Positions 1 to 53,331 of a stretch of 53,331 nucleotides of DNA are shown here, in pieces (positions within the stretch are counted from its first letter, which is position 1; the number at the start of each line of letters is the position of its first letter). This stretch comes from Candidatus Agathobaculum pullicola (GTDB lineage Bacteria; Bacillota; Clostridia; Oscillospirales; Butyricicoccaceae). The DNA is taken from positions 1-53,331 of the forward strand of contig DXEF01000024.1 of assembly GCA_019115085.1 (NCBI GenBank), in the 5' to 3' direction. The notes beneath the pieces were generated by a model, which worked only from the letters and a program-made list of their open reading frames with translations, was not told the DNA's origin and searched no databases. A program made the position numbers and the translations under genes.

Positions 1-320
1 TCGACACAGGTTAGAAAACCCTTTTCAATCAGCGCGGACATATCGCGGTAAAAGCCTTTTGCGTTTGATTTCTCATAAAGGCCATACAGCGCAGCCCATT
101 TGCTTTGGTTCATCGTAAAACAAAGCGGGTCATTGTTTGGCTTTTGCTTTTCTGCATAAAGCTGCGCTTTGCAATACAAATAAAGCCGTTGCTGCTGGGC
201 GGTGAGCGCCCGCCAAGCAACAGAAAGCAGCATGGACATATAAATATTTGCGCTGGTGTCATTGCTTGTGCCTGTCGATTCAAACGGTTTTTTCTGGTAC
301 GGCGTTTTTCGTTTTCTCAT
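1..320 (-). CDS. Partial conserved small protein of a clostridial integrative element
   Basis: The frame opens with ATG at 320 and is still open at the left edge, so only the first 106 residues are visible. It begins with a basic segment (MRKRKTPYQKKPFE) and continues into a helical stretch rich in Trp, Tyr and Lys (for example KWAALYGLYEKSNAKGFY). I recall similar short proteins beside the replication or mobilization genes of Firmicutes integrative elements, but I cannot give a function. It overlaps the upstream gene (stop at 280) by 41 bp, so the two are probably translated from one leftward transcript. A gene is likely; its role is unknown. Confidence 0.55.
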   Translation of the reverse strand, partial: MRKRKTPYQKKPFESTGTSNDTSANIYMSMLLSVAWRALTAQQQRLYLYCKAQLYAEKQKPNNDPLCFTMNQSKWAALYGLYEKSNAKGFYRDMSALIEKGFLTCV

Positions 321-735
321 AAGCGCCGTCCTCCATTCCTAATTGCAGCTGCCCTTCTAAATTGCTATCGCCCTCAATTGCCGCTGCTGCTTTCAAGATT
401 TCCGCTGCCCTATGACGAAGAGAACGCACACAACGAACCCGCTCGGCTTCGTTTTGCGGTAAATAGTACCCGCTCAAGTTATCGCTCAAAATGGGTATAC
501 CGCGCCGCCGTTCTATATGTATCTGCTGTCTGACTTCGCGTTCGCTTAGTCCAGTGATGGTTACTAAATCTCTCAGGTGCAGTGCGTTCTCCCTGCCTCG
601 CAGCAAAAGTCTTGAAATCACGCCTCGCGCTATGGTAGAATCAATTTGGGAATAGTCATAGTTCAAATCTTTTCCCGCTTTTGCCCGCCCGGACGTTGTA
701 GCGTTCAGACGGGCTTTTTCTTTTTGACTACTCAT
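280..735 (-). CDS. HTH-containing accessory protein of the integrative element
   Basis: This is a 151-residue protein. The start ATG at 735 is preceded by GGAGGTAGTGA. A basic, disordered N-terminus is followed at about residues 35-95 by a winged-helix-like segment (LHLRDLVTITGLSEREVRQQ) and a helical acidic tail. The segment resembles the regulatory HTH proteins common in clostridial mobile elements; no catalytic motif is visible. It overlaps the excisionase-like gene upstream by a few bases and the partial gene downstream by 41 bp, giving a tightly packed leftward operon. A DNA-binding role is inferred. Confidence 0.6.
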   Translation of the reverse strand: MSSQKEKARLNATTSGRAKAGKDLNYDYSQIDSTIARGVISRLLLRGRENALHLRDLVTITGLSEREVRQQIHIERRRGIPILSDNLSGYYLPQNEAERVRCVRSLRHRAAEILKAAAAIEGDSNLEGQLQLGMEDGAYEKTKNAVPEKTV

Positions 736-931
736 TCACTACCTCCGTTTGCTTTGAAACCCATGCTCGCAAACCATCTACGCTTATTAGTGTTCGATTG
801 CCGAGCTTAAAGGATGGAAAATCGTCTTGATTGATTAGTCGATACACAACAGGGCGACTGACACCAAGCAAGCGGGCGCATTCGGCTGTCGATATAGCCA
901 TAGGTGAAAGCTCATTGTTTGTTGTTGCCAT
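728..931 (-). CDS. Excisionase-like HTH_17 DNA-binding protein
   Basis: This is a 67-residue protein with a MerR/Xis-type helix-turn-helix covering nearly its whole length (STAECARLLGVSRPVVYRLI, then FPSFKLGNRTLISVDGL). That is the classic HTH_17 excisionase-family layout, in which a small DNA-bending protein directs integrase toward excision. I chose ATG at 931 over GTG at 937 because AGGAGG lies six bases before the ATG. It sits near an integrase and is divergent from the XRE repressor, as expected for a recombination directionality factor. Assignment by family is good; the excision role is inferred. Confidence 0.75.
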   Translation of the reverse strand: MATTNNELSPMAISTAECARLLGVSRPVVYRLINQDDFPSFKLGNRTLISVDGLRAWVSKQTEVVNE

Positions 932-1079
932 CCTCACCCTCCTGCATTTTTTCGGCGCGTCTCATCCAATAACGATTTTGCATGTCTCGCACCTTGTCCC
1001 GGTTTTTCTGTCGCCATTGCCGCATATATGCTCGGCGGGCGGCTACGGCTTTTTCATTTAATTGTTCTTTTTCGACCAT
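912..1079 (-). CDS. Small basic protein of integrative elements (55 aa)
   Basis: ATG at 1079 opens a 55-residue frame that ends inside the start of the excisionase-like gene (20-bp overlap). The protein is highly charged, with a central AARRAYMRQWRQKNRDKV block followed by YWMRRAEKMQ, probably a long basic helix. This arginine/lysine-rich 'YMR.WR.KN.DKV' pattern is one I recognise from many Firmicutes elements, where it precedes the excisionase. No function is established to my knowledge. It is the first gene of the leftward operon, directly downstream of the divergent promoter region. Confidence 0.6.
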   Translation of the reverse strand: MVEKEQLNEKAVAARRAYMRQWRQKNRDKVRDMQNRYWMRRAEKMQEGEDGNNKQ

Positions 1080-1111
1080 TGTTTTGGCCTCCTTTCTGTG
1101 ATGTTGTCTTT

Positions 1112-1148
1112 ATTATACTCTTTACTTATTCTATAAAAATGATATAAT
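1112..1148. promoter_or_regulatory. Divergent promoter region between XRE repressor and excisionase operon
   Basis: On the plus strand TTTACT (1121-1126) and TATAAT (1143-1148), 16 bp apart, form the probable promoter of the XRE regulator gene. On the minus strand a TATAAT (plus-strand 1112-1117) lies 33 bp before the 55-aa gene, with only a poor -35. The back-to-back arrangement is typical of a repressor controlling its own gene and the opposite excision operon. No clear repressor palindrome was seen. Confidence 0.55.
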
Positions 1149-1185
1149 AGCAATATAAAATAAATTAAGGCGGTGAAATATTATT

Positions 1186-1890
1186 TTGAATGATATTTTT
1201 GAGTATGATAAAAGAAAGGCTGACATCGGGTATCGCATTAAAAAAGAGCGCAAACTTCTTAAACTAACTCAATCAGAGCTGGCGGGAAGGGTATCAACGA
1301 CTGAGGGAAACAATACTACGATTGGGCAATCAACCGTAGCGTCATGGGAAAAAGGAATAACTATTCCGCCGCTTGGGCGATTGATCATTCTTTCGCATAT
1401 ATTTGAATGTGATATAGCTTATTTGCTGGGAGATATTAAGTCGAGAAAATGGGAGCATACAGATATTAACCAATATACTGGACTAACGCATGATGCAATT
1501 GATGTGCTGCACAAGGTATATCAAAAGGGAGCGGCACAAATGTCTGCAATTTATTTAATTTCTGCGCTTATAGAAACAATTGATTTTCAAGTGGTATCGC
1601 AAGAGATAAATAAGATTACTGGCTTATCTGATTTGGCTATGCAGTCTAAAAATCTTGAGCAGTTGGTAGTTAATCCATGTTTTGAATATACAAAAGATGG
1701 TCGAGTTATTTTTCCGCTTAAAGAGACAAGGGACTTTAAGAAGGATCAAATTATAAAAATGTTAATTGAATCATTGCAAAAAGGAATTGATCTGGTTGTT
1801 GCGAATCAAATTTTTGCACTTTACAAAGACAAGATAATTAAAACCGCCCCTGGTGCTGCAAACACCAGAGACGGCTTAAAGGGGCAGTAA
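1186..1890 (+). CDS. XRE-family (CI-like) transcriptional repressor of the element
   Basis: This is a 234-residue protein with an N-terminal XRE helix-turn-helix at about residues 15-75 (IGYRIKKERKLLKLTQSELA, then STVASWEKGITIPPLGRL), followed by a helical C-terminal region without the Ser/Lys LexA-type peptidase dyad. The start is TTG at 1186, preceded by AAGGCGGTG. The gene is markedly AT-richer than the chromosome to its right, consistent with acquired DNA. It lies directly ahead of the integrase and divergent from the excisionase operon, so it probably controls maintenance versus excision. Confidence 0.75.
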   Translation: MNDIFEYDKRKADIGYRIKKERKLLKLTQSELAGRVSTTEGNNTTIGQSTVASWEKGITIPPLGRLIILSHIFECDIAYLLGDIKSRKWEHTDINQYTGLTHDAIDVLHKVYQKGAAQMSAIYLISALIETIDFQVVSQEINKITGLSDLAMQSKNLEQLVVNPCFEYTKDGRVIFPLKETRDFKKDQIIKMLIESLQKGIDLVVANQIFALYKDKIIKTAPGAANTRDGLKGQ

Positions 1891-1911
1891 ACTTGTCGGA
1901 CTACTGCCCTT
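1880..1911 (+). promoter_or_regulatory. Hairpin between repressor and integrase
   Basis: GGGCAGTA (1882-1889) and TACTGCCC (1902-1909) form an 8-bp stem spanning the repressor stop codon. It is followed by only a weak T tract (CCATTTTATC). It could attenuate read-through into int or stabilise the upstream message. Confidence 0.35.
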
Positions 1912-1941
1912 CCATTTTATCAATTTAAGGGAGGAACCGCA

Positions 1942-3132
1942 ATGCCGAAAAAGAGTAATACCAGAGGTGCGCAGGGGGGCGGGACGATTCGCCAGCGCAA
2001 AGACGGGCGATGGGAAGCCCGCTACACTGTGGGACGCGACCCCGGAACAGGAAAGCAGATTCAGCGGTCAATATATGGTACTACCCAGCAGGAAGTTAGA
2101 AAAAAGCTAACTGCTGCGGTAACTGCATTGGATACAGGAGATTATTTTGAAGCGTCAAAAATGACATTGGCTCGATGGGTGGAGATATGGCTTCATGAAT
2201 ACACGGGAGATAAAAAATATCTCACAGTGAAGCATTACAAAGCACAATGCAATACGCATATTGTCCCAAGTCTTGGTGCTGTAAAGTTGGCAGAGCTGAC
2301 CGCGCCGCAAATACAAAAGTTTTATAATGGTCTTTTGCGTGATGGATTAGCACCGAAAAGCGTTCGGAATATTCACGGCATTCTGACAAAGTGTTTATCT
2401 ACGGCGGTAAGCGTTGGGTACATTCGAGATAACCCGGCAAATAGGGTCACGCTGCCGCGCGTCGAGAAAAAAGAAGTACATCCGCTTACAGATGAACAAG
2501 TCAAAGACTTTCTAAAGGTATCGGTTGGGGATGAACACGAAATCTTATTGAAAGTAATTTTGTTTACTGGTTTGCGGGAAGCTGAAGCGATTGGTTTAAC
2601 ATGGGACTGTATCGACTTTCAAGCGGGAACAATCAAGGTATCGCGCCAACTGCAAAGCCGCCCGCTTGCAGATGGGGGATATGCATTTGCCCCGCTGAAG
2701 AACGATAAGCCCCGAATGCTGAAGCCCGCTGCATTTGTAATGGATTTATTGAAACGTAGACACAGAGAGCAAGCAGCACAGCGCATAGCAGCCGGGGAAT
2801 TATGGCATGCATGGAATACACCATCGGAACAAAAACAAGCGTTGGTTTTTACCACGGCAATCGGCAATCACTTGCGCCCTGCGACGGTATACAATCATTA
2901 CAAAAAAATGGCGGCTCAGATTGGCGCGCCGGAAAGTCGTGTGCATGATCTACGGCACACATTTGCGGTTCTGTCTTTGCAAAATGGGGACGATATAAAA
3001 ACAGTACAGGGCAATCTGGGACACGCCACAGCTGCATTTACATTGGATGTTTACGGTCATGTCAGCGAACGAATGAAAGAAGATAGTGCAGAACGGATGC
3101 AAGGGTACATAAAGGGTATTGTTGATCTGTAA
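1942..3132 (+). CDS. int: Tyrosine site-specific integrase (Tn916 Int-like)
   Basis: This is a 396-residue recombinase. The N-terminus (about 14-60) looks like the AP2-type arm-binding domain (GTIRQRKDGRWEARYTVG), about 75-165 is the SAM-like core-binding domain, and about 175-385 is the catalytic domain. Visible catalytic residues are Arg212 (FTGLREAE), His335 and Arg338 (HDLRHTF), His361 (GNLGH) and the nucleophile Tyr371 (DVYGHV), so the enzyme looks intact. The start ATG follows AAGGGAGG. Its stop is 118 bp from the 3' end of tRNA-Gln, which is very probably the attachment site. Confidence 0.93.
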   Translation: MPKKSNTRGAQGGGTIRQRKDGRWEARYTVGRDPGTGKQIQRSIYGTTQQEVRKKLTAAVTALDTGDYFEASKMTLARWVEIWLHEYTGDKKYLTVKHYKAQCNTHIVPSLGAVKLAELTAPQIQKFYNGLLRDGLAPKSVRNIHGILTKCLSTAVSVGYIRDNPANRVTLPRVEKKEVHPLTDEQVKDFLKVSVGDEHEILLKVILFTGLREAEAIGLTWDCIDFQAGTIKVSRQLQSRPLADGGYAFAPLKNDKPRMLKPAAFVMDLLKRRHREQAAQRIAAGELWHAWNTPSEQKQALVFTTAIGNHLRPATVYNHYKKMAAQIGAPESRVHDLRHTFAVLSLQNGDDIKTVQGNLGHATAAFTLDVYGHVSERMKEDSAERMQGYIKGIVDL

Positions 3133-3135
3133 AGG

Positions 3136-3178
3136 GTCAATATAAGGGTAGAAAAACAGGAAATAATGCTATATTGAC
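3136..3178. repeat. 9-bp inverted repeat beside the attachment site
   Basis: GTCAATATA (3136-3144) is repeated in inverse orientation as TATATTGAC (3170-3178). It begins four bases after the integrase stop codon and about 75 bp before the tRNA 3' end. The position fits an integrase arm-type or excisionase site, or a 3' structure of int mRNA. No T tract follows, so it is not a simple terminator. Confidence 0.4.
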
Positions 3179-3214
3179 ATATTAAAGGCGCTAAAAACGG
3201 GGAAAAGCAAAGAA

Positions 3215-3247
3215 AAAAGCCTGAAATCATAATGATTTCAGGCTTTT
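3215..3247. terminator. Bidirectional terminator between int and tRNA-Gln
   Basis: AAAAGCCTGAAATCAT (3215-3230) and its exact complement (3232-3247) form a long stem with AT-rich flanks on both sides. It lies directly downstream of the leftward tRNA-Gln gene and also after the rightward integrase, so it can stop both transcripts. Confidence 0.8.
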
Positions 3248-3250
3248 CGT

Positions 3251-3290
3251 TGGCAGCCGAAGAAGGATTCGAACCCTCACAAACAGAGTC
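3251..3290. other. Probable attachment site (element/chromosome junction) at tRNA-Gln 3' end
   Basis: The 3' half of tRNA-Gln lies next to the integrase and is the likely core of the recombined att site. The matching copy should lie at the other end of the element, left of this window. Core length cannot be set from one end. Confidence 0.55.
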
Positions 3291-3324
3291 AGAGTCTGTC
3301 GTGCTACCATTACACAATTCGGCT
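3251..3324 (-). tRNA. tRNA-Gln (anticodon CUG)
   Basis: This is a complete 74-nt cloverleaf with encoded CCA. The acceptor stem pairs AGCCGAA with TTCGGCT, the discriminator base is G, the anticodon arm is ACAGA-CTCTGAC-TCTGT (anticodon CTG, codon CAG), and the T-loop is TTCGAAT. Its 3' end points at the integrase gene 118 bp away, the usual geometry of an element integrated into a tRNA 3' end with the tRNA left intact. Confidence 0.93.
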
Positions 3325-3356
3325 GTATTTTCTTTTTTCATCCTTGCGACTTGTAT

Positions 3357-3385
3357 ATTATACTATGCCGATACGCGAGTGTCAA
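3357..3385 (-). promoter_or_regulatory. Promoter of tRNA-Gln
   Basis: On the minus strand a perfect TTGACA (plus 3380-3385) and TATAAT (plus 3357-3362) are separated by 17 bp and stand 33 bp before the tRNA 5' end. Confidence 0.85.
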
Positions 3386-3423
3386 GTGCTTTTTTGCAAA
3401 AAATTATTTTTTTGAGTAAAGGA

Positions 3424-3449
3424 GAGGCCAACCTTTTCAGGCTGGCCTC
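3424..3449 (-). terminator. Hairpin terminator after the small membrane protein
   Basis: GAGGCCA and TGGCCTC form the stem (3424-3430 with 3443-3449), with a CCT/AGG extension on the minus strand. On that strand it is followed by TCCTTTAC and then an A/T-rich run. It lies about 20 bp after the stop of the leftward gene ending at 3469. Confidence 0.6.
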
Positions 3450-3468
3450 GAACAGCTTTTTGGACGGC

Positions 3469-3753
3469 TCATTTCCGGGAAGAGGCGGTGGTGTTGGTGA
3501 TTTCATATCGCCGGTTGCGCAGCCAGAGGATTGCGTCGGCAGTAACCATCAGGACGTTCAGCAAATAAAGAAACAGAACCGCATCAAAATGGTAGAGCAG
3601 TTTATTTGCGATGCCTGCCAGATAGCCCAGAATAAGCACCAGAAGGAAGAACAGGCTTTTTCCTTGGGTGGAGCGGGATTTCCAGGAGCGCACGATGGAA
3701 AAGGGCCATGCCGCCCCAAAGCACAGCAGCATCAGCGCTTCCAGGCCGCTCAA
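3469..3753 (-). CDS. Small multi-pass membrane protein
   Basis: This is a 94-residue hydrophobic protein with about three membrane helices (residues 3-18, 34-52 and 57-77) and a basic C-terminal tail. The pattern of a short loop SWKSRSTQGKS between helices and a conserved NKLLY resembles the PQ-loop/SemiSWEET-like conserved membrane proteins of Clostridia, but I would not assign a substrate. Its start overlaps the stop of the upstream PEBP gene (3750), so the two are co-transcribed. Confidence 0.65.
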   Translation of the reverse strand: MSGLEALMLLCFGAAWPFSIVRSWKSRSTQGKSLFFLLVLILGYLAGIANKLLYHFDAVLFLYLLNVLMVTADAILWLRNRRYEITNTTASSRK

Positions 3754-4253
3754 TGTCGGTACACTCCTTTGATGGTGGTCTGATCGAGAATGTGTCCCTC
3801 CATCTGGCGGAACATCTCATGGAACCAGAAGCCGTTCTTCAGGTCTAGCAGGGTGTCCAGCGCATAGACATGCAGCTCGTAGGTATGAGGCTCATTGGGG
3901 GGAGCCATACCGCCGTAGCAGGCCGAGAGTTCAGGGCTCTGCTGTCCGCCCTGCATGCTCACCCAGCTGTTAAGACCCTGCACAAAATCCGCATTGGCCT
4001 GACTGTCGTTTTCCTCCAGCTTAGTGCGGGTGATGTTGGCTGCCACCCAGTGAATCCACGAAAAGCCGCCGCTGACAGGACAGGCGTCCTTATCCTCCAG
4101 AAAAAGCGCAAAGCTCTTGGTGCCCTCTGGGGCTTCGAGAATCTCCAGAGGCAGGGAGTAGGTGGGCACACCGTTTTCGTTATGATGCTCACCGTGTTTG
4201 CCAAAGCGATCCTCAATAACACCGTTTACAATACCATGACTGATTACCTTCAT
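3750..4253 (-). CDS. YbhB/YbcL family (PEBP, Raf-kinase-inhibitor-like) protein
   Basis: This is a 167-residue cytoplasmic protein of the bacterial PEBP family, of usual length. Visible signatures are SFALFLEDKDA, the ligand-pocket segment WIHWVAANI at about 67-75, and the CYGGMAPPNEPHTYELHVYA block that corresponds to the family's YGGPCPP..HRY motif. The biochemical role of bacterial PEBPs is not settled. It is preceded by AAGGAGG and by a promoter overlapped by an inverted repeat. An HxlR regulator gene lies just upstream, suggesting control by that protein. Confidence 0.88.
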   Translation of the reverse strand: MKVISHGIVNGVIEDRFGKHGEHHNENGVPTYSLPLEILEAPEGTKSFALFLEDKDACPVSGGFSWIHWVAANITRTKLEENDSQANADFVQGLNSWVSMQGGQQSPELSACYGGMAPPNEPHTYELHVYALDTLLDLKNGFWFHEMFRQMEGHILDQTTIKGVYRH

Positions 4254-4286
4254 GGGAAAAACCTCCTTATGTTGTTTGACAGGATT

Positions 4287-4336
4287 ATCATAACAGGGTT
4301 TTTCCGGAAGGTAAATTACCCACTTTTTTGTGGGTA
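4287..4336 (-). promoter_or_regulatory. PEBP promoter with 7-6-7 operator palindrome
   Basis: On the minus strand TTTACC (plus 4310-4315) and TATGAT (plus 4287-4292) with 17-bp spacing form the promoter. Directly upstream, TACCCAC-6-GTGGGTA (4317-4336) is a perfect palindrome abutting the -35. It lies between the HxlR-family gene and its presumed target and is a good candidate operator. Confidence 0.65.
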
Positions 4337-4345
4337 TCCGATTTT

Positions 4346-4705
4346 TTACAGCAGGCCGCGTTCCCGGAGTGGTTCTTCCATCCCGTGGCGCATCATGTAG
4401 TCGATGCCGATTTCCTGCATGATCTTCAGCGCTGCCAGAATCTGCTCTCCCTGAGGACGGGTCAGGTAATATTCTGTCTTGAGAGGATAGCCGCCGGATA
4501 CTTCTTTATCGACAAAGCCGAAAGCAGTCAGCTCTTTGAGATGCTCGAGCAGCATTTTCTGTGTGATGCCTTCAATATCCCGTTCCAACTGGGCCAGCGT
4601 GGTTTTTCCAAAGCGCAGACGCCATAAAATAATAGGCTTCCACTTACCTTTGATCATGTCATGCACCAGTTCCAGCGGACAAGTGTAGGTTTCTCGCAGC
4701 TTCAT
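4346..4705 (-). CDS. HxlR-family winged-helix regulator
   Basis: This is a 119-residue protein of the HxlR/MarR-like family with the signature opening CPLELVHDMIKGKWKPIIL, a recognition region (LAQLERDIEGITQKMLLEHL) and the YYLT wing segment. Cys9 before the CPLE-type motif sits where YodB/HypR-type members carry their redox-active cysteine, so a thiol-stress sensor is possible but unproven. It is followed by the PEBP gene, whose promoter carries a palindrome, making local regulation likely. The start ATG at 4705 follows AGGGAGGG. Confidence 0.88.
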   Translation of the reverse strand: MKLRETYTCPLELVHDMIKGKWKPIILWRLRFGKTTLAQLERDIEGITQKMLLEHLKELTAFGFVDKEVSGGYPLKTEYYLTRPQGEQILAALKIMQEIGIDYMMRHGMEEPLRERGLL

Positions 4706-4770
4706 GTAGTTTCCCTCCCTTGATTCTCATGCTGTTTGTCGTTTATGTTGAAGATTTTGCGCTGCCGGAT

Positions 4771-5364
4771 TTAAAATGCCATCTGCGTAAGGGGGATTCT
4801 ATCCTTTTCTGTGACGGGACGAATCGGGCGGCAAGGTGTGCCTGCTGCAACGACGCCGGCCGGAATGTCGCCAATGACCACACTGCCGGCCCCGATAACA
4901 GAGCCCTTTCCGATGGTCACGCCTCCGCAGGCCACAGCGTTGGCGCCGATCCATACATCCTCCTCCAAGCGGATGAGCTTGGAGGTGCCGATGCCCTCGG
5001 AACGCTGGCGGGCATCAATGGAGTGACCGGCGCAGCTGAGACACACGCCCGGGGCGATAAACGCGCCGGCTCCTATGTGGACAGGCGAGGTATCCAGAAT
5101 GACGCAGTTATAGTTGATGACTGTAAGGCCATGGATATGGATGTTAAACCCATAGTCGCAGTGAAAGGTAGGCTCGATAAAGGTCAGAGGGTGGCAGGTA
5201 CCAAACAACTCGGTCAAAATAGCCTGCCGTTCCTGCTTTTGGTCAGGAGCAGAGCGATTGTATTCCCAGCAAAGACGCTGCGCCTTTTCTTTCAGTTCCG
5301 GCGGGATAGCGCGGCTCTGCGCCGCATACCCCTCCGGGGATTGTAAAATATTGCGTATTTCCAT
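4771..5364 (-). CDS. Sugar O-acetyltransferase (maltose/galactoside acetyltransferase type)
   Basis: This is a 197-residue left-handed beta-helix acetyltransferase. The N-terminal mac domain (ALNPEL-like helices, here AIPPELKEKAQRLCWEYN) precedes hexapeptide repeats (VWIGANAVACGGVTIGKGSV, then VIGAGSVVIGDIPAGVVAAG). The catalytic His is visible in CAGHSIDA. The family transfers acetyl from acetyl-CoA to the 6-OH of sugars; the substrate here is unknown. Length is normal for the family. It is monocistronic as far as visible, in front of tRNA-Ala. Confidence 0.88.
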   Translation of the reverse strand: MEIRNILQSPEGYAAQSRAIPPELKEKAQRLCWEYNRSAPDQKQERQAILTELFGTCHPLTFIEPTFHCDYGFNIHIHGLTVINYNCVILDTSPVHIGAGAFIAPGVCLSCAGHSIDARQRSEGIGTSKLIRLEEDVWIGANAVACGGVTIGKGSVIGAGSVVIGDIPAGVVAAGTPCRPIRPVTEKDRIPLTQMAF

Positions 5365-5442
5365 GTTATTTTCTCTCTTTTGGTATGATAAGCCATAACC
5401 ATAATGGGATAGCGGACAATTGTGGCCGCCACAGGTAAAACA

Positions 5443-5472
5443 AAAACCGACTTGTCAGTACAAGTCGGTTTT
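5443..5472 (-). terminator. Terminator of tRNA-Ala
   Basis: AAAACCGACTTG (5443-5454) pairs with CAAGTCGGTTTT (5461-5472). On the minus strand the stem is followed by TTTTTGTTTT, directly after the tRNA. Confidence 0.85.
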
Positions 5473-5475
5473 ACT

Positions 5476-5551
5476 TGGTGGAGACGGTGAGGATCGAACT
5501 CATGACCTCCACACTGCCAGTGTGGCGCTCTCCCAGCTGAGCTACGCCCCC
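5476..5551 (-). tRNA. tRNA-Ala (anticodon GGC)
   Basis: This is a 76-nt tRNA with encoded CCA. The acceptor GGGGGCG pairs with CGTCTCC through two G-U pairs, the D-arm is intact, the anticodon arm is CCACA-CTGGCAG-TGTGG (anticodon GGC, codon GCC), and the discriminator base is A. Confidence 0.95.
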
Positions 5552-5589
5552 ATCAAACTGTCTGTCAAAAGGTTCTGATGACAAAATAT

Positions 5590-5618
5590 ATTATACGCAG
5601 GTTTGGTACATATGTCAA
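5590..5618 (-). promoter_or_regulatory. Promoter of tRNA-Ala
   Basis: On the minus strand TTGACA (plus 5613-5618) and TATAAT (plus 5590-5595) are both perfect, with a 17-bp spacer, and stand 38 bp before the tRNA. Confidence 0.88.
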
Positions 5619-5672
5619 GAAGAAAATCCAATATCCTGCAATATTCTGCGGAAATTTTTCAAGCAAACAGCA

Positions 5673-5705
5673 AAACACCCGTGCGTGGAGAGGGCACGGG
5701 TGTTT
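5673..5705 (-). terminator. Terminator of the KDG operon
   Basis: AAACACCCGTGC (5673-5684) pairs with GCACGGGTGTTT (5694-5705). On the minus strand it is followed by TGCTGTTTGC. It lies about 70 bp after the kdgK stop. A second small stem (CCGGC-AAA-GCCGG, about 5748-5760) lies between. Confidence 0.75.
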
Positions 5706-5776
5706 CGCGTTTGTAGGAAAGGGATGTTTATCAATATGATGGAAATTCCGGCAAAGCCGGAAAGGTTTGCAGAAAA

Positions 5777-6802
5777 TCAGCGCTGGATACGGCCTGAGCC
5801 ATCGCCGCCGGCCAGCTTCTCTACCTCGGCAACGGTTACCATGTTGTAGTCGCCTTCAATGGAGTGCTTGAGTGCGGAAGCGGCAACCGCAAACTCAACT
5901 GCTTCCTGTGTGTTTTTGCCGGTCAGCAGGGCGTAAATCAGACCGCCGCCGAAGGAATCGCCGCCGCCGACGCGGTCGATGATGTGCAGCTCATACTTCT
6001 TGGAGAAGCAGTACTCGTCGGACGCGACATCATACAGCATCGCGCTCCAACCGTTGTCGAATGCGGAGTGGGACTCGCGCAGGGTGATGGCAACCTTCTC
6101 AAAGCCGAACTTGTCCGCCAGCTGCTTGGCAACCGACTTGTAGCTCTCGCGGTTGATTTCGCCTGCGTAAATGTCGGTTGCCTCGGCTTCGATGCCGAAT
6201 ACGTCCTTGGCATCCTCCTCGTTGGAGATGCACACGTCCACATACTGGCACAGCTCGGTCATCGCCTCGCGCGCCTGCTCGCGGGTCCACAGCTTGCCGC
6301 GGTAGTTCAGGTCGCAGGAGATTTTCACACCGTGCGCCTTAGCAGCCTGGCAAGCCTGGCGGCAGATTTCTACCACATTCGGGCCAAGCGCCGGGGTGAT
6401 GCCGGTGAAGTGGAACCAGTCCACGCCCTCAAAAATCTTGTTCCAGTCAAAGTCGGCGGTGGTTGCTTCCTGAATGGCGGAGTGTGCGCGGTCATAGATG
6501 CAGACCGAGCCGCGCTGGGACGCACCCTTCTCGTTGTAGTAGATGCCGACACGGTCACCGCCGCGGGTAATCATGCTGGTGTCCACGCCGTAGCGGCGCA
6601 GGGAGTTGACTGCCGCCTGACCGATTGCATGTTGCGGCAGCTTGGTGACGTAAGCCACGTCCAGACCGTAATTGGCCAGCGAAACGGCAACGTTGGCCTC
6701 GCCGCCGCCGAAGGTGAATTCCAGATGGTCAGCCTGCACAAAACGCTCATAGTTGTACGGCTGCAGACGAACCATCAGCTCGCCGAAAGTAACGATTTTC
6801 AT
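5777..6802 (-). CDS. kdgK: 2-dehydro-3-deoxygluconokinase (KDG kinase)
   Basis: This is a 341-residue PfkB/ribokinase-family sugar kinase, phosphorylating 2-keto-3-deoxygluconate at C6 with ATP to give KDPG for Eda. The N-terminal GELMVRL and GGGEANVAVSLANYG segments are the sugar-binding PfkB signature. The C-terminal DRVGGGDSFGGGLIYALLTG holds the catalytic Asp and anion hole, with Gly where many relatives have Ala. It is the third gene of the leftward eda-VOC-kdgK operon, with the KdgR-type regulator divergent, which makes the KDG assignment much firmer than homology alone. Confidence 0.9.
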   Translation of the reverse strand: MKIVTFGELMVRLQPYNYERFVQADHLEFTFGGGEANVAVSLANYGLDVAYVTKLPQHAIGQAAVNSLRRYGVDTSMITRGGDRVGIYYNEKGASQRGSVCIYDRAHSAIQEATTADFDWNKIFEGVDWFHFTGITPALGPNVVEICRQACQAAKAHGVKISCDLNYRGKLWTREQAREAMTELCQYVDVCISNEEDAKDVFGIEAEATDIYAGEINRESYKSVAKQLADKFGFEKVAITLRESHSAFDNGWSAMLYDVASDEYCFSKKYELHIIDRVGGGDSFGGGLIYALLTGKNTQEAVEFAVAASALKHSIEGDYNMVTVAEVEKLAGGDGSGRIQR

Positions 6803-6829
6803 GTTGTTTCCTCCGTAATTGTGTTGTGA

Positions 6830-7174
6830 TTACTGCTTGCCGACCAGATGAACCGCAAAGCCGCAGATTTCATCGGACAGATAGATGGCATTTAGGGTGC
6901 CGTCTGCCTTGTATTTGGCAGTGGTATCGTTAAAGACAATACCGCGCGTCTCCAGCTCGGCCTTGGCCGCCGCAACATCCGGCGTGCCGATAGCAATGTG
7001 GCCGTTTTTGCCCATATACGGCTCCTTCATCAGCTCGATGTCTCCAGCGAAAAAGGAGCTGTTGCCTTCCTTGACCGAAAAACCGAACAGGGCCTGAAAC
7101 AGTTCTGCGGCTTTTTGCGCCTCTTCCTTGTTTGCGGCGTTGATGCCAATGTGTGCAAGCGAATATTTAACCAT
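6830..7174 (-). CDS. VOC-superfamily (glyoxalase fold) protein in the KDG operon
   Basis: This is a 114-residue protein with two beta-alpha-beta-beta-beta halves: an N-terminal HIGINAANKEEAQKAAELF helix region and a C-terminal YLSDEICGFAVHLVG strand. Possible metal ligands are His8, His57 (HIAIG) and His110. It is a single VOC domain of normal length. It overlaps the end of eda by 8 bp and precedes kdgK, so it belongs to uronate/KDG catabolism. It may isomerise or detoxify an intermediate, but the specific reaction is unknown. Confidence 0.75.
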   Translation of the reverse strand: MVKYSLAHIGINAANKEEAQKAAELFQALFGFSVKEGNSSFFAGDIELMKEPYMGKNGHIAIGTPDVAAAKAELETRGIVFNDTTAKYKADGTLNAIYLSDEICGFAVHLVGKQ

Positions 7175-7811
7175 TGCGCGCCTCTTTCACGATTTCGACC
7201 GACTTCTTGCACAGCTCGGTGATTTCGTCCCACTTGCCGTTGTCGATGAGGTCGGCGGTGACCATATACGAGCCGCCGCAGGCAGTGATGACCGGAATCT
7301 TCACATAGTCTGCGAGGTTTTTCAGTGAGATACCGCCGGTCGGCATTACTTTAAACATCGGGAACGGTGCGCTCATGGCCTTGATTTTGGCAATGCCGCC
7401 AGACTGCTCGGCGGGGAAGAACTTGAGCACTTCCAGACCGAACTTGTAGGCGGTGTGATAGTCGGTCGGGGTGGTGCAGCCGGGGAAGATCTGGATGCCG
7501 ACCTTCTGGCAGTAAGCAACGATTTCGGGGTCCATGCCGGGGGTCACGATGAACTGCGCACCGGCGGCCATGGCCTCGTCGACCTGCACGGTGGTGAGCA
7601 CTGTGCCTGCGCCGACCAGCATTTCCGGGAAATTCTCGCGCATAGCCTTGATGGCGATAGCCGCGCCTGCCGCACGGAAGGTAACCTCTGCTACCGGCAC
7701 GCCGCCAGCAATCAGGGCCTTGGCCAGCGGGATTGCGTCACGCTCGGGATGGTTGAGCTTGATGACCGGCACAACGCCGATGGACTGAATTTTGTTTTCC
7801 ATTTCATTCAT
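7167..7811 (-). CDS. eda: KDPG/KHG aldolase
   Basis: This is a 214-residue class I aldolase cleaving 2-keto-3-deoxy-6-phosphogluconate to pyruvate and glyceraldehyde 3-phosphate. Visible family motifs are VVPVIKL near the N-terminus, the catalytic Glu in VAEVTFR, VGAGTVLT, the FIVTPG segment, and the Schiff-base Lys within EVLKFFPAEQ. It is the first gene of the operon, with a strong promoter and a KdgR-box-like operator just upstream. Size and motifs are standard, so the call is secure. Confidence 0.95.
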   Translation of the reverse strand: MNEMENKIQSIGVVPVIKLNHPERDAIPLAKALIAGGVPVAEVTFRAAGAAIAIKAMRENFPEMLVGAGTVLTTVQVDEAMAAGAQFIVTPGMDPEIVAYCQKVGIQIFPGCTTPTDYHTAYKFGLEVLKFFPAEQSGGIAKIKAMSAPFPMFKVMPTGGISLKNLADYVKIPVITACGGSYMVTADLIDNGKWDEITELCKKSVEIVKEARNG

Positions 7812-7837
7812 TGCGTTCTTCCTCCGTGTTTCGTATC

Positions 7838-7854
7838 ATGAAATGATGTTTCAT
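7838..7854. promoter_or_regulatory. KdgR-box-like operator upstream of eda
   Basis: The 17-mer ATGAAATGATGTTTCAT is a near-palindrome matching, at every position, the core of the KdgR consensus I recall from enterobacteria (ATRAAAYRNYRTTTYAT). It lies between the -10 of the leftward eda promoter and the eda start codon, where a bound repressor would block transcription. Confidence 0.7.
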
Positions 7855-7873
7855 AAAGTTGCTTGATGCTCTT

Positions 7874-7901
7874 ATTATAAAACTTTACCGTCAGATTGCA
7901 A
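7874..7901 (-). promoter_or_regulatory. Promoter of the eda-VOC-kdgK operon
   Basis: On the minus strand TTGCAA (plus 7896-7901) and TATAAT (plus 7874-7879) are 16 bp apart. The KdgR-like box lies roughly 20 bp downstream of the -10. Confidence 0.65.
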
Positions 7902-7953
7902 GAGTTTTTCACAAACAATCTGTGCAAAGTTTCCCTTGTTTTTTTGGTGAAAA

Positions 7954-7982
7954 TACATTAAAATGGAACAAAGTTTTATAAT
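7954..7982 (+). promoter_or_regulatory. kdgR promoter with overlapping operator
   Basis: TACATT (7954-7959) and TATAAT (7977-7982) with a 17-bp spacer form a plausible promoter for kdgR. The spacer holds ATGGAACAAAGTTTTAT (7963-7979), which differs from the KdgR consensus core at two positions. This suggests autoregulation. Confidence 0.55.
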
Positions 7983-8004
7983 GCGGAACGAAAGGAGCCT
8001 CGTT

Positions 8005-8784
8005 ATGGCAGAATCCTCGTCTGTGCAGTCGCTCGACCGTGCGTTTGATTTACTGGAACTGCTGTGCAAGAGCAGGAATGGAATGAGCATCGGCGCGTTG
8101 TCGGCCGAGACCGGCCTGCATAAGAGCACGGTGCACCGTCTGCTGTCGAGCATGTGCACGCGCGGCTATGTGCAGCGCGATACAGCGACCAGTATTTATC
8201 GTGCCGGTATGCGTTTGTGCGAACTGAGCGGTTTTATCATGGACAATCTGGATGTGGTGGAGCGTGCGCGCTTGCCGATGGAGCGTCTGAGCCGGGAAAC
8301 CGAGGAGACGGTGCATCTGGTGATGCAGGAGGAGAGAGACATCGTTTATATTCATAAGGTGGAAAGCGACCGCGGTGCGATTCGTATGTTTTCGCGCATC
8401 GGCATGCGCCGACCGCTGTATTGTACGGGGGTAGGCAAGGCGATCCTTGCCACATGGCCGGACAGCGAGGTGCATGCCCTCTGGCAGGAGAGCGACGTCA
8501 GGCCTTGGACGGCGCATACCATTGTGTCCGAGGACGCTTTTTTTCATGAACTGGAGCGGGTGCGTCGGCTGGGCTATGCGCTGGATGATGAAGAAAATGA
8601 ACTGGGTGTGCGCTGCATTGCCGCCGCCATTCCGGACTATCGCGGCCGTGCATCCTATGCGGTTTCGGTTTCCGCGCCAATCAGCCGCATGTCGGATGAG
8701 CGCATCGGATTGCTGCGCGGCCCGCTGCTGGCGGCGTGTGACGAGATTGCGTCGGTCTTGGGCGGGAGCATGACCCGAATGTGA
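8005..8784 (+). CDS. kdgR: IclR-family regulator of the KDG operon (KdgR-like)
   Basis: This is a 259-residue protein. The N-terminal winged helix at about 10-70 (SLDRAFDLLELLCKSRNG, then GLHKSTVHRLLSSM) and the C-terminal IclR effector domain (about 85-255, with VGKAILA and the LGYALDDEENELGVRCIAA block) are both complete. ATG at 8005, after AAAGGAGCC, is preferred over an in-frame upstream ATG at 7963, which falls within the promoter. It is divergent from eda-VOC-kdgK and has KdgR-box-like sites at both promoters, so it probably represses KDG catabolism until KDG or a relative binds. Confidence 0.88.
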   Translation: MAESSSVQSLDRAFDLLELLCKSRNGMSIGALSAETGLHKSTVHRLLSSMCTRGYVQRDTATSIYRAGMRLCELSGFIMDNLDVVERARLPMERLSRETEETVHLVMQEERDIVYIHKVESDRGAIRMFSRIGMRRPLYCTGVGKAILATWPDSEVHALWQESDVRPWTAHTIVSEDAFFHELERVRRLGYALDDEENELGVRCIAAAIPDYRGRASYAVSVSAPISRMSDERIGLLRGPLLAACDEIASVLGGSMTRM

Positions 8785-8840
8785 CCAAGGCGTGGCCGGA
8801 TGGGTTTTCCGGCATGGGAAGCAAGAACGGGAGTGAAGCA

Positions 8841-9863
8841 ATGGCAGTGACATTGTCGGAGATCGCCGCGTTGGCAGGTGTTTCGCGCGGTACGGTAGAC
8901 CGTGCGCTCAATGACCGCGGACGGGTGGACCCCAAGGTGGCCGCGCGGGTACGGCGTATTGCGATGGAAATGGGATATCGGCCCAACCGAGCGGGCAGGC
9001 TGCTGGCATTGGCCAAGCACCCCATTAAAATCGGTGTGATTGTGCAGTCAGTGGAAACCATGTTTATGAATATGGTGTATGAGGAAGCCAGACGTGCCTG
9101 CGCGCGCCTGACAAGCGAGGGCGCGGAGATATTGCTGCGCCCGTTAGAGGGGGTAAATGCTTCACGCCAACTCGATGTAATTGACGAGCTGGTCGCGCAA
9201 GGTGTAAACGGCCTTGCGGTAACGCCGGTTGAGGATGACGCGGTGCGCGCACGCCTGCGGTCGCTGTCCGGTGAGATACCGGTGATTACGTTTAATACGG
9301 ATTTGTCGGAATCCGGCCGTTTATGCTATGTCGGATCGGATAATTATGCCTGCGGGCGCGCCTGTGCGGGTCTGATGGATCTGCTGCTTGCCGGGGACGG
9401 CGAGGTGCTGGTGGTGGCGGGACACGAAAACAACCTGTCGCACCGGCAGCGGGTGGAAGGCTTTTGCGACGAAGTCGCGGCGCACTTTCCCGGTTTGAAG
9501 CTGTTGCCGCCCGAAACCTGTGGAGACGATCAGCAGCTTGCCCATGATATTGTATGCCGAACCGTGCAGGAGCATCCGCAATTGCGCGGCATATATGTTT
9601 CAGTCAACGGACAGATTGGCGCATGCGATGCGCTGCGTGAGTTGGGGTTACAGGGAAAGGTGCATTTGATTTGCCATGACCTATCCGAAGCCAATGCGGA
9701 AAACATCCGTGCGGGGCTGATTGACTTTTTGATTGATCAGGATGCCCATTTGCAGGGCGTGCGGCCGATAGAGCTGCTGCTCGACTATCTGTTGGTGGGT
9801 GAAAAACCGGAAAGTGAGCGCATTTTGGCGCGGATTGATATTCGCAACCGGTACAATGTATAA
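8841..9863 (+). CDS. LacI-family transcriptional regulator
   Basis: This is a 340-residue protein with the canonical LacI HTH at the N-terminus (TLSEIAALAGVSRGTVDRAL) and a hinge helix (GYRPNRAGRLLA). A periplasmic-binding-protein-like ligand domain follows, with IGVIVQS and FNTDLSESGRLCYVGSDNY, of the ribose/xylose-binding type. ATG at 8841 follows GGGAGTGA and gives normal family length. It lies just downstream of kdgR, so it may respond to a sugar or uronate connected with the same pathway; no operator was identified. Confidence 0.88.
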   Translation: MAVTLSEIAALAGVSRGTVDRALNDRGRVDPKVAARVRRIAMEMGYRPNRAGRLLALAKHPIKIGVIVQSVETMFMNMVYEEARRACARLTSEGAEILLRPLEGVNASRQLDVIDELVAQGVNGLAVTPVEDDAVRARLRSLSGEIPVITFNTDLSESGRLCYVGSDNYACGRACAGLMDLLLAGDGEVLVVAGHENNLSHRQRVEGFCDEVAAHFPGLKLLPPETCGDDQQLAHDIVCRTVQEHPQLRGIYVSVNGQIGACDALRELGLQGKVHLICHDLSEANAENIRAGLIDFLIDQDAHLQGVRPIELLLDYLLVGEKPESERILARIDIRNRYNV

Positions 9864-9889
9864 GCACGGCAGCGAAGGAGGAATCGTGT

Positions 9890-10663
9890 ATGATGGAGCG
9901 GGTACAGCTGCCGCACGGTGTTTTGACCCATTTTGGCGTGGCTACGGGAGAGAAAAAGCCAGCGCTGGTGATCTGTCCGGGCGGTGGCTACGAATTTTGC
10001 TCGATTCGTGAGGGCGCGCCGGTTGCGAGAGCGTTTGCGCGGGACGGCATCGAGTCGTTTGTGTTGGAATATGACTGCACGGATGTGCCGCTGGGCAGGC
10101 AGCCGGTGCGCACGTTGTCCGCAGCGGTTGCATGGGTGCGGGAGAATGCCGCGCGCTTCGGGATAGATGCAAACCGTATCGCAGTCGGCGGTTTTTCTGC
10201 GGGTGCGCATCTGGCGGGCACGCTGGCGGCCGTTTGGAACAAGCCGGAGTGGTTTGACGCAGGCGCAGATCTTGCGCTGCACCGACCGTATGCGGCGGTG
10301 CTGGGATATCCGGTCGTAACCGCGGGTGAATATGCCCACCGCGGCAGCTTTGTACGCCTGGCAGGGGAGGATGCTGTGAGACAGCAGGCGTTTTCGCTGG
10401 AAAAGCTGGTGGATGCGGGTACGCCGCCGGTGTTTTTGTGGCATACGCTAACCGACGCGACCGTGCCGGTCGAAAACGCGCTGCTGCTGGAAGCAGCCCT
10501 GCGCAAAGCAGGCGTGCCGCATGAGGTGCATCTGTTTCCGCATGGGGTGCACGGACTGGCGCTGGCGGATTTTGAAACCTATGACCCAGCGCGCGGTCGC
10601 CGCCCGGACCGGCATTTGGCCCGCTGGCAGGCATTGTGCGCGGAGTGGCTGAAGGAGTTATGA
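9890..10663 (+). CDS. Alpha/beta-hydrolase, acetylesterase-like
   Basis: This is a 257-residue serine hydrolase of the BD-FAE/xylan-acetylesterase-like group. Visible features are the oxyanion segment VICPGGGYEF (about 27-36), the nucleophile elbow GGFSAGAHLAG (Ser about 102), the acid in HTLTDATVPVENA, and the catalytic His in PHGVHGLAL. No signal peptide is seen, so it probably acts in the cytoplasm on acetylated sugars or oligosaccharides. GAAGGAGGAATCGTGT precedes the ATG pair at 9890/9893. It follows the LacI gene by 26 bp and may be under its control. Confidence 0.82.
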   Translation: MMERVQLPHGVLTHFGVATGEKKPALVICPGGGYEFCSIREGAPVARAFARDGIESFVLEYDCTDVPLGRQPVRTLSAAVAWVRENAARFGIDANRIAVGGFSAGAHLAGTLAAVWNKPEWFDAGADLALHRPYAAVLGYPVVTAGEYAHRGSFVRLAGEDAVRQQAFSLEKLVDAGTPPVFLWHTLTDATVPVENALLLEAALRKAGVPHEVHLFPHGVHGLALADFETYDPARGRRPDRHLARWQALCAEWLKEL

Positions 10664-10665
10664 CC

Positions 10666-11163
10666 ATGGAAATACGACACACGCAGATGTCGGACCTGCC
10701 AGTGCTGCTTGAGATTTTTGCGGGTGCGCGTCGTTTTATGGCGGAAAACGGCAATCCGAACCAGTGGGGTGACCATACGCCCACACAACAGACGCTGGAG
10801 GAGGACATCGCGGCGGGGCGCAGCTATGTCTGCATACAGGATGGACATATTACAGCGACGTTTTTTCTCTCCACAGCGGGTGAGCCAACCTATCGGGTGA
10901 TTCGAGAGGGAGCATGGCTGGACGACGCGCCTTACGGTGTGGTGCACCGTATCGCGGCAGCCGAGCAGGGACACGGCGCGGCGGCGTACTGTTTGGAGTG
11001 GTGCCTGGAGCAGTGCGGCAACATCCGCATTGACACACACCGGGACAACAAACCGATGCAGCGGCTGCTTCAGCGGCTGGGCTACACCTACTGCGGACGG
11101 ATTGATTTGGACAACGGACGCGGCGAACGGCTAGCATTTCAAAAACGGCTGAAAAAGGCCTAA
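10666..11163 (+). CDS. GNAT-family N-acetyltransferase
   Basis: This is a 165-residue GNAT protein. The N-terminal beta strand IRHTQMSDLPVLLEIF, the CoA-binding region around HRIAAAEQGHGAAAYCLEWC and the C-terminal RLLQRLGYTYCGRI strand fit the fold. The usual Q/RxxGxG/A loop is degenerate (EQGHGA), so the acceptor and even activity are uncertain. ATG at 10666 is favoured over 10660 because GGAG lies eight bases before it. It follows the esterase directly. Confidence 0.78.
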   Translation: MEIRHTQMSDLPVLLEIFAGARRFMAENGNPNQWGDHTPTQQTLEEDIAAGRSYVCIQDGHITATFFLSTAGEPTYRVIREGAWLDDAPYGVVHRIAAAEQGHGAAAYCLEWCLEQCGNIRIDTHRDNKPMQRLLQRLGYTYCGRIDLDNGRGERLAFQKRLKKA

Positions 11164-11166
11164 CAA

Positions 11167-11197
11167 TAAACCATCTCGAAAAGAGATGGTTTTCTTT
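11167..11197 (+). terminator. Terminator after the esterase/GNAT genes
   Basis: AAACCATCTC and GAGATGGTTT form the stem, with loop GAAAA, followed by TCTTTTTG. Confidence 0.88.
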
Positions 11198-11218
11198 TTG
11201 ATAAAATAAAATGAAAGA

Positions 11219-11247
11219 TTGACTTTAATAAAATTAAAGTATATACT
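11219..11247 (+). promoter_or_regulatory. DUF2089 operon promoter with operator in the spacer
   Basis: TTGACT (11219-11224) and TATACT (11242-11247) are 17 bp apart. Between them ACTTTAAT-AAA-ATTAAAGT is a perfect 8-3-8 palindrome (11222-11240) overlapping the end of the -35. Autoregulation by the DUF2089 HTH protein that follows is likely. Confidence 0.75.
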
Positions 11248-11272
11248 GAAGATAGCGAAAGGAGGTGGGTGC

Positions 11273-11584
11273 ATGGCAATTGAGGTAATCCCCGGCTGGA
11301 TGGCGCAGCTGGAGGAAGAGGACGTGGCGTTTATCAAGCGGTTTGTGCTTGCGTCCGGGTCACTCAAGCAGATGGCGGGTGAATACGGCGTGACTTACCC
11401 GACCGTGCGCCTGCGGCTTGACCGGCTGATTCAGAAAATTGAGCTGGGCGAGCGGGAGGATGAGGACCCATATGTCGCGCTCATCAAGCGGCTGGCGGTG
11501 AATGACAAACTGGATTTTGATACCGCGAAGATTCTGATTCACGAATATAAAAAGCGCCGCGCGGACGGCGCGGCGAATGGATAG
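11273..11584 (+). CDS. DUF2089-family putative HTH regulator
   Basis: This is a 103-residue protein of the DUF2089 type. The sequence FIKRFVLASGSLKQMAGEYG followed by VTYPTVRLRLDRLIQKIE is a helix-turn-helix of the kind in which recognition residues follow YPTVR. A C-terminal helix (KLDFDTAKILIHEYKKRR) resembles a SHOCT-like tail. ATG at 11273 follows AAAGGAGGTGGGTGC. It leads an operon with two related membrane proteins, an arrangement common for DUF2089 genes. It probably controls them through the palindrome in its own promoter. Confidence 0.8.
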   Translation: MAIEVIPGWMAQLEEEDVAFIKRFVLASGSLKQMAGEYGVTYPTVRLRLDRLIQKIELGEREDEDPYVALIKRLAVNDKLDFDTAKILIHEYKKRRADGAANG

Positions 11585-11598
11585 AGAGGTGCGTGTGT

Positions 11599-11949
11599 AT
11601 GGCAAAACTCAATACGATGGCAATTGTGGTGACCGCAATCAATCTATGTCTGTGGCTTGCGATTCTGGTGGGGCTCATCGCTTTTCAGGTATGGTTGTCA
11701 CGCCGCAAGGCGTGGTGGCCAGGGCTTGTGATACCAGTGTGTACGCTGCCGGGCGTGCTGCTCGTGCTGCCGAATGTATTGCTCAACGCGCTGTCGCAGG
11801 CGGAAAACGCGGGACAGGTGTTGTTGGCGGTGCTGGGTTCGGCGCTCTGCCTGCTGCCGACCGCTGTGCTGCTGATCGTCTATTTTCTGTGCCGTCGCGG
11901 CCAAAAACGCAAAAAGCAGCTTGATAAGATGAACATACAGGATCTATAA
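11599..11949 (+). CDS. Small membrane protein, first of a tandem pair
   Basis: This is a 116-residue integral membrane protein with three or four helices (about 8-32, 42-62 and 75-97) and a basic cytoplasmic tail. It shares the motifs LSRRKAWWPGLV near residue 35 and GQKRKKQLDKMNIQDL at the very C-terminus with the next gene, marking a tandem duplication. ATG at 11599 follows AGAGAGGTGCGTGT. The function is unknown; being second in the DUF2089 operon suggests a regulated membrane or envelope response. Confidence 0.7.
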   Translation: MAKLNTMAIVVTAINLCLWLAILVGLIAFQVWLSRRKAWWPGLVIPVCTLPGVLLVLPNVLLNALSQAENAGQVLLAVLGSALCLLPTAVLLIVYFLCRRGQKRKKQLDKMNIQDL

Positions 11950-11964
11950 GGAGGAAAAGGCAAC

Positions 11965-12303
11965 ATGGTACTTCCGTTTCGTATTTTGATGGTGGTGTTG
12001 CTGCTCGCAGCGGTTATCGCCCTACAAGTGTTTTTGTCACGTCGCAAGGCGTGGTGGCCGGGATTGGTGCTCCCTGCGATAGAAGTGGCTTATTCCATTT
12101 TTGCAATTGTTTCTGCCATTGTCGGATATTATGAGGTATACGGCAAGGGCGTGCCTGTGACTGCTTCGCTCATCCGTGACACATTTTTAGCGTTTGTGCA
12201 GTGTAACATTCTGACGCTGGTGCTGCTGGCAGTTTATTTTGTCTGCCGTCACGGACAAAAACGAAAAAAGCAACTTGATAAGATGAACATACAGGATTTA
12301 TAA
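11965..12303 (+). CDS. Small membrane protein, second of the tandem pair
   Basis: This is a 112-residue paralogue of the preceding protein, with three predicted helices (about 5-25, 35-55 and 75-97) and the same LSRRKAWWPGLV and RKKQLDKMNIQDL blocks. The middle helices have diverged while the basic loop and C-terminal tail are almost identical, so those ends are probably functionally constrained. AAGGAGGAAAAGGCAAC precedes the ATG. It is followed by a strong bidirectional terminator. Confidence 0.7.
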   Translation: MVLPFRILMVVLLLAAVIALQVFLSRRKAWWPGLVLPAIEVAYSIFAIVSAIVGYYEVYGKGVPVTASLIRDTFLAFVQCNILTLVLLAVYFVCRHGQKRKKQLDKMNIQDL

Positions 12304-12312
12304 GGAAAACAA

Positions 12313-12348
12313 AACCGCCGTTTCGGACAGACGCATCCAAACGGCGGT
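12313..12348. terminator. Bidirectional terminator with a 15-nt loop
   Basis: ACCGCCGTTT and AAACGGCGGT form the stem, and the T/A runs on both sides let it serve the DUF2089 operon and the convergent HD gene. The loop carries TCGGACAGACGCATCC, which recurs exactly at 12713-12728 in the HD gene. Confidence 0.88.
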
Positions 12349-12354
12349 AATTTT

Positions 12355-12885
12355 TTATGCTTCGGGCAACGCTCTGCGGCGTGCGGGGGACAGATAGCCG
12401 CCGACAGCGGCAATCATTTCTCTGGAAGCGACAACTTTATCGGCAAGCGTTACAATCCATGCAATGCGCGTACGCGGCATGGCTGCAAGAGGAAACATGT
12501 GCCGCGCGATGGCATCGCACTCTTCGGCCGAAAGGCCGAACATACATCTGGCGCGCTCTGCCGCAATATGTCCATGTACAAAGGCGTGCATGCGCATGAT
12601 GCGCTGCAAACCGGAATATCGATGCAGGTAGCGACGGAATAAATCTCCGCGCCAGTCATAGCCGAAAAAATCATGCAGCAGCGCTGCACGGACAACAGAA
12701 GCGGTCTCATCCTCGGACAGACGCATCCGACGGGCAATGGCATAGGCCGCCTCCGCTACGGCAACCGAGTGGTCATATACCGAATTTTCGGCGCCGTGAT
12801 GTTCAAACAAACGCAGCTGCTGAAAGCGTGGATGCTCCAGAATATGCCCCACGAGCTGCTGAATCTCGCTGTCCAATGGACTCAC
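12355..12885 (-). CDS. HD-domain phosphohydrolase
   Basis: This is a 176-residue protein with the metal-binding HD superfamily pattern: His34 in YDHSVAVAEAAY, then the HD pair in AALLHDFFGYDW at about 67-78, and a later Asp in VTLADKVVAS. This is the single-domain HD hydrolase seen widely in Clostridia; the substrate (nucleotide or cyclic nucleotide) is unknown. It has its own promoter (TTGTTT-17-TATAAT) and converges on the DUF2089 operon. Confidence 0.82.
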   Translation of the reverse strand: MSPLDSEIQQLVGHILEHPRFQQLRLFEHHGAENSVYDHSVAVAEAAYAIARRMRLSEDETASVVRAALLHDFFGYDWRGDLFRRYLHRYSGLQRIMRMHAFVHGHIAAERARCMFGLSAEECDAIARHMFPLAAMPRTRIAWIVTLADKVVASREMIAAVGGYLSPARRRALPEA

Positions 12886-12908
12886 CCCTTTCGTTCATTT
12901 CTGTCTCT

Positions 12909-12937
12909 ATTATATGCCGCAGGCTGCACAAAAACAA
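12909..12937 (-). promoter_or_regulatory. Promoter of the HD hydrolase gene
   Basis: On the minus strand TTGTTT (plus 12932-12937) and TATAAT (plus 12909-12914) are 17 bp apart, 24 bp before the start codon. Confidence 0.7.
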
Positions 12938-12966
12938 TGGGCAAATTGTTACATTATTGTGACATT

Positions 12967-14313
12967 TTACTTGTACGGTTCGAGCAGCCGTCGGGTGACA
13001 TGCCGATGCAGTACGATTGCGGCGGCAAGGCCGACAGCTTCAGCCAGCAGAAAAGCAAACCAGACGGCGGTAAGGCTCAGTCGGGAGAGCAGCACCGCCG
13101 CGGGCAAAATGACAATGAGCTGGCGTATCAGCGCGACCCAGAGCGATTCACTGCCGCGTCCCAGCCCCTGCATGCAGCCCGACAGAATGACCGACGCGCC
13201 CGCAAAGCAAAACGAGAGGGAGATGATGCGGATGGCGGGCACACCGATGGAAAGCATGGCATCCGATGCCTCGAACAGACGCAGCAGCGGCACGGGTATC
13301 AGCTCAAACAGCACGGTACCCGCGGCCATGATGCCGACAGCGAGATACAGCGCATAGCGCGTGATGCGCTCGATGCGGCGGCGTTTTTTCGCGCCGAAAT
13401 TGTAGCCAACCATCGGAATAAGCGCGTTGTTGAGGCCATAAATCGGCATGAACAGAAAGTTTTGCAGCTTGTAATACACGCCGTAAAAGCTAACGGCGGT
13501 TTGGGAAAACGGCATTAGGATACGGTTCAGGCCGACGGTCAGAATGCTCAGCAGTGACTGCTGCACCGCTGCGGGCAGGCCGATTCGCACGATTTCGCCA
13601 AGGATACCGCCGTTCGGCCGGAAACCGCGCACATGTAGGCGGACATCGTGGTTGAAGCGCACGTTGATGAAAAAGCCGATGCCCATGGCGATGATTTGGG
13701 ACAGTACAGTGGCAAGCGCCGCGCCTGTCGTGCCGAGGGCGGGAAAACCCAGCAGGCCAAAAATCATAATTGGGTCGAGGATGCAGTTGAGCACGGCGCC
13801 GATGAGCTGCGTGACCATGTGATAGACCGTGTTGCCGGTCGCCTGCATCAGCCGCTCGGCTACGAACAGCAGAAACACGCCGCACGAGGCAACCGTGACC
13901 ACCGTCACATAGCTGCTACCCATGTCGATGACAGCGGGTACGTCGGTGAACAGCGTGATAAAACCGCGTCCGAACAGCAGGCCGAGCACGGCAAACACCA
14001 GCCAGAAGCACACGGACAGGAATACGCCGTTAACGGCGACCGCATTGGCTTCCTCCTGCTTTTTCTGTCCCAGCCGCCGCGACAGCAGCGCGTTGACGCC
14101 CACGCCTGTGCCGGTCGCGACCGCAATCATCAAAAGCTGCACCGGAAAGGCGAGGGAGACAGCGGTCAGCGCGTCCTCGCTGATACGTGCGACGAACGCA
14201 CTGTCGACAATGTTATAGAGAGCCTGCACCAGCATGGACAGCATAATGGGGAAGGACATCGTGATAATCAGCCGCCCTTCCGGCATGGTGCCCATCTTGT
14301 TTTCCGACGCCAT
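12967..14313 (-). CDS. MATE-family efflux transporter
   Basis: This is a 448-residue membrane protein with 12 predicted helices in two homologous halves, matching MATE family length. It starts with MGTMPEGRLIITMSFPIML and has the typical ALYNIVDSAFVAR segment early on, and the second half carries LNRILMPFSQTAVSFYGVYY. It is expected to export organic cations or drugs by Na+ or H+ antiport. ATG at 14313 follows GAGGTGATTTG. It has a single-gene unit; no adjacent regulator indicates its substrate. Confidence 0.92.
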   Translation of the reverse strand: MASENKMGTMPEGRLIITMSFPIMLSMLVQALYNIVDSAFVARISEDALTAVSLAFPVQLLMIAVATGTGVGVNALLSRRLGQKKQEEANAVAVNGVFLSVCFWLVFAVLGLLFGRGFITLFTDVPAVIDMGSSYVTVVTVASCGVFLLFVAERLMQATGNTVYHMVTQLIGAVLNCILDPIMIFGLLGFPALGTTGAALATVLSQIIAMGIGFFINVRFNHDVRLHVRGFRPNGGILGEIVRIGLPAAVQQSLLSILTVGLNRILMPFSQTAVSFYGVYYKLQNFLFMPIYGLNNALIPMVGYNFGAKKRRRIERITRYALYLAVGIMAAGTVLFELIPVPLLRLFEASDAMLSIGVPAIRIISLSFCFAGASVILSGCMQGLGRGSESLWVALIRQLIVILPAAVLLSRLSLTAVWFAFLLAEAVGLAAAIVLHRHVTRRLLEPYK

Positions 14314-14360
14314 CAAATCACCTCGATTCTGTTTCTATCATACCAGAAAACGCGCAAACA

Positions 14361-14390
14361 CAAAAGACCTGCCTTGGCAGGTCTTTTTCA
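14361..14390 (-). terminator. Terminator between GNAT and MATE genes
   Basis: AAAGACCTGCC and GGCAGGTCTTT form a stem with a three-base loop, flanked by T runs on both strands. It ends the leftward GNAT transcript at 14397. Confidence 0.85.
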
Positions 14391-14396
14391 CTTGTG

Positions 14397-14849
14397 TTAT
14401 AGTGCAACCGGTGTGTCCAGCACCATCTGCCGGTAGGACAGCTCCTCAAACCCCAGCATGCGATAGAGCGCCGCGGCGCGGGGGTTGTTTTCGGTCACTT
14501 CCAGCCGGTAGCGGGCGGCGGTGTTGTATTTTTCATGTACCGCGGCAATTATTTTGCTGCCCACGCCTTTGCCGCGCAGCGTCTCGTCCACCATCAGCTC
14601 CTCCAGCCAGACACACAGACCGCCCGCCTCGTTCGACCACGTCAGCGCCAGCAGGCAGTAGGCCACCGGTCGACCGTCTTCCTCGGCAATCAGGCAGTCG
14701 GCATACGGACTGCCGTGCAGCAGCAGCTCAAAGGTGCGTTCCGCGTTCTGCGCGGGAATTTCGTGGCAGACGGCAGGCGAGTGGTAAAACGCATGCACGC
14801 TGCGGATAAAGTAATCGCGGTCGCTCGGTTGTATCGACCGGATAAGCAT
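14397..14849 (-). CDS. GNAT-family N-acetyltransferase
   Basis: This is a 150-residue GNAT protein with a clear CoA-binding motif, DETLRGKGVGSKIIAAVHEK (about 88-107), preceded by the WLEELMVDE strand. A C-terminal ENNPRAAALYRMLGFEE motif follows, so all core elements are present. ATG at 14849 is preceded by AGGAGGTTTTACT and is preferred to a longer in-frame start at 14900. The acceptor substrate is unknown. It appears to be a single-gene unit closed by the hairpin at 14361. Confidence 0.88.
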   Translation of the reverse strand: MLIRSIQPSDRDYFIRSVHAFYHSPAVCHEIPAQNAERTFELLLHGSPYADCLIAEEDGRPVAYCLLALTWSNEAGGLCVWLEELMVDETLRGKGVGSKIIAAVHEKYNTAARYRLEVTENNPRAAALYRMLGFEELSYRQMVLDTPVAL

Positions 14850-14928
14850 AGTAAAACCTCCTGTTCCCGCAAAAAGCACTGTAAAACGGTGTGAATCCAT
14901 GGTGTAGGAAGGACACGTTCCGTTCAGC

Positions 14929-15474
14929 TTATCCTACAAAGTGCAGCAGGGTTTCCACGTCCTTGCGCTTGGGGCAAATCGGCTGCTCTGCCGGATGACC
15001 AATGGCAATCAGCGCAGCGACCGTTTGCTCCTCGGGCAGCGCCAGCACACTGCGTACCTTGTTTTCGTCAAAAATACCCATGATGACCGTGCCCAGCCCC
15101 AACGCATGGGCCGCCAGACAGAAGGTTTGCGCAGCAACGCCCGTGTCAAACGATTGCCAGTGTGTGCCCTGTGCAGTGGAAAACGAGCCGTCTCGCTCAT
15201 AACCCGAACGGCCGGTCAGCGCGGTCAGAACAACCAGTGCCGGGGCGTGCGATGTCGTTTTCTGGTTGAATGTAAAATCCATCATACATTCATCTGCCAG
15301 TCGCTGCTTTTTCTGGGGATCTGTGACCACGGTATAGCGTGCGATTTGTGTGTTCTTCCAGCTCGGCGCATATGCCGCCGCTGCGACGATCTGCTCTATC
15401 AGCGCTCGCTCAATTGGTTGTTCAGTGAATTTGCGGACGCTGCGGCGCGTTTTGATACATTCCAATGCTTCCAT
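14929..15474 (-). CDS. Nitroreductase-family flavoprotein
   Basis: This is a 181-residue FMN-dependent nitroreductase. It opens with ALECIKTRRSVRKFTEQPI, the classic N-terminal motif, and has APSWKNTQ (about 36-43) and ALGLGTVIMGIFDE (about 130) for flavin and dimer contacts. The enzyme would reduce nitro compounds or quinones with NAD(P)H; the true substrate is unknown. ATG at 15474 follows AAGGGAG; an in-frame upstream start at 15537 lacks an RBS. Confidence 0.9.
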   Translation of the reverse strand: MEALECIKTRRSVRKFTEQPIERALIEQIVAAAAYAPSWKNTQIARYTVVTDPQKKQRLADECMMDFTFNQKTTSHAPALVVLTALTGRSGYERDGSFSTAQGTHWQSFDTGVAAQTFCLAAHALGLGTVIMGIFDENKVRSVLALPEEQTVAALIAIGHPAEQPICPKRKDVETLLHFVG

Positions 15475-15571
15475 ATGCGTTAACTCCCTTTGCAATTTGA
15501 ATGGTTTCATTGTAGCAAAAGCGCACCATATATGCAACCAAATATCACAAAAATACGACCTAGTTAAGCAG

Positions 15572-15985
15572 TTAATTCATGCGGTCTTCCAGCACTTTGA
15601 TGAAATACCGACGGGTACGTGGGCCGTCAAATTCACAGAAGTAGACGCCTTGCCATGTGCCGAGCAGCGGACGGCCGTCCTCAATCAGCACGGTCTGGCT
15701 GGCGCCGACGCAGCTTGCCCTCAGGTGCGCGGCCGAGTTGCCCTCCGCGTGGAGGAACTGCGGACGATCGGGGAATGCCGCTGCCCAGCCGAGCAGCAGG
15801 TCGTGCTGCACGTCCGGGTCGGCGTTTTCGTTTATGGTGATGCCGGCGGTCGTATGCGGGCAGTAGATGACCGCAAGGCCGCTCTGCACGCCGCTGTCGC
15901 CAATGACTTCCCGCAGGCTGGCGGTTACGTTACACATGCCCTCGCGGTCGGTGTGCAGGGTAAATTCCTTGGCTTTCATGCTCAT
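15572..15985 (-). CDS. YjbQ-family protein (UPF0047, secondary thiamine-phosphate synthase type)
   Basis: This is a 137-residue protein of the YjbQ/UPF0047 family with the conserved CPHTTAGITINENADPDV motif and the GTWQGVYFCEFDGPR strand near the C-terminus. Family members have weak thiamine-phosphate synthase activity in complementation tests, but their physiological role is debated. Its start codon overlaps the stop of the upstream HD gene by four bases (ATGA), indicating translational coupling as the last gene of the cca operon. Confidence 0.88.
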   Translation of the reverse strand: MSMKAKEFTLHTDREGMCNVTASLREVIGDSGVQSGLAVIYCPHTTAGITINENADPDVQHDLLLGWAAAFPDRPQFLHAEGNSAAHLRASCVGASQTVLIEDGRPLLGTWQGVYFCEFDGPRTRRYFIKVLEDRMN

Positions 15986-16551
15986 TCACTCCTGTTTTCA
16001 TGCAGATAGGTCGATTCCAGGTCGGATAGATGCAGCTTGACCGCAAGCGGATATTTCTCATACGCATGCGCCAGTGCAAAGCTGCCACCGCGCACCGAAT
16101 CGTCAAACCCGCCCATGTGCCAGCGCACCGCCATAGCCTCTTCGGTTTTCAGGCGCAGGAAACGCTCGATGAGATACACCGATTTTTCACCGTGGCCATA
16201 GGGGAACTGGTCGTCGATGGCATAAACCGGCACCTTTTCCCATTCGCCGTGGTCGTTCTTGCGGTTGCGCAGCTCGGTTTTGTAAAAGCCCGCTTTGCAC
16301 AGGTCGTGCAGGAGCGAAACAAGCGTAAAGCTCTCCAGATTGTCGGTTTCCGGATTGTAATGCTTGGAAATCAGCACGTTATAGACGTTGAGTGAGTGGT
16401 CGAGCAGACCGCCTTCGTAGGCCGCATGGAAGCGTGTGGACGCAGGCGCGGTGAAAAAGTCGGTCGACTCCATCCACGCGAGCAGCTTATCCGCGCCCGG
16501 TCGGTGGATATTTTTTTGATAGGTTTCGATAAACAGTTCTTTATTGGTCAT
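15982..16551 (-). CDS. HD-domain hydrolase in the cca operon
   Basis: This is a 189-residue protein with an HD core: His42 in RFHAAYEGGLLDHSLNVYNV, HD in LVSLLHDLCKAGFY (about 75-88), and later His residues in YGHGEKS and RWHMGG. It resembles clostridial HD hydrolases thought to act on nucleotides or nucleic acid ends. ATG at 16551 is chosen because MTNKELFIETY begins normally there and GGAACAAA precedes it; the gene overlaps the end of cca by 11 bp. Its position suggests a role tied to RNA or nucleotide housekeeping. Confidence 0.82.
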   Translation of the reverse strand: MTNKELFIETYQKNIHRPGADKLLAWMESTDFFTAPASTRFHAAYEGGLLDHSLNVYNVLISKHYNPETDNLESFTLVSLLHDLCKAGFYKTELRNRKNDHGEWEKVPVYAIDDQFPYGHGEKSVYLIERFLRLKTEEAMAVRWHMGGFDDSVRGGSFALAHAYEKYPLAVKLHLSDLESTYLHENRSE

Positions 16552-17878
16552 TTTGTTCCTCCATTCGGGCGCAGGTGTGTGCCAACAGCGCCTGCCGCGT
16601 GTTGTCCAGTGTGCCGTCCACCACGGCGTCGAGCAGGCTGTGCAGCATTGCACCGACTGCGGGGCCGCGCAGGCCGAGCGCGGTCATATCGTTTCCGTTT
16701 ACCGCCAGCTGCCGCAGCGACAGACAGGCGTCCTGCGCGAGCGCGGTATTCATCCGCCGCTCGGTTTCCCATAGCGCCGCGACGTTTTCCGGGTGTGTCC
16801 CCTGTCCGACCGCATCGCCCTTCTTAATTGCCAGCAGGTCGCGGAAACGAGCCTGACCGATTTGTACCAGACGGCGGCGCACCAGCTTGTCACTGTCGCC
16901 CAGCGGGCGGTCGTGCTGCTCGACCAGCAGCAGGATACGTGTCGTTTGCTCACTGGAAAAGCGCAGACGGCGCATAAGCGATGCCGCGATATCGCGGCTG
17001 ACCCTTGGGTGGCCGTAAAAATGGCCGACGCCGTTTTCATCCACGGTTTTGCAGGCGGGCTTGCCGCAGTCGTGCAGCAGCATTGCCCAACGCAAACAGG
17101 GTTCGGCGGGCACCTGCCCGACCGCGCGGGCGCTGTGCTCCCAGACGTCATATAGGTGATAGGGGTTTTGTTGTGCGCAGCCCACCATAGGGGAAAACTC
17201 GGGCAGCACTGCGGTCAAAATGTCGGGAAAATCCCGCAGTGCGTGTATCACAAACCGGCCGCACAGCATGCCGGTCAGCTCTTCGCGGATGCGCTCGGCT
17301 GCAACACAGGCCAATTGCCCGACCTGCCGCCGCATGGCAGCCGCGGTTTGCGTCTCCACCGCAAAGCCCAGCTGCGACGCAAAGCGTACGCCGCGCAGGA
17401 TGCGCAGCGCGTCCTCCTGAAAGCGGGCATCCGGATCGCCCACCGCGCGCAGTACGCCGCTCTGTAAATCGTCCCGCCCGCCAAACGGGTCGCACAGGCC
17501 GCGCTTCGGGTGCCATGCCATCGCGCCGACGGTGAAATCCCGCCGCGCAAGGTCGGCAGTCACGTCGGGCACAAAGCGCACCCCGTCCGGATGCCGTCCG
17601 TCCGAATAGCTGCCGTCCGCGCGAAAGGTGGTGATTTCCAGCGGCCCTGCATCGGTCAGTATGGTCAGCGTGCCGTGCTTTAGACCGGTTTCGAGCACCC
17701 GCTCGCCTGCGAATACTGCCTGCATTTGGGCAGGTTTGGCGGCGGTACATAAATCCCAGTCGTGCGGCGCCGCGCCGCGCAGACTGTCGCGCACGCAGCC
17801 GCCAACCGCCCATGTCTCATATCCTGCATTCTCCAGCTGCGCGATGGCGCGCGCAGCATGCGCAGGCAGGGAGATCAC
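16541..17878 (-). CDS. cca: CCA-adding tRNA nucleotidyltransferase
   Basis: This is a 445-residue enzyme that adds or repairs the 3' CCA of tRNAs using CTP and ATP. The N-terminal nucleotidyltransferase domain shows AVGGCVRDSLRGAAPHDWDL (about 24-43, with the DxD metal site) and the RRDFTVGAMAW segment. The RNA-binding head has RFASQLGFAVE and ERIREEL. The C-terminal part carries an HD module (LLHDCGKPACKT), the class II bacterial arrangement. It overlaps DUF896 upstream (4 bp) and HD downstream (11 bp), giving a compact DUF896-cca-HD-YjbQ operon. Confidence 0.95.
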   Translation of the reverse strand: MISLPAHAARAIAQLENAGYETWAVGGCVRDSLRGAAPHDWDLCTAAKPAQMQAVFAGERVLETGLKHGTLTILTDAGPLEITTFRADGSYSDGRHPDGVRFVPDVTADLARRDFTVGAMAWHPKRGLCDPFGGRDDLQSGVLRAVGDPDARFQEDALRILRGVRFASQLGFAVETQTAAAMRRQVGQLACVAAERIREELTGMLCGRFVIHALRDFPDILTAVLPEFSPMVGCAQQNPYHLYDVWEHSARAVGQVPAEPCLRWAMLLHDCGKPACKTVDENGVGHFYGHPRVSRDIAASLMRRLRFSSEQTTRILLLVEQHDRPLGDSDKLVRRRLVQIGQARFRDLLAIKKGDAVGQGTHPENVAALWETERRMNTALAQDACLSLRQLAVNGNDMTALGLRGPAVGAMLHSLLDAVVDGTLDNTRQALLAHTCARMEEQNDQ

Positions 17879-18087
17879 GAGCCGCCCCTTTTCTGTCGCA
17901 GCTTATAGGAGGTGCCGTCCGGGTTGAGAACCACCGTGTTATCCAGCTGCGCTTTGAGACTTTGGCGGAAGCCCGCGACATATTCCGCGCGCAGTGCCTG
18001 CTGCTCGGCTTTTTCCGCCTCCGTCAGTCCTTCGGCTTTGGCTTTTTTGGCAAGCGCGTTGATGCGCGCGATTTTCTCATCGGTCAT
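17875..18087 (-). CDS. DUF896-family (YnzC-like) small protein
   Basis: This is a 70-residue protein with the DUF896 pattern: an N-terminal helical hairpin (ARINALAKKAKAEGLTEAEK) followed by the conserved FRQSLKAQLDNTVVL segment. Family members are cytoplasmic and of uncertain function; in Bacillus a relative belongs to the SOS operon, but no LexA box is visible here. It is the first gene of the cca operon, with a promoter about 35 bp upstream. Confidence 0.88.
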   Translation of the reverse strand: MTDEKIARINALAKKAKAEGLTEAEKAEQQALRAEYVAGFRQSLKAQLDNTVVLNPDGTSYKLRQKRGGS

Positions 18088-18122
18088 AACCGTATTCCTC
18101 CGTCAGATTTGAATATGCCTTT

Positions 18123-18151
18123 ATTATAGCAAACGGCGTGCGCAAAGTCGA
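18123..18151 (-). promoter_or_regulatory. Promoter of the DUF896-cca operon
   Basis: On the minus strand TCGACT (plus 18146-18151) and TATAAT (plus 18123-18128) are 17 bp apart. The -10 is perfect and the -35 weak. Confidence 0.6.
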
Positions 18152-18168
18152 GCAAAGGATGTGCATGC

Positions 18169-18208
18169 TTGACCGGCTTTTCCTGGCGTGATACAATATC
18201 CTTGTATC
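18169..18208 (+). promoter_or_regulatory. metY promoter with GATACAA palindrome
   Basis: TTGACC (18169-18174) and TACAAT (18192-18197) with a 17-bp spacer form the promoter. The -10 is embedded in GATACAA-5-TTGTATC (18190-18208), a perfect 7-bp inverted repeat covering the start region. It is a strong operator candidate, for example for an Rrf2/CymR-type sulfur regulator. Confidence 0.7.
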
Positions 18209-18235
18209 AAAAATCCCTGCAAAGGAGTTTTATAG

Positions 18236-19504
18236 ATGAAGATTGAAACCAAATGCCTGCATGAAGGCTACAAGCCTGAAAACGGCGGTCCGGGCGTGAT
18301 GCCCATTGTCCAGTCTACTACCTATCGCTTCGACTCGACCGCACACATTGCGGGCCTGTTCGATATGCCGACCGAGTTTATGTACTCGCGTTTTGCCAAC
18401 CCGACCTGCGACGCGGTGGAGAAGAAAATCGCCTCGCTGGAAGGCGGCGCGGCTGCAATGCTGACCTCGTCCGGTCAGGCGGCCAGCCTGCTGTCCATCC
18501 TCAATATTTGCTCCGCGGGCGACAGCTTTATCGCGGTTTCCACCATCTACGGCGGCACGATTAACCTGTTTGGCGTAACGCTCAAAAAATTCGGCATCGA
18601 GTGCATCTGGGCGGACGCGGAAGCCTCTGAGGAGGAGATTCAGAAGCTATTCAAGGATAATACCAAGGCGGTGTTTGGTGAAACGCTGGCAAATCCGGCG
18701 CTGACCGTACTTGATATTGAAAAATGGGCGAACATAGCGCACAAAAACAATGTGCCGCTGATTGTGGACAATACGTTTGCCACCCCAATTCTGTGCCGCC
18801 CGATTGAGTGGGGCGCGGATATCGTCATCCATTCCACCACCAAGTACATGGACGGACACGCTGTGCAGGGCGGCGGCGTAATTGTGGACAGCGGCAAGTT
18901 CGACTGGGCGGCTTCGGGCAAGTTTCCGGATTTTACCGAGCCGGATGAAAGCTACCACGGCGTTGTTTATACCCGCGATTTCGGCAATGTGGCCTATATC
19001 ATCAAGGCGCGTATGCAGCTCATGCGCGATTTTGGCTGCTATCCGGCGGCGCACTCCGCATTCCTGCTCAATCTGGGTCTGGAGACGCTGCCCGTGCGCA
19101 TGAAGCAGTACTGCGAGAACGCGCTGACGGTCGCAAAGCATCTGGAAAAGTCGGATAAGGTTCTCTCGGTTCGTTATCCTGCGCTGCGGGGCAACGAGCA
19201 TTACGAGCGCGCACAGAAGTATCTGCCGCTCGGTACCTCGGGCGTGATGAGCATCGACATCAAGGGCGGTCGTACGCCCGCGATGCAGTTCATGGACAGC
19301 GTAAAGCTCGCCTGCAACGAGGTGCATGTTGCGGATATCCGCACTTGTGTGTTGCATCCGGCCTCGGAAACTCATCGCCAGCTGACCGACGAGCAGTTGG
19401 TCGCCGCGGGTATCGAGCCAGGTCTGGTGCGTCTGTCTGTCGGTCTGGAGAACGTCGAGGATATCATCGCCGACGTTGATCAGGCGCTAGCGCAATTGGA
19501 CTGA
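18236..19504 (+). CDS. metY: O-acetylhomoserine sulfhydrylase (Cys/Met metabolism PLP enzyme)
   Basis: This is a 422-residue PLP-dependent enzyme of the Cys/Met metabolism family. The PLP lysine lies in VIHSTTKYMDGHAVQGGG (about 200-217), with SSGQAASLLSI and the YSRFANPTCDAVE signature upstream. The length, above 400 residues with an insertion (FPDFTEPDESYHGVVY), matches O-acetylhomoserine sulfhydrylases rather than cystathionine gamma-synthases. It would make homocysteine or methionine precursors from O-acetylhomoserine and sulfide or methanethiol. AAAGGAG precedes the ATG. Methionine gamma-lyase is the main alternative. Confidence 0.85.
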   Translation: MKIETKCLHEGYKPENGGPGVMPIVQSTTYRFDSTAHIAGLFDMPTEFMYSRFANPTCDAVEKKIASLEGGAAAMLTSSGQAASLLSILNICSAGDSFIAVSTIYGGTINLFGVTLKKFGIECIWADAEASEEEIQKLFKDNTKAVFGETLANPALTVLDIEKWANIAHKNNVPLIVDNTFATPILCRPIEWGADIVIHSTTKYMDGHAVQGGGVIVDSGKFDWAASGKFPDFTEPDESYHGVVYTRDFGNVAYIIKARMQLMRDFGCYPAAHSAFLLNLGLETLPVRMKQYCENALTVAKHLEKSDKVLSVRYPALRGNEHYERAQKYLPLGTSGVMSIDIKGGRTPAMQFMDSVKLACNEVHVADIRTCVLHPASETHRQLTDEQLVAAGIEPGLVRLSVGLENVEDIIADVDQALAQLD

Positions 19505-19538
19505 GCGCAAGCGTTCGGATATTAGGATACACAAAAAG

Positions 19539-19569
19539 CAGGTCGCGTTTTGCGGCCTGTTTTTTTTAT
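19539..19569 (+). terminator. Terminator of metY
   Basis: CAGGTCGC-GTTTT-GCGGCCTG stem-loop (one G-U pair) followed by eight or more T. Confidence 0.9.
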
Positions 19570-19828
19570 GGCAGCGCATCCTTCTGAAAACCTTAGCGGC
19601 TCAAGCGCGCACGAAGATAGGGATAGTGGGAAAATTCATAGACATTTACTCGAATATATGATATACTGGCGCTGCTGGATAGATTCTGGCTAGCGATAAA
19701 AAACTGAGCGAATTAATGATAATTTATATCAAATAAAAAAACATATTAAATTTCATAAAATACTATTGACAATTTCGCGGAACAATACTATACTAAAGAT
19801 GTTCCAATTAGAGAAAGGAAGGAACGGC
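19570..19828 (+). promoter_or_regulatory. AT-rich intergenic region with the Rrf2/rubrerythrin promoter
   Basis: No gene is seen in this 259-bp AT-rich stretch. A perfect TTGACA (19766-19771) and TATACT (19789-19794) with 17-bp spacing stand before the Rrf2 gene. GGAACA (19779-19784) and TGTTCC (19800-19805) form an inverted repeat around the -10, probably the operator. A second promoter-like pair, TAGACA (19639-19644) and TATACT (19662-19667), lies farther upstream with nothing obvious to transcribe. Confidence 0.75.
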
Positions 19829-20239
19829 TTGAGAATCACACATGAAGCGGATTATGCAATTCGCGTGACCTATTGCCTGGCGATGGCAGGGGATAAGCAG
19901 TGTGCGAAAGATGTGGCAGAGTCGGCGGGTGTAACGCTGCGCTTTGCGCTTAAGATTTTGCGCAAGTTGACCCAGTCCGGTATCACCAAGTCCTATAAGG
20001 GCGTGGCAGGCGGGTACGAACTCAATCGGCAGCCTTCTGAAATCTCTCTTGGTGAGATCATTGAATGTATTGATGGGCCGATTGCAATCAACCATTGCTT
20101 GGCTAATGAATTTCAATGTACCCGTGTAGGCAACCGGAAGGAATGCGATTTTCATCGTGTGTTCTCCGAGATTAATCGGTCTCTGCGAGAACAGCTTTGT
20201 TCCATTACGATGGATCGTTTTCTTCCGTCCCCAAAATAA
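19829..20239 (+). CDS. Rrf2-family transcriptional regulator
   Basis: This is a 136-residue Rrf2/IscR-type regulator with the family opening LRITHEADYAIRVTYCLA, a winged-helix core (CAKDVAESAGVTLRFALKIL) and the wing SYKGVAGGYEL. Cys residues toward the C-terminus (HCLANEFQC and KECDFH) could ligate an Fe-S cluster as in IscR/NsrR. The start is TTG at 19829 after AAGGAAGG; an upstream in-frame ATG overlaps the promoter. It lies 33 bp ahead of a rubrerythrin gene, so an oxygen/peroxide/NO sensor role is likely. Confidence 0.87.
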   Translation: MRITHEADYAIRVTYCLAMAGDKQCAKDVAESAGVTLRFALKILRKLTQSGITKSYKGVAGGYELNRQPSEISLGEIIECIDGPIAINHCLANEFQCTRVGNRKECDFHRVFSEINRSLREQLCSITMDRFLPSPK

Positions 20240-20272
20240 AATCATTAAAAAGGATATTAGGAGGAAAAAATC

Positions 20273-20815
20273 ATGAAGAAGTTTGTTTGTACCGTATGTG
20301 GTTATGTTTGCGAAGGCGAAGCAGCTCCGGCTGAGTGCCCGGTTTGCCATGCTCCGGCTGAGAAGTTCAAGGAGCAGTCCGGTGAGAAGACCTGGGCGGC
20401 TGAGCACGTTGTTGGCGTAGCACAGGGCGCTCCGGAAGACATCATGAAGGATCTGCGTGCAAACTTCGAGGGCGAGTGCACTGAGGTTGGCATGTATCTG
20501 GCAATGGCTCGCGTTGCACACCGCGAGGGCTATCCGGAAATCGGCCTGTACTGGGAGAAGGCTGCTTACGAGGAAGCAGAGCATGCCTCTAAGTTTGCGG
20601 AACTGCTGGGCGAAGTCGTAACCGACTCCACCAAGAAGAACCTCGAGATGCGTGTTGAGGCTGAGAACGGCGCTACCGCTGGCAAGTTCGATCTGGCTAA
20701 GCGTGCAAAGGCTGCGAACCTCGATGCAATCCATGATACTGTACATGAGATGGCTCGCGACGAGGCCCGTCACGGCAAGGCTTTCGAGGGCCTGCTGCAG
20801 CGCTACTTCGGCTAA
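20273..20815 (+). CDS. Reverse rubrerythrin (NADH peroxidase component)
   Basis: This is a 180-residue diiron peroxidase of the reverse type: the rubredoxin domain is N-terminal (Cys6, Cys9, Cys22 and Cys25 in VCTVCGY and CPVCHAP) and the ferritin-like diiron domain follows. Its glutamates are visible in [28 protein letters not shown] and [13 protein letters not shown]. Such proteins reduce hydrogen peroxide and protect anaerobes from oxygen. AGGAGG precedes the ATG. The codon pattern looks like that of a highly expressed gene. It is probably cotranscribed with the Rrf2 regulator. Confidence 0.93.
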
Positions 20816-20825
20816 GGAAGCTATC

Positions 20826-20855
20826 AGGAGGGAACCGGATTCGGTTCCCTCTTTT
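20826..20855 (+). terminator. Terminator of the rubrerythrin gene
   Basis: GAGGGAACC and GGTTCCCTC form the stem around GGATTC, followed by TTTTT. Confidence 0.92.
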
Positions 20856-20868
20856 TATGCGAATGGTG

Positions 20869-20901
20869 CAAAAAGCGGTCTGTTGCAGACCGCTTTTTTG
20901 T
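20869..20901 (-). terminator. Terminator of the DUF4364-lrgAB operon
   Basis: AAAAGCGGTCTG and CAGACCGCTTTT form a stem with a short TTG loop and T/A runs on both sides. It lies immediately after the leftward lrgB stop codon. Confidence 0.88.
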
Positions 20902-20902
20902 T

Positions 20903-21595
20903 TTATCCGAATAATACCGAACCAATCGACACAAGCAGTGCAGTCAGCAGACCAGCCACACCAATGGCAAGACCGCTCATTGCACCTTCGGTTTCGCCCA
21001 GTTCAATGGCACGCGAAGTGCCGACCGCATGGGCAGCGGTACCGATGGATAGGCCCATTTGTACAGCGTTGCGCACACCGATACACTTGAGAAAGGTAGG
21101 TAACAGGATGGCGCCCACGATACCGGTGAATACCACGGCAATCGCGGTGATTGGCGCCAAACCACCCAGCATTTCGGATAGAGCCACGCCAATCGGCGTG
21201 GTGACCGATTTGGGAACCAGCGAACGGGTTGTCGCGTCGGACAGACCGAACAGACGGCAGAACAACAGCACGCTCACGATGGATGTCAGCGAACCGACTA
21301 AAGCACCGGCAAGGATGGGAACCAGGTTCTTTTTCAGAACATCCAGCTTGCGGTAAATCGGCACGGCGAGCGCCACGGTCGCCGGGGTCAGGAAAAAGGA
21401 GATAAGTTGGCCGGCGTTCTCGTAGGTCTGGTAGGTGGTGCCGGTCACGACCAGCAGCGCCCCCACCAGTATGGCGGAAATCAGCAGCGGATTGCACAGC
21501 GGTGAGCCGGTTTTCTGCTGGATTTTAACGCCCAGCGCATAGCAGCCGATGGATAATGCCATCCAGAAGGTGGAGGAGGAAAACAGATCAGTCAT
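20903..21595 (-). CDS. lrgB: LrgB/CidB-family membrane protein
   Basis: This is a 230-residue polytopic membrane protein of the LrgB family, with about 6-8 helices and the family segments LSFFLTPATVALAVPIYRKL and LVPKSVTTPIGVALSE. In staphylococci LrgAB opposes holin-like CidAB in controlling murein hydrolase activity. Related plant and bacterial pairs move small organic acids such as glycolate or pyruvate, so an organic-acid transport role is an alternative. ATG at 21595 is chosen over 21619; it overlaps the end of lrgA by 8 bp. Confidence 0.9.
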   Translation of the reverse strand: MTDLFSSSTFWMALSIGCYALGVKIQQKTGSPLCNPLLISAILVGALLVVTGTTYQTYENAGQLISFFLTPATVALAVPIYRKLDVLKKNLVPILAGALVGSLTSIVSVLLFCRLFGLSDATTRSLVPKSVTTPIGVALSEMLGGLAPITAIAVVFTGIVGAILLPTFLKCIGVRNAVQMGLSIGTAAHAVGTSRAIELGETEGAMSGLAIGVAGLLTALLVSIGSVLFG

Positions 21596-21965
21596 GGTCA
21601 AACGCCTCCTCGCCCTCACGGTGCTGCAAACGGAACACGATGTGTACGGTGAGCGCAGTGGCCGCGGCAGTGCACAGCGTGGTCAACACGCACACCGCAA
21701 GCATCGCCAAAATTTCGCTCTTGATCTGCGCGAAAATTTCCAGCACACCCAAACAGGCGGGCAGGAAGAAAAACGCCATGTTTTGCAGCAGAAAATCCGC
21801 GGAATGCTCGACATGGTCCATACGGACCGGGCCGAAAATCAATAGCAGAAGCAGCAGTGTCAGGCCAAGCACATTGCCGGGCAGCGCGCCGTGCAGCAGG
21901 ATGGATAGCGCGTCGCCTGCGACGCAGCAGGCGATTAGAACGCCCAGTTGCCGAATGTAGTTCAA
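21588..21965 (-). CDS. lrgA: LrgA/CidA-family holin-like membrane protein
   Basis: This is a 125-residue protein with four membrane helices. It carries the family motifs ALPGNVLGLTLLLLLLIFG and VEHSADFLLQNMAFFFLPA and a charged C-terminal tail. It is the partner of LrgB. Its ATG overlaps the stop of the upstream DUF4364 gene (21962-21965), so the three genes are translationally coupled. Confidence 0.9.
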   Translation of the reverse strand: MNYIRQLGVLIACCVAGDALSILLHGALPGNVLGLTLLLLLLIFGPVRMDHVEHSADFLLQNMAFFFLPACLGVLEIFAQIKSEILAMLAVCVLTTLCTAAATALTVHIVFRLQHREGEEAFDHD

Positions 21966-22516
21966 GGGGTTTCGTCTTCTTTCTCGGTTTCGTAGTCTGC
22001 GGTCATGGCGCCCAGCAGGGTCTGGTAGATCGCCTCCGCGTTGGTTTTGAAGGTGCGCTCAAGCATCGCGGCCTGTCCGCGGCTGACCACATCCATCTCA
22101 ATAGCGAACACCTGCTCCATTTCCATGCGAATGGTCAGGTCGTTTACGGCGCGCTCGGTCACCGTTGTATGAATCGCGGCATCCCGGCGGATTTGACGCA
22201 CGACACGCAGCGCCGAGCGCTGTGCGGCTTCGCGCACCGGATAGGGAAGCTGCTTTTCAAACACGCGGATGGCCTCACGGCCCTTGTCAGTAATGTGGTA
22301 GGCGGGTTCCCCGTCGCCGGGAACTTCTTCGATGTGGCCGGTCGGCACCATCTCGTAGAAGGCTTCACTTAGCTCAAAATAGCCGAAGCCCTCGTCGCAC
22401 CAGGTCGTCAGGTCCACGACCGTGCTGAAGCTGACCGGAAAGGGCAGCAGATCCATGGCAAACAGAATGAGAAATTTGATGTCCTCTTTGGAATGGATAA
22501 AGCCGTGACGGACCAT
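21962..22516 (-). CDS. DUF4364-family predicted winged-helix protein
   Basis: This is a 184-residue protein of the DUF4364 family, which is common in Clostridia. An N-terminal winged-helix-like region (KEDIKFLILFAMDLLPFPVS, about 8-27) is followed by AYHITDKGREAIRVFEKQLP (about 80-99, the wing) and a charged C-terminal half. ATG at 22516 follows GGAGGCTTGCGC; the frame extends upstream to 22600 without an RBS. It heads the lrgAB operon and may regulate it, although no operator is evident. Confidence 0.8.
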   Translation of the reverse strand: MVRHGFIHSKEDIKFLILFAMDLLPFPVSFSTVVDLTTWCDEGFGYFELSEAFYEMVPTGHIEEVPGDGEPAYHITDKGREAIRVFEKQLPYPVREAAQRSALRVVRQIRRDAAIHTTVTERAVNDLTIRMEMEQVFAIEMDVVSRGQAAMLERTFKTNAEAIYQTLLGAMTADYETEKEDETP

Positions 22517-22709
22517 AATGCGCAAGCCTCCTCTGTTGACAAAATCGCTTAAAGTAGTATACCCCAAAAAGCTGGAAAATGCAATCGGCTGAGCGGACAA
22601 GGATGCGGGTGCTCAAACGGTTTGTGTTTGTTTGTTTTTGACGGAAAAGCGCACAAAGAACAGACGAACGCATGTACGATTTTTTGGCGATGCAAACGAT
22701 AAAAATCGG

Positions 22710-22738
22710 TTGAACAACAAAGGCACGCGCGGTATAAT
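22710..22738 (+). promoter_or_regulatory. Promoter of the GNAT-radC-uvrB operon
   Basis: TTGAAC (22710-22715) and TATAAT (22733-22738) are 17 bp apart, 38 bp before the GNAT start. A degenerate LexA-like site (CGAACGCATGTACG, 22665-22678) lies about 32 bp upstream of the -35. Confidence 0.7.
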
Positions 22739-22775
22739 GAAAAAATGGAAACTATCGCAACGGGAGAGAAATACT

Positions 22776-23375
22776 ATGCCGGAAGTTGTTTTGCGCGTCG
22801 CTGCGGAGAGCGATGCGGCCGATATGCTGGCGCTGTACGCGCCGTATGTTCTCCAGACCACGGTATCGAGCGAGTACACGCCGCCGTCGCTGGAGGAGTT
22901 TGTCGGACGCATGCGTACCTATGGCGAACGCCTGCCGTGGCTGGTCTGTACGGTGGATGGGGCAGTAGTCGGCTATGGCTACGCTTCGCCGCACCGTACC
23001 CGCGCGGCGTATCAGTGGTCGGTCGAGACGTCCATCTATGTCGCGCAGGAATGGCATCGGCACGGTATTGCAGGCGCAATTTACGCGGCGCTGTTTGAGC
23101 TGCTGACCATGCAGGGATACTATAACATCTATGTCGGCATCACCTCTCCCAACGAGCGGTCGATGAAGTTCCATAAGGCAATGGGCTTTATCATCTCGGG
23201 CGCGTATCAGGAGAGTATGTACAAGTTCGGTCAGTGGCGGGATGTGCTGTGGATGGGGAAAAGCCTGCGTCCGCATGAGGGAGAGCCGCAGCCGACCGTC
23301 CCGTTCCCCGACATCCAGGACAGCCCGCTGGTTGCCCGTGCGCTGCGGCAGGCGGAGCAGCGGATTCATCTATAA
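22776..23375 (+). CDS. Pat-like GNAT acetyltransferase (phosphinothricin acetyltransferase family)
   Basis: This is a 199-residue GNAT enzyme of the phosphinothricin/methionine-sulfoximine acetyltransferase type. The sequence LRVAAESDAADMLALYAPYV opens it, a VVGYGYASPHRTRAAYQWSV strand follows, then the CoA loop (AQEWHRHGIAGAIYAALFEL) and NERSMKFHKAMGFIISG. ATG at 22776 follows GGGAGAGAAATACT. It precedes radC by 21 bp and is probably the first gene of that operon; the natural substrate is unknown. Confidence 0.85.
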   Translation: MPEVVLRVAAESDAADMLALYAPYVLQTTVSSEYTPPSLEEFVGRMRTYGERLPWLVCTVDGAVVGYGYASPHRTRAAYQWSVETSIYVAQEWHRHGIAGAIYAALFELLTMQGYYNIYVGITSPNERSMKFHKAMGFIISGAYQESMYKFGQWRDVLWMGKSLRPHEGEPQPTVPFPDIQDSPLVARALRQAEQRIHL

Positions 23376-23396
23376 AACGCAAAGGAGGCCGGGCGC

Positions 23397-24101
23397 ATGG
23401 CGGACAAACTGCATCAAAACCATCGGGAGCGTGTGCTGGAGAAGTTCCGCCGCTTTGGGCTGGATGTGTTCAGCGACCACGAGGTGCTCGAACTTTTGCT
23501 GTTTTTCGCCATTCCGCGTGTGGACACCAACCCGACCGCACACCGGCTGCTGGCGCGTTTCGGTTCGTTGCACGCGGTGCTCGAAGCGCCGGTCGAACAG
23601 CTTTGTGAGGTACAGGGCATCGGGCCGCGCTCGGCCGACCTGCTCAAGCTGTCGTTTGCGCTGTGCGCGCGGTATCAGCAGGATGTGGCCAAGAGCGAGC
23701 GGCACAGCGATAAGCTCAACAGCTATGAAAAAATCGGAGAGTATTTCATGCCACAGTTTGCGGGCGAACAGGATGAGGTGCTGCTCGCCGCCTATCTGGA
23801 CGGAGCGGGCCGCGTCATCAAATGTGAAGAGGTTGCCCGCGGTGGACACGCGCATGTGCCGGTGGACGCGTACAAAATTGCAAGCAGCGCACTGATTTGT
23901 CGTGCGGCAGGTGTTGCGGTCGCACATAATCACCCGAACGGGACGGCTACACCGTCCGAAGCGGATATGCTTGCCACGCGTCGGCTTGAGCAGACCCTGT
24001 CGGGATTGGGATTGCAGTTGGTTGATCACTGCGTGGTCGCCCGCGGAAAATACATATCCATTTGCAGGCTGCGTGCCGGTCAGATGGGGCAGAGGAGGTA
24101 G
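23397..24101 (+). CDS. radC: RadC-family protein (JAB domain)
   Basis: This is a 234-residue protein with an N-terminal helix-hairpin-helix region (LCEVQGIGPRSADLLKL, about 63-79) and a C-terminal JAB1/MPN-like domain. The metal-binding motif AHNHPNGTATPSEAD is near residue 178. Despite the name, a direct role in DNA repair is not established. AAAGGAGG precedes the ATG. It is followed after three bases by uvrB, consistent with a repair-linked operon. Confidence 0.93.
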   Translation: MADKLHQNHRERVLEKFRRFGLDVFSDHEVLELLLFFAIPRVDTNPTAHRLLARFGSLHAVLEAPVEQLCEVQGIGPRSADLLKLSFALCARYQQDVAKSERHSDKLNSYEKIGEYFMPQFAGEQDEVLLAAYLDGAGRVIKCEEVARGGHAHVPVDAYKIASSALICRAAGVAVAHNHPNGTATPSEADMLATRRLEQTLSGLGLQLVDHCVVARGKYISICRLRAGQMGQRR

Positions 24102-24104
24102 GAT

Positions 24105-26063
24105 ATGCCGGATTTTCAAATTGTCAGCAACTATAAGATGGCGGGCGATCAGCCGCAAGCGGTCGCAAAGCTGGTTGAGGGGATCAACAACGGCCTGACC
24201 GAGCAAACCTTGATGGGTGTAACCGGCTCGGGCAAGACCTTCACCATGGCCAATATTATCGAGCAGACCCAGCGGCCGACGCTGGTGCTCGCGCATAACA
24301 AAACGCTCGCCGCGCAGCTCTGCACCGAGCTGCGGGAGTTTTTTCCGAATAACGCGGTCGAGTATTTTGTTTCGTACTATGACTACTATCAGCCCGAGGC
24401 ATATATCGCCTCGACCGACACCTATATCGAAAAGGATTCGGCCATCAACGATGAAATCGACCGCCTGCGTCACTCCGCGACCTCGGCGCTTTCCGAGCGG
24501 CGGGACGTGATTATTGTCTCGTCGGTGTCGTGCATCTACTCGCTGGGCGACCCGATCGACTATAAAAAGATGGTCATTTCGCTGCGCCCCGGCATGGAAA
24601 TCAGCCGCGAGACGCTCATCCACCGGCTCATTGATATCCAGTACGAGCGCAACGATATCGCTTTCGAGCGTAACCGCTTCCGCGTGCGCGGCGACACGGT
24701 TGAGATTTGGCCGGTATATTCGGATGAGGATGTGGTGCGCATTGAGTTTTTCGGGGATGAGGTCGACCGCATCAGCCGGATCAATCCTTTGACCGGCGTG
24801 GCGCTGGGAGAACTTGGGCACACGGCCATTTTCCCCGCCAGCCACTATGTTACACCAAAGGATAAATTGCAGGCCGCCATCAAGGATTTGGAGGAGGAGC
24901 TGGAGCAGCGCATCCAATATTTTGAGGAAAACGGCAAGCTGATTGAGGCGCAGCGCATTGGTCAGCGCACGCGGTATGATATCGAGATGCTGCAGGAAAT
25001 CGGCTTTTGCAGCGGCATTGAGAACTATTCGCGCGTGCTGTCGCGCCGCGCGCCGGGAAGCTCGCCGTTTACCCTTATCGACTACTTCCCGGAGGATTTT
25101 CTGCTGATTGTGGACGAGAGCCACGTCACGCTGCCGCAGGTGCGCGCTATGTACCATGGCGACCGCGCCCGCAAGGAAAGTTTGGTCGAGAACGGGTTCC
25201 GCCTGCCTTCGGCTTATGATAACCGCCCGCTCAACTTCGACGAGTTCAACGAGCGCTTGAATCAGATTGTTTACGTTTCCGCTACACCCGGCGAGTATGA
25301 GCTGTCGCGCTCGGGGCAGGTGGTCGAACAGGTCATCCGCCCGACCGGTTTGCTTGACCCTGAGGTGGTCGTGCGCCCAGTCGAGGGGCAGATTGACGAC
25401 CTGATCGGCGAAATCAACGCGCGCACCGCCAAGGGAGAGCGTGTGCTGGTCACGACGCTGACCAAAAAGATGGCCGAGGATTTGACCGGCTATCTCGAAA
25501 CTGCGGGCATCAAGGTGCGCTATATGCACCACGATGTCAAGACCATCGAACGGCAGGAGCTGGTGCGCGATTTGCGGCTGGGCGTATTCGATGTGCTGGT
25601 CGGCATCAACCTACTGCGTGAGGGTCTCGATATCCCGGAGGTGTCACTCGTCGCGATTCTCGACGCGGACAAGGAGGGCTTTCTGCGTTCCGAGACCTCG
25701 CTTATTCAGACCATCGGCCGCGCCGCGCGTAATGAGCACGGTATGGTCGTGCTGTACGCGGACAGCATCACGCCCTCGATGCGCCGCGCGATGGACGAGA
25801 CCGAGCGCCGCCGCGCCTTGCAGGATGCGTTTAACAAAAAACACGGCATCACCCCCAAATCGGTCAAAAAGAAGGTGCAGGACGTTATCGAAATTACGTC
25901 CAATGTACCGACGAGCAGCAAAAAAAAGCTGCGCACCAAGGGAGAAAGACAGCAGGAGATTGCCCGCCTGACCCGCCAGATGAAGGAAGCGGCCAAGATG
26001 CTGGAATTCGAGATTGCCGCGCAGCTGCGTGACCAGATTCGGGCGCTGGAGGAAGGAAAATGA
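24105..26063 (+). CDS. uvrB: Excinuclease ABC subunit B
   Basis: This is a 652-residue helicase-like damage-verification subunit of nucleotide excision repair. Visible features are Walker [13 protein letters not shown] (about 38-49), the damage-inserting beta-hairpin region [18 protein letters not shown], helicase motifs DESHVTLPQ and IQTIGRAAR, and the C-terminal UVR domain that binds UvrC ([20 protein letters not shown]). Length is typical. Its stop overlaps the start of the degraded gene that follows (ATGA). Confidence 0.98.
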
Positions 26064-26285
26064 GGATTTTCACACGCATGGAGAATACCGCGTGCGCGCC
26101 GGAGTATGTCTGTGAGCACGGGCATTACGACCACGGCGGCGGACTGGCGGCATTTTTGGAAATCAACGACCATGCGTCCCGTTTACACCTGCCACTGCAC
26201 CGGCCCGCACGCCTATGACGTGCTGCGCGAAACGCTCGGCGAACGCATCGCGTTTTTGCCCGCGGACAGTATGATAGAAGTCTGA
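26060..26285 (+). pseudogene. Degraded metallo-beta-lactamase-fold hydrolase
   Basis: An ATGA-coupled start at 26060 opens with [11 protein letters not shown], the N-terminus of a family of about 280-residue MBL-fold hydrolases. After CEHG the sequence jumps straight to HGHYDHGGGLAAFLEIN, the metal-binding HxHxDH region. The frame then stops at 26218. A second frame (shifted by one) from about 26172 to 26285 encodes [20 protein letters not shown] and ends [12 protein letters not shown], the family's C-terminus. Roughly 200 residues are missing in two deletions plus a frameshift. Identification rests on recalled family motifs; inactivity is clear. Confidence 0.78.
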
Positions 26286-26347
26286 ATGAGACATGCTATC
26301 AGGATAGAGAAACCCGAAACAAAAGTGAGGATGAAGCAGAAAAAGCT

Positions 26348-29194
26348 ATGCACGAATATATTCATGTCAAGGGTGCGCGTGAGCACAACCTGAAAAACAT
26401 TGATATCAAGATTCCGCGCGATAAGCTGGTCGTGCTGACCGGTCTGTCCGGATCGGGCAAGTCGTCGCTGGCGTTTGATACGATTTATGCCGAGGGTCAG
26501 CGCCGCTATGTCGAGTCGCTGTCCAGCTACGCGCGGCAGTTTTTAGGGCAGATGGACAAGCCGGATGTGGACTACATCGACGGCCTGTCGCCCGCCATTT
26601 CGATTGACCAGAAAACCACCTCGCAGAACCCGCGTTCCACGGTCGGCACGGTCACGGAGATTTACGATTACATGCGTCTGCTCTGGGCGCGCATCGGCAC
26701 ACCGCACTGTCCGAAGTGCGGCAAGGAAATCCATCAGCAAACCATTGACCAGATTATCGACCGGCTGATGACGCTCGAGGAGAAAACGCGCGTGCAGATT
26801 CTCGCGCCGGTCATTCGCGGCAAAAAGGGTGAGCATGTTAAGGTGCTCGAGGGCGCCAGACGGCAGGGCTATGTCCGCGTGCGGGTGGACGGTGAAATGC
26901 GCGACCTGTCCGAGGAGATTAAGCTGCAAAAGACCAAAAAGCACAACATTGAGATTGTTGTCGATCGCATCGCCATCCGCGCGGATGTGCGCAGCCGCCT
27001 GACCGATTCGGTCGAGACGGCGGCGGCACTGTCGGGCGGTCTGGTGATTGCGGACGTGGTCGGCGGCGAGCCCATTACCTTTTCGCAGAACTATGCCTGC
27101 GAGGACTGCGGCATTTCCATCGAGGAACTTACCCCGCGCATGTTCTCGTTTAACAACCCTTACGGCGCGTGTCCGGTGTGTACGGGACTCGGTATGCAGA
27201 TGCGCGTCGACCCGGACCGTATTCTGCCCAACCGCAAGCTGTCCATCCGCAAGGGTGCCATCCGCGCCTCGGGCTGGAGCAGCGCCGAGCCGGGCACGAT
27301 TGCGGGCATGTACTTTACCGCTCTGGGCAAAAAGCACGGCTTTACGCTCGACACGCCAATCGAGGAGATGAGCGACGCGGCGGTGCACGAACTGCTGTAC
27401 GGCACGGGCGACGAGCCGCTGGAGCTGTCGGTCAGCCGTGTGTCGGGCGGCGTGATGCGCCAGCCGTTTGAGGGCATCGTGTGCAATCTGGAGCGCCGTT
27501 ACAAGGAGACTTCGAGCGATTACGCGCGCAGCGAAATCGAAGAGTGCATGAGCGAAATCCCCTGTCCCGCGTGCCACGGCCGCCGCCTGCGGCCCGAGGT
27601 GCTGGCGGTCACGGTCGGCGGACTGAATATCGCGGAGTTTTCCGAAAAGTCGGTCGTCAAGGCGATGGAATTTTTGCATACCTTGCAGTTGACCGAGATG
27701 CAGCACAAAATTGGCGACCGCGTCATCAAAGAAATTATGGACCGATTGGGCTTTTTGCAGTCGGTCGGTCTGGAATACCTGACGCTTTCGCGCTCGTCCG
27801 GCACGCTGTCGGGCGGCGAGAGCCAGCGCATCCGGCTTGCCACCCAAATTGGTTCGTCGCTCATGGGTGTGCTGTATATTCTGGATGAGCCGTCCATCGG
27901 CCTGCACCAGCGCGACAATGACAAGCTGCTTGCCACCCTGAAGCGTTTGCGTGACCTCGGCAATACGCTGATTGTGGTCGAGCACGACGAGGACACCATG
28001 CTTGCAGCAGACTACATTGTGGACATCGGTCCGGGCGCGGGACGAGGTGGCGGTGAGGTTGTATTCGAGGGCCGGGTGGACGATTTGCTGAAAAGCGAAA
28101 CCTCCATCACCGGACAGTATCTTTCCGGCCGCAAGTTCATTCCGGTGCCTGCGGTGCGCCGCAAGGGCAACGGAAAAAAACTGACGGTCAAGGGCTGCGC
28201 GGTCAACAACCTAAAGCACACGGACTTTACCATTCCGCTCGGCACGTTTACCTGCGTGACCGGCGTGTCCGGTTCGGGAAAATCGTCATTTGTCAATGAG
28301 ATTCTTTACAAAAAGCTCGCCGCCGAGCTGAACGGCGCCAAGACGCGCGCGGGCGCGCACGATAAATTTATCGGCCTTTCCCATCTTGATAAGGTCATCG
28401 ATATCAACCAGTCGCCCATCGGGCGCACGCCGCGTTCCAACCCCGCGACCTATACGGGTGTGTTCAACGATATCCGCGACTTGTTCGCCAAAACGGCGGA
28501 CGCCAAGGCGCGCGGCTACGGGCCGAGCCGGTTTTCCTTTAACGTCAAGGGCGGACGGTGCGAGGCTTGCGCGGGCGACGGTCTATTAAAAATCGAGATG
28601 CACTTTTTGCCGGATGTGTACGTCCCCTGTGACGTGTGCAAGGGCAAGCGGTATAACAAAGAAACGCTTGAGGTGCGTTACAAGGGCAAGAACATCTATG
28701 AAGTGCTCGATATGACGGTGGACGAAGCGTGCGAGTTTTTCGCCAATGTTCCCAAAATCGCCAGACGGCTGGAAACCATGCGTGAGGTCGGTCTGGGGTA
28801 TGTCAAGCTCGGCCAGTCGTCTACCACGCTGTCGGGTGGTGAGGCGCAGCGTGCCAAGCTCGCCACCGAACTTTCCAAGCGCTCGACGGGCAAGACCATC
28901 TATATCCTTGACGAGCCGACCACCGGCCTGCATGTTGCGGATGTGCACAAGCTGGTCGATGTGCTGCAAAAGCTGGTCGATGCGGGCAATACCGTGGTCG
29001 TTATCGAGCACAATCTGGATGTGATCAAAACGGCCGATTATATCCTCGATCTCGGTCCGGAAGGTGGCGACGGCGGCGGTCGACTGGTTGTGGCCGGCAC
29101 GCCGGAGGAGGTCGCTGCCTGCCCGGATTCCTACACCGGACAGTACCTCGGACGGGTATTGGAGCGGCAAAATACGGCGAAAACAGAAGAATAA
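26348..29194 (+). CDS. uvrA: Excinuclease ABC subunit A
   Basis: This is a 948-residue twin ABC ATPase that recognises DNA damage. It shows the first Walker [20 protein letters not shown], zinc modules ([18 protein letters not shown] with [16 protein letters not shown] with CDVCKG), the first signature [17 protein letters not shown], the second Walker [16 protein letters not shown], and the second signature [15 protein letters not shown]. It is complete and of standard length. It is separated from uvrB by the pseudogene and followed by a strong terminator. Confidence 0.98.
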
Positions 29195-29211
29195 AGCGGC
29201 TTTTTGCGCGA

Positions 29212-29248
29212 AAAAAGCGGGAATTTCCCTGTGAAATGCCCGCTTTTG
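29212..29248 (+). terminator. Terminator of uvrA
   Basis: AAAAGCGGG-A-ATTTC and GAAAT-G-CCCGCTTTT form a long stem with a five-base loop, 17 bp after the stop codon. Confidence 0.85.
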
Positions 29249-29266
29249 ACAATTTGCATAAAAATG

Positions 29267-29295
29267 TTGAGCTTTGTGGCGTGTTTTGGTATAAT
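29267..29295 (+). promoter_or_regulatory. Promoter of the recJ-relA-HAD-tatD cluster
   Basis: TTGAGC (29267-29272) and TATAAT (29290-29295) are 17 bp apart, 31 bp before the recJ start, which has the RBS GAGGGAG. Confidence 0.75.
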
Positions 29296-29326
29296 AATGG
29301 TAATATAAAATAAATGAGGGAGACAT

Positions 29327-31402
29327 ATGAAAACAAAGCGATGGGTGATCGCCGACCCTGCCGAGGCGCGCGTGCGCGCGCTATCCGACGAGGGCGGGTA
29401 TGCCCCGCTGGCTGCAGCCGTTCTGGTGGCGCGCGGCATCGACACGCCCGAAGCCGCAGCCGATTACCTGAGCTGTGACACATCCGGTCTGTACGACCCG
29501 TTTCTGCTGACGGATATGGACAAAGCTGTCGCGGTCATACGCGGCGCAATCGCGCGCGGCGAGCATATTGTGGTATACGGTGACTACGATGTGGATGGCG
29601 TGACCGCCACCTGCACACTGGTGGATTATCTGCGCAGCTGCGGCGCGGCCTGCGAATATTACATCCCCAACCGTCTGCGCGAGGGCTACGGTCTGTCCCG
29701 CGCGGCGATGGAGGAGCTGTATGAGAAGGGGACTCGTCTGCTCATCACGGTCGACTCCGGCATCACCGCCGGTGAGGAGATTACGGTAGCGCGTGAGCTG
29801 GGCATGCAGGTGGTCATCACCGACCACCATGAGTGCCACGACGCACTGCCCGCAGCGGACGCGGTGATTGATTACAAGCGGCCGGACTGCACTTACCCGT
29901 TTGACAGCCTTGCCGGTGTGGGTGTGGCGTTCAAGCTGATTTGCGCGCTCGAGGGCAACGCGGAAACCGTACTCGAGCGATACGCCGATTTGGTGGCTCT
30001 AGGTACGGTCGCGGACGTAATGCCCATCACGGGCGAAAACCGCGTCATCGTGGCAGCGGGCCTGAAGAAAATGGCCGCGACTGGAAACGTCGGTCTGGAG
30101 ATGCTGCTGCGTGAGGCGGGCATGAAACATAGGCGCCTGACCTCGTCTACCATCAGCTTTGTGCTGGCACCGCGCATCAACGCGGCAGGCCGTATGGGGC
30201 GCGCGGAGTTGGCTGCCGAGTTGTTTCTCACGCACGACCCGGTGCGGGCGCAGTCTCTTGCCGCGCAGCTTTGCGAGCAGAACAAGCTGCGGCAGAATGA
30301 GGAAAACCAGATTTTAACGAAGGCGCTTGCCCGTCTGCGCAAGGAATACAATCCCCTTGAGGATAAAATCATCGTGCTGGCGGAAAAAGGCTGGCACCAT
30401 GGTGTAATCGGCATTGTCTGTTCGCGCTTGTGCGATCGGTACAGCTGTCCGGTTGTGCTGATTTCACTCGATGAGGACGGCACGGGCAAAGGCTCGGGCC
30501 GCTCGGTGGGCGGGTTTAACCTGTTCGACGCGCTGACCTCGTGCGAGGACTTGCTCGAGCGCTACGGTGGGCACGCACTCGCCGCCGGTCTGACCGTGGA
30601 CGCGGATAAGGTGGATACGCTGCGCGAGCGGCTGCGCGCCTATGCCGAAACGCACGTTACCATGGCGGAATTGGTGCCGCAATTGCACATCGACTGCATG
30701 GTGCGCCCCGAATGGCTGACCGAGGAGAATATCCAGGCGCTGAACGTCCTCGAGCCGTATGGCATGCGTAACACCGAGCCGGTGTTCTGCATGAAGGACA
30801 TGGTGGCGGAGGATATCACGCCCATTTCGTCCGACCGGCATGTCCGCATGACGCTGATTAAGGACGGCGTGCGCTTTTCCGCAATCTGGTTCGGCACGGG
30901 CGCAGGCGGACTCGGCTTTGTCGAGGGCAACTACGTCGACGCTGCTTTTCATTTGGAAATTAACGAGTTTCGCGGCCGCCGCACGGTGCAGCTGACGCTG
31001 TGCGACGCACAGCTGAGCGATTGTGAGCATCTGGCCGACCAGAAGCTGCTCAATGTGTACAATACCTACATGGCTGACGGGCCGCTGACCGCGCGCGAGG
31101 CGCGTCTGTTGCTGCCCGACCGCAAGGATTTGGTGGCGGTGTGGCGGCATATCGTGTGCCGCGCGGAAGACGGCCGCCTGTCCGTGCCGGATGGTGCGCT
31201 TTCGCGCCGCGTCGCGTGGGAGAGCCGTCGGGACATCAATATCGGCAAGCTGTTTGTCTGTCTGGACGTGTTTTCCGAGTCCGGGCTGATCAGCTATCAT
31301 TTCAAGGAAGGGATGCTTAACATCCTGCTCAAGCCTTACGAGGGTAAGGCGGATATATCCGGTTCGGTCGTTCTGGCCACGCTGCAAAGCATGGCGGGCT
31401 AA
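29327..31402 (+). CDS. recJ: Single-stranded-DNA-specific exonuclease RecJ
   Basis: This is a 691-residue 5'-3' ssDNA exonuclease. The DHH domain carries VVYGDYDVDGVTATCTLVDY (about 82-101) and ITVDSG, with the DHH itself in VVITDHHECHD. The DHHA1 domain has GKGSGRSVGGFNLFDAL and GGHALAAGL, and an OB-fold plus C-terminal domain follow. It acts in recombination and base-excision repair. It is the first of four closely spaced genes (19 bp to relA). Confidence 0.96.
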   Translation: MKTKRWVIADPAEARVRALSDEGGYAPLAAAVLVARGIDTPEAAADYLSCDTSGLYDPFLLTDMDKAVAVIRGAIARGEHIVVYGDYDVDGVTATCTLVDYLRSCGAACEYYIPNRLREGYGLSRAAMEELYEKGTRLLITVDSGITAGEEITVARELGMQVVITDHHECHDALPAADAVIDYKRPDCTYPFDSLAGVGVAFKLICALEGNAETVLERYADLVALGTVADVMPITGENRVIVAAGLKKMAATGNVGLEMLLREAGMKHRRLTSSTISFVLAPRINAAGRMGRAELAAELFLTHDPVRAQSLAAQLCEQNKLRQNEENQILTKALARLRKEYNPLEDKIIVLAEKGWHHGVIGIVCSRLCDRYSCPVVLISLDEDGTGKGSGRSVGGFNLFDALTSCEDLLERYGGHALAAGLTVDADKVDTLRERLRAYAETHVTMAELVPQLHIDCMVRPEWLTEENIQALNVLEPYGMRNTEPVFCMKDMVAEDITPISSDRHVRMTLIKDGVRFSAIWFGTGAGGLGFVEGNYVDAAFHLEINEFRGRRTVQLTLCDAQLSDCEHLADQKLLNVYNTYMADGPLTAREARLLLPDRKDLVAVWRHIVCRAEDGRLSVPDGALSRRVAWESRRDINIGKLFVCLDVFSESGLISYHFKEGMLNILLKPYEGKADISGSVVLATLQSMAG

Positions 31403-31421
31403 CGGAATGGGGGAACGAAGT

Positions 31422-33605
31422 ATGCAAAACAAACTGGATTTTTTAATCGAGCGCGTGCAAAAACAAAATCCGCAGGCCAATGTCCGCAAAATCCGTGCGG
31501 CGTATGAGTGCGCGGCTGCCGCGCATGAGGGGCAAAAACGCAAAAACGGCGAGCCGTATATCATCCATCCGGTTTCGGTTGCGGAAATCGTGGTCGAGAT
31601 GGGGCTGGACACCGACTCGATTTGCGCGGCGCTGCTGCATGACTGCATCGAGGATACCAACTTCGGCTACAAGGAAATCGAAAATAAATTCGGCACACCG
31701 GTTGCCGAGCTGGTCGACGGCGTTACCCGTTTGGGCATGCTGCGCTACTCCAAGGAGCAGGAGCAGTTCGAGGACCTGCGCAAGATGTTCCTCGCCATGG
31801 CGAAGGATATCCGCGTCATTCTCATCAAGCTGGCCGACCGCTTGCACAACGCGCGTACTTTCCAGTACCTGCCCGAGCGCAAGCAGCGCGACAAGGCGCT
31901 GGAAACCATGGAAATTTACGCGCCGATTGCCCACCGTCTGGGCATGAGCCGCATCAAATGGGAGCTGGAGGACCTCTCGCTCAAAATCCTCGACCCAATT
32001 GGCTACAATGAGATTGTCGAGGGCCTGAAAAAGCAGAGCGAGCAGCAGGAGGAGTTCCTCAAGGGAATTCAGGAGCGCATCAGTGCCAAGCTGGCGGAGG
32101 CGCATATCAAAAACACGATTTCGGCGCGTGTCAAGCACATTTATTCGATTTATCGCAAGATGTACGCCCAGCATAAAACAATCGACGAGATTTACGACAT
32201 TTGCGCGGTGCGCGTGATTGTGGATACCGTTGCGGACTGCTACAATGTGCTCGGCTATGTGCATGACCTTTATAAGCCGATTCCCGGGCGTTTCAAGGAC
32301 TATATTTCCACACCCAAGCCCAACGGCTACCAGTCGCTGCACACGACGGTTATCGGGCGGGCGGGCGTGCCGTTTGAAATCCAGATTCGCACCACTGAAA
32401 TGCACAAAATGGCGGAATACGGTGTGGCGGCGCACTGGAAATACAAGCAGGGCTTGACCAAAAAGGGCAATGAGGAAGCCTTCGCATGGATTCGCCAGCT
32501 GCTCGAAGCGCAGCAGGACACCGAGGCCGAAGACTTCATCAAGAACATCAAGGTCGATTTGTTTGCCGACGAGGTGTTCGTCTTTACGCCCAAGGGCGAC
32601 GTGGTCAATATGCCCGCGGGCGCGACCCCGATTGACCTTGCCTACGCCATTCACTCGGCGGTCGGCAACCGTATGACCGGCTGCAAAATCAACGGCCGCA
32701 TCGCGCCGATTGATAGCCAGCTGAAAAACGGCGATATTGTCGAAATTCTGACCTCCAAGGAGGCGCACGGGCCGAGCCGAGACTGGCTGAAAATCGTCAA
32801 GACCACCGAGGCGCGCAATAAGATTAAGCAGTGGTTCAAAAAAGAGTGCCGCGAGGAGAATATCATCAACGGCCGCGAGGACCTTGACCGCGAGCTGCGC
32901 GCCAATCTCTTGTACAACGGCTTTTATGAGAACGAGGAAGTGCGCAAGAACACGCTTAACAAGTTCTCCTTCAATACGCTCGATGAGCTGTATGCCGCCA
33001 TCGGCTACGGCGGCATCACGCTGACCAAGGTCATCAACAAGGTTAAGGACGACGTCGGCAAGCTGCGCCGTCAGCGAGAGCTGGCCGAGCGCGCGGCGCA
33101 TCCCCAGCCTGAGCAGCCGCCCAAGCGCGTCACCCGTTCCACGACCGGCGTGGTGGTTGAAGGCATCGACAACTGTCTGGTCAAGTTTGCGCGCTGCTGC
33201 ACGCCCATTCCGGGCGATGAAATCGTCGGCTTTGTTACGCGCGGCTACGGCGTATCTATCCATCGGTGTGACTGTGTGAACGTCCATATACAGGAGGACC
33301 CGGACCGCTGGGTGCGTGCATGGTGGGATGAGGATTTGTCTATCGCCGACCGCACCAATCGATTCTCCACCGGCTTGCAGATTTCCACGCGCAGCCGTAT
33401 CGGTGTGCTGAGCGACGTGACCACAGTGCTTGCCGCTTGCAAAATCAATGTGCATGAGATTTCCGCGCGCGATCTTAACGACGGCTACGGCGTCATCAAC
33501 GCGATGGTGGACGTGGCCGGCGTGCATCAGCTTGACAACCTCATCAGCCGTCTACGCTCGATTAAGGGCGTGGTGGACGTGACGCGCACGGTGGACACCA
33601 ACTGA
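31422..33605 (+). CDS. relA: Bifunctional (p)ppGpp synthetase/hydrolase (Rel)
   Basis: This is a 727-residue long RSH enzyme. Domains in order are an HD hydrolase (IIHPVSVAEIVVEMGLDTDS, then LLHDCIEDT), the synthetase (GRFKDYISTPKPNGYQSLHT at about 290-309), TGS (VFTPKGDVVNMPAGATPIDL), a Cys/His-rich conserved region (LVKFARCCTPIPGDEIVGFV), and a C-terminal ACT domain. With both HD and synthetase motifs intact it should make and degrade the alarmone. ATG at 31422 gives the usual N-terminus; GGGGGAACG precedes it. Confidence 0.96.
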   Translation: MQNKLDFLIERVQKQNPQANVRKIRAAYECAAAAHEGQKRKNGEPYIIHPVSVAEIVVEMGLDTDSICAALLHDCIEDTNFGYKEIENKFGTPVAELVDGVTRLGMLRYSKEQEQFEDLRKMFLAMAKDIRVILIKLADRLHNARTFQYLPERKQRDKALETMEIYAPIAHRLGMSRIKWELEDLSLKILDPIGYNEIVEGLKKQSEQQEEFLKGIQERISAKLAEAHIKNTISARVKHIYSIYRKMYAQHKTIDEIYDICAVRVIVDTVADCYNVLGYVHDLYKPIPGRFKDYISTPKPNGYQSLHTTVIGRAGVPFEIQIRTTEMHKMAEYGVAAHWKYKQGLTKKGNEEAFAWIRQLLEAQQDTEAEDFIKNIKVDLFADEVFVFTPKGDVVNMPAGATPIDLAYAIHSAVGNRMTGCKINGRIAPIDSQLKNGDIVEILTSKEAHGPSRDWLKIVKTTEARNKIKQWFKKECREENIINGREDLDRELRANLLYNGFYENEEVRKNTLNKFSFNTLDELYAAIGYGGITLTKVINKVKDDVGKLRRQRELAERAAHPQPEQPPKRVTRSTTGVVVEGIDNCLVKFARCCTPIPGDEIVGFVTRGYGVSIHRCDCVNVHIQEDPDRWVRAWWDEDLSIADRTNRFSTGLQISTRSRIGVLSDVTTVLAACKINVHEISARDLNDGYGVINAMVDVAGVHQLDNLISRLRSIKGVVDVTRTVDTN

Positions 33606-33631
33606 CCAATTCAAACCCAAAAGGAACAACC

Positions 33632-34396
33632 ATGCAGAAGAAATATTTCTTTTTTGATATCGATGGCACGCTGAGCGTCGGGCAGACTATGGTTATGCCG
33701 GAGAGCGCGGTGCGCTGTCTGGAACAGCTGCGCGCCAATGGGCATTTCACCGCGCTCGCTACCGGCCGCTTACAGGCGTCGGCGGCGGGATTTGCCGCGC
33801 AGCACGGTTTTACCAATTTTGTCGCGGATGGCGGGTACAGTCTGACCGTCGGCGGTGAGATCATAGAGATGAAAAGCCTGCCGACCGCGGACTGTATCGC
33901 GCTGATTGACCGTCTGGAAGCGGCAGGCATCCCGTGGGCGGTCACGCCGGTAAACGAGAGCATCTGCGTGACGAGCGATAAACGCTATCTGGATGTTGCG
34001 CCGCCCGAATATTTTCCGACACGATATGAGCCGTCGTTCGATTACCGGACGTTACAGGTGCTGTATAAGGTCAACATCGCATGCACAGCGGAGCAGGAGC
34101 GCACTATTGATTTAGGCTCGCTGCCAACCGTGCGGTACAATCGTGACATCTTGCTCATTGAGCCAACCGAAAAGCAAAACGGCATCCGCCGCATGGTGGA
34201 GCGGCTTGGTATTCCGAATGAGGACGTGGTCATCTTTGGAGACGGCACAAACGACGTGTGCATGTTCGGGCAGGGCTGGTTTTCGGTCGCGATGGGCAAC
34301 GCGCGCGACGCGCTCAAGCGCATGGCGGATTATGTGACCGACCCGGTCGACCAGGATGGCTTGTGGAATGCCTGCCGTCATTTCGGATGGATGTAA
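33632..34396 (+). CDS. HAD-superfamily (Cof-type) phosphatase
   Basis: This is a 254-residue HAD IIB phosphatase with motif I FFDIDGTLSVG (nucleophile Asp about 8), motif II in ALATGRLQAS, motif III Lys in EPTEKQNGI and motif IV FGDGTNDVCMF. The cap domain is of the Cof type. It is cytoplasmic, with an unknown sugar-phosphate or nucleotide-like substrate. It sits between relA and tatD with short gaps, so it is probably cotranscribed. Confidence 0.9.
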   Translation: MQKKYFFFDIDGTLSVGQTMVMPESAVRCLEQLRANGHFTALATGRLQASAAGFAAQHGFTNFVADGGYSLTVGGEIIEMKSLPTADCIALIDRLEAAGIPWAVTPVNESICVTSDKRYLDVAPPEYFPTRYEPSFDYRTLQVLYKVNIACTAEQERTIDLGSLPTVRYNRDILLIEPTEKQNGIRRMVERLGIPNEDVVIFGDGTNDVCMFGQGWFSVAMGNARDALKRMADYVTDPVDQDGLWNACRHFGWM

Positions 34397-34408
34397 GGAG
34401 AGACGTAC

Positions 34409-35179
34409 ATGCTGTTTGATACCCATGCACATTACGATGATCAACGCTTTGACGAGGACCGCGACGCGCTTTTGTCTGCTATGCCGGAGCACAACGTCGG
34501 GTTGATTCTCAATCCGGGCTGTGATGTGGAGACTTCACGCAAGGCAGTAAGCTATGCACAAAAATACCCGTTTGTCTACGCTGCAGTCGGTATTCATCCG
34601 GAAAATATCGACGAAAACTGGAATAATGACCTTGCGGTCATCAAACAATTGGCCGAGACCGAGCCGCGTGTGCGCGCCATTGGGGAGATTGGGCTGGACT
34701 ATTATTGGGAAAAGGATGAGCGCGCCCGTGCGCGTCAGCAGGTCGTATTTGCGCATCAGATGGAACTGGCGCGTGAGTTGGACAAGCCGGTGATCGTGCA
34801 TGACCGTAACGCACATGCGGACTGCTTGGAGATTGCACGGCGGTACGCCGGCGTGCGGGGCGTGTTCCATTGTTTTGCGGGCAGTACCCAGATGGCACAT
34901 GAGCTGCTGGACTTAGGTTATTATCTCTCGTTTACAGGTGTAATTACCTTCAAGAACGCACGCCGCGCAATTGAGGTGATCCGTGAGGTACCGCTGGAGC
35001 GACTGATGGTGGAGACGGATGCACCCTATATGGCGCCCGAGCCATTCCGGGGGCGGCGTAATTCGTCGCTGTATGTTTATCGTATGGCTGAAACGATTGC
35101 GCAGATTAAGGAGGTCGATGTCAGTGAGGTGGAGCGCATGACCACCGAAAACGGTAAGCGGCTGTTCGGCATTGACTGA
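34409..35179 (+). CDS. tatD: TatD-family metal-dependent hydrolase (DNase)
   Basis: This is a 256-residue TIM-barrel hydrolase. Metal ligands are visible in the opening LFDTHAHYDDQRFDEDRD, in GEIGLDYYWE (about 92), in PVIVHDRNAHAD and GVFHCFAGS, and in VETDAPYMAPEP. Family members are 3'-5' DNases linked to oxidative DNA damage and RNA turnover. AAGGAGAGACGTAC precedes the ATG. It is the last chromosomal gene before the prophage and is followed by a strong terminator. Confidence 0.94.
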   Translation: MLFDTHAHYDDQRFDEDRDALLSAMPEHNVGLILNPGCDVETSRKAVSYAQKYPFVYAAVGIHPENIDENWNNDLAVIKQLAETEPRVRAIGEIGLDYYWEKDERARARQQVVFAHQMELARELDKPVIVHDRNAHADCLEIARRYAGVRGVFHCFAGSTQMAHELLDLGYYLSFTGVITFKNARRAIEVIREVPLERLMVETDAPYMAPEPFRGRRNSSLYVYRMAETIAQIKEVDVSEVERMTTENGKRLFGID

Positions 35180-35195
35180 TGCAGAAAAAGACATA

Positions 35196-35223
35196 AAAAA
35201 GCCCGCCAATGGCGGGCTTTTTT
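35196..35223. terminator. Terminator after tatD
   Basis: AAAAAGCCCGCC-AAT-GGCGGGCTTTTT is a near-perfect bidirectional stem with T/A runs at both ends. It separates the chromosome from the prophage attachment site. Confidence 0.92.
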
Positions 35224-35226
35224 ATG

Positions 35227-35251
35227 TGGAGCGGATGATGGGAGTCGAACC
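35227..35251 (-). other. Prophage attachment site: displaced 3' fragment of tRNA-Gly
   Basis: On the minus strand these 25 nt read as the end of a tRNA: the T-loop segment GGTTCGACTCCCAT, the acceptor strand CATCCGC, discriminator T and CCA. Discriminator U and the C-rich acceptor match bacterial tRNA-Gly. Similarity stops abruptly at 35251, where phage sequence begins 21 bp before the integrase stop. The complete tRNA-Gly should lie at the right end of the prophage, outside the window. Confidence 0.72.
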
Positions 35252-35271
35252 TGCGCTGAGGGCGCAGAATA

Positions 35272-36315
35272 TCAGGCGTTTTCGGTATCTGTGTTGCATT
35301 TCGTGTTGCATAATGCGTCAAAATAGCGGTCAATTTGGTCGTCTACGGCCTTGCGTTTGTCCGAAAAGGTGTGCTGGTAGACGGTTTGCAGCACGGCATT
35401 CGTTGACCAGCCGCCGCGCTCCATGGCGTACTTGTCCGGCACGCCCAGCTGCAACATGACCGAGGCGTTCAGATGCCGCAAGTCGTGGAAGCGCATGTGC
35501 GGCAGCCCGGCCGCGGCGATTGCTGCGACAAAGCGGTTATAGATCACCGCGCCGCTTTCCTTGATGATTGGTTCGTCTGGTTTGCCCTTGCCGATCAGCT
35601 GCCGCAGATAGGGCGGCAGGCGCAGCCGCCGCGTGCTGGTGAAAGTCTTGGTTTGCTCGCGCACTTCCTCATGATCGCCGACATGCAGCACCGTGCGCCG
35701 GATCGTCAGAATGTCGCCGCTGATGTCGCCGTAGCGCAGGCCGCGCACCTCGCTCATGCGCAACGACAGCCAGAGCGCCAGCAGGGCGGGCAGTTCGACC
35801 GACGTGCCCTGCACGGCATGGATCACCTGTTCGGGGGTGGGCAGGGTGCGCAGCTGCCGCTTTTTGGCGGGCAGCGTGACGCGCAGTCGAAGGTCGGGCG
35901 CAAACATGGCGCACGCGGCTGAAATCAGGCCGTAGGCGTTGGCAACAGTCTTAGGGGAGCACTCTACCGCCTCGCGGTTGATCGCGCTTTGTACGGCTGC
36001 TGAATCCAGCGCAGCGAGTGACAGCTTTTGCAGTGCTTGAAACCGGTGCTTGGCAATCGACCGATAGGCTTGTACAGTCGTGGGGGAGAGCACATGCTCC
36101 TTGGAGTCGATGTACTGTTCAATGGCCTGCGCAAGCGTCAGCTCCGCAGTAGTGCCGCCTTTGCGTTTGCGGGTGAGGTATTCGCTGGCCAGAAACTCCG
36201 CAGTGCGTTTGTCCGGATCAGTAAAGGATTTGTATTGCCGCTTGCCGGAGGCATCTTTGCCGGTATAGACCAGTACGCGGTAGTTGCCTGATGGTAATTT
36301 TTTTGCTGTTGCCAT
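35272..36315 (-). CDS. int: Prophage tyrosine integrase
   Basis: This is a 347-residue tyrosine recombinase with an N-terminal arm-binding segment (KKLPSGNYRVLVYTGKDASG), a core-binding domain and a catalytic domain. Catalytic residues appear in SLRMSEVRGLRYGD (Arg), HDLRHLNAS (His and Arg) and GGWSTNAVLQTVYQH (Trp in place of the usual His, and Tyr). ATG at 36315 follows TTGGAGGTTTTTGCA. A near-perfect LexA box lies about 18 bp upstream, suggesting SOS-linked expression. Its stop faces the tRNA-Gly fragment. Confidence 0.92.
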   Translation of the reverse strand: MATAKKLPSGNYRVLVYTGKDASGKRQYKSFTDPDKRTAEFLASEYLTRKRKGGTTAELTLAQAIEQYIDSKEHVLSPTTVQAYRSIAKHRFQALQKLSLAALDSAAVQSAINREAVECSPKTVANAYGLISAACAMFAPDLRLRVTLPAKKRQLRTLPTPEQVIHAVQGTSVELPALLALWLSLRMSEVRGLRYGDISGDILTIRRTVLHVGDHEEVREQTKTFTSTRRLRLPPYLRQLIGKGKPDEPIIKESGAVIYNRFVAAIAAAGLPHMRFHDLRHLNASVMLQLGVPDKYAMERGGWSTNAVLQTVYQHTFSDKRKAVDDQIDRYFDALCNTKCNTDTENA

Positions 36316-36332
36316 TGCAAAAACCTCCAAAA

Positions 36333-36348
36333 AAGAACATTTGTTCGA
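36333..36348 (-). promoter_or_regulatory. LexA-box-like site upstream of int
   Basis: On the minus strand CGAACAAATGTTCT (plus 36334-36347) matches 13 of 14 positions of the Gram-positive LexA consensus CGAACRNRYGTTYC. It lies just upstream of the integrase RBS. Confidence 0.6.
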
Positions 36349-36360
36349 TTTGAGTGGGTG

Positions 36361-36404
36361 AAAAAATGCAGACCACAACAAAACAGTGTTCGGTTGTGGT
36401 CTGC
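36361..36404 (-). terminator. Terminator of the ltp gene
   Basis: GCAGACCACAAC (36368-36379) pairs with GTTGTGGTCTGC (36393-36404). On the minus strand it is followed by ATTTTTTC. Confidence 0.88.
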
Positions 36405-36412
36405 GGGGTTAT

Positions 36413-36949
36413 TTAATAGCCTGCGGCCGTGACGCCGTATTCGGCTTGCTCTTGTGTAAATCCTTCATAAAGGAGCTGATCGATCAGACCTTGACGAGAA
36501 AACGAGGTCATTTCCAAGTAGCTTTCGGCAGATTTTGCAGCCTGCTCATTCCAGTCTGCACCACAGTTATCGGCTGCAAAGGTTGCATCTTCAGTGGAGT
36601 ATCCTTCAAATTCAAGCTGGCTAATTAGGCCGCTACGCGAAAAAGCCGTAAAGGAAAGATAGCTTTCAGCTGATCCCAATGCGTTTTTCTGTCCCATGGT
36701 CATGGTATCGGCGGGTTCCTCCGGTTCTTCAACTGGTGCAGCGGTCTGTTCGGTCTGCTGTGTATCTTCCGACCCGGCATCGGTCGGTTCGGTTGTAGTG
36801 GTTTGCGATTGCGCAGTGGACTGCGAATCATCTGTGCTGCTCTGTGTGTTATCTTTCGGGCCAAATATGCCAATCAAAAGGATAACGACGATTACCCACA
36901 CCCACCAGCGCTTATAAAACGGCTTTTTGGTTTTTGTTTTTTCTTCCAT
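36413..36949 (-). CDS. ltp: Ltp-family surface protein, probable superinfection exclusion
   Basis: This is a 178-residue protein with a basic N-terminus, one membrane helix (WWVWVIVVILLIGIFG, about 15-30) and a low-complexity Ser/Thr/Gln/Glu linker (about 33-83). Two tandem Ltp repeats follow (about 87-130 and 131-176), each with A.SAESYL..T.FSR.GLI.QL..EG and a closing A....G. In Streptococcus phage TP-J34 the Ltp lipoprotein with such repeats blocks DNA injection by related phages. Here a transmembrane anchor replaces a lipobox. Its place between int and the repressor is that of a lysogeny-module gene. Confidence 0.85.
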   Translation of the reverse strand: MEEKTKTKKPFYKRWWVWVIVVILLIGIFGPKDNTQSSTDDSQSTAQSQTTTTEPTDAGSEDTQQTEQTAAPVEEPEEPADTMTMGQKNALGSAESYLSFTAFSRSGLISQLEFEGYSTEDATFAADNCGADWNEQAAKSAESYLEMTSFSRQGLIDQLLYEGFTQEQAEYGVTAAGY

Positions 36950-36968
36950 TGTAAATCCCCCTTAAAGA

Positions 36969-37069
36969 TTGACAAAATTAGCCAATCATGTATAATGGTG
37001 TTGGAGGACTGTGTGAAACACTCCATATTTGCCCGTTCCGGTGGTGGTGCACTGGGACGGGCGCTTTTT
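36969..37069 (+). ncRNA. Candidate small RNA in the lysogeny region
   Basis: TTGACA (36969-36974) and TATAAT (36991-36996), 16 bp apart, would start a transcript near 37003. About 65 nt later comes an intrinsic terminator: GCCCGTTCC with GGGACGGGC (37031-37039 and 37054-37062) followed by GCTTTTT. No convincing frame lies between. A second GGTGT/ACACC stem with six T follows at about 37072-37097. It is divergent from ltp. A prophage regulatory RNA is plausible; a leader of the next gene is the alternative. Confidence 0.5.
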
Positions 37070-37125
37070 ATGGTGTCCAATTTGAACACCGATTTTTTAA
37101 TGATATGCAATATATTGATTTACCC

Positions 37126-37176
37126 TTGCCAAAACCCAAGATGTGGTGTATTATTGAAAACACGAACACTTGTTTG
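37126..37176 (+). promoter_or_regulatory. Promoter with LexA-box-like site
   Basis: TTGCCA (37126-37131) and TATTAT (37149-37154) are 17 bp apart. CGAACACTTGTTTG (37163-37176), matching 12 of 14 LexA consensus positions on its best strand, covers the start region. The RBS GGGGAGGGG and ATG at 37196 follow. Confidence 0.5.
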
Positions 37177-37195
37177 ATTTTGGGGAGGGGCTAAG

Positions 37196-37360
37196 ATGAC
37201 AGAAAGACAAAAGCGAATGAAAGAACTGCTGATTCAATCAGACGCGGAAATCACTGACCAGATTCTTTCTGCTGTTTTAGCCAAATTCGATACTCCGCCT
37301 GTTGAATCAAATCGTCCTGATCCTGCTCAGGAAGCTTATCCATCATTTCCAAAATCTTAA
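37196..37360 (+). CDS. Small ORF antisense to the repressor gene, possible antirepressor
   Basis: This is a 54-residue frame with its own promoter and strong RBS. It opens MTERQKRMKELLIQSDAEIT, a charged helix, and ends in a Pro-rich tail. Its last 110 bp overlap, on the opposite strand, the 3' end of the CI-like repressor gene (37251-37601). No homologue is recognised. The LexA-like site in its promoter suggests an SOS-induced gene acting on the repressor, as protein or through antisense transcription. Coding status is uncertain. Confidence 0.42.
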   Translation: MTERQKRMKELLIQSDAEITDQILSAVLAKFDTPPVESNRPDPAQEAYPSFPKS

Positions 37361-37601
37361 TCTGCTTTTCCGTTAACCCGCTTATATCTTCGGATGTGAG
37401 CGGGTTTTTGATATTTGTATTGCCAATCAGGTAATCGGTTGAAACATTGAACAGATTTGCTATTTTGCGCAATGTTTTCCTGTCTGGTTCAAATGTTCCA
37501 TTTTCCCATCCAGAAACAGTAGACTGCCCAACATTAAGAATTTTGGCGAGTTCAGATTGTTTCATTCCTGCTTCTTTACGCAACTGCTTTATGATACGCA
37601 C
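37251..37601 (-). CDS. Prophage CI-like XRE repressor
   Basis: This is a 116-residue protein with an N-terminal XRE HTH (IKQLRKEAGMKQSELAKIL, then GQSTVSGWENGTFEPDRKTL) and a short helical C-terminal region, without a peptidase domain. It therefore cannot self-cleave like lambda CI and would need an antirepressor for induction. The start is GTG at 37601 after AGGGGGCGAGTAT. It is divergent from the early genes across a region dense in ATATCAG half-sites, its likely operators. Confidence 0.85.
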   Translation of the reverse strand: MRIIKQLRKEAGMKQSELAKILNVGQSTVSGWENGTFEPDRKTLRKIANLFNVSTDYLIGNTNIKNPLTSEDISGLTEKQIKILEMMDKLPEQDQDDLIQQAEYRIWLKQQKESGQ

Positions 37602-37616
37602 ATACTCGCCCCCTTA

Positions 37617-37747
37617 CTGATATTAGTTTAACTGATATTAGAAGGCGTCGCAATGAAATATCTGAAAATATGAAAAATTACATTGACATATCAGAAAATA
37701 TCAGTTATATTAAATATCAGAAATACTAATATATCATAAAATATCAG
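37617..37747. promoter_or_regulatory. Repressor operator region with six exact ATATCAG half-sites
   Basis: CTGATAT occurs at 37617-37623 and 37632-37638 (both within CTGATATTAG), and ATATCAG at 37688-37694, 37698-37704, 37714-37720 and 37741-37747, with degenerate copies between. The rightward promoter is TTGACA (37683-37688), 17 bp, TATATT (37706-37711), with two half-sites in or at the edge of its spacer. The leftward repressor promoter is TTGCGA-17-TAAACT (plus 37625-37653), with its -10 flanked by the two CTGATATTAG copies. Confidence 0.8.
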
Positions 37748-37764
37748 AAAGGAGGTGAGAGGGG

Positions 37765-37902
37765 ATGGATTATAAGGAGATTTTGGAGGAGCAGTTACAA
37801 CTCCTGCGGGAAATCGCACAGAAAAGAAAATATTCACTGAGTGAATATTGCGAAATCTCAAAAAACATGGTGGAAATCGTTAATTGTCTTAATAGTCTCT
37901 GA
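37765..37902 (+). CDS. Small early prophage protein (45 aa)
   Basis: This is a 45-residue, mostly helical acidic protein (MDYKEILEEQLQLLREIAQK...). It is preceded by a very strong RBS (AAAGGAGGTGAGAGGGG) and sits directly behind the rightward operator-controlled promoter, the position of a first early gene. No homologue is recognised. Confidence 0.55.
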   Translation: MDYKEILEEQLQLLREIAQKRKYSLSEYCEISKNMVEIVNCLNSL

Positions 37903-37939
37903 GCCGACATGGGTTCATGCCGGCCCAGAGCAACGGATG

Positions 37940-38101
37940 TTATCGATTTGAAATCGCATCATCAACTCCGTTCAGAATGGTTTGGTATGCGATAGCGACT
38001 TGCTTTGCACGCATTTCTGTGTCATCCGAAGCATCAATCGGCACAAATCCTTTTTCCATAGCCTGCAAAGTAAGCTGCAATGCAATTTCCAGACTGTTCA
38101 T
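37940..38101 (-). CDS. Small leftward accessory protein (53 aa)
   Basis: This is a 53-residue protein (MNSLEIALQLTLQAMEKGFV...), helical, ending DDAISNR. Its ATG at 38101 follows AAGGAGGTGATTTC, which forms the left arm of the first copy of the 65-bp repeat. It is oriented against the early transcript, so it needs its own promoter; an extended -10 sequence in the repeat is a candidate. Function unknown. Confidence 0.5.
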   Translation of the reverse strand: MNSLEIALQLTLQAMEKGFVPIDASDDTEMRAKQVAIAYQTILNGVDDAISNR

Positions 38102-38107
38102 GAAATC

Positions 38108-38172
38108 ACCTCCTTCTTGCTTCCATGGTAACACATGGAAGCGGAAGGAGCAAGAAGCGATAAGGAGGTGAG
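38108..38172. repeat. 65-bp bidirectional promoter/RBS repeat, copy 1
   Basis: CACCTCCTT at the left and AAGGAGGTG at the right give a Shine-Dalgarno site for each of two divergent genes. Inside, GCTTCCATG-GTAACA-CATGGAAGC is a perfect 9-bp palindrome. On the minus strand TTGCTC, 17 bp, then TGTTACCAT resembles an extended -10 promoter. Related copies lie at 38623-38689 and 39051-39115. Confidence 0.7.
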
Positions 38173-38177
38173 AGGGA

Positions 38178-38411
38178 ATGGAACAAGAGTTTGACGAGCG
38201 CTTTTGGGTATGTGTCTCACGCCATTGCGTAGCCGCGTATGAAAGCGCATGCGAGAAAACGCCCGTACATTTGGGGGAAATCTGTGCGTCATGCCAGTAT
38301 GTCCACCAGTGCTACAAGACGGGAAACGCTGGTTATTGGCCGACAGCCAATGCCATTTTAAAACAAAAAAGCGGCATTGGCTGTCAATTCATGCGGCCAT
38401 GGAAAGATTAG
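38178..38411 (+). CDS. Cysteine-rich small prophage protein (77 aa)
   Basis: This is a 77-residue protein with Cys residues in FWVCVSRHCVAAYESACEK and ICASCQYVHQCYKTG, a spacing suggestive of metal binding. ATG at 38178 follows ATAAGGAGGTGAGAGGGA supplied by the repeat. Its 3' part contains a perfect 13-bp inverted repeat (38342-38354 with 38373-38385). The gene ends 4 bp inside the convergent neighbour (38408). No family recognised. Confidence 0.55.
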   Translation: MEQEFDERFWVCVSRHCVAAYESACEKTPVHLGEICASCQYVHQCYKTGNAGYWPTANAILKQKSGIGCQFMRPWKD

Positions 38412-38617
38412 TAAACAGATTTTTGGTAAACCGGGCATTCAAAATTTTCTTGAGATGCCCCTGGGCAATCTCCAAGCGCACCAGCGCTACAAGAGTAGCC
38501 GCCCCCGAAGTACTGGGTTCCAGTGTCTCCGCATACTTCTATCTTTTCAAAATCAACGCGGACAGACACCGGCTTTTTGCTCAGTGGGCAGTTACACTGA
38601 TAGGTTTTTGAAGCCAT
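38408..38617 (-). CDS. Cysteine-rich small prophage protein (69 aa)
   Basis: This is a 69-residue protein with Cys in YQCNCPLSK, VCGDTG, YSCSAGALGDCPG and FECPVY, a probable zinc-binding protein. ATG at 38617 follows AGGAGGTGGAACT from the second repeat copy. It is leftward, converging on the 77-aa gene with overlapping stop codons. Unknown function; the precise start and Cys pattern support a real gene. Confidence 0.58.
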   Translation of the reverse strand: MASKTYQCNCPLSKKPVSVRVDFEKIEVCGDTGTQYFGGGYSCSAGALGDCPGASQENFECPVYQKSVY

Positions 38618-38622
38618 AGTTC

Positions 38623-38689
38623 CACCTCCTTCCTGCTTCCATGGTAACACATGGAAGCAGAGGGGGGCAAGAAGCGATAGGGAGGTGAG
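38623..38689. repeat. 65-bp bidirectional promoter/RBS repeat, copy 2
   Basis: Same architecture as copy 1: CACCTCCTT left arm, palindrome GCTTCCATG-GTAACA-CATGGAAGC, then GCAAGAAGCGATAGGGAGGTG. The minus-strand promoter-like pair is TTGCCC, 18 bp, TACCAT with a preceding TG. It separates the leftward 69-aa gene from a rightward 30-aa peptide gene. Confidence 0.7.
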
Positions 38690-38693
38690 AAGG

Positions 38694-38786
38694 GTGAAGT
38701 ATAAACCAGACTGGTTTACAAGAATTATCAGCCTTGTGGCAATCGCAATATCCCTATTTCTGATAGCAACGCGAGCATTGAGATAA
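38694..38786 (+). CDS. 30-residue single-span membrane peptide
   Basis: GTG at 38694, seven bases after the GGAGGTG of repeat copy 2, opens a 30-residue peptide. It has a basic, aromatic start (MKYKPDWFTR) and a hydrophobic helix (IISLVAIAISLFLIA) ending in basic residues. Its 3' two thirds overlap the antisense 3' end of the 104-aa gene (38728-39042), itself a membrane-spanning segment. The layout could be that of a small toxin or a membrane regulator; it may also be a degenerate remnant. Confidence 0.42.
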   Translation: MKYKPDWFTRIISLVAIAISLFLIATRALR

Positions 38787-39042
38787 GGAGAGCGGAAAGA
38801 GCAAGTCCTCTTGTTATCCATGTGTCAATGATACGAGCACGATATGTCTCGTAAGATTCTTGTAAATCTGTTTGCAGAGAAACGATAGTCTCACTATCCA
38901 TGTTGCTATCACTGAAATTCAGTTTGTAACTGAGATTTTCTTGAAATTTTATGTAGCTGTTTATCTTTGTCTTTTTGAGTATTTTAGTTAAATATTTATA
39001 GCGGATCACAGCTTTGCACAGCTTGTATTGCTGTTTGGTCAT
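38728..39042 (-). CDS. Small coiled-coil/membrane protein (104 aa)
   Basis: This is a 104-residue protein with a basic helical N-terminus (YKYLTKILKKTKINSYIKF), an acidic coiled-coil-like middle (DSETIVSLQTDLQESYETYR) and a C-terminal membrane helix (LALSALLISMLALLSEIGIL). It would be tail-anchored with the bulk in the cytoplasm. ATG at 39042 follows AAAGGAG in repeat copy 3. It is AT-rich relative to its neighbours. Function unknown. Confidence 0.55.
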   Translation of the reverse strand: MTKQQYKLCKAVIRYKYLTKILKKTKINSYIKFQENLSYKLNFSDSNMDSETIVSLQTDLQESYETYRARIIDTWITRGLALSALLISMLALLSEIGILRLPQG

Positions 39043-39050
39043 TGTTTAGC

Positions 39051-39115
39051 ATCTCCTTTCGAGTTCCATGGTAGCACATGGAGCAGGAAGGGGCAAGAAG
39101 CGATAAGGAGGTGAG
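39051..39115. repeat. 65-bp bidirectional promoter/RBS repeat, copy 3
   Basis: The most diverged copy: left arm ATCTCCTTT, palindrome core TTCCATG-GTAGCA-CATGGA, then GGGGCAAGAAGCGATAAGGAGGTGAG. The minus-strand TTGCCC-17-TACCAT with preceding TGC retains the extended -10 pattern. Confidence 0.65.
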
Positions 39116-39118
39116 CGC

Positions 39119-39298
39119 TTGGATCAATCCTTGCAATTTCATGATGAAATCATTTTGAGGTTTAGGCAGGGTCGATTGCAGGAAGTCATTATCGACGGTA
39201 TACGGCAAAATGATGTGAAAGCCTTTTCAATTGCGGCATCTCCGACGCAAGTCGCTTCCTACCTGATTGAGCATTCGACCGTATATTCAGATTCCTGA
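39119..39298 (+). CDS. Small prophage protein (59 aa)
   Basis: TTG at 39119 after AAGGAGGTGAGCGC (repeat copy 3) opens a 59-residue frame starting MDQSLQFHDEIILRFRQGRL. It is a soluble, mixed-charge protein of unknown family. It is followed 22 bp later by a Cro-like gene, so it probably belongs to the rightward early operon. Confidence 0.5.
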   Translation: MDQSLQFHDEIILRFRQGRLQEVIIDGIRQNDVKAFSIAASPTQVASYLIEHSTVYSDS

Positions 39299-39320
39299 GC
39301 ACCGGAAAGGGGTGAATAAC

Positions 39321-39521
39321 ATGAAAACCATCAAGCGATACCGCGAAGCGCGCGGCATCAAGCAGATCGAGCTTGCGGCACACTTCAGTGTATCTCAGCC
39401 GACGGTCGTCAGATGGGAGCAGGAGGGTGTGTACCCACCCTGTCAGGTGATGCCCGAGCTTGCGGCCTTTCTCGGCTGCACGACCGATGAACTGTACGAA
39501 ATGAAAAAGGAGGTAAGCTGA
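39321..39521 (+). CDS. Cro-like XRE regulator (66 aa)
   Basis: This is a 66-residue single-domain HTH_XRE protein: IKRYREARGIKQIELAAHFS, then SQPTVVRWEQEGVYPP and ELAAFLGCTTDELYEM. ATG at 39321 follows GGAAAGGGGTGAATAAC. Its size and early-operon position fit a Cro or an additional phage regulator. The next HTH gene starts immediately after its stop. Confidence 0.78.
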   Translation: MKTIKRYREARGIKQIELAAHFSVSQPTVVRWEQEGVYPPCQVMPELAAFLGCTTDELYEMKKEVS

Positions 39522-39522
39522 G

Positions 39523-39744
39523 TTGAGCAAACAGGGTGACTTGCAATTTGTTGCAAATATTGAGAAGTATCGTGTTTTGTCGGGACTGCCGGACCACACA
39601 GCGCTTGCCAAGCGAATCATGGTATCGCGGCAGCTACTGCACCGACGATTGGAACAGCCGGGCGATCTGACGGTTAACGAACTGCGTCGGATTTCGACTG
39701 TGCTGGGCATGCCCGCAGAGGAAATGCTGTCACTGTTCAAGTGA
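39523..39744 (+). CDS. Small HTH prophage regulator (73 aa)
   Basis: The start is TTG at 39523 after AAGGAGGTAAGCTGAG. The protein has an HTH-like LAKRIMVSRQLLHRRLEQPG and VNELRRISTVLGMPAEEMLS, similar to the DNA-binding proteins that follow cro in clostridial prophages. It is one base from the preceding regulator's stop. DNA-binding is likely; the target is unknown. Confidence 0.68.
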   Translation: MSKQGDLQFVANIEKYRVLSGLPDHTALAKRIMVSRQLLHRRLEQPGDLTVNELRRISTVLGMPAEEMLSLFK

Positions 39745-39782
39745 TGGGTGCATTATAGCATGAAAAAGGGAGGAAAACCAGT

Positions 39783-40250
39783 TTGTCAAAATACAGAAAT
39801 ATCTATCAAACTGCGCGCGAGCTGAAAGGTTTGACGCAGGAAAACGCAGCTGAGCGACTGGACATCTCGGTTGAGAGTCTGGGCGCGTATGAGCAGGATC
39901 GCCGCCGGCCGCCGGATAGCACGGTTTTACGCATGGCGCAGCTTTACGATTTCCCGTATCTGTGTTACCAGCATATCGCCGCGGGTGATTTGGGCGGCGT
40001 ACTGCCTGAGGTGCAATCTAAACCGTTGGAGCAGGCAACGATGCGTCTGGTGCGGTTGATTGGCAAGTTTGCCAAAACGGGCCGACTGGATCAGCTGCTC
40101 GAGATCAACGAGGACGGCGTTATCACGTCTGAGGAACGCCCGCTGCATGATGCAATCATGGCAGAACTGCGGGAGATTATGGCGACCTATCTCGAATTGG
40201 ATTGTGCGGCGCAAAAGGAAAGCGCCCAGAGCGGCGGCAACCGCGACTGA
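39783..40250 (+). CDS. XRE-family prophage protein with C-terminal extension
   Basis: This is a 155-residue protein with a TTG start at 39783 after GGGAGGAAAACCAGT. The N-terminal HTH_XRE domain (ARELKGLTQENAAERLDISV, then ESLGAYEQDRRRPPDSTV) is followed by a helical region (about 85-145) with RLVRLIGKFAKTGRLDQLLE. This build, an HTH plus a helical tail, is frequent in Firmicutes prophage early regions. It may be a regulator of early or replication genes. Confidence 0.75.
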   Translation: MSKYRNIYQTARELKGLTQENAAERLDISVESLGAYEQDRRRPPDSTVLRMAQLYDFPYLCYQHIAAGDLGGVLPEVQSKPLEQATMRLVRLIGKFAKTGRLDQLLEINEDGVITSEERPLHDAIMAELREIMATYLELDCAAQKESAQSGGNRD

Positions 40251-40333
40251 GCGCATACAAAAATAGACTACTTAAAGAATACCGGAAAAGCCCGGCGCTG
40301 TCAAGAGGGCCGCGCCGGGGGGAAGAGGAAAAC

Positions 40334-40534
40334 ATGAAACTCGTAGAGGTGAAATTTGAGATCCCGGAGGATCTGGAGCCGCGCATTGCGGCGTTAGCTG
40401 CGGAAATGGGGCTATCTTTTGATTTGGCCGCGCAACTGCTGCTGTGGGACGGATTTGTCACGCATTTGCGCAGCTCGATTGAGCGGGCGGAACGAGAACT
40501 GCGAGAGTCATTGTCAGGGGAGGTGGCGGTATGA
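40334..40534 (+). CDS. Small acidic prophage protein (66 aa)
   Basis: This is a 66-residue helical protein (KLVEVKFEIPEDLEPRIAAL...). ATG at 40334 follows GGGGGGAAGAGGAAAAC. It ends by overlapping the next start codon by four bases (ATGA). The N-terminal strand followed by helices resembles a ribbon-helix-helix-type layout, but this is speculative. Confidence 0.5.
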   Translation: MKLVEVKFEIPEDLEPRIAALAAEMGLSFDLAAQLLLWDGFVTHLRSSIERAERELRESLSGEVAV

Positions 40535-40638
40535 TCTACGCCATCCTTGCCATGCTCGGGGTGGGCTGCGCCTACCTCGCCCTTGGCATGCTGGTGGACA
40601 GGCTCACCCAGCCGATGGAGCGGAGGGGACGGCGATGA
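40531..40638 (+). CDS. 35-residue membrane peptide
   Basis: ATGA-coupled at both ends: it starts inside the stop of the preceding gene and its stop overlaps the start of the replication gene at 40635. One hydrophobic helix (IYAILAMLGVGCAYLALGML) is followed by a basic tail. Strict coupling on both sides argues that it is translated. Function unknown. Confidence 0.55.
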   Translation: MIYAILAMLGVGCAYLALGMLVDRLTQPMERRGRR

Positions 40639-41402
40639 CTTTTCATTTTGATGGGCAGATCGCTTCGATGTACGGCGTGGATGAGGCGGTCTTTATCGCC
40701 ATGCTTCAATTTTGGATTGCCAAGAATGAAGCCAACGACCGGCACTTCCACGATGGCCGGTATTGGACGTATAACTCTATCCGCGCCATGGAGCGGCTGT
40801 TCCCGTGGTGGAGCAGACGCCAGATCGAGCGTATCATCAAAAAGCTCAAGGAAGCGGGCGTGGTGCTGACCGCAAACTACAACCGCGACAGCCATGACCG
40901 CACGCTGTTTTACACGCTTGATGAGAGCAAATTGCCCATTTCACGGTTTGGTGCAGAGGTGTCACCAAACCGTGACACCACCCTGTCACCAAACGGGGAC
41001 AACTTGTCACGAAACGGTGAAATGTATAAGGAACAGTTAATAACACAGTTAAAAGAAGAAGAGGAAAAGCCAGACGGAAACATCAAACCGCTGGAAGTGA
41101 TGGAACGGTATAACACGATTTGTACTGGTCTGCCGCAGGCGGTCAAGCTGACCGAAAAGCGTGCGAAAGCGGTGCGGAAGCTGTATGCCAAGGGGTACAC
41201 CTCGGAGCAGCTGATTGATGTGTTCCACCGCGCACAGGCCAGCAGCTTTTGCACGGGCACCAACGATCGCGGCTGGCGAGCCGATTTTGACTGGCTGATG
41301 GATGAGAACAACATCGTCAAAGTGCTTGAGGGCAAGTACGCCGGAAACTCCACGCCGCCGACCCCGCCCGAACGCAAGGAGGACGAGTACACATGGCTTT
41401 GA
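40635..41402 (+). CDS. Phage replication initiator (winged-helix, replisome-organizer-like)
   Basis: This is a 255-residue protein. The N-terminal part (about 1-95) is a winged-helix domain of the phage replisome-organizer kind (FHDGRYWTYNSIRAMERLFP, then SRRQIERIIKKLKEAGVVLT). A low-complexity middle encoded by iteron-like DNA (SPNRDTTLSPNGDNLSRNGE) follows, then a C-terminal helical domain. It precedes the DnaB-type helicase and overlaps it by 10 bp, so it probably binds the origin inside its own gene and loads the helicase, as lambda O does. Confidence 0.8.
   Translation: MTFHFDGQIASMYGVDEAVFIAMLQFWIAKNEANDRHFHDGRYWTYNSIRAMERLFPWWSRRQIERIIKKLKEAGVVLTANYNRDSHDRTLFYTLDESKLPISRFGAEVSPNRDTTLSPNGDNLSRNGEMYKEQLITQLKEEEEKPDGNIKPLEVMERYNTICTGLPQAVKLTEKRAKAVRKLYAKGYTSEQLIDVFHRAQASSFCTGTNDRGWRADFDWLMDENNIVKVLEGKYAGNSTPPTPPERKEDEYTWL
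40941..41020. repeat. Iteron-like repeats, probable phage replication origin
   Basis: The 13-14 bp unit CACCAAACCGTGAC occurs at 40963-40976, as CACCAAACGGGGAC at 40987-41000 and CACGAAACGGTGA at 41008-41020. An inverted copy, TCACGGTTTGGTG, lies at 40941-40953. The direct copies start 24 and 21 bp apart. An AT-rich stretch (about 41021-41060) follows at once. Position inside the initiator gene is as in lambdoid origins. Confidence 0.7.
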
Positions 41403-42712
41403 CAGACGAAGCGCTCAAGCTGCACAACGACGCGGAGCAAAGCGTGCTCGGCGCGCTGATCGCGGATGCGCCGATGAACGCCGCCGACGTGTTCCGGCAG
41501 GTGCGCTCGGAGGATTTCCTCAACGGAGAGCGCCGGTACATCTTCGACACCTGCCGGGCGATGTTCGCCCGAAATGACCAGATCGACCCGTACACCGTGC
41601 GCGCGGCGTGCGGCACCGAGTACATCGAATTGGTCAAAGCCCTGTGCGACATGATGATGACGCCCAGCCACTGCGCGGCCTATGTCCGACAGCTGCGCGA
41701 CTGCTCTATCCGTTACCGGCTGGACGCGCTGCTGCACGAGACACGGTCTCACATTGCCTACGCCGCGCCGCTGCCCGAGGTGGCTGCGCTGGTCGAGCGC
41801 ATGCAGACTGTGCTGGCATCCGGCAGCGAGGATCGCGGCAGCGACATGAACGCGCTGCTGCTGGACTACTTTTCGCAGATGGACGAGCGGCCGAAGTTTC
41901 TCGACTGGGGTTTCCCGTCGGTCACGCAGGCGCTCGAAACCGAGCTGAACCTCGGGCAGTATGTGATCCTGTCCGCCGAGCCGTCGGCAGGCAAAACCGC
42001 GTTTGCGCTGTCGGTCGCGGTGGCGCTTGCGCGGCAGGCGCGCGTGACGTTTTACACGCTGGAGACGGACAAGCGCCGTCTGATGCAGCGCATCATGGCG
42101 CGCACGGCGTTGGTCGATCTGGGACACATCAAGGCGCGGCGGTTCACCGCCCCCGAGCTGGAGGCGCAGGCGCGGGCCAAGGCCAAGCTGCTGAACCTGC
42201 CGTTTCGCATCGTACACGCGAGCGGCTGCACAGCCGAGCAGATTGCGGCTGACGTCAAGGCATCGCGCACCGATGTCGCCATCATCGACTATTTGCAGCT
42301 GATCGAGCCGTCCGACCCGCGCGCGGACGAGTACACCACGATCACGCACAGCACCAAGACGCTGCAACAGCTGACGCGGTCGGGGCGCGTGGTGCTGGCG
42401 CTCAGCCAGCTCAACCGGTCGGGCGACCTGCGCGGCTCAGGACAGATTTTGCAGGACGCGGACGCGGTGCTGCGCATCGGCGTGCCCGATCGGAAGAAGC
42501 TGAAAACGCCCGAACAGTTCAAGGCGTGCGACGCCGACCAGCTGCGCGTCATCAAGATCGCGAAAAACCGCGACGGTTCGCGCCGCACGCTGCCGTTCTG
42601 GTTCGAGGGACGGTATCAGCGGTTTGTCGAGCAGTGGGACGGCTTCGACGAGGCGCAGGTCGTCCAGATGGAGGACGAGCCATACAAACAGACGAAAATC
42701 GAAACCGCATAG
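41393..42712 (+). CDS. DnaB-type replicative helicase of the prophage
   Basis: This is a 439-residue hexameric-helicase-family protein. The N-terminal DnaB domain (LHNDAEQSVLGALIADAPMN) is followed by a RecA-like ATPase core with Walker A SAEPSAGKTAFALSVAVAL (about 198-216), Walker B DVAIIDYLQLI (about 296-306), and SQLNRSGDLRGSGQILQDAD (the sensor segment). It lacks an intein or other fusion. It overlaps the initiator gene, making a two-gene replication module. Confidence 0.9.
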   Translation: MALTDEALKLHNDAEQSVLGALIADAPMNAADVFRQVRSEDFLNGERRYIFDTCRAMFARNDQIDPYTVRAACGTEYIELVKALCDMMMTPSHCAAYVRQLRDCSIRYRLDALLHETRSHIAYAAPLPEVAALVERMQTVLASGSEDRGSDMNALLLDYFSQMDERPKFLDWGFPSVTQALETELNLGQYVILSAEPSAGKTAFALSVAVALARQARVTFYTLETDKRRLMQRIMARTALVDLGHIKARRFTAPELEAQARAKAKLLNLPFRIVHASGCTAEQIAADVKASRTDVAIIDYLQLIEPSDPRADEYTTITHSTKTLQQLTRSGRVVLALSQLNRSGDLRGSGQILQDADAVLRIGVPDRKKLKTPEQFKACDADQLRVIKIAKNRDGSRRTLPFWFEGRYQRFVEQWDGFDEAQVVQMEDEPYKQTKIETA

Positions 42713-42723
42713 GAGGTACATAT

Positions 42724-42936
42724 ATGAGCAAGTTGATTTACCGGGAGCCGAACGGAAACTGGGGCGTCAAGGGCGTGTCGTGGGCGGAGATCCCGGACGG
42801 CCTGTATGGCGCGCTGTACAAGCTCAAGGATTACGAGGAAGCGTGCGACTCGCCGCATTTGGTGGCGTCCTTCATGGACGGAAACCTCGGGCCGGTGCGT
42901 TACCGCCTGATCGACGAGGCGCACAGCGTATCATAA
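42724..42936 (+). CDS. Small prophage protein after the helicase (70 aa)
   Basis: ATG at 42724 follows AGGAGGTACATAT. The 70-residue protein starts MSKLIYREPNGNWGVKGVSW and contains LYGALYKLKDYEEACDSPHL. Such short 'Y-x-EPNGNWG' proteins occur beside phage replication genes in Firmicutes, and I know no function. It is the last gene before the tail module. Confidence 0.6.
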   Translation: MSKLIYREPNGNWGVKGVSWAEIPDGLYGALYKLKDYEEACDSPHLVASFMDGNLGPVRYRLIDEAHSVS

Positions 42937-42961
42937 GTCCATCAAACGCGGCAAAGTGTAC

Positions 42962-43171
42962 ATGAAGAATGGCGCACAGTGTATTCGCGTGTATTCTTAT
43001 GATCCGGTCGCCCATTTAATTGAGGGCGGATGGACACCGAAAGCACGCGATGGCAGCAGTGGAAAACATCAAGACGGTTCTAAAATTTTTTCCGATACAT
43101 GGAAAGATTTTACGCCGGAATACGAGCGTGCCAGCGAGGAGGCAGTGGACGAGATGATCCGTAAGATATGA
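42962..43171 (+). CDS. Small ORF at the replication/tail junction, possible gene remnant
   Basis: The frame is open from 42911 to 43171; ATG at 42962 (or GTG at 42956) lacks a convincing RBS. The protein from 42962 has 69 residues and ends YERASEEAVDEMIRKI, reminiscent of the C-termini of head-tail joining proteins. The DNA is less GC-rich than the genes on either side. Its stop overlaps the tail-terminator start (ATGA). It may be the 3' remnant of a head-tail connector left after loss of the head genes, or an intact small gene. Confidence 0.4.
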   Translation: MKNGAQCIRVYSYDPVAHLIEGGWTPKARDGSSGKHQDGSKIFSDTWKDFTPEYERASEEAVDEMIRKI

Positions 43172-43602
43172 AAATCCGAGATATCCGCAAAGCGCTGGAG
43201 GCTCTTATCCTGCCGCTGGTCGAGGGGGCAAAAATCATGCGCGCCGATGCGCCCAAGCCCGTCGTGCGCCCATCCTTCAAAATCGACGTGCTGCCGGTCA
43301 GTGTCGGCGCGGCCTGTGCCGGTGCGCGGGAGTACGAGGCCGACGTGGACATCTGGTATTATCCCAAGTCCAGCGACCGCCCGCGCGACGAGTGCGACAC
43401 GGTGGCCGAGCAGCTGCTGGACGTGCTGGGCGAGGGCTTCGAGGCCTGCGGCGTGTGGCTGCCGATTGACGACACGATTGAGGTGGACACCTCGCAAGGC
43501 GTGCTGGTCGCGCAGTTTGGCATCTCGTGGGTCGAGACCGCCGCCGAGACCGGCGAATACATGGAAACCCTCAACTACAACGGAGAGGAGCTGACAACTT
43601 AA
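43168..43602 (+). CDS. Tail terminator-like protein
   Basis: This is a 144-residue protein with the pattern of the phage tail terminator/DUF6838 group: IRKALEALILPLVEGAKIMR at the start, a central DVDIWYYPKSSDRPRDECDT strand, and an acidic C-terminus. In PBSX-like phages the equivalent gene precedes the sheath gene, as it does here. ATGA overlap with the previous ORF. Function assigned by position and general similarity. Confidence 0.7.
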   Translation: MKIRDIRKALEALILPLVEGAKIMRADAPKPVVRPSFKIDVLPVSVGAACAGAREYEADVDIWYYPKSSDRPRDECDTVAEQLLDVLGEGFEACGVWLPIDDTIEVDTSQGVLVAQFGISWVETAAETGEYMETLNYNGEELTT

Positions 43603-44700
43603 ATGGCAATCACCATGCCGAAAATCGAAGTGACGTTCCGACAGCAGGCGACTTCGCTCATCGCGCGCAGCGCGCGGGGCATCGCCATTCTGATTATCCG
43701 GGACGACACCGATAAGGGCTTTACACATAAACAGTACACCGACCTGTCCGCTTTGCAGGCAGACAAGGCGAAGTACACGACCGAGAACTACAACGCGATC
43801 AGCGACATGCTGGCGTTTGCACCCTATCAGTCGCATGTGTTCAGATTGGACACCGAGGGCACGCTGGGCGACACGCTTTCTGAGATCAGCCGCACGGTTA
43901 AAACCGGCTGGCTGACCATTGCGGGGCAGAGCGCGGAGGACGGCGCGGCGCTTGCAAGCTGGGTCAAGTCGCAGGCGGCCAAGGCCAAGAGCTACAAGTG
44001 CATCGTGCACAATATCACGCCCCTGCCGGACGACATGCACGTTGTCCATTTCGTGAATGAAAAGGTCACGTTCACGGACGAGCGCGGCGAGCAGGAGGGC
44101 GTCGCCTACCTGCCGAGCCTGCTGGCGATTTTGGCGGTGTGCAACGTCGAGCGCGGCTGCACGAACTATCTGTGCAGCAATCTTGCGTCCGTGCAGGAGG
44201 TCGAGGACAACGATGCGGCGGTCGGCGCGGGCAAGTTCATCCTGTTCCACGACGAGGAGGGCGCGGTGCGCATCGGCCAGGGCATTAACAGCCTGACCAC
44301 GCTCGACGGCAACACCAAAACCGAGGACATGCAGTTCATCGAGACGGTCGAGGCGATGGACATGATGCGCGACGATATCACCTCGACGTTCCGCAGCACC
44401 TATCTCGGCAACTACCGCAACACGCGCGACAACCAGATGCTGTTCATCGCGGCGCTCAATTCGTCCTACTTCCGGCAGCTGGCGCAGGAGCTGATCCTCG
44501 ACCCGGACTACGCCAACGCTGCCAGCATCGACGTGGAGGCGCAGCGCGCGGCGTGGGTCGCGAGCGGCAAGGCCGAAGCCGCCGACTGGGACGATGACAA
44601 GGTCAAAGCGACGCCGTTTAAGCGCACGGTGTACCTTGCGGGCAATGTGAAGATCCTCGGCAGCATGACCGACCTGATCTTCCCGATCAATTTGTTTTAG
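43603..44700 (+). CDS. Contractile tail sheath protein (XkdK-like)
   Basis: This is a 365-residue sheath protein of the shorter clostridial type. The C-terminal domain carries the conserved sheath pattern IGQGINSLTTLDG, then ETVEAMDMMRDDITSTFRST and LGNYRNTRDNQMLF, and the end KILGSMTDLIFPINLF. Presence of a sheath makes this a myovirus-type or tailocin-type particle. It is followed after 13 bp by the tube gene with AGGAGGTGCTGAGCG as RBS. Confidence 0.92.
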   Translation: MAITMPKIEVTFRQQATSLIARSARGIAILIIRDDTDKGFTHKQYTDLSALQADKAKYTTENYNAISDMLAFAPYQSHVFRLDTEGTLGDTLSEISRTVKTGWLTIAGQSAEDGAALASWVKSQAAKAKSYKCIVHNITPLPDDMHVVHFVNEKVTFTDERGEQEGVAYLPSLLAILAVCNVERGCTNYLCSNLASVQEVEDNDAAVGAGKFILFHDEEGAVRIGQGINSLTTLDGNTKTEDMQFIETVEAMDMMRDDITSTFRSTYLGNYRNTRDNQMLFIAALNSSYFRQLAQELILDPDYANAASIDVEAQRAAWVASGKAEAADWDDDKVKATPFKRTVYLAGNVKILGSMTDLIFPINLF

Positions 44701-44713
44701 GAGGTGCTGAGCG

Positions 44714-45142
44714 ATGCCGGAATTTAACCCCAATCATATCATGCATGGCAACGGCGGCGCGGCGTGGTGGAACGGCAAGAAGTTAACCACCTTGCAGAGC
44801 GTTGAAGCCAAGGTCACGGGCGACTTTGAGGACATCAATGTCTGCGGCGACCCGGCGACCTACAAGGTGTACAACGGCTATGCGGGCGAGGGCACGCTGA
44901 CGGTGCTGAAGATCGACAGCGAAATTCTCATCCAGATGGCCGAGGCGTTCCGCACGGGTGTGATGCCGGAGATCACTGTCATCACCGCGCAGACGCAGAA
45001 GGGCACGAACAAGGTCGAGCGTGTCGCATACAGCGATGTGACTATCGACGAGTTCATGCTTGCCAAGTTTGAGAAAATGGCCAAAACCGAGCAGGAAGTC
45101 CCGTTCAAATTCGGACATTTTGAGGTTTTGGAGACGCTATAA
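44714..45142 (+). CDS. Tail tube protein (XkdM-like)
   Basis: This is a 142-residue protein with the tube family features: HIMHGNGGAAWWNGKKLTTL near the start, VKIDS-like strands, and KFGHFEVLETL at the C-terminus. The length and location after the sheath match XkdM. It polymerises to form the inner tube. Confidence 0.9.
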   Translation: MPEFNPNHIMHGNGGAAWWNGKKLTTLQSVEAKVTGDFEDINVCGDPATYKVYNGYAGEGTLTVLKIDSEILIQMAEAFRTGVMPEITVITAQTQKGTNKVERVAYSDVTIDEFMLAKFEKMAKTEQEVPFKFGHFEVLETL

Positions 45143-45154
45143 GGAGGATTTTAC

Positions 45155-45547
45155 ATGGATAAGAAATTGCTGGACGCGCTGAGCAAGCGTGCGGAGCAGA
45201 AAGCCAAGAGCCGCACGGAGACAAAGGAGTTTAATCTGGGTGGCGTGAAAGCCACGTTTGTCAAGCCGAGCCAGAAGGAGCAGCTCGCGATCTATGAGAG
45301 CATGTCCGAGGCCAGTGGCGCGGGCGATCTGGTGGAGCTGTCGACTGCGCTGATCTATGACTGCTGCCCGGACTTACAGGACACGGAGCTGCACAAGGCG
45401 CTCGGTGTAACTGACCCGTATGACACTGTTCGTAAGCTGCTGGATGTGCATGAAATTGATGTGCTCGGCGGGTTGCTAATGGGCTGGATCGGCCTGCTGC
45501 CCCAAGAAGCAAAGGAGAAAGTCGAGGATCTCGCAAAAAAATTGTAA
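45155..45547 (+). CDS. Tail assembly chaperone, short product (gpG-like)
   Basis: This is a 130-residue protein corresponding to XkdN/gpG: a helical protein with VKPSQKEQLAIYESMSEASG and the acidic end KEKVEDLAKKL. It ends directly after the run of seven A (45535-45541). A minus-one shift there would extend it by 70 residues to 45753 (see the frameshift entry). It chaperones tape-measure protein before tube polymerisation. AAGGAGGATTTTAC precedes the ATG. Confidence 0.88.
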   Translation: MDKKLLDALSKRAEQKAKSRTETKEFNLGGVKATFVKPSQKEQLAIYESMSEASGAGDLVELSTALIYDCCPDLQDTELHKALGVTDPYDTVRKLLDVHEIDVLGGLLMGWIGLLPQEAKEKVEDLAKKL

Positions 45548-45753
45548 CGCGCGACCCGTTTCTCGACCTCGCAGCGTTTTATGCCGTGCGTGGCATCACC
45601 CCGGACGAGCTTCGCCGTATGAGCGTCCTCGACCGGGCGGTGCTGCGGGTCGGGCGGGCGCGCTATTATGAGGAAATGCGCCTGCTGACGGCGGCGGGCG
45701 TGGCCACGGCATTCTCACCGGAAAAGGAGGACGCGGGCGATGGCGAAAAGTAA
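45155..45753 (+). other. Programmed -1 frameshift making the long chaperone (gpGT-like)
   Basis: The heptamer A-AAA-AAA (45535-45541) is in the correct phase for -1 slippage (codons GCA AAA AAA before TTG TAA). In the -1 frame translation continues as TRDPFLDLAAFYAVRGITPD and ends at 45753, just inside the tape-measure gene start (45740). A 70-residue C-terminal extension in the gap between chaperone and tape measure is exactly the G/GT arrangement of long-tailed phages. The long product would be about 199 residues. Confidence 0.85.
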
Positions 45754-47881
45754 GGTTATCAATACTATCCTCAACCTGCGCGACAACATGTCCGGCGGGC
45801 TGCTCAAGGCCGCGCGCAACGCCAAAAAGGCGGGCGCGGACATCGACGACAGCATGATCTCTGCCACCCGGCAGGTGGTGGCGTTCAAGAACAAGGCGGT
45901 CGACGGCATCAAGAGCTTTGCCAAGACCGCTACGGGCGTCGGCGTCGCGGGCGTCACCGCGCTGACGACGGCTTTCATCGCGCTCGACGGCGTAACCGAG
46001 GAGTACCGGATCAACCAAGGCAAGCTGCTGACGGCCTTTGCCAATACGGCAATCGGCACACAGGGCGCGCGCACGGCGTACTCCGAGCTGTACAAGATAC
46101 TGGGAGACAGCGATACATCGACCGAGGCCGCGCAGGCGCTGTCCACGCTGGCGAGAAGTCAGCAGGACGTGACAAAATGGACGCGCGTTGCCGCTGGTGT
46201 GGTCGGCAAGTTTGGCGACGGCATCAGCATCAATAGCTTGTTTCAGGATATCGGCGAAAGCACGGTCAGCGGTACGGTGACCGGCGCGCTGGCGGACACC
46301 TTGAACTGGCTGAATATCTCCGAGGACGAGTTCAACGAGCGGCTGGAGGCCACCGGCACGACCGCCGAACGCACGACGCTGATTCTGGACACCCTGACAG
46401 CTGCTTACGACGGCTATGCGGATGCGTTTTATCAGAATAACACGCAGCTGGTCAAAAACCGCGCGTACCAGACGCAGGTGACGGCCACGATGGCCAAGCT
46501 GGGCGAAGCCAGCCAAACTGTGAAAAGCGGCATCCTTGAGATGCTCGGTGCGTCGGAAAGCGGCGGATTCCGCGAGGGCTCTGTATTTGCGATTTTGTCT
46601 ACACAGGCCGAGCGCCTTTCGGCTTGGGTTCAGTCGGTAGACTTTTCTTCTTTTGCAGCCAAGGTCGATCAGGGCATTGCGGGTGCGATAGAGACTGTGA
46701 AGGGCATTTTTCAGTGGTTCATGGACAACCGGGAGACTATCACTGCGGTGCTGGTCGGTATCGGGTCTGCATTCGGCGCAATCAAGATCATGCAATTTGT
46801 GTCAGGTGTGGCGAATCTGGTTGTGACCATCAAGCGGTTTGCGTTTACGCTTGCTGGAATTGTGGCCACGAATCCGGTCTTACTGGCTATTGCAGCGGGC
46901 ATTGCGGCCATCGCGGTGGCTGGTGTCCTGATTTATAAGAACTGGGACAAGATCAAGGCAGCTGCGGTCACGCTTTGGGGCGTAGTCAAAGAAAAGTTCT
47001 TTGCAATCAAAAATGCGGTGCTGCAAGCGCTTGCGCCGGTGATCGCGGTCGTTCTGGAGGTTGCCGGGTACATCCGGAGCTTTTTCGTGCGGGCAATCGA
47101 GCATATCCAGCCAGTCATGCGGACGGTGTTCGGTTTTATCCAGAATACGGTCATCCCGATCGGACAGGGTTTGTTCGAGGTCATCAAGAAGGTCGCAGGT
47201 TTTTTTGTTGGCAATTTGGTGGTGGCGTTTCAACTTGCACAGCCAGTAATGGAGATGGTGTTCGGGTTTGTGCGTGATATTGCCGTGCCGGTTTTTGGAA
47301 TTCTTCTCGAGGTCGGCGGTCGTGTGGCGGGCTTCCTTATTGACCAACTTTCCGCAGCGTTTGGCTGGGTGCTGGAAAAGATGGAGCCTGTGTTCAGCTT
47401 TATCCGGGATGCTTTTTTGCCCGGCTTGGGTGATTTTATCGATAAGCTGGGCGAACTGCGGAATTTCCTTGTGGACAAGCTGCTGGGTGCGCTGAACACG
47501 GTTAAGGATGTGTTCAACAAGGTCAAAAGTGCGGTCGGTGGTCTGATCGACAAGGTCAAGGAATTCCTCGGTATGGACACGAGTAAAACGGTCAAGCTTT
47601 CGACCGAATACGTGGCCGGCGACCAGCTCGCTGGCAATGCGCTCGGCACATCTTACTGGCGCGGCGGTCTGACGAGGGTCAACGAGCGCGGCGGCGAGAT
47701 CATGAACCTGCCGAACGGCACGCAGATCATCCCGCACGACATCTCCGCGCGCATGGCGGGCGGGCCGCGCGTGACGGTCAACGTCACAGTCGCGGGCAAC
47801 GTCATCGGCAACGAGCAGTACGCGGACGAGCTGGGCGAGCGGATCGCGGACAAGCTCCTCCGCGCAATTGAAAACATGTAA
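45740..47881 (+). CDS. Tail tape measure protein
   Basis: This is a 713-residue protein with long helical regions, a hydrophobic segment (about 328-400, including FTLAGIVATNPVLLAIAAGI) and several near-repeats in the C-terminal half of the form QPVMRTVFGFIQNTVIPIGQ / QPVMEMVFGFVRDIAVPVFG / EPVFSFIRDAFLPGLG. The C-terminus has the common phage-tail block GGEIMNLPNGTQIIPHDIS. Such length would give a short tail, about 100 nm by the usual 0.15 nm per residue rule. GGCG precedes its ATG; it overlaps the frameshifted chaperone. Confidence 0.9.
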   Translation: MAKSKVINTILNLRDNMSGGLLKAARNAKKAGADIDDSMISATRQVVAFKNKAVDGIKSFAKTATGVGVAGVTALTTAFIALDGVTEEYRINQGKLLTAFANTAIGTQGARTAYSELYKILGDSDTSTEAAQALSTLARSQQDVTKWTRVAAGVVGKFGDGISINSLFQDIGESTVSGTVTGALADTLNWLNISEDEFNERLEATGTTAERTTLILDTLTAAYDGYADAFYQNNTQLVKNRAYQTQVTATMAKLGEASQTVKSGILEMLGASESGGFREGSVFAILSTQAERLSAWVQSVDFSSFAAKVDQGIAGAIETVKGIFQWFMDNRETITAVLVGIGSAFGAIKIMQFVSGVANLVVTIKRFAFTLAGIVATNPVLLAIAAGIAAIAVAGVLIYKNWDKIKAAAVTLWGVVKEKFFAIKNAVLQALAPVIAVVLEVAGYIRSFFVRAIEHIQPVMRTVFGFIQNTVIPIGQGLFEVIKKVAGFFVGNLVVAFQLAQPVMEMVFGFVRDIAVPVFGILLEVGGRVAGFLIDQLSAAFGWVLEKMEPVFSFIRDAFLPGLGDFIDKLGELRNFLVDKLLGALNTVKDVFNKVKSAVGGLIDKVKEFLGMDTSKTVKLSTEYVAGDQLAGNALGTSYWRGGLTRVNERGGEIMNLPNGTQIIPHDISARMAGGPRVTVNVTVAGNVIGNEQYADELGERIADKLLRAIENM

Positions 47882-47884
47882 CAG

Positions 47885-47905
47885 AAAAGCCGCCCCGGAG
47901 GGCGG
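47885..47905 (-). terminator. Leftward terminator of toxin-antitoxin-like module 1
   Basis: On the minus strand CCGCCC-TCCG-GGGCGG is followed by CTTTTC. It lies just behind the rightward promoter, where an antisense RNA from the opposite promoter would end. Confidence 0.65.
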
Positions 47906-47908
47906 AGA

Positions 47909-47938
47909 TAGACAAAGTACGACAGCGTATGCTATAAT
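47909..47938 (+). promoter_or_regulatory. Rightward promoter of module 1
   Basis: TAGACA (47909-47914) and TATAAT (47933-47938) are 18 bp apart. The box pair and the flanking AAAG and GC-TATAAT are almost the same as those of the opposing promoter at 48175-48204. Confidence 0.75.
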
Positions 47939-48015
47939 CAGGGCGGACGCTGTTACATATAGCGGTCAGACCCACCTTTCCCCAGCGCATTTTACCGCGA
48001 GGGGAGGTGGTGCGT

Positions 48016-48090
48016 ATGTGGAAAAAGGCTTTTCAGCTTTTGATGTGTGCGGCCATGGTGCTGTACATTTTCACCATAAAAGCGCGCTGA
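48016..48090 (+). CDS. 24-residue hydrophobic peptide, candidate type I toxin (module 1)
   Basis: ATG at 48016 follows GGGGAGGTGGTGCGT. The peptide has a Lys-Lys start (MWKKAFQ), a hydrophobic core (LLMCAAMVLYIFT) and the ending IKAR. It resembles in size and build the membrane-active toxins of type I systems (Fst, TxpA/BsrG, prophage toxins of Clostridioides), but it matches none I know. The stop codon lies in the stem GCTGACCGCT/AGCGGTCAGC (48086-48118). The partner peptide at 50589 ends in IKAH. Confidence 0.7.
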   Translation: MWKKAFQLLMCAAMVLYIFTIKAR

Positions 48091-48118
48091 CCGCTCGGCT
48101 GGTACCCAAGCGGTCAGC
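48086..48118. promoter_or_regulatory. Stop-codon hairpin of module 1
   Basis: GCTGACCGCT (48086-48095) pairs with AGCGGTCAGC (48109-48118). The first arm contains the peptide stop codon. A third copy, AGCGGTCAG, lies in the 5' leader (47961-47969) and could pair with the same first arm, giving alternative folds. Confidence 0.7.
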
Positions 48119-48174
48119 ATTTTGCTGATTGTATAACGGGTCTGACTGCTGTAACAGCGTCCCTTTGTATGCTT

Positions 48175-48204
48175 ATTATAGCGCGTGCGCCCCGTCTTTG
48201 TCAA
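48175..48204 (-). promoter_or_regulatory. Antisense promoter of module 1
   Basis: On the minus strand TTGACA (plus 48199-48204) and TATAAT (plus 48175-48180) are both perfect, 18 bp apart. This is stronger than the rightward promoter, as expected for an antitoxin RNA. Confidence 0.8.
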
Positions 48205-48228
48205 GTTGGCAGAGGCGGGGCGCTTTTT
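48187..48228 (+). terminator. Rightward terminator of module 1
   Basis: GCGCCCCG (48187-48194) and CGGGGCGC (48216-48223) form the stem, followed by TTTTTG. The antisense promoter -35 lies in the loop. Confidence 0.75.
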
Positions 48229-48249
48229 GTATGCAGGGAGGTGGCAGCA

Positions 48250-48672
48250 ATCGCCTACAAGGTCATATTTTCGGTCAACAACAACGAGGAAGTGTTCACG
48301 CTGCCGCATGTGCCGGTGGACTTCCCGCTGCCGCAGCCCGAGCAGCACAATGAAACCTATGAGGGCCTCAGCTACGACTACCGCCGCATCGGAACGCTGG
48401 GGCTGCGGTCGCTCAGTTGGTCGAGCTTTTTCCCGGTCGGGAAGCGTTACAGCTGGATGCCCGCCGAGGCGCTTGAGGACGGCTGGTCATACGTCAGCTT
48501 TTTCGAGCGCTGGCGTGACCGCAAGGTGCCGTTTCGCGTGATTGTGCTGGACAGCGGCGGCGTGTGCCGGCTCAATATGCCGTGCACAGTGGACACGTTT
48601 GAGCCGTCTGTGCGGCGAAACGGCGATATTGCTTATACAATTTCCATCACGGAATACCGCTTTGTGGATTAA
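48250..48672 (+). CDS. Baseplate/tail protein following the tape measure
   Basis: This is a 140-residue protein beginning IAYKVIFSVNNNEEVFTLPH and including DFPLPQPEQHNETYEGLSYD and SITEYRFV at the end; I recognise it as a type that follows the tape measure in clostridial myoviruses, in the place of XkdP. The best-placed start is ATC at 48250, eight bases after GGGAGG; GTG at 48241 directly abuts the SD. The non-ATG start may be a scar of the upstream module. Structural role inferred from position. Confidence 0.78.
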   Translation: MAYKVIFSVNNNEEVFTLPHVPVDFPLPQPEQHNETYEGLSYDYRRIGTLGLRSLSWSSFFPVGKRYSWMPAEALEDGWSYVSFFERWRDRKVPFRVIVLDSGGVCRLNMPCTVDTFEPSVRRNGDIAYTISITEYRFVD

Positions 48673-48684
48673 GGAGGTGCGCGG

Positions 48685-50190
48685 GTGGCTTACGGATATG
48701 TGGACGAGCACCGGCTGTACCTTGAGCGCAGCGGCGAGGCCCGCGACATCACGGCCTTTGTCGGTAACCTGACCGCGACGGACGACATCACCGCGCTGTC
48801 GGTCGAGCTGACCGGCACGCAGTTCGTCAGCCAATGGGACAAGTACGTCCCCAAGCTCGCACTCGCGCCGGGCGACAAGCTGCGCCTGCGCAATGAAGCG
48901 GCGCAGCAGGATGTGTTCGTCGGGCAGCTGGTGACCGTCGGGCTGGACGGTGCAATCACGGCTTACGACCGCGGTTGGTATCTCGGTCGCAGCGGCATCA
49001 TTTTGCAGTGCAGCGGCATGGCGGCGGATGAGGCTATCCGCGCGGCGTGCAGCAAGGCGGGCGTGGGTGTCAAAAGCGTCACCAGTCTGCCGACCAAAAT
49101 CAGCGAGGTCTGGCTGGGCGACGCGGTGAGCGACATCATCGCGGACATTCTGGAGCGGTGCAGCGCGGAGACGGGCAAAGAGTATCAGGCGCGCATGTCG
49201 CCGGAGGGGCTGGTCGTGCACGAGCTGCCGACCGCCGCCATCAAGGCGTTTCACCGTCCCGCGTGGAATCTCGCGCCCTTTGATATCACATGGGCGCTGG
49301 GGCAGGTGTCGGGCGAGGACAGCATCGCGGAGCTGTACAACGCGGTGGTGCTCGCCGCCGAGGACAGCGGCAAGGTGTACATCGGCGCGCAGGCATCAAA
49401 TGCGGCATCAGTCGAGAAATACGGCTTTTTGCAGTACATCGAGCGCGTCAGCGAGAACCCCGGCACGGCGCAGCTCGGCCAGATGGTGCGCACGCTCCTT
49501 GCGCAGAAAGACCGCATCGGCCGTACGCGCACCATCAGCGAGATTTGGGGCTGCGACGAGGTGACAAGCGGCACGGTGCTGAATTTCAATTCCCCGGCGT
49601 TTGGCATCGAGGGGCGCAACCGCGTCACGCGCGTTGTCCACCACTACGGCGGTGCAGGGCACACGATGGAGCTGGAAATCACCGCTCTCGACGAGCCGCG
49701 CGCGGCGGGCGGCACGGATGCGGTGTCCGTCTGGGGCTTGCCCGACACGATTGGTGCAGGCTCGTCCGGTACGGGCGGGAACGGCAGCGCGTCCAGCTTT
49801 GTGGCGGTCGCGCGCAGCCAGGTCGGCTACAAGGAAAGCTCCGGCAACATCAACAAGTACGGTGCGTGGGCGGGACATAACGGCGTGGCGTGGTGCGTGT
49901 ACTTCGTTTGCTGGTGTGCCGACCAGTCGGGCGCTCCCATCCCGACTGGGTACGGCTATGTTGGCGACATGTCGGACTATTTCAAGGCGCGCGGGCAGTA
50001 CAAGACGGTGGCAAGCGGCTACATCCCCAAGGCGGGCGACCTGATGATACAAGGTACGCGGCACATCGGCATCGTGACCGGCGCGACGCGGGCGAGCGTG
50101 CAGACCATCGAGGGCAACTGCTCAGACAGCGTGCGCGCCATGACGCGGTACTATTCGGAAATCACAGGGTTTTGCACACCTTGGGGATAA
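48685..50190 (+). CDS. Baseplate hub protein (XkdQ-like) fused to a CHAP hydrolase domain
   Basis: This is a 501-residue protein. Residues about 1-345 resemble XkdQ/gpD-type hub proteins (DITAFVGNLTATDDITALSV, then RNRVTRVVHHYGGAGHTMEL). After a Gly/Ser linker (GAGSSGTGGNGSASS, about 360-374) comes a CHAP-like cysteine amidase/peptidase domain with Cys in GVAWCVYFVCWCADQSG, His in GTRHIGIVTGA and the TIEGNCSDSVRAM segment. The fusion would put a peptidoglycan hydrolase at the tail tip. GTG start at 48685 after AAGGAGGTGCGCGG. Confidence 0.85.
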   Translation: MAYGYVDEHRLYLERSGEARDITAFVGNLTATDDITALSVELTGTQFVSQWDKYVPKLALAPGDKLRLRNEAAQQDVFVGQLVTVGLDGAITAYDRGWYLGRSGIILQCSGMAADEAIRAACSKAGVGVKSVTSLPTKISEVWLGDAVSDIIADILERCSAETGKEYQARMSPEGLVVHELPTAAIKAFHRPAWNLAPFDITWALGQVSGEDSIAELYNAVVLAAEDSGKVYIGAQASNAASVEKYGFLQYIERVSENPGTAQLGQMVRTLLAQKDRIGRTRTISEIWGCDEVTSGTVLNFNSPAFGIEGRNRVTRVVHHYGGAGHTMELEITALDEPRAAGGTDAVSVWGLPDTIGAGSSGTGGNGSASSFVAVARSQVGYKESSGNINKYGAWAGHNGVAWCVYFVCWCADQSGAPIPTGYGYVGDMSDYFKARGQYKTVASGYIPKAGDLMIQGTRHIGIVTGATRASVQTIEGNCSDSVRAMTRYYSEITGFCTPWG

Positions 50191-50199
50191 GGAGGGCAT

Positions 50200-50472
50200 A
50201 TGGCATACGAAACGAAACTCGCGGAAGTAATTTTGAAGCAGGGCGGCAGGCGCGCGAAAAAGTCGCCCTATGCGGCGGCGTGGTATGAGGCGGTCTGCGA
50301 GCAGGAACGCCCGAAACCGCTGATTTTCTCAGTGATCGACGGCAATGTGCGGGCAGAGGAGGGCGTAAACCTCACCCTGACCGCGACCGCCGCTGCGCGG
50401 GACTGGCAAAAGAGTGAGCGCGCCGCGGCGATTTTGTCCGGTGGCGGGCTGCTCATCCTGGACCGGATATAA
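50200..50472 (+). CDS. Small baseplate-region protein (90 aa)
   Basis: This is a 90-residue basic-then-acidic protein (LAEVILKQGGRRAKKSPYAA, then INARAEEGVNL-like strands). It lies where PBSX-like phages have xkdR (DUF2577), but I see no clear match to that family. AAGGAGGGCAT precedes the ATG. Module 2 follows its stop codon directly. Probably a small baseplate or chaperone protein. Confidence 0.6.
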   Translation: MAYETKLAEVILKQGGRRAKKSPYAAAWYEAVCEQERPKPLIFSVIDGNVRAEEGVNLTLTATAAARDWQKSERAAAILSGGGLLILDRI

Positions 50473-50473
50473 C

Positions 50474-50494
50474 AAAAGCCGCCCCGGAGGGCGG
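50474..50494 (-). terminator. Leftward terminator of toxin-antitoxin-like module 2
   Basis: Identical stem to module 1 (CCGCCC-TCCG-GGGCGG on the minus strand, then CTTTTG). Confidence 0.65.
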
Positions 50495-50499
50495 CAGCG

Positions 50500-50529
50500 T
50501 AGACAAAGACTGACAGCGTATGCTATAAT
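50500..50529 (+). promoter_or_regulatory. Rightward promoter of module 2
   Basis: TAGACA (50500-50505) and TATAAT (50524-50529), 18 bp apart, with the same GACAGCGTATGC spacer end as module 1. Confidence 0.75.
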
Positions 50530-50588
50530 CAGGGCGGACGCTGTTACATATGGCGGTCAGGCACTCCCCATAAAGGGGGTGATGCTTT

Positions 50589-50660
50589 ATGAGACGATTT
50601 GTAAAAATCGTAATATGGGCACTTCTGTTGCTACATATTTTGCTTATAAAAGCGCACTGA
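50589..50660 (+). CDS. 23-residue hydrophobic peptide, candidate type I toxin (module 2)
   Basis: ATG at 50589 follows AAGGGGGTGATGCTTT. The peptide starts MRRFVK, has the hydrophobic core IVIWALLLLHILL and ends IKAH. Compared with module 1 the core is diverged, but the basic start, length and I-K-A-basic ending are kept. The stop codon again lies in the first arm of a hairpin (CACTGACCG with CGGTCAGTG, 50655-50689). An overlapping frame starting at ATG 50582 is not hydrophobic and is ignored. Confidence 0.7.
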   Translation: MRRFVKIVIWALLLLHILLIKAH

Positions 50661-50700
50661 CCGCTCGGCTGGCCCCCGAACGGTCAGTGACTTAGTCACT
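50655..50700. promoter_or_regulatory. Stop-codon hairpin of module 2
   Basis: CACTGACCG (50655-50663) pairs with CGGTCAGTG (50681-50689). An extra overlapping stem AGTGAC-TTA-GTCACT (50686-50700), not present in module 1, follows. Confidence 0.65.
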
Positions 50701-50748
50701 TTGCTGTTTTAAGGTCTGACTGCTGTAACAGCGTCCCTTTGTATAGAT

Positions 50749-50776
50749 ATTATAGCATACGCCCCGTCTTTGTCAA
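50749..50776 (-). promoter_or_regulatory. Antisense promoter of module 2
   Basis: On the minus strand perfect TTGACA (plus 50771-50776) and TATAAT (plus 50749-50754), spacer 16 bp against 18 in module 1. Confidence 0.75.
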
Positions 50777-50798
50777 GTTGGCAGAGACGGGGCGTTTT
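50760..50798 (+). terminator. Rightward terminator of module 2
   Basis: CGCCCCGTCT (50760-50769) and AGACGGGGCG (50785-50794) form a 10-bp stem followed by TTTT; the antisense -35 lies in the loop. Confidence 0.75.
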
Positions 50799-50820
50799 GC
50801 ATCCAAAGGAGGTACAGACC

Positions 50821-51276
50821 ATGTCAGACGCGAGATTTTCCTTTTCCCCAACCGAGCTACAGGGTATCTCGGCGGCAGAGGTCAGCCGCGTGCCTGCGTT
50901 CGACTTTGACGAGCGGGGGCGCGGCGCGTTCCGGCTGGTGGACGGCGCGCTGGTCGAGCGGTCGGGCGTGGAAGCAGTCAAACAGTGGTTTGCGCTTATG
51001 CTGCGCCAGCCGCCGGACGCAATTCCCGTGTACCGCACGGACGCATCCACCACGCTGGGCGTCGACCGCACGCTGCTGCAAACGCGCGCGCCGCTGGGCT
51101 TCGTGACCGCGGAAATCGAGCGGCAGGTGCGTGAGACGGCGGCATATAATCCAGCGGTGCGGACAGTGGACAGTTTCAGTTTCACCCGCCTGCGGCGCGG
51201 CCTGCAGGTGGAATTTACCGCGCACTTGCGCACCGGAGAGGACACGGAGGTGACGGCCTATGTCAACAGCGAATGA
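50821..51276 (+). CDS. Baseplate wedge protein (DUF2634/gp25-like, XkdS)
   Basis: This is a 151-residue protein in the XkdS position, with a gp25/GPW-like layout: a variable N-terminus, then the helix GVEAVKQWFALMLRQPPDAI, and a C-terminal strand-rich part (RRGLQVEFTAHLRTGEDTEV). ATG at 50821 follows AAAGGAGGTACAGACC. It overlaps the baseplate J gene by 17 bp. Required for baseplate assembly in relatives. Confidence 0.78.
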   Translation: MSDARFSFSPTELQGISAAEVSRVPAFDFDERGRGAFRLVDGALVERSGVEAVKQWFALMLRQPPDAIPVYRTDASTTLGVDRTLLQTRAPLGFVTAEIERQVRETAAYNPAVRTVDSFSFTRLRRGLQVEFTAHLRTGEDTEVTAYVNSE

Positions 51277-52321
51277 GATTTTGAGCGAACTGCTCGCGGC
51301 GATGCCGGACAGCTACCAAAAGACGGTCGGCTATCCGACCCACGACCTGCTGGCGGCGGCTTCGCTGCGCATGGAGGGCACGGACGAGGAAGTCGCGGCG
51401 ATGCGCGCGGCACTCGACCCGGAGAACCTTGCGGGCGTCGACCTCGACCGTTATGTGTTCCCGCGCAGCGGTTTGGAGCGGCGGCAGGCGACCTTTGCCA
51501 CCGGCGTGCTGACCGTGACCGGCACGGGGACGGTGCAGCAGGGTGCGCTGTTCGAGAGCGGTGGCGGCATCCAGTTCGCGGCAAGCGAAACGGTGCAAAT
51601 TAGCGGCGAGGGGCAAGTGCGCGTCACCTGTCGAGTCGATGGCGCGGCGGGCAACCTGCCCGCGCACAGCATCACACAGATGCCGGTCACCTTGCAGGGC
51701 ATTGCGGCCTGCGACAACCCCGAGCCGACCACGGGCGGTTACGACGAGGAGGACGACGCGGCCTACTACGCGCGCTATCTGCTCAAAATCCGCACGCCCG
51801 CAACCTCGGGCAACATCTACCATTACCAGAGCTGGGCGCTGGAAGTCGCTGGCGTCGGCGCGGTGCAGGTGTTCCCGCTGGCGCGCGGGCCGGGCACGGT
51901 GGACATCGTGCTGATCGACAGCACCGGTCAGCCTGCGCCGCCCGATCTGGTGCAGCAGGTGCAGGACTACATCGACCCCGGCGGTACGGGCGAGGGCTAC
52001 GGGCAAGCGCCGATCGGCGCGCAGTGCCGGGTCGAGGCCGCGACCGGGACGGAAATTGCCCTTTCCGCTACGGTGTTCAAATTGGACACCGCGGACGAGG
52101 GGACCGTCACGGCGGGGATTAAAGCAGCGGTGGGCGCGTACCTCGCCGAGATTTCATTTCAGCAGGATTACGTCAGCTTGGCCCGCATTACCGAGCGGAT
52201 ACTGGCGGTCGAGGGCGTGCGCGACCTCGAAAGCCTGACGGTAAACGGCGGCACGGATAACGTACATCTGGGCGAGCGCGCGTGCGCGGTGCTGGGGGAG
52301 GTGACGCTTTCGTATGCGTGA
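51260..52321 (+). CDS. Baseplate J-like protein (XkdT)
   Basis: This is a 353-residue protein of the baseplate J/gp47 family. The N-terminus has LLAAMPDSYQKTVGYPTHDLL, the middle carries GVDLDRYVFPRSGLERRQAT and the family block YDEEDDAAYYARYLLKIRTP, and SGNIYHYQSWALEV with VDIVLIDSTGQPAPPDLVQQ follows. Size and order match XkdT. It overlaps both neighbours, as typical of this operon. Confidence 0.92.
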   Translation: MSTANEILSELLAAMPDSYQKTVGYPTHDLLAAASLRMEGTDEEVAAMRAALDPENLAGVDLDRYVFPRSGLERRQATFATGVLTVTGTGTVQQGALFESGGGIQFAASETVQISGEGQVRVTCRVDGAAGNLPAHSITQMPVTLQGIAACDNPEPTTGGYDEEDDAAYYARYLLKIRTPATSGNIYHYQSWALEVAGVGAVQVFPLARGPGTVDIVLIDSTGQPAPPDLVQQVQDYIDPGGTGEGYGQAPIGAQCRVEAATGTEIALSATVFKLDTADEGTVTAGIKAAVGAYLAEISFQQDYVSLARITERILAVEGVRDLESLTVNGGTDNVHLGERACAVLGEVTLSYA

Positions 52322-52943
52322 GTTTGACGACATGCTGCGCAGTCTGCCGACGGCCTACCGGCGCGACGCATGGGTGATGGCGCTTTTGGGCGCGGTGCAG
52401 GCGGTGGACGAGGGACAGCGCGAGGCCGCACGCGAAGCGGCGGCGCAGCTCAAGCTGGACGAGATGACCTTTATCCTGCCGGTTGAGGAGCGCATCGCGG
52501 GGCTGAAAACCGCCGCCGGTACATCGCAGGACGAGCGCCGCAGCGCACTTTCGGCCAAGTGGCGCTCGGCGGCGGGCAAGTGCGACATGGAACAGCTCCG
52601 CGCCATTTGCGGCGCGTGGCAGGGCGTGGCCGCGCAGGTGGACTACGACGCGGCGCAGTACTTGCTCGACGTACTGTTTCGCAGCTGGGGCGCGATGCCG
52701 ACCAACATGGACCGGGTGCGGCAGGCACTCCGCGAGGTCATCCCGGCGCACATCGCGTTCGCGGTGGCGGTCAAGCTGCTGCGCGAGACGCAGGCGGATG
52801 TGTGCACGGTCATTGCCGCGAGCCGCCGCACGGTCTATCCCGACGCGGAGGTAGAGCAGTGGCAGCGCACGGCGGGTGCGGTGCAATACGCCGCGCTGAC
52901 CGGCACAAAGAACAGGATTTATACAGAAATCGAGGTGCAATAG
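52314..52943 (+). CDS. Tail protein I family (YmfQ/XkdU, DUF2313)
   Basis: This is a 209-residue protein with the DUF2313 opening (FDDMLRSLPTAYRRDAWVMA), a central helix pair with LDEMTFILPVEERIAGL, and the C-terminal block RQALREVIPAHIAFAVAVKL. It links baseplate and tail fibre in PBSX-like particles. It overlaps the baseplate J gene by 8 bp. Confidence 0.88.
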   Translation: MREFDDMLRSLPTAYRRDAWVMALLGAVQAVDEGQREAAREAAAQLKLDEMTFILPVEERIAGLKTAAGTSQDERRSALSAKWRSAAGKCDMEQLRAICGAWQGVAAQVDYDAAQYLLDVLFRSWGAMPTNMDRVRQALREVIPAHIAFAVAVKLLRETQADVCTVIAASRRTVYPDAEVEQWQRTAGAVQYAALTGTKNRIYTEIEVQ

Positions 52944-53331
52944 ATGAGCGAAACCCCTGTAAAATGGACAGCCGCGGGGCTGACCCCGGCGGGAAACGCG
53001 CTGCAAGCGGCGCTGCTGGGCACGGGCGACGGCCTGACCTTCACGCGCGCGGCAGCGTCGGACGCGGAGGGCGTGGAGCGGCTGGACTTGACGCTGCAAG
53101 CGCCCTGCACGGTGGACGGCCCCAAGTGCCGCGTGCCGGTGCTGCTGACAAACGCGGGCGTGGAGACAGGCTTCACGATGACCGAGCTGCGGTTTTACGT
53201 CCGGCGCGTGACGGACGGCGCGCCCACGGGCGAGGAAGTGCTGTATGCCACCGTGACCGACGAGACGGGCGACCCCATCCCGACGGCGGCGCAGTCGCCC
53301 GGCTTTACGATTGACTGGGCGTTCGTGTTCC
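52944..53331 (+). CDS. Tail fibre N-terminal region (partial)
   Basis: ATG at 52944 opens a frame still running at the right edge (129 residues visible). It begins MSETPVKWTAAGLTPAGNAL and has the strand-rich VPVLLTNAGVETGFTMTELR block followed by VTDGAPTGEEVLYATVTDET. This is the baseplate-attachment domain typical of Firmicutes tail fibre proteins. The receptor-binding part and any chaperone lie beyond the window. Confidence 0.8.
   Translation, partial: MSETPVKWTAAGLTPAGNALQAALLGTGDGLTFTRAAASDAEGVERLDLTLQAPCTVDGPKCRVPVLLTNAGVETGFTMTELRFYVRRVTDGAPTGEEVLYATVTDETGDPIPTAAQSPGFTIDWAFVF

Follow-up and report, generated by a model that had tools for sequence, protein, structure and literature searches.

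A putative type I toxin-antitoxin-like family in Clostridia that combines a mirror-symmetric RNA chassis with apparently exchangeable peptide frames

Introduction

Type I toxin-antitoxin systems are hard to find because their toxins are tiny and diverge quickly. In TxpA and BsrG, the antisense RNA overlaps the 3′ end of the toxin mRNA, and yonT/SR6 is reported to have its antisense RNA there as well. The cassette described here resembles TxpA/RatA, BsrG/SR4 and yonT/SR6 in this respect, as its predicted antisense RNA lies over the 3′ end of the putative toxin mRNA. It also resembles par/Fst, the RNA I/RNA II system of pAD1, as portrayed in the excerpt of PMC7472228 that we draw on: both have convergent promoters that oppose a peptide mRNA to a short antisense RNA (a predicted one in the cassette), both have a hairpin that hides the Shine-Dalgarno (SD) sequence together with a helix involving the 5′-end, and both are spread over mobile elements and chromosomes (PMC7472228).

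The cassette occupies about 340 nt in a prophage of a gut bacterium, within the window, by which we mean the whole stretch of 53,331 nucleotides that was analysed. We consider it likely to be a type I toxin-antitoxin-like module. This reading was proposed in a first-pass annotation, and comparison of sequences upholds it, as the frame, both promoters and the RNA stems are conserved across copies. From the anatomy of the cassette, its conservation and covariation, the asymmetry of its promoters and its modularity, all of them read from sequence, we conclude that it appears to represent a widespread type I toxin-antitoxin-like family in which a mirror-symmetric RNA chassis carries exchangeable toxin frames.

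Anatomy of the cassette

The features of the cassette are as follows.

47885-48228: the cassette, ~340 nt
47885..47905, − strand: putative outer terminator of the leftward RNA, a left-end hairpin with an A-tract on the + strand (a T-run on the − strand); terminator-like site at 47905-47890
47909..47938, + strand: sense promoter TAGACA-18-TATAAT with TG before the −10 element (promoter scan)
47945..47973, + strand: mRNA leader, predicted 5′ arm of a panhandle (RNAalifold, pair counts, single-sequence fold)
47974..48011, + strand: hairpin holding the SD sequence (folding, RNAalifold, helix pair counts)
48001-48010, + strand: SD sequence GGGGAGGTGG (sequence)
48016..48090, + strand: 24-aa open reading frame (ORF) MWKKAFQLLMCAAMVLYIFTIKAR, predicted single membrane helix
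48024..48041, + strand: small hairpin just within the ORF, with compensatory changes (RNAalifold, pair counts)
48085..48119: stop-codon hairpin TGACCGC..GCGGTCA, terminator-like on the − strand
After the stop hairpin, − strand: possible inner terminator of the leftward RNA, GCGCTTTTAT
48138..48162, + strand: panhandle 3′ arm; read on the − strand, this stretch would be the antisense RNA's 5′ leader
48078..48168, − strand: predicted short antisense RNA (5′ end near 48168, 3′ end near 48078), placed from the promoter and terminator-like site
48175..48204, − strand: antisense promoter TTGACA-18-TATAAT, perfect consensus
48187..48228, + strand: putative mRNA terminator (terminator-like site at 48187-48223, 17 pairs and a T-run), overlapping the antisense promoter

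All parts that the first-pass annotation named are present: the 24-aa frame with its strong SD sequence lies between two convergent promoters, and terminator-like sites stand at both cassette ends, at 48187-48223 (+) and 47905-47890 (−). Three features taken up below went unnoticed in that annotation: a second copy, the inverted-repeat ends, and pairing of the mRNA leader with the 3′-UTR. Across the region 46000-50000, the scans returned 4 promoter-like sites where 0.9 are expected and 15 terminator-like sites where 4.3 are expected.

The two arms of the cassette are inverted repeats over ~90-95 nt that hold the opposite RNA's terminator, the promoter and the leader. Because the ends are inverted copies, the mRNA and the antisense RNA would begin with a nearly identical leader (GGACGCTGTTACA..GTCAGACC is common to both), and the 3′-UTR of the mRNA has two complementary partners, the mRNA's own leader and the antisense RNA. 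In addition, a short direct repeat, GCGGTCAG, is found in the leader and in the stop hairpin, and most subtype A and B copies (subtypes are defined below) carry AAAAGCCGCCC..GGGCGG or near variants at the left-end hairpin.

The leftward RNA had been described as fully antisense to the peptide mRNA; this depends on where that RNA stops. If it ended at the inner terminator-like site (48119-48085), it would be ~90 nt long and reach no further than the 3′-UTR and the 3′ end of the ORF. The RNA ends are uncertain, since in 5 of 12 subtype B copies the profile match ends before the right-end terminator and subtype C copies preserve the left-end hairpin poorly.

A second copy and the genomic setting

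A second cassette copy, with 74% identity to the first and a different peptide, lies 2.6 kb downstream.

50474..50798, + strand: second cassette copy, subtype B (sequence comparison)
50500..50529, + strand: sense promoter TAGACA-18-TATAAT
50589..50660, + strand: ORF MRRFVKIVIWALLLLHILLIKAH
50749..50776, − strand: antisense promoter TTGACA-16-TATAAT

Perfect promoters of the form TTGACA-16..18-TATAAT occur at five sites in the 53-kb window, as compared to none in 100 shuffles. Two of the five stand just upstream of two tRNA genes, one is at 36969, and the remaining two are the antisense promoters of the cassettes; the antisense promoter is of the same quality as those at the window's tRNA genes. 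The orphan promoter (TTGACA-16-TATAAT, window 36969-37075, + strand) is followed within ~75 nt by a GC-rich hairpin and then a T-run, as judged by eye, and lies near a small ORF and an apparent helix-turn-helix repressor gene, making it a candidate prophage small RNA in its own right.

The neighbours of the cassettes are those of a contractile-tail prophage, with Pfam matches to sheath, YqbQ/CHAP, sheath initiator, baseplate J and Mu Gp48. No Pfam family matches the gene that directly precedes the cassette; the homologue of this gene next to a copy in a relative is matched by PHROG tape measure families.

Relatives fall into four subtypes

Within the host family, 24 of 87 genomes (the window's own included) match at E≤0.01, with up to 7 matched pieces per genome, the weakest of them just 20-50 nt long. 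A leader pattern retrieved 8 IMG/VR stretches, and a stop-hairpin pattern retrieved 7 in IMG/VR, 3 of these new, together with 31 from named genomes, among them Agathobaculum, Oscillibacter, Flavonifractor, other Oscillospiraceae and a single Acutalibacter. A profile search over 72 loci then gave 138 matches, many of which reflect the inverted arms, one aligning to its counterpart on the reverse strand; 55 distinct elements have a frame and a profile score ≥100. Contigs of metagenome-assembled genomes may miss copies, INPHARED phages gave no blastn match, and tblastn with the subtype C peptide gave nothing better than E 0.4 (Streptomyces phages, with FtsK-like genes among the matches listed).

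About 50 distinct related frames are found in phages and chromosomes, encoding hydrophobic peptides mostly 23-28 aa in length. Most of the peptides fall into four subtypes, exemplified by MWKKAFQLLMCAAMVLYIFTIKAR (A), MRRFVKIVIWALLLLHILLIKAH (B), MWRKRLYAVLRFLVCLAFWAYILTIKAC (C) and MGHRGKQFLRLCVCLAGLAYILTIKAC (D). The Acutalibacter locus, L043, has a profile match in which no clear peptide was found, and the ORF listed for locus L016 is an artefact of a truncated copy. For loci fetched by the stop-hairpin pattern, conservation of that stretch is partly built in; the tests of coding, panhandle pairing and the presence of an ORF at the hairpin were chosen to avoid such retrieval bias.

The peptide frame is conserved as protein

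The ~50 ORFs keep both frame and stop and begin with ATG, GTG or TTG. Pooled pairwise pN/pS is 0.445 in subtype A (n=15), 0.228 in B (n=10), 0.40 in C (n=13) and 0.39 in D (n=6), values that ignore the tree and in which the synonymous sites are also constrained by RNA structure. Conservation of the reading frame among homologous copies, on which the first-pass annotation had staked its reading, thus holds in the four subtypes at pN/pS 0.23-0.45, and the peptides appear to be under purifying selection. They are hydrophobic, with K/R near the N-terminal end. An SD-led ORF on the antisense strand was considered as a second conserved frame and rejected: any such frame is present in 15 of 70 entries, and a single locus, fetched many times, accounts for 8 of the 14 listed.

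Neither Pfam nor NCBIfam nor PHROGs matched any of three representative peptides, of which two come from the window. Searching the window with Rfam 15 returned two tRNAs only at gathering score, and in the cassette region at E≤10 three matches at chance level; 20 divergent loci likewise had no Rfam match. Because no family library or Rfam entry names the window's peptides or RNA, the assignment of function rests on architecture.

Covariation supports a panhandle and a sequestered SD

To define the RNA fold, RNAalifold was run on subtypes A and B separately with no structure given. In both, it returned a closing panhandle between leader and 3′-UTR, the SD hairpin, the hairpin just within the frame, and a hairpin with the stop codon in its 5′ arm. 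The proportion of cells paired is 97.9% in A and 98.7% in B, and falls to 34.0-55.2% and 31.7-50.3%, respectively, when the helices are slid by 1-3 columns, a comparison that favours the unslid helices as they were derived from the same alignments as the pair counts. Pairs changed on both sides number 12 in A and 10 in B, as compared to shuffle means of 4.9 and 3.7, and 0 of 500 shuffles reach these values. One of the five pair measures, further standard pair types, is not above shuffles (A 121/500, B 355/500). The mRNAs of the window have single-sequence fold z-scores of −10.2 and −9.2, and folds computed for 28 of the 55 elements likewise point to the SD hairpin. By prediction and covariation, close relatives have a structured mRNA in which the SD sequence is sequestered.

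The antisense strand may also leave its mark on the peptide. Specifically, GCGCTTTTAT, the possible inner terminator, is complementary to the codons that specify a nearly invariant Ile-Lys-Ala at the end of the peptide. Among 26 frames, many of them close relatives that are not independent and with the L016 artefact included, the Ile codon at this end is ATA in 23 of 23 cases (19 of 54 elsewhere in the frames) and the Ala codon is GCG in 21 of 24 (14 of 52 elsewhere). This count covers loci L001-L038 only; later loci were fetched with a pattern holding those codons. The codon pattern fits selection for the U-run of an inner terminator of the antisense RNA, and it raises the possibility that the odd peptide end is partly dictated by the RNA on the opposite strand. 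The T-run that follows the central hairpin on the + strand is not conserved.

The antisense promoter usually matches the consensus better

In type I systems a stable toxin mRNA is held in check by a labile but strongly made antitoxin, and a corresponding asymmetry between the two promoters is expected. Scoring was possible for 53 of the 55 elements. In 45 of these the antisense promoter departs less from consensus than its sense counterpart, in 6 the two are equal, and in 2 it departs more. In intact copies, a perfect 12/12 match to consensus is found for 42 of 45 antisense promoters and for 7 of 45 sense promoters; this count leaves out 10 of the 55 elements, namely L060, L058, L069, L050, L016, L057 and L066, which are cut or lack an end, and three L020 units. 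The place at which the sense promoter is weakened tends to differ between subtypes: many copies of A and B have TAGACA, many of C have TATGAT, and several of D have TAGAAT. We read this asymmetry as probable selection for the ratio of antisense to sense RNA.

One RNA chassis carries unrelated peptides

A covariance model, R1, was built from 24 sequences and spans just the 3′ half, from the last codons through the stop hairpin and 3′-UTR to the antisense promoter. In the covariance search for further copies in Clostridia that the first-pass annotation had proposed, R1 matches, at E≤0.001, 77 of the 394 genomes searched from the order, and these represent 43 of 168 genera. Across the class, 23 of 391 genomes match at E≤1e-4, in 14 of 223 genera, and 4 of these 23 belong to the window's order, including genome G000. 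The E-values of R1 are rough, 8 candidates were scored per genome, and conservation of the antisense promoter among fetched matches is partly built in by its inclusion in the model.

The presence of a peptide frame served as a check independent of what R1 contains. A hydrophobic, SD-led frame of 18-45 aa that ends in the hairpin is present at 50 of the 58 fetched matches, as compared to 12 of 2389 random positions (0.5%); 8 of the 58 are without such an ORF. Setting aside nine loci that are R1's own or near-identical to them leaves 41 of 49 with an ORF at the hairpin. In 47 units with distinct peptides, pairing between leader and 3′-UTR has a mean of −45.5 kcal/mol within the unit as compared to −32.0 with the partners from other loci, and the unit's own pairing is within the best 5% in 35 of the 47. 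Pairing of the SD sequence is weaker in this wide set, with a mean of 0.70 and a value ≥0.8 in 14 of 47 leaders.

Very different peptides are found on the one chassis, for example MVTYSELFQLLMFLVAFAGLILQLSKRK, MEYVYIIIFMIVFITLIESIKK and MRITLHIGAFTVTIIVKRRNRHPGR. Locus L113 (G052:C33, 400-2000, − strand) consists of four tandem units whose RNA frames are near-identical and which encode two unrelated peptide classes (TYSEL and RITLHIG). Between units 2 and 3 of this array, the leaders are 94% identical, the 3′ parts 77% and the frames only 51% when a global alignment is imposed; the two peptides are not visibly related. Two further arrays were observed. In L115 (G227:C1, 900-2100), two of three tandem units share the same peptide and are near-identical over their length, which suggests a recent duplication. 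L130 (G585:C1, ~2361779-2364899) is an array of at least 5 units with MEYVYIIIFMIVFITLIESIKK-like peptides, in a single-contig genome from another family of the class.

The TYSEL class was compared with known small membrane peptides. For one peptide of the class, no match was found in phages or plasmids. The class aligns weakly to NCBIfam PepG1 at E 0.0079 (15.8 bits, cut-off 70), to a PHROG holin at E 0.0028, and to the 31-residue PDB chain 7ns1_A, presumably a SprG-kind peptide, at 0.067. At another R1 match, in genome G178, Hol_Tox aligns over its full length at 0.067. The cut-off of Hol_Tox (PF16935) was reached in 0 of 10 genomes, with no match in the genome of the TYSEL array, and at a lax threshold the model also rings in 8 of 14 control genomes. 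A resemblance of the TYSEL class to known type I toxins or holin-like peptides is suggestive at most.

The cassette is present or absent at syntenic sites

Two insertion sites could be compared among relatives. Site 1 follows the tape measure gene and precedes a gene that was found in ten genomes of the genus. The site is occupied in four of them (G000, G006, G017 and G020) and empty in another four, where an unrelated short hairpin spacer stands instead (G007, G014, G019 and G024); in G011 the contig starts inside the gene. In G001 the same slot (L081, ~700-1540, − strand) holds a HicA/HicB pair (Pfam 6.4e-9 and 1e-11), oriented opposite to the neighbouring genes' strand. This slot between tape measure and baseplate genes appears to host two kinds of toxin-antitoxin-like module among relatives.

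Site 2 was seen in eleven places, with a subtype B cassette in four, B and A in tandem in G001, and nothing in five. In G011 (L092, G011:C86), just upstream of the sheath-initiator gene, an outer hairpin, a −35-like stretch and a T-run are all that is present, an apparent deletion scar of a cassette. No target-site duplication was seen by eye at sites 1 and 2 when occupied and empty versions were compared; this negative carries modest weight because the flanks have diverged.

The nearest genes of other copies, from a survey in which 77 hand-picked ORFs of 102 listed flank ORFs were scanned, encode tail, endolysin and holin proteins as well as chromosomal M29 peptidase, SAM synthetase, UvrC and FakA. 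The first-pass annotation had called the cassette a self-contained phage moron. Its presence and absence in syntenic prophages at two sites bears out that it is self-contained and dispensable; it is not a phage moron only, since chromosomal genes are the nearest neighbours of some copies, and it is one member of a large family.

A proposed model for regulation

The following scheme is our inference as to the two transcripts (how they end and how stable they are), the action of RNase III, toxicity and the biological role. The rightward RNA would fold very stably and serve as mRNA for a membrane peptide of 24 aa, and the full-length form is expected to be poorly translated because the leader pairs with the 3′-UTR in a panhandle and the SD sequence lies in a hairpin. 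The leftward RNA, complementary to the stop hairpin and the 3′-UTR of this mRNA, would begin with nearly the same leader. It may therefore be thought of as a leader decoy that competes with the mRNA's own leader for the 3′-UTR, and the resulting duplex between antisense RNA and mRNA would lead RNase III to destroy the mRNA. If the cassette or its transcription were lost, the labile antisense RNA would vanish first; the mRNA would then be opened or trimmed, and the peptide could enter and damage the membrane. The outcome might be stabilization of the prophage, or a role in stress or phage defence.

A bolder version of this scheme, which we hold tentatively and at somewhat less than even chances, treats the RNA as a ‘socket’. 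One palindrome-like chassis across Clostridia would take up unrelated toxin frames by recombination, with the antisense RNA acting as a decoy leader that invades the panhandle by strand exchange. Regulation would then be independent of the peptide sequence, and so new toxins could be plugged in.

Several other explanations must be weighed against a toxin-antitoxin-like module. The peptide could be a regulated small membrane peptide rather than an addiction toxin, serving in lysis timing, as a holin-like protein or in superinfection exclusion, and silenced until late transcription overruns the antisense RNA. In favour of this, the cassette of this prophage lies within a late operon of tail genes (sheath, YqbQ/CHAP, sheath initiator, baseplate J), and one peptide class on the chassis has a weak PHROG ‘holin’ match (E 0.0028). 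We nevertheless consider it unlikely, as some copies adjoin chromosomal genes (M29 peptidase, SAM synthetase, UvrC, FakA), the cassette is dispensable in syntenic prophages, and tandem arrays carry different peptides. It is very unlikely that the RNA pair is itself the functional product, with the peptide frame only tuning RNA stability: RNA structure is indeed kept while the peptide is exchanged, yet what replaces it at 50 of 58 matches is another hydrophobic SD-led ORF, and the amino acids show the signature of purifying selection.

Mobile DNA is another candidate explanation. In a MITE-like repeat, terminal inverted repeats would merely happen to hold promoters and the ORF would be incidental; inverted arms of ~90-95 nt, dispersed and tandem copies, and presence or absence at syntenic sites are all as expected of such an element. 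Against it, no target-site duplication was seen by eye at the compared sites, the ORF appears to be under purifying selection and is present in 50 of 58 model matches, and the inner stems covary, making this a highly improbable account. Finally, terminator-like hairpins at both ends might suggest that the cassette insulates or terminates transcription in the late operon and that antisense transcription is a by-product. This would leave the ORF, the SD hairpin, the panhandle and two consensus-type promoters unexplained, and four empty sites hold just a short hairpin spacer; we give it almost no credence.

If the type I toxin-antitoxin-like reading is true, many gut Clostridia hold unannotated modules of this kind, several per genome and often in tandem, with a bearing on the stability of gut prophages and on phage defence. 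The conserved RNA frame finds candidates where the peptide does not, and peptide exchange on one chassis would make it possible to study directly how RNA control is gained over new toxins.

Comparison with known systems

No description of the cassette family appeared among the papers listed in the literature searches. Despite the similarities to par/Fst outlined above, several features set the cassette apart. A PXXXG-type motif is found in 0 of 44 listed peptides (one of which is a truncated-copy artefact), its antisense promoter overlaps the mRNA terminator, and its main repeats are inverted, whereas par, in the excerpt of PMC7472228, has the direct repeats DRa/DRb. Neither direct repeats of the DRa/DRb kind crossed by both RNAs nor a bidirectional terminator, by which Fst/Ldr (par) systems are recognized, were found in the cassette. 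The peptides of TxpA/RatA, BsrG/SR4, yonT/SR6, Hol-Tox and SprG/PepG1 differ from those of the window in that the latter match no library.

With hok/Sok and aapA/IsoA, the cassette would share the use of 5′-3′ pairing and local hairpins to keep a toxin mRNA inert, as summarized in the excerpted PMC6733600. Both are set apart by description: the cassette's antisense RNA is predicted to begin with the mRNA's own leader, and such a mirror is absent from the part of the description in PMC6733600 that we draw on. By the tests run, the cassette appears to be a member of none of par/Fst, TxpA/RatA, hok or aapA. The modules of Clostridioides difficile, such as CD0956.2-RCd10, are like it, as it is predicted to work, in having a convergent overlapping pair, and also in a prophage location and several copies per genome, as portrayed in the excerpt of PMC6563280. 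Compared by that same partial description, their toxins are 34-59 aa in length with charged C-terminal ends (PMC6563280), whereas the peptides encoded by the cassettes are mostly 23-28 aa.
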